From Burkholderiales bacterium (GTDB lineage Bacteria > Pseudomonadota > Gammaproteobacteria > Burkholderiales > Burkholderiaceae_C): a DNA stretch of 34,575 nt. Shown piece after piece: positions 1-34,575 of this stretch. A program made the translations under genes and the position numbers. The stretch lies in the NCBI GenBank assembly GCA_013044035.1, contig JABEVE010000066.1:1-34575 (forward strand). The letters run 5' to 3'. Under the pieces are notes generated by a model. It saw only the letters and a list, made by a program, of their open reading frames with translations, did not search any database and had not been told where the DNA came from. Each line of letters opens with the position of its first letter. The stretch's first letter is position 1.

Positions 1-2
1 CC

Positions 3-884
3 GCCGGCAAGCACCACGCGCTGATGGTGGGGCCGCCCGGCAGCGGCAAGTCCATGCTGGCGCAGCGCTTTGCTGGCCTGCTGCCGCCGATGCAGCCCGA
101 CGAGGCGCTGGAAAGCGCGGCGGTACTCAGTCTGGTGGGCCGCTTCGATGTGGCGCGCTGGGGGCAGCGTCCCTTCCGCAGCCCGCATCACACCGCGTCT
201 GCGGTGGCCCTCGTGGGTGGCGGTGGCGGTTCCGTGCTGCGACCCGGCGAGATCTCACTCGCGCACCAGGGAACCCTGTTTCTCGACGAACTGCCGGAAT
301 TCGACCGCAGCGTGCTGGAAAGCCTGCGCGAACCGCTGGAAAGCGGGCGCATCCATATTTCGCGTGCGGCGCGACAGGCGGAATTCCCGGCATGCTTCCA
401 ATTCATCGGCGCCATGAACCCCTGCCCTTGCGGCTACCTCGGCCACGCCACGCGCACTTGTCGCTGCACGCCCGAGCAGGTGGCGCGTTACCAGGGCCGC
501 ATCTCCGGGCCGCTGCTCGACCGCATGGATATCCAGGTGGAGGTCGGCGCTCTGGAGCCTGACGAACTGCTGCGCCTGCCCCAAGGCGAATCCAGCCAGG
601 CCATCGCCGCGCGGGTCGCCGCTGCGGCCGAGCGGCAGATACAGCGCCAGGGCTGCATGAACTCGGCGTTGACGGGTGCGGCGCTGGATGTCCACTGCGT
701 GCTCGACGCGCACGCCTCCAACTGGCTGGCGGGCGCCCTCAAGCGCCTGGGCTGGTCGGCGCGCGCCGCGCATCGCGTGCTGAAAGTATCCCGCACCATC
801 GCCGATCTGGCGGCCCAGGAGCCCATCGCCTTGGCGCACTTGGCGGAGGCCATCCAGTTTCGTCGGGTGATGGCGGGTCACTGA
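3..884 (+). CDS. comM: ComM/YifB family AAA+ ATPase (5' end cut off by window)
   Basis: This is the C-terminal part of a Mg-chelatase-like AAA+ ATPase of the YifB/ComM family. ComM is a hexameric helicase known to promote branch migration during natural transformation. The frame is open from base 3. The Walker A motif GPPGSGKS lies at bases 30-53 and the Walker B region reads TLFLDELPEF near 270-300. A Cys-rich segment (NPCPCGYLGH, then TCRC) follows, as is usual in the family, and then the C-terminal Mg-chelatase domain. The N-terminal Lon-protease-like domain (about 200 residues) must lie upstream of the window. The gene converges on the glycine-zipper gene with 131 bp between the stops. 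The family is clear; the transformation role is known for other species only. Confidence 0.93.
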   Translation, partial: AGKHHALMVGPPGSGKSMLAQRFAGLLPPMQPDEALESAAVLSLVGRFDVARWGQRPFRSPHHTASAVALVGGGGGSVLRPGEISLAHQGTLFLDELPEFDRSVLESLREPLESGRIHISRAARQAEFPACFQFIGAMNPCPCGYLGHATRTCRCTPEQVARYQGRISGPLLDRMDIQVEVGALEPDELLRLPQGESSQAIAARVAAAAERQIQRQGCMNSALTGAALDVHCVLDAHASNWLAGALKRLGWSARAAHRVLKVSRTIADLAAQEPIALAHLAEAIQFRRVMAGH

Positions 885-1015
885 CGAACACCAGGGGTGG
901 CAGGTTGCCGCGCCCATGATGCGGCCGCGCTGCCCAGGCTTGCAAGACTCGGCAGCCTTGGCGTGCAGACGGCTCAGGCCGGACGCAATGGGTCAAAGCC
1001 CGAGCCGGAGGCCCC

Positions 1016-1786
1016 TCAGGGCAGGGGACTGAGCCCGCCAGTCGCCCCGAACTGCACGCGCTGGCCCATGGGCGGAGCCGCTCCAAGGGTGGTGCTGCGC
1101 ATCTGTCCGTCGTCCATGCGCACATCCACGCGGTAGACGGTCTGGGCATTGACGCGTTTTTGCACCTCGTTGCCGGCATAGCCGCCACCCAGCGCGCCAA
1201 TGACCGTCGCCGCGGTGCGGCCGTTGCCGCCGCCGACCTGATTGCCGAGCAAGCCGCCAACCACGCCTCCAACCACGGCACCAATGCCGTTGGCTTGGCC
1301 CGGTTCCTGCACCGGCGTGACGGCAACCACGGTGCCGCAACTGGCGCAGACCGGCGCCTGTGGCGCGGGAGTCTGCGCCGACTGCGGGGCGAAGGTTTGC
1401 GGTGCGGCGTTGCGATCATGATCGGCCACGCGTTGGGTTTGCCGCTGCGGCGGGGCCGCGCGGTTTGGTCGCTGCGACTGCATATTGGGCGGCTGCAGCG
1501 GCGCGAACTGCGATGCACCGGTGGCAGCCGGGATGGCGTTGGTCACGGCCACCGCCGATTGCGCGCCGGTACCGCCAGCCTGCGCCGGGGTGGCTCCTGC
1601 TGGCAGCGACGCCGTGGCCATGGGCGCCAGTGGCTGGGAAGTCGGCGAGGCAGGGCCGGCGCTCAGCTTGTAGAGCACTGCGGCCAGCAGCACGACGATC
1701 AGGGTTCCGAGAACGCCGGCGGCGATCCAGACAGATTTGGATGCGGAACTGCCAGCCGGGGGCTGAGGAGGAGTTGGAGTTGGCAT
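1016..1786 (-). CDS. Glycine-zipper (17 kDa antigen-like) membrane-anchored protein
   Basis: A 256-residue envelope protein. I start at the ATG at 1786; a longer reading would need a TTG at 1810. The N-terminus is a short Pro-rich cytoplasmic tail followed by one transmembrane helix (WIAAGVLGTLIVVLLAAVLY, about residues 20-39). A long low-complexity Ala/Pro/Gln stretch follows. Near the C-terminus is a glycine-zipper domain with GxxxG spacing (IGAVVGGVVGGLLGNQVGGG and VIGALGGGYAGNEVQKR), the pattern of the Rickettsia 17 kDa antigen / glycine zipper 2TM family. A CASCG pair sits just before the zipper. Such proteins usually sit in or span the cell envelope, but the function here is unknown. 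No operon partner: ComM converges from one side, and ald lies upstream on the same strand across 244 bp. Confidence 0.8.
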   Translation of the reverse strand: MPTPTPPQPPAGSSASKSVWIAAGVLGTLIVVLLAAVLYKLSAGPASPTSQPLAPMATASLPAGATPAQAGGTGAQSAVAVTNAIPAATGASQFAPLQPPNMQSQRPNRAAPPQRQTQRVADHDRNAAPQTFAPQSAQTPAPQAPVCASCGTVVAVTPVQEPGQANGIGAVVGGVVGGLLGNQVGGGNGRTAATVIGALGGGYAGNEVQKRVNAQTVYRVDVRMDDGQMRSTTLGAAPPMGQRVQFGATGGLSPLP

Positions 1787-2030
1787 GATGCGTTCAGGAG
1801 TCAGGATCAAGGCGCAGGATAGCCCCGCGGTCGTCTGCGCTGGAAGCGCCAGCGCTTCGAGACGGCGCAGCGATCTTCGGTGCCGCGATTCAGCGGGGCG
1901 CTGTTGAGCTCAATCCCGGGCCAACTTGTGGCGGCCGGGGGTGATCTGCCCTGTTGTAACGGCATGGCGCGAGCAAAGTTGACGCCTGCCTCACGGCGGG
2001 CACCTCACGCCACACCGGCTCCTTCGGCCC

Positions 2031-3173
2031 TCAGGCCACCAGCAAGGCAGTCGGCTGGTCCAGCAGCGCTTGGGCGGCAGCGGTGTAGGGCAGGTTCAGT
2101 GCCTGGGCCACGGCGGCGTAAGTGATGCGACCGGCATGCACATTGAGGCCGGCGCACAAATGCGGGTCTTCGGTACAGGCCTGCTTCCAGCCCTTGTCGG
2201 CCAGCGCCAGGGTGTATGGCAGGGTGGCGTTGTTGAGGGCGTAGGTGGAGGTGCGCGCGACGGCTCCAGGCATGTTGGCGACGCAGTAGTGCACAACGCC
2301 GTCGACCACATAGGTCGGATCTTCATGCGTGGTAGCGCGCGAGGTCTCGAAGCATCCACCCTGGTCGATAGCGACGTCCACCACCACGCTGCCCGGACGC
2401 ATGCGCCCGAGCTGTGCGCGCTTCACCAGCTTGGGGGCCGCGGCACCGGGAACCAGCACGGCGCCCACCACCAGGTCGGCCTGGGTGACGGCGGCGTCAA
2501 GTGCGTGCAGCGTCGAGTACTGGGTGGTGACACGACCGTCGAACAGTTCATCCAGCTGGCGCAGGCGGGGAAGCGACTTGTCGAGGATGGTGACGCGCGC
2601 GCCCAGACCCACGGCCATGCGCGCGGCATGCGTGCCCACCGTGCCGCCGCCGATGACGACCACATCGCCAGCCGGCACGCCCGGCACACCACCGAGCAGC
2701 ACGCCGCGGCCGCCACTGGCCTTTTGCAAAGCCACGGCGCCGACCTGCACGGCCATGCGCCCAGCCACTTCACTCATCGGCGCGAGCAGTGGCAGGCCGC
2801 CCTGGGCGTCGGTCACGGTTTCGTAGGCGATGGCGGTACAGCCACTGGCCATCAACAGCTTTGCCTGCTCGGGATCGGGTGCCAGGTGCAGGTAGGTGAA
2901 CAGCAGTTGGCCGGGGCGCAGCATGCGGCACTCGGCTGCCTGGGGCTCCTTCACCTTGACGATCATGTCCGCTTGCGCAAAGACGCTGGCGGCATCGGGC
3001 GCGATGGCCGCGCCAGCGTCCTGGTAATCGGCATCGCTGGTCCCGATGCCGGCCCCGGCCCCGGCTTGCACCAGCACGCGGTGGCCGTGGTGGGTGAGTT
3101 CACGCACCGCGCCCGGCGTGAGGCCGACGCGGTATTCATGCACTTTGATTTCCTTTGGTACGCCGATCAACAT
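2031..3173 (-). CDS. ald: Alanine dehydrogenase
   Basis: NAD-dependent L-alanine dehydrogenase, which converts alanine reversibly to pyruvate and ammonia in the cytoplasm. The 380-residue length is close to the family norm (about 370). The N-terminus [20 protein letters not shown] is the family signature. Substrate and catalytic residues fall at canonical positions: Arg15, Lys75 (VKVKEP), His96 (YLHLAP) and Asp270 (VDVAIDQGG). The Rossmann motif GGGTVG is at 175-180, with Asp198 ending the second strand for NAD ribose binding. I chose the ATG at 3173 because a purine-rich AGGGG lies just upstream and no conserved sequence precedes it. It is transcribed divergently from an Lrp-type regulator 182 bp away, the classic arrangement for an alanine-induced ald. 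An Lrp-like site lies in the shared region. Confidence 0.96.
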
Positions 3174-3283
3174 GCTGTTTTCCCCTTGGTTGTGCGTGGT
3201 TCCTTGCCACTTGCAAAGATGGGGAAAGTATCGGTCCTGGGAGACGAAATCCGATTGCAAGATCGATGCCCGAAATCCCTGAT

Positions 3284-3298
3284 GAGCACAATTTTCTA
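3284..3298. promoter_or_regulatory. Candidate Lrp/AsnC-family binding site between ald and its regulator
   Basis: The 15-mer GAGCACAATTTTCTA fits the E. coli Lrp consensus YAGHAWATTWTDCTR at 12 of 15 positions. It lies in the AT-rich part of the divergent ald/regulator region, 57 bp before the regulator's ATG. This is a pattern match only; the local paralogue may prefer another sequence. Confidence 0.4.
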
Positions 3299-3355
3299 TG
3301 GATTTTCGGGGCTTATGCGGCGCAGAATTGCACGCATTCTTCCAATGTCGCCGCC

Positions 3356-3817
3356 ATGACCGAACTTGACCGTTACGACCGCTCGATTCTCACCCTGTTG
3401 CAGGCCGATGGCCGCATGCCCAACGCGCAACTGGCGGACCATGTGGGGCTGTCAGCTTCAGCCTGCTTGCGCCGGGTGCAGCGTCTGGAGCAAACGGGGG
3501 TGATCGCGCGCTATGTGGCGCTGCTGGATGCACGCGCCATCGACCGCGCCACCACCGTGTTCATCGAGGTGACGCTGGACAGCCAGCGCGAGGAAGTGCT
3601 CGCGGCATTCGAGAAAGCCGCTGCAGCCAGCCGCGACATTCTCGAATGCCAGTTGATGGCAGGCGACTTCGACTACCTGTTGCGCGCTGCAGTGGAAAGC
3701 CCGCAGGACTATGAACGCCTGCACAAGCAAGAGCTGTCGCGCCTGCCGCATGTGGTGCGCATCAAGAGCAGTTTCGCGCTGCGCACCGTGGTCAAGCGCA
3801 CCGATTACCCGGTGTGA
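3356..3817 (+). CDS. Lrp/AsnC family transcriptional regulator, probable ald activator
   Basis: A 153-residue Lrp/AsnC regulator of standard length. An N-terminal winged helix-turn-helix (about residues 5-55; NAQLADHVGLSASACLRRVQRLEQTGVI) is followed by the RAM/AsnC ligand-binding domain, with GDFDYLLRAAVES at about 103-115, the loop that usually binds the amino acid. The ATG at 3356 matches the family N-terminus TELDRYDRSILTLL; longer in-frame readings add no family sequence. It is divergent from ald, and in many proteobacteria such a neighbour (AldR, BkdR or PutR type) activates the dehydrogenase gene in response to alanine. That target and effector are inferred from position. Confidence 0.92.
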   Translation: MTELDRYDRSILTLLQADGRMPNAQLADHVGLSASACLRRVQRLEQTGVIARYVALLDARAIDRATTVFIEVTLDSQREEVLAAFEKAAAASRDILECQLMAGDFDYLLRAAVESPQDYERLHKQELSRLPHVVRIKSSFALRTVVKRTDYPV

Positions 3818-3911
3818 GAGCACGGCAGCGTGATCACCGGCCGGGCCCGCGGCATGTGCCGCAAATCAGGCGCCCGGCGCGAGCGCGGGGGCGCATCCGA
3901 AATGAGCCGCC

Positions 3912-4379
3912 TCAATGCGACAGCCGACGCAGGATATGTACGTAATAGTTGTTTTGCGCTTCGCCGTGCTCCAGCCCGGCACGGCTCTGCTCCACCACGA
4001 AGAGTTCTTCGGCCATGCCGCGCTGCCTGGCCTGGCGGCTTAAGCGATAGGTTCCGTGCGTGGGCAACAACTCGGTGGCCACGAGGGCAATGTAGCCCTG
4101 GCCGTCGTCGTCCACGACGATGGCGTCGAAACCCTGAGACGCAGCAACCGCCTGAATCGTGACCGGCTCGAGTCGGCACATGCCGAGGTGGTCGATGTAA
4201 ATCTGCGCGATTTGCGCGATGTGCTCACATGTGAAGCGCTGCCCGGCGAGAAAGTCTGCCTGCGCCCTGGCGGCGCGCACTGTGTTCGAGGGGAGTTTGG
4301 TCCCCTCCTCCGGAGGATCGTTCAGCGCCACGGCCTTGTGTTGCGCCGAGAGATTCTTGGAGGCATTGGTATGGGCCAT
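3912..4379 (-). CDS. Hypothetical protein (155 aa) behind a Crp-like promoter
   Basis: I do not recognise a family. The 155-residue product has no signal peptide or membrane helix. After a polar N-terminal tail (about 45 residues) it has a helical segment beginning NTVRAARAQADFLAG, then a beta-rich core (GFDAIVVDDDGQGYIALVATELLPTHGTYRL in pieces) and an Arg/Gln-rich C-terminal part. The ATG at 4379 is preferred because AAGGA lies about 10 bases upstream; an ATG nine bases earlier would sit on top of that ribosome site. The gene lies downstream of amtB on the same strand but has its own candidate promoter at 4447-4489. It converges on the Lrp-type gene. Confidence 0.7.
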   Translation of the reverse strand: MAHTNASKNLSAQHKAVALNDPPEEGTKLPSNTVRAARAQADFLAGQRFTCEHIAQIAQIYIDHLGMCRLEPVTIQAVAASQGFDAIVVDDDGQGYIALVATELLPTHGTYRLSRQARQRGMAEELFVVEQSRAGLEHGEAQNNYYVHILRRLSH

Positions 4380-4446
4380 GATCTTCATCCTTCGCTGCAA
4401 TGGTGGGTGCCAAAGACCGGCCCCCGGGGCCGATCGCATGGTTTGC

Positions 4447-4489
4447 ACTGTAGGAATGAAGCCCGGAAAAGACTGTGAACGATTTCACG
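4447..4489 (-). promoter_or_regulatory. Candidate class II Crp/Fnr-type promoter for the 155-aa protein gene
   Basis: On the minus strand, CGTGA-N6-TCACA (4474-4489) matches the E. coli Crp consensus TGTGA-N6-TCACA at nine of ten core bases. A -10 box TACAGT lies at 4452-4447. If -10 spans -12 to -7, the start is base 4440 and the Crp-like site is centred exactly at -41.5, the class II position. Expected 5' leader about 61 nt. Which Crp/Fnr-family protein would bind is unknown. Confidence 0.5.
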
Positions 4490-4595
4490 GAATGGCCGGA
4501 AACATCACGGCCCGGCAGACCGTGCGTTGCGCGCCAGCGCACGGGTCACGAACCGTCGACCGATACGCTCTGTGCCCTTGTTCCGGCAGCGACGC

Positions 4596-5795
4596 TCACC
4601 AACTGACTTCGCGCTCGGGGGTGGAGCTGATTTTGTGGATCGCCAGATCGGCCCCCTGGAACTCGGCTTCGGCGTCGAGCCGAATGCCGATCGTCACCTT
4701 GAGCAGGCCGTAGACCACCAGCCCGCAGAGCAATGCCCAGGCCACGCCAGCCAGCGTGCCCACCACCTGGCTCCAGAAGCTCACGCCGCCCATGCCACCG
4801 AAGGCCGTCTGGCCGAAGATGCCGGCGGCGATGCCGCCCCAGGCGCCACACAAGCCGTGCAGCGGCCAGACGCCGAGCACATCGTCCATCCGCAAGCGGT
4901 TTTGCGTCAGGGTGAACATCCACACGAACAGCCCGCCAGCCACCGCCCCGGTGACCAGGGCGCCGAGGGGGTGCATGATGTCCGAGCCCGCGCACACCGC
5001 CACCAGCCCGGCGAGCGGGCCGTTGTGGACGAAACCCGGGTCGTTGCGCCCGGCCACCAAGGCTGCCAGCGTGCCGCCCACAAGGGCCATGAGGGAGTTG
5101 ATGGCCACCAGGCCGGAAATCTTGCTGATGTTCTGCGCGCTCATGACGTTGAAGCCGAACCAGCCCACGATCAAAATCCACGAACCCAGTGCCAGAAACG
5201 GAATGCTGGATGGAGGATGGGGATTGACCCGGCCGTCCTTGTAGCGCCCCCGTCTTGCACCCAGCAACAGAACGGCGGGCAACGCGATCCAGCCGCCCAT
5301 GGCGTGCACCACCACGGAGCCCGCGAAGTCGTGGAACGGAGCGCCAAAAACCTGTTCGAACCAGGCTTGCACGCCAAATCGATTGCCCCACATCGCACCT
5401 TCGAACAGTGGGTAGACCACACCGACGATGGCCGCTGTGGCCATGAGTTGCGGATAGAACCTGGCACGTTCGGCAATGCCGCCTGAGACGATCGCCGGAA
5501 CCGCGGCGGCAAAAGTCAGCAGAAAGAAAAAGCGGACGAGCTGGAAGCCTTCGTCCAGATTGAGTTGGGCTGCCGGCAGCCAAAAATGCACCCCGTAGGC
5601 GATGCCGTAGCCGACGAAAAAATAGGCCAGCGTGGCGACCGCAAAATCGACCAGGATTTTCACCAGGGCATTGACCTGGTTTTTCTTGCGCACCGTGCCC
5701 AGTTCCAGGAATGCGAACCCGGCGTGCATGAACAGCACCAGGATGGCGCCGAGAAGAAGAAAGAGGACATCGCTGCTTTGTTGCAAGGCTTGCAT
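4596..5795 (-). CDS. amtB: Ammonium transporter, Amt family
   Basis: A 399-residue integral membrane ammonium channel/transporter with about 11 hydrophobic helices. The pore twin-histidine pair is present: His164 in DFAGSVVVHAMGG and His313 in GVWPLHGLCGAWGG. The conserved FAFLELGTVRKKN segment is at about 27-39. Unlike E. coli AmtB no cleavable signal peptide is seen; the first helix starts near residue 10. GAGGA lies eight bases before the ATG at 5795. No glnK/P-II gene is adjacent, although amtB and glnK are usually paired, so P-II control would come from a gene elsewhere. Upstream is a good sigma-54 promoter (5870-5885) with NtrC-like sites, consistent with expression under nitrogen limitation. 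Confidence 0.94.
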   Translation of the reverse strand: MQALQQSSDVLFLLLGAILVLFMHAGFAFLELGTVRKKNQVNALVKILVDFAVATLAYFFVGYGIAYGVHFWLPAAQLNLDEGFQLVRFFFLLTFAAAVPAIVSGGIAERARFYPQLMATAAIVGVVYPLFEGAMWGNRFGVQAWFEQVFGAPFHDFAGSVVVHAMGGWIALPAVLLLGARRGRYKDGRVNPHPPSSIPFLALGSWILIVGWFGFNVMSAQNISKISGLVAINSLMALVGGTLAALVAGRNDPGFVHNGPLAGLVAVCAGSDIMHPLGALVTGAVAGGLFVWMFTLTQNRLRMDDVLGVWPLHGLCGAWGGIAAGIFGQTAFGGMGGVSFWSQVVGTLAGVAWALLCGLVVYGLLKVTIGIRLDAEAEFQGADLAIHKISSTPEREVSW

Positions 5796-5869
5796 GGGGG
5801 CTTCCTCAGAGTCGGTTTTGCGTGTAGCGGGTAGACATCCCGCAATTGGTGCAAAAAACCCTCAAAGCA

Positions 5870-5885
5870 TGCAAGATCTGTTCCA
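5870..5885 (-). promoter_or_regulatory. Sigma-54 (RpoN) promoter of amtB
   Basis: The minus strand reads TGGAACAGATCTTGCA. This fits TGGCACG-N4-TTGCW with the essential GG and GC exactly ten bases apart. The predicted start is base 5859, giving a 64-nt leader to the amtB ATG. Sigma-54 control of amt genes through NtrC is well established in proteobacteria. Confidence 0.75.
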
Positions 5886-5968
5886 TTTCAGTGCATGCGC
5901 CCCTTGTTGGCGTTCGTGTCGTGCACGGTCGATCCTTGCAGGGCAAAATCTGCTGCAAATCGACAAAA

Positions 5969-5984
5969 CGCTCAACATCGGTGC
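5969..5984 (-). promoter_or_regulatory. Weak second NtrC-like site upstream of amtB
   Basis: One half, GGTGC (5980-5984), is perfect; the other, CGCTC (5969-5973), matches TGCAC at three of five bases. Its centre is 63 bp, about six helical turns, from the stronger site and near -117 from the predicted start. The helical spacing is the main reason to list it. Confidence 0.3.
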
Positions 5985-6031
5985 GTGTATCGCCCCGTCA
6001 ATGCATGGATTTGGGGCAAATCAAGCTTGAA

Positions 6032-6047
6032 TGCACATTGATGGTGC
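6032..6047 (-). promoter_or_regulatory. NtrC-like enhancer site upstream of amtB
   Basis: TGCAC-ATTGAT-GGTGC is a perfect match to the NtrC dyad TGCAC-N6-GGTGC seen before enteric glnA. It is centred about 180 bp upstream of the predicted sigma-54 start of amtB, within normal enhancer range. Confidence 0.6.
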
Positions 6048-6132
6048 CATTGTGTTCAACGGCACCGGGGCGCCTGAACCTCGCTTGAACCCCGTATGCG
6101 GTGCTCGACGCACCGGCGAAATGAGCCGGACC

Positions 6133-6258
6133 TCAGCCCTGCAGGTCGCGATTGGTGCGCGAGGCGCGCAAGCTGTGGCGCAGGGCGAGCACGATGCCGC
6201 CCACCAAGACCATGGCGGCAGTTCCAAGGAGATAGGCGAACAGGGGATAAATCGACAT
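6133..6258 (-). CDS. Small single-pass membrane protein (41 aa)
   Basis: A short frame of 41 codons starting at the ATG at 6258. The product begins MSIYPLFAYLLGTAAMVLVG and continues as one hydrophobic helix (about residues 5-26). It ends in a basic tail rich in Arg with RHSLRASRTNRD. The inside-positive C-tail predicts an N-out, C-in single-pass protein. A weak CGGA lies upstream. It resembles small accessory subunits such as CydX or CcmD in size and shape, but no sequence signature supports either. It lies upstream of the amtB control region on the same strand and is divergent from the DMT transporter gene. It is real only if conserved elsewhere. Confidence 0.5.
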   Translation of the reverse strand: MSIYPLFAYLLGTAAMVLVGGIVLALRHSLRASRTNRDLQG

Positions 6259-6377
6259 GGCTGATTCCGGATGGCTCCGGTTTCCTCTTCAGAAACATGG
6301 GTTCACACGCTGCAAACCTTCAACGTGCGGGCACTGCACGACATCAGGGCAGTACGTCCGTTTGGACAGTGCCTTGA

Positions 6378-6416
6378 TCCTAGGTCTCCAACCGAGCGGC
6401 CAAGTTCCACCTAGGA
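6378..6416. promoter_or_regulatory. Inverted repeat (operator-like) upstream of the DMT transporter
   Basis: TCCTAGGT at 6378-6385 is repeated in reverse as ACCTAGGA at 6409-6416, with 23 bases between. Each arm contains the self-complementary CCTAGG. The arms end 17 bp before the transporter ATG at 6434. Arm centres are 31 bp apart, three helical turns, which suits a cooperative repressor. The binding protein is unknown. Confidence 0.4.
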
Positions 6417-6433
6417 TACAAGCTTTTGCATCC

Positions 6434-7366
6434 ATGCCGGCACACCCCTCGCGCAAAACCGCCATCTTCGCCATGCTGGCGCTCACCCTGATCTGGAGCA
6501 GTAACTGGATCGTGATGAAACTGGCGATGCTGGACAGTGGCCCGTTTTATTTCTCCGCCTTGCGCTATGCCGGTGGCACCGCAGTGCTATTCCTGCTGCT
6601 GCGGCTGCGGGGCGAGCGTCTGGCGCCGCCGCCACTCGGCCCCACCCTGCTCATCGGCCTGACGCAGACCACCGGCTTCACCGCGCTGGCGCAATGGGCG
6701 CTGGTGCACGGTGGCGCCGGCAAAACGGCGCTGCTGGCCTACACCATGCCGTTCTGGACCGTGCTGCTGGCCTGGGCCTGGCTGCACGAGCGCCTGCGCC
6801 CGCCGCAAGTGGCCAGCCTGGTGCTGGCGGCCATCGGACTGCTGCTCATCCTGCAACCGTGGAGCGCACAAGTCGACCTGACGAGCGCTTGGATGGCGGT
6901 CGGTGGCGGTATGAGCTGGGCAGTCTCGACCGTGGCGGCGAAACGCCTGTTCGCACATCAGGGCAAAGCGCTGTCGCCGCTGCGCCTGACGGCCTGGCAA
7001 ATGTTGCTCGGCACCACTTGTCTGGTGCTGCTTGCCGGCTTCATCCCCGAACGCGCCGTGACCTGGACGCCCGGTTTCCTCGCTGCCCTGGCCTTCAACG
7101 TGGTGCTGGCCTCGGGCCTGGCGTGGACCTTGTGGCTGCTGGTGGTCCAGCGCTTGCCGGCTGGCGTGGCCGGCCTGTCGAGCCTTGCCATTCCGGTGAC
7201 GGGCGTCCTGCTGGCCTGGGCGCTGCTGGGAGAGAGGCCCAATGCCGACGAGGGCGTGGGCATCGTCCTCATCGCCCTGGCCTTGCTGCTGTTGCTGGGC
7301 ACGTCGGCCGCAGCTCCGGCGCCAGCCGCGCCGCCGCCGAACGACGACACCGCAAAGTGGCCTTGA
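6434..7366 (+). CDS. EamA/DMT-family transporter
   Basis: A 310-residue membrane protein of the drug/metabolite transporter superfamily. Ten hydrophobic helices form two EamA repeats; the first begins AMLALTLIWSSNWIVMKLAM, the second covers roughly residues 155-295. Most characterised relatives export amino acids or other small metabolites, but the substrate cannot be read from sequence. The ATG at 6434 is chosen because the family N-terminus follows directly; upstream codons in frame add nothing recognisable. The ribosome site is weak. An inverted repeat ends 17 bp before the start. It converges on the arginase gene with only 6 bp between the stops. Confidence 0.88.
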   Translation: MPAHPSRKTAIFAMLALTLIWSSNWIVMKLAMLDSGPFYFSALRYAGGTAVLFLLLRLRGERLAPPPLGPTLLIGLTQTTGFTALAQWALVHGGAGKTALLAYTMPFWTVLLAWAWLHERLRPPQVASLVLAAIGLLLILQPWSAQVDLTSAWMAVGGGMSWAVSTVAAKRLFAHQGKALSPLRLTAWQMLLGTTCLVLLAGFIPERAVTWTPGFLAALAFNVVLASGLAWTLWLLVVQRLPAGVAGLSSLAIPVTGVLLAWALLGERPNADEGVGIVLIALALLLLLGTSAAAPAPAAPPPNDDTAKWP

Positions 7367-7372
7367 ACGGGC

Positions 7373-8287
7373 TCAGGCCCGCATCAGGGTGGATTTGCCG
7401 AACAGGCTCTCGATCAAATCCACGGCAAGCTCGGCGGTGCGGTTGCGCATGTCGAATGCGGGGTTGAGCTCCATCACGTCGAGCGAGGCCAGGCGGCCGG
7501 AGTCGGCGATCATTTCCATGCACAACTGAGCCTCGCGGTAACTTGGCCCGCCGCGCACCGTGGTGCCGACGCCGGGTGCGATGCCGGGGTCGAGAAAGTC
7601 GACATCGAAGCTGACATGCAGATGGGTGTTGGCGTCCAGGCCGGCTAGCGCTTGATCCATGGTTTGGCGCATGCCGTGCTCGTCGATGTAGCGCATGTCA
7701 AACACCTCCAGGCCGACGCTGTGCACCAGGCGCTTTTCGCCCGCGTCCACGCTGCGGATGCCAATCTGGCGGATGCTGTCGGGCGCCATCGCGGGCACCT
7801 GGCCTGACAACTCGAGCAGTTCGCGCGGCCCATGGCCGCAAAGGCAGGCCACCGGCATGCCGTGGATATTGCCGCTGGGGGTAATGGCGCTGGTGTTGAA
7901 GTCCGCGTGAGCGTCCAGCCACAGGACGCGCACGCCGCGCCCCTGTTCGCGGCAATGGGCCGCCACGGCGCTGATGGAGCCAATGGCCAATGAATGATCG
8001 CCCCCGAGTAACACCGGCAGATCGCCCGCGCTCAGCGCCGCGCGCAATGCGGCGTACACCGTGCGGTTCCAGACCACCGTCTCGGGCAGATGGCGCCAGC
8101 CATTCACTGGCGGCAGCCAGGGGTTGGCGGGGCCACTCAGGTTGCCTTGGTCGTGCACACTCAGGCCCAGCCCCTCCAGAGCTTCGCGCACGCCCGCGAC
8201 GCGCATGGCCTCGGGGCCCATGGACGCGCCGCGCGCGCCGGCGCCGATGTCGGTGGGCGCGCCGATCAGGCGAATGGCTCGCTGCAT
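7373..8287 (-). CDS. rocF: Arginase
   Basis: Manganese-dependent arginase, hydrolysing L-arginine to ornithine and urea in the cytoplasm. The 304 residues are normal for the bacterial enzyme. All six metal-ligand positions are present: His98 (GGDHS), Asp125, His127 and Asp129 (DAHAD), and Asp228 and Asp230 (SFDVD). The substrate-loop residues NTSAITPSGNIHG (about 131-143) follow the arginase rather than the agmatinase pattern. The start at 8287 lies 14 bp after the stop of the LOG-family gene, so the two are probably one transcript. Its place among ald, amtB and Lrp genes suggests a nitrogen-scavenging neighbourhood. Confidence 0.93.
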   Translation of the reverse strand: MQRAIRLIGAPTDIGAGARGASMGPEAMRVAGVREALEGLGLSVHDQGNLSGPANPWLPPVNGWRHLPETVVWNRTVYAALRAALSAGDLPVLLGGDHSLAIGSISAVAAHCREQGRGVRVLWLDAHADFNTSAITPSGNIHGMPVACLCGHGPRELLELSGQVPAMAPDSIRQIGIRSVDAGEKRLVHSVGLEVFDMRYIDEHGMRQTMDQALAGLDANTHLHVSFDVDFLDPGIAPGVGTTVRGGPSYREAQLCMEMIADSGRLASLDVMELNPAFDMRNRTAELAVDLIESLFGKSTLMRA

Positions 8288-8301
8288 GGTGTGACCCGGG
8301 T

Positions 8302-9198
8302 TCAGTGGCTGTCGTTCTCGGCAGTTGCGCCGTTGTCCAGGCCCAACTCGCGCTGCAGGATGGCCCAGGCCTCGTCGGCAGTTTCGACAAAATGGAACAA
8401 TTCCAGGTCCTTGGCCGCAATCATGCCGGTTTGCACCAGGTGATCGAAATTGATGAGCGACGTCCAGAAAGCACGGTCGAATAGCAAGATCGGGCGCTTG
8501 CGCACCTTGCCGGTCTGTGTCAGCGTCAGCACCTCGAACAATTCATCCAGAGTGCCGAAACCCCCGGGGAAACACGCCAGCGCTACCGAGCGCATGAGGA
8601 AGTGCATCTTGCGCAGCGCGAAGTAATGGAACTGAAAGCACAGCTCGGGCGTGATGTAGGGATTGGGCTGCTCTTCGTGCGGTAGCACGATGTTCAGACC
8701 GATGCTCTGGCCGCCAGCCTCGTCCGCACCGCGGTTGCCCGCCTCCATCACCCCCGGGCCACCGCCCGTGACGACGACGATGGGCTGTTCCATGCTTCGG
8801 GAGGCCTGCGTCACGAGTGCGGCGAAACGCCGTGCCTCGTCGTAGTGGCGTGACATCTCCAGAGCCTCCCGGGCGCGCTCCAAGGCCGGCGTATCGCCTG
8901 CGGTCTCGGCCTGCTGCAGGCGCTCGCGGGCAAGCTCGGGCGCGAGGATGCGGGCACTGCCGAAGATCACGATGGTGGCTTCGATGCCATGCTCGCGCTG
9001 CACCATTTCAGGTTTGAGCAGTTCGAGCTGCATGCGCACCGGGCGCAGGTCGTCCTGCAGCAAAAAGGCGGTGTCGGTGAAGGCCAGACGGTAGCTGCTT
9101 TCCGGTCCGGCATAGCGCGATGGCGACTTGAATTTGGCAGCCTCTTCCACAGCCGAAGGGAAGTTGCGCGCTGCCAGATGCTTGCGATGTTTGTTCAT
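8302..9198 (-). CDS. LOG-family (TIGR00730-like) nucleotide 5'-monophosphate nucleosidase-like protein
   Basis: A 298-residue Rossmann-fold protein of the LOG family, often mislabelled lysine decarboxylase. The signatures are VVVTGGGPGVMEAGNRGA at about 141-158 and PGGFGTLDE at 211-219; the Arg and Glu in these are the catalytic residues of LOG enzymes. Characterised members cut the N-glycosidic bond of nucleoside monophosphates: cytokinin activation in plants, purine/pyrimidine nucleotide turnover by PpnN in bacteria. It is longer than plant LOG (about 215) because of an N-terminal extension and an insert rich in Glu/Arg (about 84-125). It precedes arginase by 14 bp. The substrate here is not known. 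Confidence 0.87.
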   Translation of the reverse strand: MNKHRKHLAARNFPSAVEEAAKFKSPSRYAGPESSYRLAFTDTAFLLQDDLRPVRMQLELLKPEMVQREHGIEATIVIFGSARILAPELARERLQQAETAGDTPALERAREALEMSRHYDEARRFAALVTQASRSMEQPIVVVTGGGPGVMEAGNRGADEAGGQSIGLNIVLPHEEQPNPYITPELCFQFHYFALRKMHFLMRSVALACFPGGFGTLDELFEVLTLTQTGKVRKRPILLFDRAFWTSLINFDHLVQTGMIAAKDLELFHFVETADEAWAILQRELGLDNGATAENDSH

Positions 9199-9288
9199 GC
9201 TGCGAGCTTAGCGCGATGCGCAACGCCCGTTGCGCCTTGGGTGCACGAGCTCGACATGAACGCCCGCCTGCACGATGCACGCAGGTGC

Positions 9289-10110
9289 TCAGCTTTTGGG
9301 TTTGCGCGGCTTGCGCCGCTGTCCGGCCATGAGGGGGTCGTACCAGGCGCGTGGCAGCACATGCAGCAGCTTGCTTACCACCGCCATCGGCCAGGGAATG
9401 GTGGCATAGGCTCGGCCAGCATCGATGGCGCGCAGCGCGCGGCGCGCAAAAGCGTCAGGCTGCAGGAGAAAAGGCATGGGAAATGGGTTGTCAGCCGTGA
9501 GTGGCGTGGCGACGTAGCCGGGACTGATGGTGACCACGCGCACGCCCGAGTCGCGCAATTCCACGCGCAGGCTCTCCAGCGCATGAATCAGCGCCGCCTT
9601 GCTCGCGCAGTAAGCCGCGTGCCCCGGCAGGCCGCGCACGCCGGCAACACTGGCAACGCCCACCAGCGTGCCGTTGCCGCGCGCGCGCATGGGTGTAATG
9701 AAGGGTGCCAGAGTGGCCAAGGCCGCCAGCCAGTTGCTGTCCATCACCTCGCGCGCCACAGCCAAGTCCTCCGCGCGCGCCAGGTCCACGCCATGGCTGA
9801 TGCCGGCGTTGGCGATGACCACCTGCGGGCAGCCCCAGGCTTGCACCAGGGCGCCGGCTTGCTCGCGCCAGGCTTCGGTCTGCAACAAATCGAGCGGGAT
9901 GAGGCGTATGCGCATCGGGTCCACGGTTTGCAGGCCCTGCGCCTGGGCACAGGCTTTGGCGGTTGCGCCCAATGCATCGGCCCTGCGGCCCACCAGAACC
10001 AGCCTCCAGCCCTGCACGGCATAGGCTTGCGCAAGCGCCGCGCCGATCCCGCTGGATGCGCCGGTGATGAGGGCCGTGGGTGGATGCGCGGCGTCGGTTC
10101 GGGTGTTCAT
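9289..10110 (-). CDS. Short-chain dehydrogenase/reductase
   Basis: A 273-residue classical SDR. The NAD(P) motif TGASSGIG is at 16-23 and NAG at 101-103. The catalytic Ser154, Tyr167 and Lys171 (YCASK) are present. SPGYVATPL at about 196-204 is the usual post-catalytic loop. RR at 42-43 after the second strand suggests preference for NADP. The ATG at 10110 has AGGA upstream, and the family N-terminus fits there better than the longer frame. It lies 102 bp after lptC on the same strand, where lptA would be expected. The substrate is unknown; the hydrophobic C-terminus (VSKLLHVLPRAWYDPLM) is seen in membrane-associated lipid-type SDRs. Confidence 0.88.
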   Translation of the reverse strand: MNTRTDAAHPPTALITGASSGIGAALAQAYAVQGWRLVLVGRRADALGATAKACAQAQGLQTVDPMRIRLIPLDLLQTEAWREQAGALVQAWGCPQVVIANAGISHGVDLARAEDLAVAREVMDSNWLAALATLAPFITPMRARGNGTLVGVASVAGVRGLPGHAAYCASKAALIHALESLRVELRDSGVRVVTISPGYVATPLTADNPFPMPFLLQPDAFARRALRAIDAGRAYATIPWPMAVVSKLLHVLPRAWYDPLMAGQRRKPRKPKS

Positions 10111-10212
10111 GGGCGAGGTCCTGCTGGAAACAATCGTAAGCCCGCGCAGACTTTTGTCGTGCTGGCGCCATGCGCTCTCGGTCACGGCGCCATGCGCTGC
10201 GCACGGCGGCAG

Positions 10213-10809
10213 TCAACCTCCCGCGCCCACCAGCTTGCCGTTCACCTTGCCCTGCATGGCGAACGTGCCGTCCAGCCCGTTCATCTCCAGGCTGCCGCCG
10301 GAGAACACCGTGCCGCCCCGCTGCACCGTGGTTGGACGGCTCGACGAGAGTCGCTGGGCATTGGGAAAAATGTTGAGAAAGTCGCTGCGCACGATGAGTG
10401 GCGGCGCTCCAGGCACGGTGCGATGCACCACCGCGTCACCAAGCAATTGCACGTTGCTGGCGTCGGCGTTGCTGATGCCGTTCTGCGCATGCGCGGTTGT
10501 CATCACACCCTGCGGGCTCAGGGCGCGCAACACCGGACGGGTGATGTGCACGGTGTCATTGCCGGGGATGTGCTGCATCGCCGTGCCGCTGAGCTGGGCG
10601 GTGAGCTGGCCCTGGGCGTTGAACGAACTGGTGTGAAAGTCGTGCAGAAAATAATCGGGTTTTTGTGGTGGCTCTGGCACGCCGCCCGGGCCGCGTCCGG
10701 CATGCATGGCTTCACGCGCCACCCACCAGCTGAACGCGGCCAGCAGCACCATCAACAGCGGCGGCAAGAAGGTGGACATGCGGCGCCACAGGCGCATCCA
10801 GCGTGACAT
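10213..10809 (-). CDS. lptC: LPS export ABC transporter periplasmic protein LptC
   Basis: LptC is the bitopic inner-membrane protein that passes LPS from the LptBFG transporter to the LptA periplasmic bridge. The 198 residues have one N-terminal transmembrane helix (FLPPLLMVLLAAFSWWVARE, about 14-33) and then a periplasmic beta-jellyroll. The typical motif PDYFLHDFHTSSFNAQG is at about 50-66. A GGAG seven bases before the ATG supports this start. The gene begins only 3 bp after the kdsC stop, so translation is probably linked. The expected next genes lptA and lptB are absent; an SDR follows instead. Confidence 0.9.
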   Translation of the reverse strand: MSRWMRLWRRMSTFLPPLLMVLLAAFSWWVAREAMHAGRGPGGVPEPPQKPDYFLHDFHTSSFNAQGQLTAQLSGTAMQHIPGNDTVHITRPVLRALSPQGVMTTAHAQNGISNADASNVQLLGDAVVHRTVPGAPPLIVRSDFLNIFPNAQRLSSSRPTTVQRGGTVFSGGSLEMNGLDGTFAMQGKVNGKLVGAGG

Positions 10810-10812
10810 GTG

Positions 10813-11448
10813 TCAACTCCCCCGGAGTGGCGAGGTCGACAAGAGCGTTGGCTTGACCTGGCTCTCCTCCTCGCCTGCGATGGCCTGCTCGAGCAGGCGG
10901 CGATACGCACCTTGCGCCACCAGCAGAAGATCGCAGACTTCGCGCACGGCGCCGAAACCGGCCGCAGCCGTCGTGCGGTAATGCACCCGCGCCAGCACTT
11001 CGGGATGAGCCACGGGCGGGCAGGCCGCGAATTGCGCGCGCGCCAGCAATGGCAGGTCGGGCCAGTCGTCCCCCATCACGGCGGCCTGCTCCCAGCGCAG
11101 ACCCAGTTCGCGCAGAAGGTCCTCGGCCCCGGGAAGCTTGCGCGACTTGCCGAGCACGGCATGGGCCTCCAGCCCCAGCTCGCGCAGACGCTCGCGCAGC
11201 GGTGGGCTGTCGCGGCCCGACACCACCACCGGCCGCACGCCGCTTGCGGCCAGCAGTCTGAGGCCATGGCCGTCGAGCGTGGAGAAGCGCTTGATGACTT
11301 CGCCGCCCTCGCCCACCAGCAGATCACCAGGGGTGAGCACGCCGTCGACGTCCAGCAGGAGGACGCGCACGGCTTGCGCCCGCAGCAGGACTTCGGCATC
11401 GAAGTTCAAACACGGGTGGGTATCGCAGGTCACGGGGATGGGCGTCAT
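10813..11448 (-). CDS. kdsC: 3-deoxy-D-manno-octulosonate 8-phosphate phosphatase (KdsC)
   Basis: HAD-superfamily phosphatase that releases Kdo from Kdo-8-phosphate for lipopolysaccharide core synthesis. Motif I is DVDGVLT at 33-39, with nucleophile Asp33 and acid/base Asp35. VVVSGRD at 74-80 is motif II, Lys101 (GKSRK) lies near motif III, and GDDWPD at 126-131 is motif IV. It is a cap-less HAD, as in KdsC tetramers. The 211 residues are slightly more than usual (about 180) because of an N-terminal extension. It lies between kdsD (14 bp gap) and lptC (3 bp gap). Confidence 0.93.
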   Translation of the reverse strand: MTPIPVTCDTHPCLNFDAEVLLRAQAVRVLLLDVDGVLTPGDLLVGEGGEVIKRFSTLDGHGLRLLAASGVRPVVVSGRDSPPLRERLRELGLEAHAVLGKSRKLPGAEDLLRELGLRWEQAAVMGDDWPDLPLLARAQFAACPPVAHPEVLARVHYRTTAAAGFGAVREVCDLLLVAQGAYRRLLEQAIAGEEESQVKPTLLSTSPLRGS

Positions 11449-11462
11449 GGCTGGCTCGGCGT

Positions 11463-12461
11463 TCAGACCACCTTGGCTGCGAATAGATCGTGCATGTTCA
11501 GTGCGCCGATGGGCTGGTTGTGCAGGTCCACCACCAGCATCTGGTTGACGCGGTGCTGCTCCATCATCTGCACCGCCTCGACGGCCAGCGCACCCGCGCC
11601 GATGGTGCGCGGATTCGGGTGCATGGCTTGGCCGGCCGAGAGCAGGCGAAGGTCCACGCCGCGTTCCAGCAGGCGCCGCAAGTCGCCATCGGTGATGACG
11701 CCGAGCAGCGCGCCGGCATCGTCCACCACCGCGGTCATGCCCAGGCCCTTGCGCGTCATCTCCAGCAGGGCGGCGGAAAACGGCGCGGCCTGCCCGACGC
11801 GCGGCACGGCGTCGCCGGTGCGCATCACGTCGGCCACATGGGTGAGCAGCTTGCGCCCCAGGCTGCCGCCGGGATGGGTGCGGGCGAAATCATCGGGGCC
11901 GAAGCCGCGCGCATCCAACAGCGCCACGGCCAGTGCGTCGCCCAGAGCCAACTGCGCGGTGGTGCTGGCCGTGGGCGCGAGGTTCATCGGGCAGGCTTCC
12001 TGCTCCACGGCGCAGTCGAGGTGAATGTCGGCATGCTGGGCCAGGGTGGAATCGACGCGCCCGGTGATGGTGATGAGCTTGGCGCCCAGGCGCTTGATCA
12101 GCGGCACGATGCGCACCAGCTCCTCGCTCTCGCCTGAGTTGGACAGGGCGATGAACACATCGGCATCGGTCACCATCCCCAGGTCGCCGTGGCTGGCATC
12201 AGCCGGGTGGACGAAATAAGCCGGAGTCCCGGTGGACGCCAGCGTGGCCGCGAGCTTGCGGGCGATATGCCCGCTCTTGCCCATGCCCGAGACCACGACG
12301 CGACCGCTGCAGGCCAGGATGCAGCGCATGGCCGCGGTGAATGCATCGGCCAGCGGCGCTTGGCCGATGCGCTCGGCGAGTGTCAGCACGGCAGCGGCTT
12401 CGATCTCCAGGGTGTTGCGCCCCAGGCGCAGGGCTTGTTCGGGATGGAAGATGGGTTTCAT
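11463..12461 (-). CDS. kdsD: D-arabinose 5-phosphate isomerase (KdsD/KpsF)
   Basis: Interconverts ribulose 5-phosphate and arabinose 5-phosphate, the first committed supply step for Kdo. The 332 residues hold a SIS domain (about 40-175; VVVSGMGKSGHIARKLAATLASTGTPA in pieces, then SNSGESEEL at 107-115) and two CBS domains (about 205-260 and 270-325). His91 in ASHGDLG and Glu114 are in the conserved active-site regions. The ATG at 12461 is the family start. No Shine-Dalgarno precedes it; instead a TATACT box lies eight bases upstream, suggesting a leaderless or nearly leaderless mRNA. First gene of the kdsD-kdsC-lptC unit. Confidence 0.95.
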   Translation of the reverse strand: MKPIFHPEQALRLGRNTLEIEAAAVLTLAERIGQAPLADAFTAAMRCILACSGRVVVSGMGKSGHIARKLAATLASTGTPAYFVHPADASHGDLGMVTDADVFIALSNSGESEELVRIVPLIKRLGAKLITITGRVDSTLAQHADIHLDCAVEQEACPMNLAPTASTTAQLALGDALAVALLDARGFGPDDFARTHPGGSLGRKLLTHVADVMRTGDAVPRVGQAAPFSAALLEMTRKGLGMTAVVDDAGALLGVITDGDLRRLLERGVDLRLLSAGQAMHPNPRTIGAGALAVEAVQMMEQHRVNQMLVVDLHNQPIGALNMHDLFAAKVV

Positions 12462-12469
12462 CGAGGGGC

Positions 12470-12475
12470 AGTATA
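12470..12475 (-). promoter_or_regulatory. -10 box (TATACT) placing the kdsD transcript start at or next to its ATG
   Basis: The minus strand reads TATACT with eight bases between it and the kdsD ATG. By normal spacing, transcription would start one or two bases before the ATG. No convincing -35 is visible at 17 bp. Confidence 0.4.
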
Positions 12476-12532
12476 GGCAGCGGGTGCCGTTTGGGGTGGC
12501 GGCTGAACGGTGCCGCGCGGACGGGCCTGGCC

Positions 12533-13912
12533 CTACTGCGAGCTTGGCGCATGCAGACGATCCTGTGTCTCCACCACGCGGCGCAACCACACCAGCATCA
12601 GCACGCCGGGGGCCGAGGCGACCACGGTGAACAGGTAAAAATGCGGCCACCCCCAGGCTTGCACCAGATAGCCGGTGGCCGGACCGACATACACCCGACC
12701 GACCGCCGACAGCGCCGACAACAGCGCGAACTGGGTGGCCGAGAAGCGGGTGTCGCACAGCGCCGACAGGAAGGCGACGAAAGCCGCCGTGCCCATGCCC
12801 CCGGTGAAATTCTCGATGCCCACCGCAGCGCCCATCAACAGCAGGTTGGACGGCAGCACCGCCAGCCCCCAGTACGCCAGATTCGACAAGCCCTGGGCGA
12901 TGCCGAACCACACCAGCGCACGCCACAAACCCAGTCGCGCCAACAGCGCGCCGCCGAGCAGGGCACCGACGATGGTGGTGGCCAGACCCATGGTCTTGTA
13001 CACCAGCCCGACTTCAGCCGGGGTGTAACCGGCCCCGCGAATCAGGAAGGTGGTGGACAGCGCCCCGGCAAAGGCGTCCCCCAGCTTGTACAGCACGATG
13101 GCAACCAGCAGCGCCACCGCGCCCCGGCGCGAAAAAAATTCACGCGCCGGTTCCACCACCGCGGCGGCCAGACTGCGCGGTGGGGTGATGTGGCCGGGCG
13201 TGGGTGGCGCGAACAGCGTGACCAGCATGAGCGTGGCCATGAGCATCGCCATCAGCGCGTACATGCCGCGCCAGCCCAGGTATTCGGCCGCCAGCCACAG
13301 CCCCAGCCCACCCGACACCAGCATCGCCATGCGGTAACCCAGCACGGCCACAGCTGCGCCGGCGCCACGTTCCTCGGGCGGCAGCAGATCGGTGCGGTAG
13401 GCGTCGATGACGATGTCTTGCGACGCCGAAAAGAAGGCCACGGCCACCGCCAGCAGGCCGACGGGAACGAGGCGCATCTCGCGGGCGGCGACGCCGAGCG
13501 CAGACGCCGCATGCTCGAGTCCGGGCCAGACCATGGCGGCCCCCGGCGCCGGTATGCCGACCAGCGCCATCGCGCCGAGACTTGCCGCCAGCGCCAGTTG
13601 CATCAGCAGCAGCCAGCCGCGCCGCCGTCCCAGCCAGCGCGCCAGCAGCGGTGGGTGGATGCGGTCCATGCCCGGCGCCCAGAGAAACTTGAACACATAA
13701 GCCTGTCCGATGAGCGTGGCGAAGCCGATGGCTTTCAGGCTCACACCCTCCACCGTCAACCAGGCCTGCAAGGTGCCGGCCGTCAGCGCCAACGGCAAAC
13801 CGGACGCGAAGCCCAGCAGCAGCAAGGCGGCCATGCGGCGATTGCCGAACACCTGGCGCAGCAAATGCCACGACGGCGTTTGTCGAGTGGCGGCAGGGGC
13901 GGGGGCTGACAT
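12533..13912 (-). CDS. ampG: AmpG-like muropeptide MFS permease
   Basis: A 459-residue major-facilitator protein of the AmpG family, which imports GlcNAc-anhydroMurNAc peptides released from peptidoglycan for recycling. The N-terminal signature is clear: LLGFASGLPLALTAGTLQAWLT (about 32-53, in pieces) and KFLWAPGMDR at 75-84. About 12 to 14 hydrophobic helices follow. AmpG also shapes beta-lactamase induction where AmpC/AmpR exist; none is seen here. The ATG at 13912 fits the family N-terminus. Its stop lies 71 bp upstream of the kdsD start on the same strand. It is divergent from pyrE. Confidence 0.88.
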   Translation of the reverse strand: MSAPAPAATRQTPSWHLLRQVFGNRRMAALLLLGFASGLPLALTAGTLQAWLTVEGVSLKAIGFATLIGQAYVFKFLWAPGMDRIHPPLLARWLGRRRGWLLLMQLALAASLGAMALVGIPAPGAAMVWPGLEHAASALGVAAREMRLVPVGLLAVAVAFFSASQDIVIDAYRTDLLPPEERGAGAAVAVLGYRMAMLVSGGLGLWLAAEYLGWRGMYALMAMLMATLMLVTLFAPPTPGHITPPRSLAAAVVEPAREFFSRRGAVALLVAIVLYKLGDAFAGALSTTFLIRGAGYTPAEVGLVYKTMGLATTIVGALLGGALLARLGLWRALVWFGIAQGLSNLAYWGLAVLPSNLLLMGAAVGIENFTGGMGTAAFVAFLSALCDTRFSATQFALLSALSAVGRVYVGPATGYLVQAWGWPHFYLFTVVASAPGVLMLVWLRRVVETQDRLHAPSSQ

Positions 13913-14018
13913 GCGTGGTGGAAGGGACAGGCCGTAGCATAGCCTCCGGTCACGCGCGTACTGCCTCCGCATGGCGCCGCATGGACGTGACCGTTCCCGC
14001 CTCTTACCGCTTCCAGCC

Positions 14019-14714
14019 ATGTCGCCAGCACCCGAACCCGTCCGCGCCCCGCCCAACACGATTGCCCAGGACTTCGTGCGCTTTGCCGTTGACAGCGGCG
14101 TCATCCGCTTCGGTGCGTTCGTCACCAAAGCTGGGCGCGACACGCCCTATTTTTTCAATGCCGGACTGTTCAACGACGGTCTCAAGCTCGGCCGTCTGGC
14201 CGGGTTCTACGCCGACGCACTGCTGGCCAGCGGTGTGGAATTCGACATGCTCTACGGCCCCGCGTACAAGGGTATCGCCCTGGCCGCCGCCGTGGCCATC
14301 GAACTGGCGCGGCGCGGACGCAACGTGCCCTTCGCCTACAACCGCAAAGAGGCCAAGGACCACGGCGAAGGGGGCAGCCTCGTGGGTGCGCCGGTGACCG
14401 GGCGCGTGGTGATTGTGGACGACGTGATTTCCGCGGGCACCGCCATCGGCGAATCGGTTCGCCTCTTGCGGTCGGCCAGCGCCACTCCTGCGGCCGTGCT
14501 CATTGCCCTGGACCGGCAGGAAAAGGCTGCGATCGGCGGCCAGACCCTGGAGCAGTCGGCCGTGCAGCATGTGCAGACGACCCATGGTTTGCCGGTGGTG
14601 GCCATTGCCAACCTCGACGCCCTGCTCGCCATGCTGGGCGCAGCGCAGGACGCGCAACTCACCCAGTGGTTGCCGCAGGTGAGCGATTACCGCACGCGTT
14701 ACGGCGTGTCGTAG
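14019..14714 (+). CDS. pyrE: Orotate phosphoribosyltransferase
   Basis: Transfers the ribose phosphate of PRPP to orotate to form OMP in de novo pyrimidine synthesis. 231 residues. The PRPP motif VVIVDDVISAGTA is at 130-142. The flexible catalytic loop NRKEAKDHGEGG is at 108-119, with Lys110, Lys113 and His115. The N-terminal FGAFVTKAGRDTPYFFNAG (32-49, in pieces) supplies the orotate-binding Lys and Phe residues. The ATG at 14019 matches the family N-terminus. It stands alone, divergent from ampG. Confidence 0.95.
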   Translation: MSPAPEPVRAPPNTIAQDFVRFAVDSGVIRFGAFVTKAGRDTPYFFNAGLFNDGLKLGRLAGFYADALLASGVEFDMLYGPAYKGIALAAAVAIELARRGRNVPFAYNRKEAKDHGEGGSLVGAPVTGRVVIVDDVISAGTAIGESVRLLRSASATPAAVLIALDRQEKAAIGGQTLEQSAVQHVQTTHGLPVVAIANLDALLAMLGAAQDAQLTQWLPQVSDYRTRYGVS

Positions 14715-14903
14715 GCCCGGCCACCACGGTGCGCGTGTCGCCCCGCAGTGACACTGCAAACACCGACAAATCAACCACTTAACCATGGCAGTCGAAGCGC
14801 TGTCGGGTCATGGCGACGCTGTGGCGCGTCCCGCGACCCCCGCGACCGTGCCGATGGCCGCGATACGTCCTCAAGCTTTTGATTTGCAAAGTTTTTTCGT
14901 GCG

Positions 14904-14919
14904 TGGCACGGGGCTTGCG
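14904..14919 (+). promoter_or_regulatory. Near-consensus sigma-54 promoter of the BON-domain gene
   Basis: TGGCACGGGGCTTGCG matches TGGCACG-N4-TTGCW at every base but the last. GG and GC are exactly ten bases apart. The predicted start is base 14930, giving a 45-nt leader before the ATG at 14975. An enhancer-binding protein would be required; its site is not obvious in the 190 bp upstream. Confidence 0.8.
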
Positions 14920-14974
14920 GCATGCAGGCCGAGCAGCACTTTGGCTGCTGACACTGCCCACGAAGGAATCCGTT

Positions 14975-15397
14975 ATGACGACCAACTCTCGCCTTGGCAA
15001 CATCATTCCTGTCACCGGCGCCACGCTGATCGCGCTCGCGCTGAGTGGCGTGAGAGCGCAGGCTGCCGTCCTGCAACAGACGCCCGCTCCGATGCCCTCG
15101 GCGTTGCAGCCGCAACCCGGCATGCAGGGCCAGACCAGCGGCGCCACGTCGTCGCGCAGCCCCGGGGAAAGTGCCGCCAAATCCCTGGACGATGCGCTCA
15201 TCACCACCAAGGTGAAGGCCAAACTGCTCGAAGACCAGTCACTCAAGAGCCTGCAAATCCATGTGACGACGCTCAAGAGCGTGGTCCATTTGACCGGGAA
15301 CGTCGCCCATGCCAAGGACGTGTCACACGCCGTGCAGCTTGCCCAGGCCCTACCCGACGTGAAAATGGTGATGTCCGACCTGCAAGTCCAAGGCTAA
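14975..15397 (+). CDS. Exported BON-domain protein (OsmY-like)
   Basis: A 140-residue protein with a Sec-type signal (about 1-30, ending VRAQA-A). A Pro/Gln/Ser-rich linker (31-68) leads to one BON domain (about 72-138; LDDALITTKVKAKLLEDQSL, then the glycine of LTGNVAHAKD). BON domains bind membranes or surfaces in proteins such as OsmY and Kbp. OsmY has two BON domains; this has one. AAGGA lies eight bases before the ATG. A strong sigma-54 promoter lies 56 bp upstream, so expression is probably tied to nitrogen, stress or another RpoN signal. No operon partner is visible. Confidence 0.87.
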   Translation: MTTNSRLGNIIPVTGATLIALALSGVRAQAAVLQQTPAPMPSALQPQPGMQGQTSGATSSRSPGESAAKSLDDALITTKVKAKLLEDQSLKSLQIHVTTLKSVVHLTGNVAHAKDVSHAVQLAQALPDVKMVMSDLQVQG

Positions 15398-15530
15398 AGC
15401 ACCGGGCCTCCTGTTCAGGGCCTCATCCGCCGCTGAGGTTGGCCTGGGGGGGGTGGACGCGAGAGACGGCAGGGAGCGTGGGGATTCTGCGGGCCAGAGC
15501 CCACGCGCTCATGATGGGTTTGGACTTTTA

Positions 15531-15549
15531 GAGAATAAGAATCGTTATG
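15531..15549 (+). promoter_or_regulatory. Fur-box-like site before the PepSY/cytochrome b561 pair
   Basis: GAGAATAAGAATCGTTATG matches the 19-bp Fur consensus GATAATGATAATCATTATC at 14 positions. It overlaps a good -10 box, TATGAT at 15546-15551, and lies 34 bp before the PepSY ATG. A TTGGAC at 15520-15525 could be the -35, though the spacer would be 20 bp. Confidence 0.6.
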
Positions 15550-15583
15550 ATTTGAATCATCTTGTCACCGACGTTCACAACCC

Positions 15584-15874
15584 ATGTCACGTGATGCCTT
15601 GTCGACCACCGGCGCGGTCTGCGCCGCCCTCCTGCTCGGTCTGAGCCCTACACCCGCCATAGCCGGGCCACAATGCACCCGCAAGCCTCCCGCCCAATGG
15701 CTGGACGCAACCAAGTTCCGCGCCGAGCTCGAAGCACGGGGCTATGCGATTGCCAAGTTCAAGACCACATCCGGGCACTGCTACGAGATCTACGCCAAGG
15801 ACAAGACCGGCGCCAAGGTTGAAATCTATTTCGACCCGAGCGACGGCAAGATCGTCAAGCAGGAACGCCATTGA
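15584..15874 (+). CDS. Exported PepSY-domain protein
   Basis: A 96-residue periplasmic protein. The signal peptide ends near PAIAG (about 27). The rest is a single PepSY domain (about 40-95; FRAELEARGYAIAKFKTTSG, then EIYFDPSDGKIVKQ). Cys31 and Cys66 could form a disulfide. Small PepSY proteins often accompany membrane b-type cytochromes in possible ferric-reductase systems. The stop overlaps the TTG start of the cytochrome b561 gene (TTGA), so the two are coupled. The Fur-like box upstream supports a role in iron acquisition. That role is inferred. Confidence 0.85.
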   Translation: MSRDALSTTGAVCAALLLGLSPTPAIAGPQCTRKPPAQWLDATKFRAELEARGYAIAKFKTTSGHCYEIYAKDKTGAKVEIYFDPSDGKIVKQERH

Positions 15875-16410
15875 CCGCATCGTCCTCCACGGCAACGCCC
15901 GACGATCGCATCCCACTGGTCCTACGCCTGTACCACGGGGCTCTGGCCGCATCATTCGTCGGCGCCTGGGCCCTTGAATCGACATGGCGTGAGGTACACG
16001 AGTGGCTGGGCTACATCCTCACTGGCCTGTTGCTGTGGCGCCTGTTCTACGGAGTGAGCGGTCCGCAGGCCTTGCGCTTCGCCACGTTCATCGTGGGTCC
16101 TCGGCAGGTGTGGCGCTATGCGAGCGATCTGTGCCACCGCCGTGCCGCATTGCGAACCGGCTACAACCCCCTGGCCGGCTGGGCCATCGCCGGACACATG
16201 CTGCTGCTTGGCGCCCTCGCATGCAGTGGGCACTGGCTCACCACGGACACATTCTGGGGAAATGAAGCACTGCAGTCGACCCATGCCTTGCTGGTGGACG
16301 CCATGTGGGCCATGATCGTCCTGCATCTCGGCGGCGTCACGCTGGCGAGTTTGCGCAGCCGCCGCGTGTTGCCGCTCGCCATGCTCAGCGGGCGCCGCTA
16401 TCCGCACTGA
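15871..16410 (+). CDS. Cytochrome b561-domain membrane protein
   Basis: A 179-residue di-heme b-type cytochrome of the bacterial b561 / Ni-Fe-hydrogenase b-subunit fold. Four hydrophobic helices are seen. Histidines suited as heme ligands are His22 (LYHGAL), His43 (REVHEWLGY), His109 (AGHMLLL) and His152 (VLHLGG). The only usable start is TTG at 15871, overlapping the PepSY stop, with AGGA six bases upstream; there is no in-frame ATG before the second helix pair. Such cytochromes move electrons from quinol across the inner membrane. With a Fur-like box and a PepSY partner it may be a ferric reductase, but no acceptor site is visible. Confidence 0.85.
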   Translation: MTASSSTATPDDRIPLVLRLYHGALAASFVGAWALESTWREVHEWLGYILTGLLLWRLFYGVSGPQALRFATFIVGPRQVWRYASDLCHRRAALRTGYNPLAGWAIAGHMLLLGALACSGHWLTTDTFWGNEALQSTHALLVDAMWAMIVLHLGGVTLASLRSRRVLPLAMLSGRRYPH

Positions 16411-16445
16411 AAGCGCAATGAGCCACCAAGGCGCGTCCTCAAGTG

Positions 16446-17084
16446 TCACGTGCCGCCGACGTAAGGATTGCTGCGGCGCTCTTCACCCAAGGTGGACTCC
16501 GGGCCATGTCCCGGAATGAAGACGGTATCGTCGCCCATGGGCCAGAGCCGCTGGGTGATGCTGTCGAGCAGTTGCTGATGATTGCCGCGCGGAAAATCGG
16601 TCCGGCCGATGGACCCTGCGAACAGCACGTCGCCCACCCAGCAGCGCCTGGCCTCGGGTTGGTGGAACACCACGTGACCGGGGGTGTGACCCGGGCAATG
16701 GCGCACGTCGAAACGCAGCGTGCCCAGGGTGAGTTGGTCGCCATCGACCAGCCAGCGCGCCGGTGTGAAGCCCTGCGCAGGCGGGAAGCCGAACATCGTC
16801 GACTGCTGCGGCAGCATGTCGATCCAGAACTGATCGTCGCGATGCGGCCCGACGATGGGCACGTCCAGGGTCCGCGCCAGCTCGCCGGCGGCGCCGGCAT
16901 GGTCGATATGCGCGTGGGTCAGCCAGATCGCCACCACGCGCAGCTCTCGGCGCTCGGCCTCATGCACCAGGCGCGCGATCTCGCCCCCGGGGTCCGTGAA
17001 AACCGCCTCACCGGTGGTGTCGTCCCAAAGCAGGCAGCAGTTCTGGGCGAAGGGGGTGACGGGGAGAATCTGGTAGCGAAGCAT
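16446..17084 (-). CDS. MBL-fold metallo-hydrolase (glyoxalase II-like, YcbL type)
   Basis: A 212-residue metallo-beta-lactamase-fold hydrolase. The metal site THAHIDH (56-62) supplies His57, His59, Asp61 and His62. Further ligands are His133 (HCPGHTPGH), Asp152 (GDVLFAGSIGRTDFP) and His193 (IPGHGPES). This GDxLFxGSIGRTD pattern is that of the YcbL/GloB type-II glyoxalase group, which lacks the C-terminal helical substrate domain of true glyoxalase II. It probably hydrolyses a glutathione or other thioester. It converges on the cytochrome gene with 35 bp between stops and is divergent from LysR. Confidence 0.87.
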   Translation of the reverse strand: MLRYQILPVTPFAQNCCLLWDDTTGEAVFTDPGGEIARLVHEAERRELRVVAIWLTHAHIDHAGAAGELARTLDVPIVGPHRDDQFWIDMLPQQSTMFGFPPAQGFTPARWLVDGDQLTLGTLRFDVRHCPGHTPGHVVFHQPEARRCWVGDVLFAGSIGRTDFPRGNHQQLLDSITQRLWPMGDDTVFIPGHGPESTLGEERRSNPYVGGT

Positions 17085-17472
17085 GGAGGCGGGGCGCAGC
17101 AGAACAACGTGTCGAAATCCGCCCGTTCAACTGATCCGAGGCAGGAAACTTGGTGTCGAAGCAGATGGATCGACATGGCCATTTTGCCAGTCTGATCCCG
17201 CGCGCGCTTGTCATGCGGTGCCCATCAAACGCCTTCCGCGGTTCGCGCACAGTCATCGGACCTGCCGCCGCGATCGGCAGTCGGAGGATCTTGAAGGCGC
17301 CACCTCCCCTGTGGCGCGGATGCATCTGGGTGGCGGCTGGCCGCTCGCGTGGCATGGCTCCCGCAGTGCTCTACCATGACTAGCGCCCGGGTCAGACCGA
17401 CACCGCCCGGGTCAGACCGACACCGCCCGGTTCGTGACCGCTGCGGCATGCCGAGTCTTGCCAAGATGCTCC
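17085..17472. other. Divergent intergenic region between MBL hydrolase and LysR
   Basis: 388 bp. Short open frames exist on both strands (such as 17150-17383 plus) but show no family sequence. The last 80 bp hold the palindrome array described separately. Nothing else is recognised. Confidence 0.5.
17384..17439. repeat. Phased palindrome array upstream of the LysR gene
   Basis: A 20-bp unit occurs twice in perfect tandem (17384-17403, 17404-17423), with a decayed third copy. Each unit contains the palindrome GGTCAGACC (17390-17398 and 17410-17418); the third is GGTTCGTGACC (17429-17439). Centres are about 20 bp, two helical turns, apart and 40 to 80 bp before the LysR ATG. It may be an operator array or a decayed insertion end. 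Confidence 0.5.
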
Positions 17473-18426
17473 ATGGCCATCAACTTCGAACTGCACGATC
17501 TGATCGCGTTCCGCGCGGTTGCCGAACTGGGCAATTTCCGCAAGGCCGCGGAAGCGGTCCACATCTCCCAGCCCGCCTTCAGCCGGCGCATCGACAAGCT
17601 CGAACAGGCCCTGGGCATCCGTCTGCTCGAGCGGACCACGCGCGAGGTCAAGCTGACCGCTGTCGGCCGCGAGTTCGCGCGCAGCATCAGTAGCCTGCTC
17701 GACGGGCTCGACGAAACCTTGCTGACCGTACGTGGAGTGGGCATGGCGCGCATGGGCGAGGTGTGCATCGCCTGCGTGCCCTCGACGGTCTATTACTTCC
17801 TGTCCAACGTCATCCAGCGCTACAGGACCCAATACCCCAAGCTGCGGGTGCGGGTGTTCGACGCCAGCGCCAACGAGGTGCTGACGGCCGTGTCCTGTGG
17901 CGAGGCCGATTTCGGGATCAATTTTCTCGGCGGCTCCGAGCCCGAGATCGACTACCGGCCCCTCCTGACGGAGCGCTTCGTCATCGCCTGCCGCCGCGAT
18001 CATCCGCTGGCTGCGCTGCGCAAGGCGACGTGGCGCGACCTGGAGGGCCACGACTTCATCCTCACCGCGAAGTCCTCTGGCAATCGCCTGCTGCTCGACC
18101 AGGCGTTGGTGGGCACCTCGACGCGCCTGCGCCCGATCTACGAGGCGCAGCATGTCACCACCCTGCTCGGCCTCGTCGAAGCCGGGCTCGGTGTGGCCGC
18201 GGTGCCGTCGCTGGCCATGCCGCAGTACGAGCATCCGCTGCTCATGAGCATTCCCCTGGGGGGGCCCCAGGTCAGTCGGCGCATCGGCCTGATCAAGCGC
18301 AAGGGGCGCCAGTTGTCGCCCGAGGCCCAGCAACTCTACGATTTCGTCGCCGCCAGGCGTCCGGCGCCGAAGGCGCGCAAGTCGGCCGCGGCGACACCTT
18401 CGCCCGCCCGGCGCGCGGCGCACTGA
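17473..18426 (+). CDS. LysR-family transcriptional regulator
   Basis: A 317-residue LTTR. The N-terminal winged HTH covers about residues 5-65 (FRAVAELGNFRKAAEAVHIS, then QPAFSRRIDKLEQALGIRLLER), followed by a linker helix and a type 2 periplasmic-binding-like effector domain (about 95-295). The C-terminus is an Ala/Arg/Lys-rich tail. The ATG at 17473 begins the family sequence. The gene converges tail-to-tail on the lyase gene (19 bp between stops) at the far end of the CoA-dependent operon, so it is the likely regulator though not divergent from its promoter. LTTRs of this kind usually respond to the substrate or an intermediate. Confidence 0.92.
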   Translation: MAINFELHDLIAFRAVAELGNFRKAAEAVHISQPAFSRRIDKLEQALGIRLLERTTREVKLTAVGREFARSISSLLDGLDETLLTVRGVGMARMGEVCIACVPSTVYYFLSNVIQRYRTQYPKLRVRVFDASANEVLTAVSCGEADFGINFLGGSEPEIDYRPLLTERFVIACRRDHPLAALRKATWRDLEGHDFILTAKSSGNRLLLDQALVGTSTRLRPIYEAQHVTTLLGLVEAGLGVAAVPSLAMPQYEHPLLMSIPLGGPQVSRRIGLIKRKGRQLSPEAQQLYDFVAARRPAPKARKSAAATPSPARRAAH

Positions 18427-18445
18427 GCGCGCCCTGGGCCGCCGC

Positions 18446-19792
18446 TCAGCGAAGCGTCGCGAGCACCCGGTCCACCATCACCGCGGACTGGCCCAGGTAG
18501 TTCGCGGGGTCGAGCATGCGCTCGAGCCCGGCGCGATCGACATGCGCGGAAATCTCGGGATGCGCGCACAGCAGTTCGAGCAGCGGCTTGCCGTCGGCCA
18601 TGGCTTGCCGGCACAAGTCGTAGACCAGATCGTGCGCGTACTCGCGGCCGATGTGCTTGCCCAGGCCCATCATCACGGCCTCGCTCATCACCAGGCCGTC
18701 GGTGAGGTCGAGGTTGCGCCGCATGGCCACGGGATCGACCTGCAAGCCCTCCAGCACCTGCCGGCTTTGGCGCAGGGCCCCCGCCATGAGGCAGAAGGCC
18801 TCGGGCAGCACGATCCATTCGATTTCCCACGGGCCGGTGGAACGTTCGTGATCGGCGACCATGGCGTCCATCAGAGCCGCGGCATGCTGGCGCACCACGC
18901 TGATCGCGGCGTGGATGTAGCAGCTGGCGATGGGATTGCGCTTTTGCGGCATGGTCGACGAGGAGCCGCGCCCATGGTGATAGGGCTCGTAGACCTCGCC
19001 CACCTCGGTCTGCATCATCAGCTTGACGTCCGTGCTGAGCTTGCCGAGTGTTCCGCCCACAAGGCCGAGGAAGGCGCCGACCTCGGCGATGTTGTCGCGA
19101 ATGGTGTGCCAGGCGATCAGCGGCTGCTTGAGTCCGAGTTCCGCGCACAGCCCGGCCTGCGTCTCCAGGGCTCCGCGCTCGAGCGAGGCCAGGGTGCCGG
19201 CAGCGCCGGCGAACTCGCCCACCAGCACCCGCTCCCTGAGCTGCGCCAGGCGTTCGCGGTGGCGCTCGACGGCCGAGAGCAGGCCGGCCATCTTGTAGCC
19301 GAAGGTCACCGGGATCGCCTGCTGCAGGTTGCTGCGCCCAATCATCGGCGTCTCCCGGTACTGGCGGGCCAGCCGGGCCATGGCGGCCGAGATGCCGGCC
19401 AGTTCGCGCTCGACGATCGTCAGGGCCTCGCGAATCTGCAGCACCGTCGCGGTATCTGTAATGTCCTGCGTGGTGGCGCCCCAGTGGCAGTACTCGCCGA
19501 GCTTGGCGCGGCACAAGGCGTTGAGCTGGGAGACCACACCCAGCACCGGATAGCCGATGCGCTCGGTCTGCTCGCGCAGCCGGGCCATGTCGATCTGCTC
19601 GACCCTGCAGTGGCGCGCGATCTCGTCGGCGGCCTGCTGGGGAATCAGCCCCAGGCGCGCCTGCACGACGGCGAGCGCGCGCTCGATGTCCAGGTACTTC
19701 TGAGTGCGGTTCTCGTCGGACCACACCTGGCGCATCTCGTCGCTGCTGAAAATGCCCTGGAAAATGGTGGAATCGATGATGGAAGAAGCCAT
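18446..19792 (-). CDS. Lyase of the fumarase/aspartase superfamily (CMLE/adenylosuccinate-lyase-like)
   Basis: A 448-residue enzyme of the superfamily that adds or eliminates groups across a fumarate-like bond. The C3 signature GSSSTMPQKRNP lies at about 276-287 and the first conserved region HWGATTQDITDT at 103-114. The second region reads RSNLQQAIPVTFG (153-165): the usual catalytic His of RTH is Asn155. 3-Carboxy-cis,cis-muconate cycloisomerase also lacks that His, so the protein is nearer CMLE than true adenylosuccinate lyase. There is no protocatechuate gene nearby, so CMLE itself is unlikely. It is last in the operon, 28 bp after the CitE-like gene, and may release a C4 or C5 unsaturated diacid for the CoA steps. 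No clear ribosome site precedes the ATG. Confidence 0.88.
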   Translation of the reverse strand: MASSIIDSTIFQGIFSSDEMRQVWSDENRTQKYLDIERALAVVQARLGLIPQQAADEIARHCRVEQIDMARLREQTERIGYPVLGVVSQLNALCRAKLGEYCHWGATTQDITDTATVLQIREALTIVERELAGISAAMARLARQYRETPMIGRSNLQQAIPVTFGYKMAGLLSAVERHRERLAQLRERVLVGEFAGAAGTLASLERGALETQAGLCAELGLKQPLIAWHTIRDNIAEVGAFLGLVGGTLGKLSTDVKLMMQTEVGEVYEPYHHGRGSSSTMPQKRNPIASCYIHAAISVVRQHAAALMDAMVADHERSTGPWEIEWIVLPEAFCLMAGALRQSRQVLEGLQVDPVAMRRNLDLTDGLVMSEAVMMGLGKHIGREYAHDLVYDLCRQAMADGKPLLELLCAHPEISAHVDRAGLERMLDPANYLGQSAVMVDRVLATLR

Positions 19793-19820
19793 GGTGCGAA
19801 GTTCGAAAGGAGGAAGGAGA

Positions 19821-20642
19821 TCAAAGCCCGGCTCGGCGCAACAAGCGCAGAGCCTGAAGCACGACGGGACGGTCCACCATGCGTCCATCGACGCTGGCTG
19901 CCCCCGAGCCGGCCGCGTCGGCGGCCACGACCCGGCGCGCCCAGTCCAGCGCCGCGGCATCCGGTGCAAGCGCCGCGTGCACCGGATCGACCTGGCGCGG
20001 ATGGATGCACAACTTGGCGCAGAAGCCCCTGCGCCGGAACCACGACCAATCCGACAACAGGCGGGCCTCGTCGTGAAGCTGCGGCGTCACGCCGGCGACG
20101 GGCGCCGCCAGTCCAGCCAGGCGCGAAGCGAGCGCGATGTGCGCGGCCGCCTCCGCCAGGGGCTGCAGATCGTCGTCGAGGTCCAGGTCGAGGTCGAGGG
20201 CGAAGTCCAGCGTGCCGAAGACCAGCCTGAGCACGCCGGGCGCGGCGGCGATGCCGCGGCAGGCTTCGAGCCCACGCGCGTTTTCCAGCAAGGGCAGCAC
20301 GAGCGCGTCGGGAACCGCCTGGAGGACTTGCGCCACATGCTCGGCATGCTCCGTCTTGGGCAGCATGACCTGTCGAATGCGTGTGTCGCGGAGCAGGCGC
20401 AGGTCGTCGGCAAAGCACGGCGACCCCGCGTCGTTGATGCGCAGCGCGACACGCTCCAGCGCCTGCGCGCCGCGCCGCGCAACCCATTGCTCGACATGGC
20501 CGCGGGCCTCGCCTTTCGCGGATGCATCGACCGCGTCCTCCAGGTCGATCACCACCCTATCGACGGCGCTGGCCGCGGCCTTGTCGAAGCGCTCGGGTCG
20601 GTTGCCCGGCACGAACAGATAGCTGCGTGCCTGTTGGCTCAT
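19821..20642 (-). CDS. CitE-like CoA-ester lyase (HpcH/HpaI family), probable citramalyl-CoA or malyl-CoA type lyase
   Basis: A 273-residue TIM-barrel lyase. Family motifs occur in order: RSYLFVPGNRPERF (6-19), DLEDAV (33-38), RIN (68-70), PKTE (95-98), LPLLENARGL (116-125) and FGTLDFALDL (142-151). Arg68, Glu120 and Asp146 correspond to the substrate and Mg ligands. GFCAKLCIHPRQV is the late conserved loop. An odd run of alternating Leu/Asp follows at 149-158. Members split malyl-CoA, citramalyl-CoA or similar into acetyl-CoA plus a keto acid. Its ATG overlaps the stop of the CoA-transferase gene (ATGA), a sign of coupling. Citramalyl-CoA is the preferred guess from the neighbours. Confidence 0.87.
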   Translation of the reverse strand: MSQQARSYLFVPGNRPERFDKAAASAVDRVVIDLEDAVDASAKGEARGHVEQWVARRGAQALERVALRINDAGSPCFADDLRLLRDTRIRQVMLPKTEHAEHVAQVLQAVPDALVLPLLENARGLEACRGIAAAPGVLRLVFGTLDFALDLDLDLDDDLQPLAEAAAHIALASRLAGLAAPVAGVTPQLHDEARLLSDWSWFRRRGFCAKLCIHPRQVDPVHAALAPDAAALDWARRVVAADAAGSGAASVDGRMVDRPVVLQALRLLRRAGL

Positions 20643-21823
20643 ATCGCATTCGCCGCGCGCAGCGCCTCGATCGCTTCGGCGTTCAACCCGAGTTCACCCA
20701 GGATGGCTTCGGTATGCTCGCCGAGGGCCGGTACCGGATCCATGCGGGGATCGCCGTCGTCCCAGTTCCCCGGAGGCAGCAGTGCCGGCAGAAAGCCCAC
20801 GGGCGAACCGATCTCGCGCCAGCGTCCCCGTGCCCGGAGCTGCGGGTGCTCCCAGACTTCCTTCATGGTGTTCACGCGGGCGTTCGCGATCTGCGCATCC
20901 TGCAGCCGCTGCACCACCTGGGGCACGCTCAGTGTGCGAAAGGCCTCGACGATGATCTCGCGCAAGGCCTCGCGCGAGGCCACGCGCCTGGCGTTGCCGC
21001 TGAAGCGCGAATCCGACGCCAGCGCGGGCTGCAACAGCACCTTGTCGCAGAAACTCGCCCATTCGCGCTCGTTCTGCAGTCCCAGCATCACGCTGGCGCC
21101 GTCCGCGCCGGTGGGGAAGGGGCCGTAGGGATAGATGGTGGCATGCGCGGCTCCGGTACGCGGCGGCGGAGCCGCGCCATCGAAGGCGTAGTACAGCGGG
21201 TAGGACATCCACTCGGTGAGCGATTCCAGCATGGAGATGTCCAGGCGCCGGCCGACACCGCTGCGCGCGCGCTCCAGCAGGGCCGCAAGGATGCTCGAGT
21301 AGGCATACATGCCGGCGGAGATGTCGGCGATCGACGGCCCGGCCTTGCACGGCTCCTCGGGCGTGCCCGTCACGGAGACGAAGCCCGCCTCGCTCTGGAT
21401 CAGCAGGTCGTAGGCCTTGCGGTCGCGGTAGGGGCCGTCCGCGCCGTATCCGGAGATGTCGCAGACGATGATCGAGGGCTTGTGCTGCGCCAGGGTCGCG
21501 TGATCCAGCCCCAGGCGCGCGCTGGCACCGGGGGCCAGGTTCTGCACGACAACGTCGGCCTTTTCGAGTACCAGGCGCTGGAGAATCTGCCGGGCCGCCG
21601 GGTGTTTGACATCCAGCGTCAGGCTCTCCTTGCTGCGGTTGACCCAGACGAAATGCGACGCCAGGCCCCGCACGCGGGCGTCATAGCCACGCGCGAAATC
21701 GCCCACGCCCGGGCGCTCGATCTTGATGACCCGCGCCCCGAGATCGGCGAGATGGCGTGTGGCGAGTGGTGCGGCGATCGCGTGTTCGAGGGTGACGACC
21801 GTGAGTCCTTGCAGAGCTTGCAT
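20639..21823 (-). CDS. CaiB/BaiF (family III) CoA-transferase
   Basis: A 394-residue family III CoA-transferase, which moves CoA between carboxylic acids through an aspartyl anhydride. The fold markers are present: LEHAIAAPLATRHLADLGARVIKIERPG near 12-39 (in pieces), NRSKESLTLD at 62-71, and AYDLLIQSEAGF at 137-148 with Asp139 at the nucleophile position. DISMLESLTEW and the C-terminal GEHTEAILGELG complete the pattern. Members include succinyl-CoA:mesaconate, itaconate and citramalate CoA-transferases. The ATG at 21823 begins the family sequence. It lies 25 bp after the hydratase gene and overlaps the CitE gene. Substrate inferred from context: a C5 dicarboxylate. Confidence 0.9.
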   Translation of the reverse strand: MQALQGLTVVTLEHAIAAPLATRHLADLGARVIKIERPGVGDFARGYDARVRGLASHFVWVNRSKESLTLDVKHPAARQILQRLVLEKADVVVQNLAPGASARLGLDHATLAQHKPSIIVCDISGYGADGPYRDRKAYDLLIQSEAGFVSVTGTPEEPCKAGPSIADISAGMYAYSSILAALLERARSGVGRRLDISMLESLTEWMSYPLYYAFDGAAPPPRTGAAHATIYPYGPFPTGADGASVMLGLQNEREWASFCDKVLLQPALASDSRFSGNARRVASREALREIIVEAFRTLSVPQVVQRLQDAQIANARVNTMKEVWEHPQLRARGRWREIGSPVGFLPALLPPGNWDDGDPRMDPVPALGEHTEAILGELGLNAEAIEALRAANAI

Positions 21824-21848
21824 GAGCAGTGTGTTTGGCGTTGCGGGC

Positions 21849-22694
21849 TCATCGCAGAGTGGCGACGGCATCCATGGTGAGCCAGCCCTCGTGGTCTTCG
21901 CCCCATAACCGTACCGTGCGGGAGTCACCTTGCGGCGCGCCGCAGACGGCGAAGGGATGCAGATCGAAGGTCGGGCGGCGTGCGCGAAAGCTGAAGGTCG
22001 CGACATCGGCATCGGGCAGTTGGCGGTGCAGCAGGTCGAGCAGCAGCGTCGCGATCAGCGGGCCGTGCACGATCAGCCCGGGGTAGCCCTCGACTTCGGT
22101 CGCGTACTTGCGGTCGTAGTGGATGCGATGGCCGTTGAAGGTCAGGGCCGAGTAGCGGAACAGCAGCACGTCATCGGGCACGATCTGCCGCCTCCACGCG
22201 GCCGCTGGAGCGGCCGTCGGCGGCGGGTCCGCGTCGCCCGGCTGCCGCACCTGGCGGTAGACGATGTCGTGAACCTCGACGATGGCGGGATCGGCCGCGC
22301 CGTTGCAGCGAATCTCGTGCCGCACCTTGACGAAGGCCAGGGGTCCGGTGCGCCCCTGCTTGTGGCTCACGTCGACGATCGTGCTGGTGCGGCTCATCGC
22401 GTCGCCCACGCGCAGCGGCGCGCGGAATTCGAATTGGCTTCCTGCCCACATGCGACGCGGCAACGGGATCGGCGGCAGGAAGCCGCCACGCCTGGCGTGG
22501 CCGTCGGCGCCGATGTCCCTCTGGCGCTCGCTCGGCAGGAAATACAACCAGTGCCACAACGGCGGCAGCACCATGCCGGGGCGAACCTCGGCAGGCTCCC
22601 GATCCAGCGTGGCGTTCAGGCCGCGCACGGGTGCGGCGGTCACCGTGTCGTCGCGGGTCTCGCAGCTGCCGATCCAGTCGCTCGCGTCGTTCAT
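21849..22694 (-). CDS. HTD2/mesaconyl-C4-CoA hydratase-like double-hotdog protein
   Basis: A 281-residue protein of the COG3777 type (FAS1-like plus MaoC-like hotdog). The first half holds WHWLYFLPSERQRDIGADGH (48-66, in pieces) and FLPPIPLPRRMWAGSQFEF (72-90). The second half has the hydratase motif ALTFNGHRIHYDRKYA (183-198) and EGYPGLIVHGPLIATLLLDL. Characterised members include mesaconyl-C4-CoA (3-methylfumaryl-CoA) hydratase of the 3-hydroxypropionate bicycle, which makes citramalyl-CoA. The ATG overlaps the stop of the transporter gene (ATGA). With a CoA-transferase and CitE-like lyase next, the set covers acid activation, hydration and cleavage. Confidence 0.85.
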   Translation of the reverse strand: MNDASDWIGSCETRDDTVTAAPVRGLNATLDREPAEVRPGMVLPPLWHWLYFLPSERQRDIGADGHARRGGFLPPIPLPRRMWAGSQFEFRAPLRVGDAMSRTSTIVDVSHKQGRTGPLAFVKVRHEIRCNGAADPAIVEVHDIVYRQVRQPGDADPPPTAAPAAAWRRQIVPDDVLLFRYSALTFNGHRIHYDRKYATEVEGYPGLIVHGPLIATLLLDLLHRQLPDADVATFSFRARRPTFDLHPFAVCGAPQGDSRTVRLWGEDHEGWLTMDAVATLR

Positions 22695-24067
22695 CGCAGG
22701 GCTCCCTGTCGGGCCGAATCGGCCGCATGCAAGGCCTCGAGGGACCGTCCGGTCGTGGACGTGCCGAACAAACCGACCACCGCGGACACCACCAGCCAGC
22801 ACGCGGCGATGTAAATGAACACGCTGCCGTATCCATAGGCCTCGAACAGCGTGCTGACCACGAAGGGGCCCAGCACGTTGGCCAGTCGGCCCACGCCGTA
22901 GGTCAGGCCCATGCCGGTGGAGCGCACATCAGTCGGGAACATCTCCGGCGTATAAGTGTACAGGCCGACCGCCATGGCCTGGATGCTGAGCATCACCAGT
23001 CCTCCGAACACCAGGATCGCCACCGGCTGGAAGGACAGGCCGAAGCCCAGCCCGAACACCGCGATCAGGATGCCGTCGACGGTGATGAACCAGCGGCGCT
23101 CGAAACGCTCCACCAGGTACGACGCGAGAATGGCGCCCAGAGGATTGCACACGGCGATCACGCTGGAAAAGGTCAGCGAGTGCACGACCGAGAAACCGTG
23201 CTTGACCAGCAGGGTTGGAACCCAGGCGACGAAACCATAGAAGCCGAGAGTCTGGAACACCCACACCAGCAACAGGATGAAGGTGCGCTTGCGCTCCGCT
23301 GGCTCGAACAGCCGCGCCAGCGGAACCCTGCGGCCATAGTCGATTGGCTCGTGATGGACATGCGCAGCCGCCGGGATCGCGGGCACCGGGCGCGCGGCAG
23401 CAAGAGCTTCGAGTTCCTCCACGATGGCGAGCGCCTGCGCTTCACGGTTGCGGCGCAGCAGCCAGCGCGGGGACTCCTTCATGCGCGCGATGAACAGCAG
23501 CGCGAACAATCCCAGGCTGCCCCAGACAAATACGGTGCGCCAGCCCCACGACGCCATGGGCACGAAGGCCCTGGCGAACCAGGCCGTGGCCGGGATGCCC
23601 ACGAGACCCACCGTCATGATGCGTCCCATGGTCTTGCCGCGCACGCTCGCGGGGAAGAACTCGCTGACGTAGGTGTTGGCCGTCACCGTCATGCCCGACA
23701 AGCCCACGCCGGTGAGGAACCTGAAGGCCGCCAGCGACAGCACGTTCCACGACACCGCGTTGAGCAGCGAGAACAGCGCGTAGCACAGCACGGTCAGGAT
23801 CAGCGCACGCTTGCGCCCGATGGCGTCGGCCAGCCAGCCGGCCGTGACGGCACCGAGGAACATGCCGCCGAAGCTCGCGGAGGTGATGAAGGCCACCGCA
23901 CTGACCGCGATATGCCAGTCCTTCATGACCCCGGGCGCGGCGAAGGCGAAGGTGTTGAGATCGGCGAACTCGAAGAAGTACGCAAACGCAAGGGCCAGGA
24001 TGGCGATCCTGTGTGGTCGCGTGATCGGCAACCGATCCATCCGCTCACTGATGCTGGAATTTGACAT
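22691..24067 (-). CDS. MFS transporter, probable organic-acid/H+ symporter
   Basis: A 458-residue major-facilitator protein with about 12 transmembrane helices. AYFFEFADLNTFAFAAPGVM near 28-47 and GWLADAIGRKRAL near 82-94 (the loop 2-3 MFS motif) are visible, with a long His-containing central loop (about 235-260). Relatives are the aromatic-acid and metabolite H+ symporters that often lead catabolic operons. AGGAGA lies six bases before the ATG at 24067. First gene of a five-gene minus-strand unit; its stop overlaps the hydratase start, so it probably imports the substrate of the downstream enzymes. Confidence 0.9.
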   Translation of the reverse strand: MSNSSISERMDRLPITRPHRIAILALAFAYFFEFADLNTFAFAAPGVMKDWHIAVSAVAFITSASFGGMFLGAVTAGWLADAIGRKRALILTVLCYALFSLLNAVSWNVLSLAAFRFLTGVGLSGMTVTANTYVSEFFPASVRGKTMGRIMTVGLVGIPATAWFARAFVPMASWGWRTVFVWGSLGLFALLFIARMKESPRWLLRRNREAQALAIVEELEALAAARPVPAIPAAAHVHHEPIDYGRRVPLARLFEPAERKRTFILLLVWVFQTLGFYGFVAWVPTLLVKHGFSVVHSLTFSSVIAVCNPLGAILASYLVERFERRWFITVDGILIAVFGLGFGLSFQPVAILVFGGLVMLSIQAMAVGLYTYTPEMFPTDVRSTGMGLTYGVGRLANVLGPFVVSTLFEAYGYGSVFIYIAACWLVVSAVVGLFGTSTTGRSLEALHAADSARQGALR

Positions 24068-24732
24068 GGGTCTCCTGATCGCATTGTTGGGTTGACTGGC
24101 TCCGCATCCACGCCTGGTCGGATCGGCTCCATCCGGCGTGTGCACTGGACTCGAGCGCAGCCATTATGTTGAGCGATGGCGCCGGGGAGAATTGCATGCT
24201 TTGCATGACTTCATGCATGAGATGGCGCCCGGCGACAACACCGGGCAACGCCCGGCATTCGGCATGGCACGATGGGTTTCGGCTGCAGCCCTTGAGGCCA
24301 TGGCCCCCACTCGTGCCTCTGCGCTGGCCATCCCGTCGCACAGGCCCTCCCGTGATCCGCCTGCTGTCCGTGCATCGTCCTGCGCCGTCCGACGCGACAA
24401 GGCTGATCCGTTGCTTCGTGAACCTCTGCCACTCGCGGGGGTCGGACCCTGCCGCGGGATGCACGTCTTCAGGGCCGCTGGGCGCAGAGATCCCATGCAA
24501 GTTCATCTGGCCCCGATCGATTCGATCCTGCCCCCTGCGGCACTGACTCGCGGCAGGCCTCGGCGACCCTGCACACGGCGCGCTCACACATCGCGGGACT
24601 GAACGTCGGTGACTGCGCCGTGGCTCCAGCGTGATGATGGTGTGACCGGACCACGTTGCATGAGGGCGAGGCCGACGCGTCGAGATCATTCGACGCCATG
24701 GGCGAGCGCTTCCCAACTGTGTCCATCTGACG
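24068..24732. other. Long leader/intergenic region upstream of the CoA-dependent operon
   Basis: 665 bp. Several overlapping open frames occur on both strands, none with family sequence or a good start. A perfect palindrome lies at 24202-24217. The length is unusual for this compact window, so a lost gene or long control region is possible. Confidence 0.5.
24202..24217. promoter_or_regulatory. Perfect palindrome, candidate operator of the MFS/CoA-transferase operon
   Basis: TGCATGA-CT-TCATGCA is a perfect 7+2+7 dyad centred 142 bp upstream of the transporter ATG. Another GCATGC lies ten bases to the left. It is a plausible site for the LysR protein encoded at the other end of the cluster. 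Confidence 0.45.
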
Positions 24733-24767
24733 AAAAAGCCGGCGACGGATGACTCCGACGCCGGCTT
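24733..24767 (-). terminator. Rho-independent terminator after the tandem chalcone-isomerase-like genes
   Basis: On the minus strand AAGCCGGCG pairs with CGCCGGCTT across a 14-base loop (4 further bases can pair partly), followed by TTTTT. It lies 36 bp after the stop at 24804. Confidence 0.85.
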
Positions 24768-24803
24768 GCCCCCACAGGATGCCGCCTTGAGGCCGCAACC
24801 TGA

Positions 24804-25412
24804 TCACATGGTTTTTCCTGGCTTTGCGCAACCCAGGCAGTGCGCCGAGGGATGGTTTTCCCGTTGCACGGCAGCGCTGTTGATGATCCGGGCCGGAAGG
24901 GCGCGGGCGATGCTGTCGAACAGTTCGGGACCGCCGATCGGCGCCGATTTCAGGCCATTCGGCACCATCACATAGGTGCCTTGCTTGTTGAAGAAGCGAA
25001 GCGACACGGTTTCGCCGGCGCCGATAGTCTTGACGCTTTTGAACATGGCTTGCATCTTCGCCAGATCGGGCCCGTAGCCTTTGTACGCGGCCGCCGAGAC
25101 GCTCTTTTTCACCAGCGCGTCGATGGCGTCGCCGAGCTGGGCGCCACCCATCGGCTTGACGGGGATCAACCGCAGCTCCTTCATGCTCGCCGTCATGATG
25201 GCCGAGTTGGAGGTGGTGTTCTCGGGCACATACAGCGCCGCGGCCAGGCTGTGGCCGGCGAGGTTGACCACGCCCGCGCCATTGATCCACAGCGGCACGC
25301 CATCAGCGGGTGCCGACTGCTCGACGGACACGCCGCCGACCTGGATGGCAGCGTCGGCGTTGACGGTGGCAAAGATTGCGGCCAGTGCCGTGAACAACAT
25401 CAGTTTTCTCAT
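24804..25412 (-). CDS. Exported chalcone-isomerase-like protein (second of a tandem pair)
   Basis: A 202-residue protein with a Sec signal (about 1-22, ending ADA-A). A bacterial chalcone-isomerase-like domain covers about 24-180 (NGAGVVNLAGHSLAAALYVPE, in pieces; then KELRLIPVKPMGGAQLGDAI). Real isomerase chemistry is not expected for this periplasmic group, whose role is unknown. The C-terminus departs from the usual FxxLLxIWLGxxP ending: it reads LPARIINSAAVQ and then a tail with HCLGC. GAGGAG before the ATG at 25412 is a strong ribosome site. It follows its paralogue by 185 bp. Confidence 0.83.
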   Translation of the reverse strand: MRKLMLFTALAAIFATVNADAAIQVGGVSVEQSAPADGVPLWINGAGVVNLAGHSLAAALYVPENTTSNSAIMTASMKELRLIPVKPMGGAQLGDAIDALVKKSVSAAAYKGYGPDLAKMQAMFKSVKTIGAGETVSLRFFNKQGTYVMVPNGLKSAPIGGPELFDSIARALPARIINSAAVQRENHPSAHCLGCAKPGKTM

Positions 25413-25597
25413 GGGCGACTCCTCGGGTGGTGCTCGCTGATGCAAGCTATATAAGCGCATGATTATTCACCGACTGCGCCCCAGCGTCGTGCGATTTCGC
25501 AACAAGCTGTGAGCATCCGCAATCTTGCGGCCGGTTTTCGGGCGAATCACGCGGGTCAACGGGGAGCGGACCGCGGCCGCCAGGCCGCACCCACCCC

Positions 25598-26212
25598 TCA
25601 TTGGCTCACGGCAGCGTCGCCGAGCAAGGCGCTTTTCAAGCGCGTCTCAGCGGGATTCTTGCCAAGCCAGATCTTCAGCAGCGCCTTGAAAAAATCGGGA
25701 TCGGTGTAGGGCGCACCGGCAGGCACGCCGTCGATGTCGATCACCGTTCCGTGTCCTGGAACGAACCGCAGCGTGACGACTTCGCCGGTCTTGAGGTCGC
25801 GCTTTTGCGCGAAGAGGCCGCCCAGTCGGGCCAGGCTCGGAATCAGCCCGCCGAATTCCTCCGCCGAGACGTTGTTCTGGATGCCTTCGGTGAGCTTCTT
25901 GCCCAGTTCCGAGCCGGTGACGTCGCGCAACATCACCAGGCGCATCTCCTTCGGCCCCGGCATATCGAGCGCCGTCTGGGCGTTGCCGGTTTTCTGCGGC
26001 AGGTAGAGCGCGGCGACATACACCTTGAAAAACAGGAAATAGCGTGTCCCCACTCCGTTGAGAGGAAGCGTTTTTCCGCCCAGTTGTTGGGTTTCGTCCA
26101 CCGGCACGCCATGAATGTCCAGGGCATGGGCGGCCTGAAGGGTGAGGATTTGCAGGGCGGCAGCACAGACTGCGGCTGCGAAAAGACGCGGGGCAAGGCG
26201 GCGGGTGGTCAT
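25598..26212 (-). CDS. Exported chalcone-isomerase-like protein (first of a tandem pair)
   Basis: A 204-residue protein with a Sec signal (about 1-31, ending AAHA-L). The chalcone-isomerase-like domain is complete: GVGTRYFLFFKVYVAALYLP (53-72), then PKEMRLVMLRDVTGSELGK and the C-terminal FFKALLKIWLGKNPAETRLK. The family occurs widely in proteobacteria; no enzymatic activity is established for it. AGGAGA lies five bases before the ATG at 26212. It shares fold and order of motifs with the next gene but clearly diverged, so the pair is an old duplication. Confidence 0.86.
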   Translation of the reverse strand: MTTRRLAPRLFAAAVCAAALQILTLQAAHALDIHGVPVDETQQLGGKTLPLNGVGTRYFLFFKVYVAALYLPQKTGNAQTALDMPGPKEMRLVMLRDVTGSELGKKLTEGIQNNVSAEEFGGLIPSLARLGGLFAQKRDLKTGEVVTLRFVPGHGTVIDIDGVPAGAPYTDPDFFKALLKIWLGKNPAETRLKSALLGDAAVSQ

Positions 26213-26635
26213 GGAGTCTCCTGAAGTCTCGGGATAAAAAAGCACGATCGTTCAGTTTCCGACAATTCAGCCGGTCTGGCAATCCGTGCATCACCCCAAT
26301 GCGGTGCCAAGGTCGATGCAGCCGACGCTCCCGGCAACGAGCGCCATGCAAGCTCGACAGGCCGCAGCGCGCGCGGCAGCGACCTGCGGGTTTGCTACAG
26401 TCAAGTTCATCGCGCCGAGGGGCCGATCGAGGCCCGCACACCTTCATGTTCATCCATCGCAAGCATGTTTCCGGTTCCGCAGACCGGGGAGCCTGGCCCT
26501 GGCGGCCCGACTCCCGACTTGCTGACGCTGCTTGAGCGCCGCGCGCGCTGCCAGCGGCCCCACTTCGCGGCTGGCCACGGCCGGCCGCAGCAGATGAACC
26601 TGGCGGCCACCACCGGCCGCGCCTGAGAAGACGCC
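26213..26635. other. Intergenic region between the chalcone-isomerase-like pair and trpE
   Basis: 423 bp. An extended -10 (TGCTACAGT, 26393-26401) could start a leader of about 230 nt for trpE. The leader holds a 29-codon frame (26446-26535) with Trp-Pro-Trp and several GC-rich hairpins. No family-level gene is seen. Confidence 0.4.
26446..26535 (+). CDS. Possible leader peptide before trpE (29 aa)
   Basis: Starts at ATG 26446 and contains WPW at residues 17-19, 100 bp before trpE. GC-rich, mutually exclusive hairpins follow (about 26570-26625). There is no ribosome site and no run of U, so a Trp attenuator is only a possibility. Confidence 0.2.
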   Translation: MFIHRKHVSGSADRGAWPWRPDSRLADAA

Positions 26636-28135
26636 ATGACCGAACTCGAATTTCAAGCCCTGGCCCGCGAGGGCTACAACCGCATCGCCCTGGTTTCCGA
26701 GGCTTTCGCCGACCTGGAAACGCCGCTGTCGCTTTACCTGAAACTGGCCCACCCGACCCAGGGCGGGCGCAACACGTTCCTGCTGGAGTCCGTGGTCGGC
26801 GGCGAGCGTTTTGGCCGCTACTCCTTCATTGGCCTGTCCGCGAGCACCGAACTGCGGGTGAAGAACGGCATCTCCCAGGTGCTGCGGGGTGGCACGGTGA
26901 TTGAGACCTCCGAGCAGCCGCCGCTGGATTTCATCGAGGCGTACTACGCCCGCTTCAACGTCGCGCTGCCGACCGGCATGCCGCGGTTTTGTGGCGGGCT
27001 GGCCGGCTACTTCGGCTACGACGCGGCGCGCTACATCGAGCCCAAGCTGATGGCCTCGGCTGCCAAGAATCCCAAGCCCGACCCGCTGGACCTGCCCGAC
27101 ATCCTGCTGCTGCTGAGCGAGGAGCTGGCCGTGATCGACAACCTCACGGGTCGGCTGTACCTCATCGTCTACGCCGACCCGGCCCAGCCCGAGGCCTATG
27201 GCCGCGCCCGCTCGCGGCTGCAAACCCTGCGCGAACACTTGCGCTATTCGGTCGCGGCGCCCCCCATGATGCGCAGCACGGTGACGCCAACCGAGCGGGA
27301 GTTCGGCAAAGCCGACTACCTGCAGGCGGTGGCGCAAGCGAAGGAGTTGATTGCCGCCGGCGACTTCATGCAGGTGCAAGTGGGACAGCGCCTGCGCAAG
27401 CGTTATGCCGAGCCGCCGCTGTCGCTCTACCGAGCGCTGCGCTCGATCAACCCGTCGCCTTACATGTACTTCTACAACTTCGGCGACTTCCAGGTGGTGG
27501 GCTCTTCGCCAGAAATTCTGGTGCGGCAAGAAGCGGTGGCGGGCGGCGAGAAAGTCACCATCCGGCCGCTGGCCGGCACCCGCCCGCGCGGCACCAACAG
27601 TGAAGACGATGCGCGCCACGAGCGGGAGTTGCTGGCCGACCCGAAGGAGCGCGCCGAGCATCTGATGCTCATCGACCTGGCGCGCAACGATCTCGGTCGC
27701 ATCGCCCAGACCGGCAGCGTGAAGGTGACCGAAGCCTTTGCCATCGAACGCTACTCGCATGTGATGCACATCGTCAGCAATGTCGAGGGCCTGCTCAAAC
27801 CGGGCCTTTCGGCGCTCGACGTGCTGCGCGCCACCTTCCCCGCCGGCACGCTGTCGGGCGCGCCCAAGATTCGCGCGATGGAGGTCATCGACGCACTCGA
27901 GCCCACGCGCCGGGGCCTGTACGGCGGCGCCGTGGGCTACTGGAGTTTCGCCGGAGACATGGACCTGGCCATTGCCATCCGCACCGGCATCATCAAGAAC
28001 CACTGGCTTTATGTGCAAGCCGCCGCCGGCGTGGTGGCCGACTCGGTGCCCGAGATGGAATGGCGCGAGACCGAAGCCAAGGCACGCGCCGTGCTGCGCG
28101 CCGCCGAGCAAGTGCAGGAAGGGCTCGACGGTTAA
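26636..28135 (+). CDS. trpE: Anthranilate synthase component I
   Basis: Chorismate-using enzyme that makes anthranilate with TrpG, the first step of tryptophan synthesis. 499 residues, normal length. The feedback tryptophan site LLES...S is present (LLESVVGGERFGRYSF, about 43-58). The chorismate-binding core has RPLAGTRPRGT, ERAEHLMLIDLARNDLGRIA, SHVMHIVSNV and TFPAGTLSGAPKIRAMEVID, with the catalytic Glu/His regions in the usual order. The ATG at 26636 has GAGAAG upstream. The expected trpG-trpD-trpC are not adjacent; a GST follows 244 bp on, so component II lies elsewhere. Confidence 0.96.
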   Translation: MTELEFQALAREGYNRIALVSEAFADLETPLSLYLKLAHPTQGGRNTFLLESVVGGERFGRYSFIGLSASTELRVKNGISQVLRGGTVIETSEQPPLDFIEAYYARFNVALPTGMPRFCGGLAGYFGYDAARYIEPKLMASAAKNPKPDPLDLPDILLLLSEELAVIDNLTGRLYLIVYADPAQPEAYGRARSRLQTLREHLRYSVAAPPMMRSTVTPTEREFGKADYLQAVAQAKELIAAGDFMQVQVGQRLRKRYAEPPLSLYRALRSINPSPYMYFYNFGDFQVVGSSPEILVRQEAVAGGEKVTIRPLAGTRPRGTNSEDDARHERELLADPKERAEHLMLIDLARNDLGRIAQTGSVKVTEAFAIERYSHVMHIVSNVEGLLKPGLSALDVLRATFPAGTLSGAPKIRAMEVIDALEPTRRGLYGGAVGYWSFAGDMDLAIAIRTGIIKNHWLYVQAAAGVVADSVPEMEWRETEAKARAVLRAAEQVQEGLDG

Positions 28136-28150
28136 GGCCTTGTTGGCACA

Positions 28151-28183
28151 GCTCGCGGGCTGAGGCTGCCTCGCTCCGCGAGC
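28151..28183 (+). terminator. Hairpin after trpE
   Basis: GCTCGCGG (28151-28158) pairs perfectly with CCGCGAGC (28176-28183), 15 bp after the trpE stop. There is no U-tract, so it may only protect the 3' end. Confidence 0.35.
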
Positions 28184-28379
28184 CCGGAGCAGTGCCGAGA
28201 ATGTGTGGGCCGCCCCAAGCCCTCTTGCCCCACATGCAGGTGCTTCCCTGACGCAGCGGCCCAGGCGCGGCGCCGGGTCCGCATCTGCAAAAACCTTGGC
28301 TGCGGACTAGCATCAACATCCTTTGTTGTCGTTGCGGCGCCTTGAAGCTTCGGCCGCGCGGCCCAACCTGGAGACTTGC

Positions 28380-28994
28380 ATGAAACTGTATTTCAGCCCC
28401 GGATCCTGTTCCCTCTCACCCCGCATCGTGCTCAGCGAACTGGGCTTGCCGACTGACATGGTGAAAGTGAACCTGCAGACCAAGACCTTGGACGGCGGCG
28501 GCGATTTCCGCGCCATCAATCCCAAAGGCTACGTACCCGTGTTGCAACTCGACGACGGCAGCATCCTGACCGAAGGCCCCGCCATCGTGCAGTACCTGGC
28601 CGACCGCAAGCCCGAAGCCAAGCTCGCCCCCGCCAATGGCACGATGGAGCGTTACCGCCTGCAGGAGTGGCTGAATTTCATCTCCACCGAGTTACACAAG
28701 CAGTTCAGCCCGCTGTTCAACCCGGCCTCCACCGACGCGGTGAAAGAGGCGCAAAAGCAGCGGCTCGGCGAGCGCTTCAACTTCATCAGCCAGACGCTCT
28801 CCAAGCAGGACTATCTCCTGCCTTCGGGCTTTTCCGTGGCTGACGTCTACCTCTACACAGTGCTGGCCTGGACCGGCGCCACCGGCCCCGCACTGACGAC
28901 TTGGCCTGCGCTGCAAGCCTTCATGACCCGCATGCAAGCCCGGCCCGGTGTGGCCGCAGCCCTGGCTGCGGACCGCGATGCAAAAAAAGGCTGA
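28380..28994 (+). CDS. gstA: Glutathione S-transferase, beta class
   Basis: A 204-residue cytosolic GST. MKLYFSPGSCSLSPRIVLSE at the N-terminus carries Cys10, the beta-class residue that forms the mixed disulfide with glutathione. NPKGYVPVLQLDDGSILTEGPAIVQYLAD (in pieces, about 43-72) holds the cis-Pro and the Glu-Ser-like GSH site. The all-helical C-terminal domain has the N-capping FSVADVYLY. GGAG lies seven bases before the ATG at 28380. Role: detoxification or redox defence; the substrate is not predictable. Appears to be a single-gene unit. Confidence 0.93.
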   Translation: MKLYFSPGSCSLSPRIVLSELGLPTDMVKVNLQTKTLDGGGDFRAINPKGYVPVLQLDDGSILTEGPAIVQYLADRKPEAKLAPANGTMERYRLQEWLNFISTELHKQFSPLFNPASTDAVKEAQKQRLGERFNFISQTLSKQDYLLPSGFSVADVYLYTVLAWTGATGPALTTWPALQAFMTRMQARPGVAAALAADRDAKKG

Positions 28995-29202
28995 GGCGCA
29001 AGCCTGGAGAGGCTCGCCCCGAGCGCAACCGCAAGCAGGATCCCGTTCTGAGCGCCCTCATGGTCGGCCCGCTCGCCGGCGCCCCATCGGGGCTCAGGAA
29101 GCCTGGAGCCGACCGGCTATTCCCTGAGTCTTCCCAGTCCCCCCATCGTCGCGCTCCCGGTGCGCAGGGGACCGGCCATCGAAGCGCCTTGGAGGGTTGG
29201 TG

Positions 29203-30141
29203 ATGAGCCGCCGGGTTGCGCTCCCAAGTTCTGGTTCTGCCCGAACGGGCGGCGCACTGGTCGGCAATTTGGCCAGCAGCCTGCTGTGGACCACCCAGCC
29301 GCTTGCCATCGGCCTCACGGCGGCCAGTGTTCCACCCTTGCTGCAGGCCTCGGTGGCAACCACCTCGGCGCTGTTCCTGGTGTGGCTGTGGACGCGCTGG
29401 CGCAATGTGCCGGTGTTCGCGCAGGACGACACCCTCGCCCCCGGTGCCCTGCTCGGCCTGCTGTTCAGCGCCCGTCTGGGCCTGATGTATCTCGCCTTGG
29501 TGCTCCTGCCGGTGCCGCAGGCCGTCGCGCTGGTCTTCGCCGCGCTTGTGGGGGCACAAGCCTGTCTGAGTCTCTGGGAGGTGCTCCGCCGAGGCCGTGG
29601 GCTGCGCGCCCGGTCTGCGCAGTCTGGCATGAGGCCGCTGGCTGGCTTGGCCCTTGCGGCGGCCGGTTTGCTGCTGGCCGCTCACGCGGCAGCGGCCGCC
29701 AGCCTCGCCGTCGCCCTGCTGGCTGGTGGGGTCTGGGCGATAGAGGCCCGCATCGCGCGCGGCCCGAGGCTGATGCATTGCGGCGGTGAGAAAATCCTGT
29801 TCTATCAACTCATCGGCGCGGCAGTGGTGCTGCCCGTGGCTTCAGTGGCGGCAGGCGAAAACTGGCTGGCACATCCAAGCAGCGTTGGTTGGGCCGCGCT
29901 CGGTGCGCAGGTGTTGCTGGGTGGTCTGGCCTTGCCGCTGCTGTGGTTCGCGCCCGGCGTCGCACAACGTCCCAGGCCCCTGGCCACGCTGATGCGGCTT
30001 GCGCCGCTGGCCACGGTGCTGATGGCCTGGTGTTTCAATGCCTGGATTGCTCGGGGTTTGATGGCACAACCCGATGCCACGGTGTTGGCTGGCTGCCTGC
30101 TACTCACGGCGGCCGCCTGGTTCACCACACGCCGGGAATGA
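29203..30141 (+). CDS. DMT-superfamily membrane transporter
   Basis: A 312-residue protein with about ten hydrophobic helices in two halves (about 20-130 and 145-310). The sequence is Ala/Leu-rich with short loops, as in EamA-type exporters, but diverged from the copy at 6434. The ATG at 29203 is preferred because GGAGGG ends six bases before it; TTG or GTG just upstream would touch the ribosome site. The 3' end overlaps the ICMT-like gene by 20 bp in convergent arrangement. Substrate unknown. Confidence 0.78.
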   Translation: MSRRVALPSSGSARTGGALVGNLASSLLWTTQPLAIGLTAASVPPLLQASVATTSALFLVWLWTRWRNVPVFAQDDTLAPGALLGLLFSARLGLMYLALVLLPVPQAVALVFAALVGAQACLSLWEVLRRGRGLRARSAQSGMRPLAGLALAAAGLLLAAHAAAAASLAVALLAGGVWAIEARIARGPRLMHCGGEKILFYQLIGAAVVLPVASVAAGENWLAHPSSVGWAALGAQVLLGGLALPLLWFAPGVAQRPRPLATLMRLAPLATVLMAWCFNAWIARGLMAQPDATVLAGCLLLTAAAWFTTRRE

Positions 30142-30568
30142 AGCGCCGGGTGCGCTGGGCGTACGCCGCGTAATCCGGCCAGCGCTGGCGCAACAGGCGC
30201 TCTTCCAGCGCCGCCTTGAAATGCAGCACGATCAACAGCCATAACCAAAGGCCGGCCTGAACGAGGCTGTGTGACCCCGCCGCGACCCCCGCCATGCCCA
30301 GCAGCAGTGCCACGTACATGGGGTGGCGCACCCACGCGTAAGGCCCGCCCGTGATGAGTTGCCCCCCGGACTTGGGCTCGGGACGGATGTTGAAATTGCC
30401 CGGGCGGTTGTTGACGAACACCCAGAGTCCGAGAGCGAGGGCGGCGAGGCCCAGGAGGATGGCGAGTGCATGCCAGCGCCAGTCGGCGGGCCACAACACC
30501 ATGGCGGCAATCAGCACGAACTGCGCCGCAACCCACAAGCGCGACTGCAGCCCGATCGGCAGATCCAT
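30122..30568 (-). CDS. Isoprenylcysteine carboxyl methyltransferase-like membrane methyltransferase
   Basis: A 148-residue integral membrane protein of the ICMT/PEMT group. About four helices are visible. The SAM-binding signature GGPYAWVRHPMY lies at 74-85 and the C-terminal LEERLLRQRWPDYAAYAQRTRRFIP at 121-145 (in pieces), both diagnostic. Bacterial members methylate lipids or unknown small molecules; the substrate is not known. I use the ATG at 30568; a GTG two codons earlier (30574) overlaps the stop of the hotdog gene as GTGA. Either way the two genes are coupled. Confidence 0.86.
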   Translation of the reverse strand: MDLPIGLQSRLWVAAQFVLIAAMVLWPADWRWHALAILLGLAALALGLWVFVNNRPGNFNIRPEPKSGGQLITGGPYAWVRHPMYVALLLGMAGVAAGSHSLVQAGLWLWLLIVLHFKAALEERLLRQRWPDYAAYAQRTRRFIPGVW

Positions 30569-30570
30569 GT

Positions 30571-31167
30571 TCACGGCGCGGCCTGCCCCTGGGGTGCGTC
30601 AGTTGCGGCAACGTCGCGCCGCTTGAACATGCCCCAGCCCTTCATGGTCAGGACGCAGTCGCCATGCTGGTTGAACAGTTCCCAGTGCGACTGCACCAGG
30701 CCCAGGTGCGGCTTGCTGCGCATCGGTCGCGTCTCCAGCACTGTCATGCGCAGGCTGAGGATGTCGTCGGGATGCACGGGTTTCAGCCAACGCAGCTCGT
30801 CGATGCCGGGAGAGCCCTGGCTGGTGGTGCGCAGCAGATAGGCATCGCACATCAGCCGCATGGCGATGGCGCAGGTATGCCAGCCACTGGCAGCCAATCC
30901 GCCAAACAGCGAATGCTTCGCCGCCTCCTCGTCCAGATGGAAGGGTTGCGGGTCGAACTGGCGGGCGAAGTCGAGAATGGCAGCACGGCTCACCGTGGTG
31001 CTGCCGCAGTCGGTGACATGGTGGAGAGGGAAGTCTTCCCAGTACAAAGTGCCCCCAGGGTCGCCGCCTTGCGCCGCCCCGCCCCCCGAGGGGGTCAAGG
31101 AAACTTGGGAGCGGCCCGGCGTTTCCTCGGGACTGGGGGGAATGGTCGTGGTGGTGATGTCGTTCAT
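30571..31167 (-). CDS. MaoC-like hotdog dehydratase with repeat-derived N-terminal insert
   Basis: A 198-residue hotdog protein. The R-hydratase motif is clear: FDPQPFHLDEEAAKHSLFGG with Asp72 and His77, followed by LAASGWHT. Such proteins hydrate enoyl-CoA esters. Residues 17-39 (PGRSQVSLTPSGGGAAQGGD and on) are encoded by a GC-rich sequence of the type dispersed in Burkholderiales genomes; the conserved fold only begins at TLYWEDF (40-46). No good ribosome site precedes the ATG at 31167. The true start might be different, but no ATG occurs between residue 1 and the fold. Overlaps the ICMT-like gene downstream. Confidence 0.82.
   Translation of the reverse strand: MNDITTTTIPPSPEETPGRSQVSLTPSGGGAAQGGDPGGTLYWEDFPLHHVTDCGSTTVSRAAILDFARQFDPQPFHLDEEAAKHSLFGGLAASGWHTCAIAMRLMCDAYLLRTTSQGSPGIDELRWLKPVHPDDILSLRMTVLETRPMRSKPHLGLVQSHWELFNQHGDCVLTMKGWGMFKRRDVAATDAPQGQAAP
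31051..31119. repeat. Dispersed Burkholderiales-type GC-rich repeat inside a coding region
   Basis: The core CCCCCCGAGGGGG dyad, flanked by an AGGGTCGCCGCCTTGCGCC-type arm and GAGCGGCCCGGCG, resembles intergenic repeats I know from Comamonadaceae and relatives. Here it falls in frame in the first 40 codons of the hotdog gene. Resemblance is from memory, not a search. Confidence 0.45.
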
Positions 31168-31411
31168 GCCGCGATGGTAAGACCTGTTGCACGGCACCAG
31201 GGCATCCCGACAAGCCTCCATCACCCTGGTGAAGGGCTTGCATTCACAACTCCTCACATGTGCGCACGCAAGAAGTCGGGATCTTGAATCCAGCAGCGCT
31301 CGTGGTGCGTATGCCCATCATCGTGCTCGGAAACAGGCTCTCCAACGAGTATCGGGCACGATCCACTTCCCTGCCAGGGGAGGGTAACCACTGACCATCA
31401 GGAGCGGGACT

Positions 31412-32449
31412 ATGGAAGCAAATCGCTGGAAAAAAACCCTCGCCGCGACGGCCGTTGCGGCACTTGGGGTGTTGGGAATGACGGCTGCGCACGCTCAAGG
31501 TAGCCGCTTGTTGGCCACCAGCGGCGTGACCGAAGTGGGCGGCTCCACCGGTGGGGGTCTGACCCCCTGGGCCGTGATCTCCGGCTACGACACGGGCGAC
31601 GAAGTGGGTGGATCGGCCTCTGGCACCTTTGTGCGCGTGCCCAACTACTCATTAAGTTCGCTGGGGGCCTCCGTGGGCATCCACAACCGCCTGGAGATCT
31701 CCGTGGCGCACGAAGTGCTGAACGTCAACCTGGGCGGCCTGTCCAATCTCAGCGTGCTGGGCAATCAGGCCGGCGGCCTCGGTGTCGTGGCCGCTCCCAG
31801 CCCGATCATCAACCTGGGCAACCAGACCATCAGCATGGACGTGCTGGGCTTGAAGGCCCGCCTGTTCGGTGACATCCTCTACACCCCCTATCCGCAGGTT
31901 TCGGTCGGCATCAAGTACAAGAAAAACAATGACTTCAACAGCAACTTCTCAGGCCTTGGGCCGATCGGCATCCCCAAATTCCTGGGCGCGGCCAGTGACT
32001 CCGGCACCGACTTCTACATTGCCGCCACCAAAGTATTCCTGAACGGCATCTTCCACCGCGTCACCCTGGTCAACCTGACGCTGCGCGGCACCAAGGCCAA
32101 CGCCATGGGCCTGCTGGGCTTTGGCACCAACAGCAACAACGGCATCGCCGGCGCTCTCGGCACCAAGAGCGACAACAGCTACCACGCCGAACTCGAGGCT
32201 TCGGCCGCCGTCTTCCTGCGCCCCGACGTGGCCGTGGGCGGTGAGGTCCGCCAGCAGCCCAACAGCATGAAGTACCCCACCAACGCCGCAGCCACCACCA
32301 TCGGTTCGCCCGGCACGATGAAGGACGTGTTCGTCGCCTACTTCCCCAACAAAAGCCTGTCGCTCACCGCCGCCTACGCCGACCTGGGACCATTGCCCTT
32401 CCAGGCCAGCAACAAGGGCGTGTATGTGTCGCTCAACGCCACATTCTGA
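31412..32449 (+). CDS. DUF3034-family outer-membrane protein
   Basis: A 345-residue exported protein. The Sec signal is cut after AHA (28). The mature part is Gly/Asn/Ser-rich with alternating hydrophobic strands and ends in Phe, the pattern of an outer-membrane beta barrel (ADLGPLPFQASNKGVYVSLN, then ATF). No function is established for DUF3034. GGAG lies before the ATG. It is first in a row with an exported truncated hemoglobin (77 bp) and a HiPIP (59 bp). That setting suggests a channel or scaffold for a redox process at the cell surface; this is inferred. Confidence 0.85.
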   Translation: MEANRWKKTLAATAVAALGVLGMTAAHAQGSRLLATSGVTEVGGSTGGGLTPWAVISGYDTGDEVGGSASGTFVRVPNYSLSSLGASVGIHNRLEISVAHEVLNVNLGGLSNLSVLGNQAGGLGVVAAPSPIINLGNQTISMDVLGLKARLFGDILYTPYPQVSVGIKYKKNNDFNSNFSGLGPIGIPKFLGAASDSGTDFYIAATKVFLNGIFHRVTLVNLTLRGTKANAMGLLGFGTNSNNGIAGALGTKSDNSYHAELEASAAVFLRPDVAVGGEVRQQPNSMKYPTNAAATTIGSPGTMKDVFVAYFPNKSLSLTAAYADLGPLPFQASNKGVYVSLNATF

Positions 32450-32526
32450 TCCATGGCGTGCGTGCCGCGTCCGCATCACGCACCTCTGCGCCACGCCACA
32501 TCTGATCTCTTCCAGGAGCTATCCCC

Positions 32527-32982
32527 ATGAAACTGCAATCCTCCCCCCTGACCCGCAACCTTGCCAGCGTAGCCCTGACTTGCGCCATGGCGCTGCCCAC
32601 CTTGGCGCATGCCCAGATGGCCTCCAGCCCCACGCTGTATGAGCAGCTCGGCGGCAAGCCGGCCATCACCATGGTCGTGCACGACATGCTCGCCAATGTG
32701 GTGGCCGACAACCGTATCAACCATGACTTCGCCAGGACCAACATTCCCCATCTACAGATGGAGCTGGTCAGCCAGATCTGCGAAGCCACCGGCGGCCCCT
32801 GCAAGTACACCGGCCTGAACATGCAGCAAGCGCACAAGGGCATGAACTTGAAAACCGCCGACTTCAATGCCCTGGTGGAGGATCTGCAAAAGTCCATGAA
32901 CAGCAACAGCGTGCCCCTGGGCCTGCAGAACCAGCTGCTCGCCATCCTGGCACCGATGGAGCCGGACGTGGTGCACAAGTAA
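32527..32982 (+). CDS. Exported group 1 truncated hemoglobin
   Basis: A 151-residue protein with a Sec signal (about 1-29, ending AHA-Q) and a truncated globin domain. The start LYEQLGGKPAI (37-47) is the family hallmark. The proximal heme ligand is His103 in MQQAHKGM. CEATGGPCKYTG (85-96) is typical of the exported, Cys-containing subgroup; Cys85 and Cys92 could form a disulfide. The B-helix lacks the usual Phe-Tyr at B9-B10 (here within VHDMLANVV), so the distal pocket differs from textbook trHbN. AGGAG precedes the ATG. Likely O2, NO or redox chemistry in the periplasm. Confidence 0.88.
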   Translation: MKLQSSPLTRNLASVALTCAMALPTLAHAQMASSPTLYEQLGGKPAITMVVHDMLANVVADNRINHDFARTNIPHLQMELVSQICEATGGPCKYTGLNMQQAHKGMNLKTADFNALVEDLQKSMNSNSVPLGLQNQLLAILAPMEPDVVHK

Positions 32983-33041
32983 ACCCCACCGGGCCGGCGC
33001 ATGCCGACCGGTCCGGTTCACTCCATTCAGGAGCCAGATTC

Positions 33042-33344
33042 ATGAAACGTGTAACGCCACATCCCGCATCCAACAATACCCAACGCCGCGCCTTCTTGCG
33101 CAGCGGCGGCCTGCTTCTGACCGTTCTGACGACCGGTACCGCGCTGGCCAGCCGCCAGGCGCGAGCAAATGACGGCCTGCTCAGCCAAGCTTCGGTGCAC
33201 TACCAGAAGATGCCCCACGACGGCCAGCAGTGCAGCAACTGCGCATATTTCATCCCCGGCAAAACTGCCACCGACACCGGCAGCTGCCGCCTGGTGAGTG
33301 GCACCATCTATCCCGACGGGTGGTGCGTGCGATTCTCGTCGTGA
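33042..33344 (+). CDS. High-potential iron-sulfur protein (HiPIP), Tat-exported
   Basis: A 100-residue periplasmic electron carrier with one [4Fe-4S] cluster. The Tat signal RRAFLRSGGLLLTVL (15-29) fits export of a folded Fe-S protein; cleavage is expected near ARA-N (43). The four cluster cysteines are Cys64, Cys67, Cys82 and Cys95 in spacing CX2CX14CX12C, ending WCVRFSS. HiPIPs carry electrons from bc1 or donors to terminal oxidases or reaction centres, and in acidophiles serve sulfur or iron oxidation (Iro). AGGAG precedes the ATG. Last of the DUF3034-globin-HiPIP row, closed by a terminator. Confidence 0.94.
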   Translation: MKRVTPHPASNNTQRRAFLRSGGLLLTVLTTGTALASRQARANDGLLSQASVHYQKMPHDGQQCSNCAYFIPGKTATDTGSCRLVSGTIYPDGWCVRFSS

Positions 33345-33677
33345 AGCCCATTTCGCGCGGCCCGATCCCTTGGGGCCACGCCACAGCCCTCCTCATGGCG
33401 ACTCCAGGTTCTAGGCGAGAGTCTTTTCATGCCCGCGCTTGCGGGCCTTTTTATCCCCCCTCCGGCACGGTTTCTCCTGCATCAATCTCATGGTTGTTGC
33501 ACGCTGCGCTTGGTGATGTCCCAGGAAGTGGTGTAAGTCATTCGTCGCGGCAAGGCGCGTAGGGCGAAGCCCGAAGCGGCTTGCCGCGCGGCGACGGCGA
33601 TCCCGATCGGGGTGGTCATCCTGGTCCCGGACAAGGTTGAGGTGCGACCCACCAACCTGTTCTAGGAGATTTCCACG
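33345..33677. other. Region between HiPIP and IS256 transposase
   Basis: 333 bp with no gene. It holds the HiPIP terminator (33431-33452), the presumed left end of the IS (about 33512) and the transposase leader. Confidence 0.6.
33431..33452 (+). terminator. Rho-independent terminator of the DUF3034-globin-HiPIP unit
   Basis: GCCCGC-GCTT-GCGGGC followed by a T-rich tract (CTTTTTAT). It lies 87 bp after the HiPIP stop. Confidence 0.85.
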
Positions 33678-34575
33678 ATGACCACCGCCACGATCGCATT
33701 GACCGAACTGGCCGAGAAGGGAGCCGACATCGACGTGCTGCGCCAGATGGTGCAGTTCATGGCCCAACGCCTGATGGAGCTCGACGTCGAAGGGCGCTGC
33801 GGCGCCGGGTACGACGAGAAGAACCCCGAGCTGTGGATCGACGCGACCTACGTGAAGACGCGCGAGGCCGGGCGCATCGTGAGCGTGGCGGTGATAGTGG
33901 CGGTGGGCGTGAACACCGACGGGCAGCGCGAGGTGCTGGGGCTGAAGGTCGGTGCCTCGGAAGCCGAGCCGTTCTGGACCGAGTTCCTGCGCAGCCTGAA
34001 CCGGCGCGGGCTGCGCGGCGTCAAGCTCGTGATCAGCGACAGCCACGAGGGCATCAAGGCGGCCGCCAGCAAGGTGCTGAAGGCCACCTGGCAGCGCTGC
34101 CGGGTGCACTTCATGCGCAACGCCCTGGCGCACGCCGGCAAGACGCAGCGGCGCATGGTCAGCGCGGCCATCGGGACGGTGTTCGTGCAGGACTCAGCCG
34201 ACGCGGCACGGGCACAGTGGCGAACCGTGGCCGATCAGTTGCGCGGCAAGTTCCCAAAGCTCGGTGCGCTGATGGACGAGGCCGAGAACGACGTGCTCGC
34301 GTTCATGACCTTCCCGCGTGCGCACTGGACGCGGATCTACAGCACGAACCCGCTGCAGCGGCTCAACGCTGGGATCAAGCGCCGGACCAACGTCGTGGGC
34401 ATCTTCCCCAACGATGCGTCCATCGTGCGCCTGGTCGGCGCCATGATGCTCGAGCAGAACGACGAGTGGAGCCTGAACCGCCGATACATGCAGCTTGAGG
34501 GCCTGCAGACCATTAGCGATACTGTTCCCACTCGGCTGTCCGCTGTGGCCCGCTGAGTACCGCGCATCTCCGCTC
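33512..34575 (+). mobile_element. IS256-family insertion sequence, internally deleted, right end outside window
   Basis: The transposase and its leader lie in this span. The left end is placed near 33512 because GGAAGTGGTGTAAG (33524-33537) resembles terminal inverted repeats I know from IS256 relatives. The right end would fall after base 34575, so neither the repeat pair nor target duplication can be checked. Confidence 0.6.
33678..34556 (+). pseudogene. IS256-family transposase with an in-frame internal deletion
   Basis: The reading frame is intact but only 292 residues, against about 400 in the family. Residues 1-52 match the N-terminus (TALTELAEKGADIDVL-like start, GRCGAGYDEKNPE), then the sequence jumps straight to LWIDATYVKTREAGR, which normally follows about 110 residues later. 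The first two catalytic aspartates are present (WIDATY; VISDSHEG). At the third position the usual STNPLERLN reads STNPLQRLN, with Gln227 for Glu. The missing segment includes most of the DNA-binding region. AGGAG precedes the ATG. I judge it inactive, but it may still bind or interfere with intact copies. Confidence 0.8.

Follow-up and report, generated by a model that had tools for sequence, protein, structure and literature searches.

Organization and conservation of the operon

In the window, that is, the whole 34,575-nucleotide stretch of Burkholderiales DNA analysed here, five minus-strand genes between positions 18446 and 24067 encode, in the order of transcription, an MFS transporter, a hydratase, a CoA-transferase, a CitE-like lyase and a second lyase. 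The transporter (22691..24067) is of the aromatic acid/H+ symport-like type according to Pfam and TIGR00895, and its gene is joined by an ATGA overlap to that of a 281-residue MaoC/FAS1_DH-type protein (21849..22694), which Pfam and a match to structure 8khg identify as a homologue of itaconyl-CoA/mesaconyl-C4-CoA hydratases. A gap of 25 bp separates the latter from the gene for a family III (CaiB/BaiF) CoA-transferase (20639..21823; Pfam CoA_transf_3, 343 bits), which is joined by another ATGA overlap to the gene for a 273-residue CitE-like homologue of (S)-citramalyl-CoA lyases (19821..20642; Pfam HpcH_HpaI). Following a gap of 28 bp, the last gene codes for a 448-residue member of the aspartase/fumarase superfamily (18446..19792; Pfam Lyase_1 and ADSL_C), a homologue of the trans-aconitate decarboxylase Tad1 by its place in a tree and its signature residues. 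A coupled five-gene operon had been proposed here in a preliminary description of this DNA, and its order, strand and range are borne out. A LysR-type regulator gene identified by domain search (17479..18426, plus strand), absent from that description, is convergent with the operon and probably regulates it; genes for LysR proteins at least 45% identical to this one recur at 43 of 61 related loci.

These 61 loci, used for all neighbour counts, are those among 80 related loci fetched in which the sequence upstream of the lyase gene covers 6 kb or more; carriers of the cluster include culturable soil bacteria such as Azospirillum brasilense and Noviherbaspirillum. The hydratase gene is present in 57 of them and the full hydratase, CoA-transferase, CitE-like and lyase order on one strand in 41, so the gene set is not a product of chance; the lyase, whose conservation with the other genes had been left to be checked, is kept beside them. 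The full four-gene order is missing in the other 20 loci: 11 lack only the CitE-like gene, five retain the hydratase gene alone, three are without all three partners and one is without the hydratase gene, and the CitE-like gene is thus not beside the lyase gene in 19. A transporter gene (TctC receptor, SDF symporter, TRAP or window-type MFS) lies within about 10 kb of the lyase gene in 49 of the 61 loci, and the window MFS transporter itself recurs at 80% identity or more in six of the 80. Five further clade members taken from the order sample (L154-L158) include four with the hydratase gene and one, L158, without all three partners; no CoA-transferase or CitE-like gene was found within these stretches, of which those of L155 and L156 are short. 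No hydratase, CitE-like or PrpF-family gene was found at any of 35 distant lyase loci.

The last gene product groups with fungal Tad1

Compared with solved structures, the window lyase scores highest with five chains of Ustilago maydis Tad1 (536-544 bits), followed by the next entry at 449 bits, and reaches 369 bits with structure 1re5, a 3-carboxy-cis,cis-muconate cycloisomerase (CMLE). The solved Tad1 structures are about 57% identical to it, and the gap-free alignment with Tad1 contains 248 identical residues out of 435. Among the bacterial enzymes identity to Tad1 is 56-61%, a level at which the substrate can still differ. In a tree of 58 rows, 22 operon lyases, Tad1 and one Komagataeibacter protein form one clade with support of 100/100, and pcaB from a pca operon falls outside it. 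The earlier label of this enzyme as CMLE/adenylosuccinate-lyase-like is hence correct at the level of the superfamily and gives way, beyond that level, to membership of the Tad1 clade.

Six residues of the window lyase, S154, N155, K257, S277, Y292 and E323, are all common to Tad1. The complete set is found in 75 of the 80 related loci, with Q at the last position in the other five, and in just one of 57 distinct lyases below 60% identity, namely the Komagataeibacter protein, which itself belongs to the Tad1 clade. The position of N155 is occupied by His in the next lyase groups, and S277 aligns with Ser320 of Tad1, replaced by Ala in the deposited chain 9h4h. Four Tad1 positions altered in deposited chains were compared. 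Chain 9h4g is altered at Gly80 and Arg317, two conserved positions that are not Tad1-specific; one of the four, Ile/Phe315 (altered in chain 9h4e), is not conserved, being His in the window lyase and Ala or His across the cluster.

The assignment of the lyase as a CMLE of an aromatic acid pathway has several points in its favour, as the aromatic-acid-type MFS transporter would fit, the top NCBIfam score of the lyase is with the CMLE model PRK09053 (506 bits) and a close relative (H4, 79% identity) is called pcaB in a plasmid record. However, the lyase stays under three PcaB equivalog cut-offs (506 versus 595, 355.2 versus 355.75 and 228 versus 371 bits), of which the first two come closest, whereas pcaB from a true pca operon scores above these two (706 and 456 bits). 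PcaB is of the same superfamily and length, and the Skermanella pca-operon pcaB shares 46% identity with the window lyase, but it belongs to a different clade, has pca neighbours and carries Thr-Trp and Gly in place of the Ser-Asn and Ser of Tad1 and the window lyase. In addition, CoA-ester genes are kept beside the lyase gene, no pca gene was found among the window neighbours scanned, and a search of the window's own genome (about 95% complete) with the model for the protocatechuate dioxygenase beta subunit PcaH found nothing. Based on the cut-offs, tree, residues, neighbours and PcaH search, the CMLE reading was rejected and is considered extremely improbable.

The preliminary description had found no place for this lyase in known itaconate or mesaconate routes. 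Based on its clade, identity and signature residues, it is best explained as a putative bacterial trans-aconitate decarboxylase; a literature search found no such bacterial enzyme described. Given the grouping with Tad1, the most likely precursor is the C6 tricarboxylate trans-aconitate, and the bond cut would be a C-C bond (loss of CO2) and not a C-N or C-O bond. The released C5 acid is then most likely itaconate rather than mesaconate. A Tad1-type lyase fits the earlier proposal that the fifth enzyme frees a C5 diacid from a larger precursor, but the N-/O-substituted methylaspartate suggested as that precursor finds no support in the structure scores, tree or signature.

The lyase superfamily includes C-N and C-O lyases, and the enzyme might act on a different C5-acid precursor (an N-/O-substituted aspartate or succinate, or citramalate converted to mesaconate) with the rest of the operon functioning as described. 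Passages of PMC12290011 also indicate that hydratases of the type encoded here can act on mesaconyl-C4-CoA. We nevertheless regard this as unlikely, given the Tad1 clade and signature (with N155 in place of the His of the next groups) and the recurrence of a PrpF-family partner, which parallels the fungal aconitate pathway. A PrpF-family gene (at least 45% identity to the queries) is present in 47 of the 61 related loci, and this is the family of the U. maydis aconitate isomerase Adi1; the bacterial proteins are likened to Adi1 at the level of the family. For two of them the nearest solved relative is YbhH, followed by oxalomesaconate isomerase, both well above propionate PrpF. The PrpF gene of one relative carries the name '4-oxalomesaconate tautomerase', and a gallate pathway was considered and rejected, as it leaves the CoA-ester genes unexplained.

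Downstream enzymes and transporter

The best solved match of the hydratase is the itaconyl-CoA hydratase 8khg (232 bits; 49.6% identity over 246 columns), and it is the sole match in its own genome at E <= 1e-5. The CitE-like lyase matches 8khl ('probable acyl-CoA lyase beta chain'), which we take to be a citramalyl-CoA lyase, with 206 bits and 48.4% identity over 275 columns. Its best NCBIfam model is RipC_Ccl, with 140.8 bits against an equivalog cut-off of 375; 8khl itself (157.7 bits) and lyases from two plasmid clusters that include an acyl-CoA dehydrogenase (150 and 154 bits) are also far below 375, so the model seems restricted to a single subtype. On these matches the two enzymes do not fall into unrelated clades, a point the preliminary description had raised, and together with the conserved lyase these matches support its scheme of C5-diacid activation leading through citramalyl-CoA to pyruvate and acetyl-CoA.

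The CoA-transferase is below every equivalog cut-off listed, as are those of the two plasmid clusters with an acyl-CoA dehydrogenase, to which it is 67-69% identical (60% for a third plasmid cluster). Among solved structures it is closest to formyl-CoA and succinate-hydroxymethylglutarate CoA-transferases, so that this match is not itaconate-specific. The MFS protein reaches 233 bits with TIGR00895, below the cut-off of 418.6. Neither protein is tied to the proposed substrates by any match; judging from the neighbouring genes, the CoA-transferase probably activates itaconate from succinyl-CoA, and the MFS protein would import trans-aconitate.

A predicted route for trans-aconitate catabolism

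We consider it highly likely that the operon serves the catabolism of trans-aconitate through free itaconate, with activities predicted from sequence. Trans-aconitate would be brought into the cell by the MFS protein and stripped of one carboxyl group by the lyase, giving itaconate and CO2. Based on homologues, the CoA-transferase would then convert itaconate and succinyl-CoA to itaconyl-CoA, the MaoC-type hydratase would form (S)-citramalyl-CoA, and the CitE-like lyase would cleave this to pyruvate and acetyl-CoA. The window's own genome gave no PrpF match, so trans-aconitate itself is the likely substrate here, while in relatives with a PrpF-family protein in the cluster cis-aconitate could be drawn in too.

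The same chemistry might have a different aim, namely the clearance of inhibitory itaconate or trans-aconitate made by neighbours such as fungi and plants, with growth secondary. According to passages of PMC4720413, trans-aconitate is an inhibitor of aconitase and fumarase, and isocitrate lyase is inhibited by itaconate. However, the transporters of four kinds near the lyase gene in 49 of 61 loci, for which aconitate is the presumed cargo, suggest uptake for growth, and we regard detoxification as the main purpose as very unlikely.

Two related pathways were also rejected. A plain itaconate cluster without a funnel enzyme leaves the conserved lyase unaccounted for, and the methylsuccinate pathway requires genes that are not among the five. 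Like the window operon, the methylsuccinate cluster has a CoA-transferase, a hydratase and a CitE-like lyase at its core, but it adds an acyl-CoA dehydrogenase and an MmgE/PrpD isomerase; in the window operon the place of these two is taken by the Tad1-type lyase, and in relatives by PrpF as well.

Relation to known aconitate and itaconate systems

Bacteria have been described that assimilate trans-aconitate by means of an aconitate isomerase (TarA/TarB, AI; PMC11495376, PMC13188880). This route shares its substrate with the one proposed here, and Bacillus velezensis also has an importer of the MFS type and a dedicated regulator; however, trans-aconitate is isomerised to cis-aconitate, which then feeds the TCA cycle, unlike in the itaconate route proposed for the window operon. 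Passages on trans-aconitate assimilation in both papers name aconitate isomerase only, and the string 'itacon' does not occur in their main texts. If correct, our proposal would mean that bacteria have two routes for the use of trans-aconitate, that itaconate is a regular intermediate inside soil and plant bacteria, and that bacterial enzymes become available for itaconate production. It also proposes a function for proteins labelled pcaB or 'adenylosuccinate lyase family' in databases, and for a cluster type that specialists noticed and, in passages of PMC12290011, left open.

Itaconate biosynthesis in U. maydis is accomplished by Adi1 and Tad1, whose activities are reported in passages of PMC4720413. 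The fungal decarboxylase belongs to the same clade as the bacterial lyases and many bacterial clusters also have a PrpF-family gene, but U. maydis makes and exports itaconate, whereas the bacterial operon has homologues of itaconate-degrading genes. Tentatively, and with somewhat less than even confidence, we suggest that the smut-fungus pathway came from bacteria: an operon for aconitate degradation would have provided the genes for both a PrpF-type isomerase and a Tad1-type decarboxylase, and the fungus would have kept the first half in order to make itaconate. This suggestion is based on the co-occurrence of PrpF and lyase genes in 47 of 61 bacterial loci and on the tree, where Tad1, the one fungal sequence, falls in a clade that is otherwise bacterial, next to a Komagataeibacter enzyme encoded on a plasmid (support 93/81, with long branches). 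Trans-aconitate is a plant acid common in grasses such as maize, of which it is the most abundant organic acid according to a passage of PMC5375134.

A probable operon for trans-aconitate degradation

The operon comprises five genes on the minus strand, from 24067 to 18446, which encode an MFS transporter (Pfam MFS_1/Sugar_tr), a hydratase (FAS1_DH and a weak MaoC match), a CoA-transferase (CoA_transf_3), a CitE-like protein (HpcH_HpaI) and a lyase (Lyase_1 and ADSL_C). ATGA overlaps join the MFS and hydratase genes as well as the CoA-transferase and CitE-like genes, the gap between the hydratase and CoA-transferase genes is 25 bp, and 28 bp precede the lyase gene, which lies tail to tail with a LysR gene on the opposite strand (+). 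Two adjacent Chalcone_3 (chalcone-isomerase-like) proteins are encoded upstream of the operon at 24804-25400 and 25598-26245 (-). Judged from sequence, the operon very probably serves the degradation of trans-aconitate via itaconate, and in relatives that of aconitate. Trans-aconitate would be taken up and decarboxylated to itaconate, which would receive CoA from succinyl-CoA; hydration would then give (S)-citramalyl-CoA, to be cleaved to pyruvate and acetyl-CoA. Known enzyme kinds would be combined into a pathway for which we found no description in the literature. Bacterial use of trans-aconitate through aconitate isomerase is described in the parts seen of PMC11495376 and PMC13188880. Titles, abstract openings and text passages, mostly from outside the subscription literature, revealed no mention of such a decarboxylase from bacteria; by title, the publications naming this enzyme concern fungi, engineered hosts, itaconate derivatives and, in one case, horses.

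The lyase resembles trans-aconitate decarboxylase

When all solved structures were searched with the lyase (18446-19792 (-), 448 aa), the top five matches were chains of Ustilago maydis trans-aconitate decarboxylase 1, Tad1 (536-544 bits), followed by the 'fumarate lyase' 3c8t (449 bits) and the 3-carboxy-cis,cis-muconate cycloisomerase 1re5 (369 bits). The best alignment with Tad1 is gap-free, with 248 of 435 positions identical. Identity to Tad1 is 56-61% for the lyases of this type of locus (cluster lyases), 45-51% for the next lyase group and about 42% or less for pcaB-like proteins. A clade supported at 100/100 in a 58-row maximum-likelihood tree unites 22 cluster lyases with Tad1 and a single Komagataeibacter protein encoded on a plasmid; PcaB from a plasmid-borne Skermanella pca operon falls outside it. 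Tad1 and the Komagataeibacter protein join at 93/81, among several long branches flagged by the tree program, and the branching order within the clade is therefore unsure; by BLAST this protein is 53% identical to Tad1, less than the cluster lyases are. Its gene (L148:6001-7422 (+)), sister to fungal Tad1 on long branches, is a lone Tad1-signature lyase gene on a conjugative plasmid of Komagataeibacter oboediens with transposase genes nearby, and the operon's other genes are unmatched in the 13-kb stretch.

In 36 alignment columns, all 22 cluster lyases and Tad1 share a residue that is never found there in eight pcaB-like proteins, of which one (L153) was observed in a pca operon and seven were grouped by the tree. 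Six of the 36 columns, picked after inspection of the list, form a signature (S154, N155, K257, S277, Y292 and E323) that is complete in 75 of 80 cluster loci, the other five having Gln at the last position. The corresponding residues are mostly T-H-M-A-L-H in the next lyase group and mostly T-W-x-G-x-H/Q in pcaB-like proteins, and among 57 different lyases that were fetched and have less than 60% identity, only the Komagataeibacter protein placed in the clade with Tad1 has the full signature. Position 155 is His, presumably a catalytic residue of the superfamily, in all nine members of the next group and in 13 other tree lyases grouped apart. At the position of Ser277 Tad1 has Ser320, replaced by Ala in the deposited chain 9h4h; Gly80 and Arg317, which align with two positions altered in chain 9h4g, are conserved more widely. 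Tad1 position 315, where 9h4e has Phe instead of Ile, is variable, being His in the window and Ala or His in the cluster. The residue changes in these deposited chains probably probe the active site. A separate lyase group with the signature THMALH and about 50% identity (L150:5980-10277, L151:5980-8763 (+)) adjoins genes for a GntR regulator and a dicarboxylate symporter, and at L150 also for a class II fumarase.

Partner enzymes

Two solved structures match the hydratase at E <= 0.001, the itaconyl-CoA hydratase 8khg (232 bits, 49.6% identity) and the MaoC_dehydrat_N protein 8huc (230 bits). Among solved structures, the CitE-like protein scores highest against 8khl (206 bits, 48.4% identity), which is annotated as a 'probable acyl-CoA lyase beta chain'; we take 8khg and 8khl to be Pseudomonas aeruginosa itaconate enzymes. 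With 140.8 bits the CitE-like protein stays below the 375-bit cut-off of the (S)-citramalyl-CoA lyase model RipC_Ccl, on which 8khl itself reaches only 157.7 bits. The substrate of the CoA-transferase is assigned from context, since the solved structures most like this protein are those of formyl-CoA and succinate-hydroxymethylglutarate CoA-transferases. Cluster hydratases (21 rows) are split from five others by one branch with a support of 98; the CitE-like proteins separate likewise (98) and the CoA-transferases weakly (72). The nearest of the five outside hydratases belongs to a Comamonadaceae plasmid cluster that also encodes an acyl-CoA dehydrogenase and MmgE/PrpD and is arranged like the methylsuccinate/itaconate cluster; the surroundings of another (L210) are different and include cytochrome P450 genes. 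For this type of hydratase, both itaconyl-CoA isomerase and mesaconyl-C4-CoA hydratase activities are described in the passages seen of PMC12290011.

Conservation of the gene set

When one genome per species was scanned, 307 relatives were obtained, and the top 80 (at least 75% identity in the best segment) were kept for examination; gene content was counted in the 61 loci with at least 6 kb upstream. These carry the hydratase in 57 cases, the CoA-transferase in 53, the CitE-like gene in 42, a PrpF-family gene in 47 and LysR (at least 45% identity) in 43. The order hydratase, CoA-transferase, CitE-like gene and lyase on one strand is complete in 41/61; of the other 20, 11 lack the CitE-like gene only, five have the hydratase alone, three have none and one lacks the hydratase. 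Five more clade members from an order-level sample (70-74% identity) include four with the hydratase and one, L158, with none of the three partners; the CoA-transferase and CitE-like genes are absent from the stretches of all five, two of which are short. For comparison, the sample's more distant lyase loci were considered, 35 of the 44 being fetched (7/35 stretches below 12 kb): none has the hydratase, CitE-like or PrpF gene, and four have a CoA-transferase, at 32-38% identity. The lyase is uncommon, occurring at 70% identity or more in six of 250 order-sample genomes, the window's own included, and in one of 398 phylum-sample genomes, its own; the other 14 phylum-sample matches at E <= 1e-130 are 48-54% identical.

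PrpF homologs, transporters and variant loci

The aconitate isomerase Adi1 of U. maydis belongs to the PrpF family and converts cis-aconitate to trans-aconitate, so that Adi1 and Tad1 together form itaconate from cis-aconitate (PMC4720413, seen in part). Because homologs of Tad1 and of the Adi1 family both adjoin itaconate-type genes, aconitate as the substrate gains independent support, the likeness of the bacterial PrpF proteins to Adi1 being at the family level. Other PrpF members act on other substrates. For four loci the PrpF assignment of the gene near the lyase was checked and upheld with Pfam, and in the others such genes were found by tblastn; PrpF is unmatched in the loci of the window's close relatives (L004-L009, L038), and the window's own genome is without a PF04303 match. 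PrpF-family and TctC receptor domains share one stop-free open frame in 33/33 adjacent pairs (L016:4977-7088 (+) and 32 other loci), with a signal-peptide-like hydrophobic stretch at the joint in the two proteins inspected over their full length, those of L016 and L039. We hypothesize that this protein is a membrane-tethered isomerase whose tricarboxylate-binding domain would lie outside.

Within about 10 kb of the lyase, the 61 loci encode a TctC receptor in 33 cases, an SDF symporter in 12 and a TRAP transporter in six (each at least 60% identical to the queries), the window's MFS transporter in four and none of these four kinds in 12. Among the window's close relatives, the MFS gene is present in six of seven loci, one locus being truncated. 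Two reduced variants, L017:7862-11353 and L039:6831-11347 (+), consist of the PrpF-TctC frame and the Tad1-like lyase only, with a porin between the two in L039; the hydratase, CoA-transferase and CitE-like genes are absent from both stretches. The cluster is also plasmid-borne in Bradyrhizobium, Variovorax and Cupriavidus oxalaticus. The C. oxalaticus version contains the hydratase, CoA-transferase, lyase and PrpF genes, with the CitE-like gene absent within the 17-kb stretch, and is much like a second C. necator locus left unexplained in the part seen of PMC12290011. The Variovorax plasmid version adjoins a tannase/feruloyl esterase family gene (L147:15188-16921 (-)), a neighbour suggesting that the source may be plant-derived esters.
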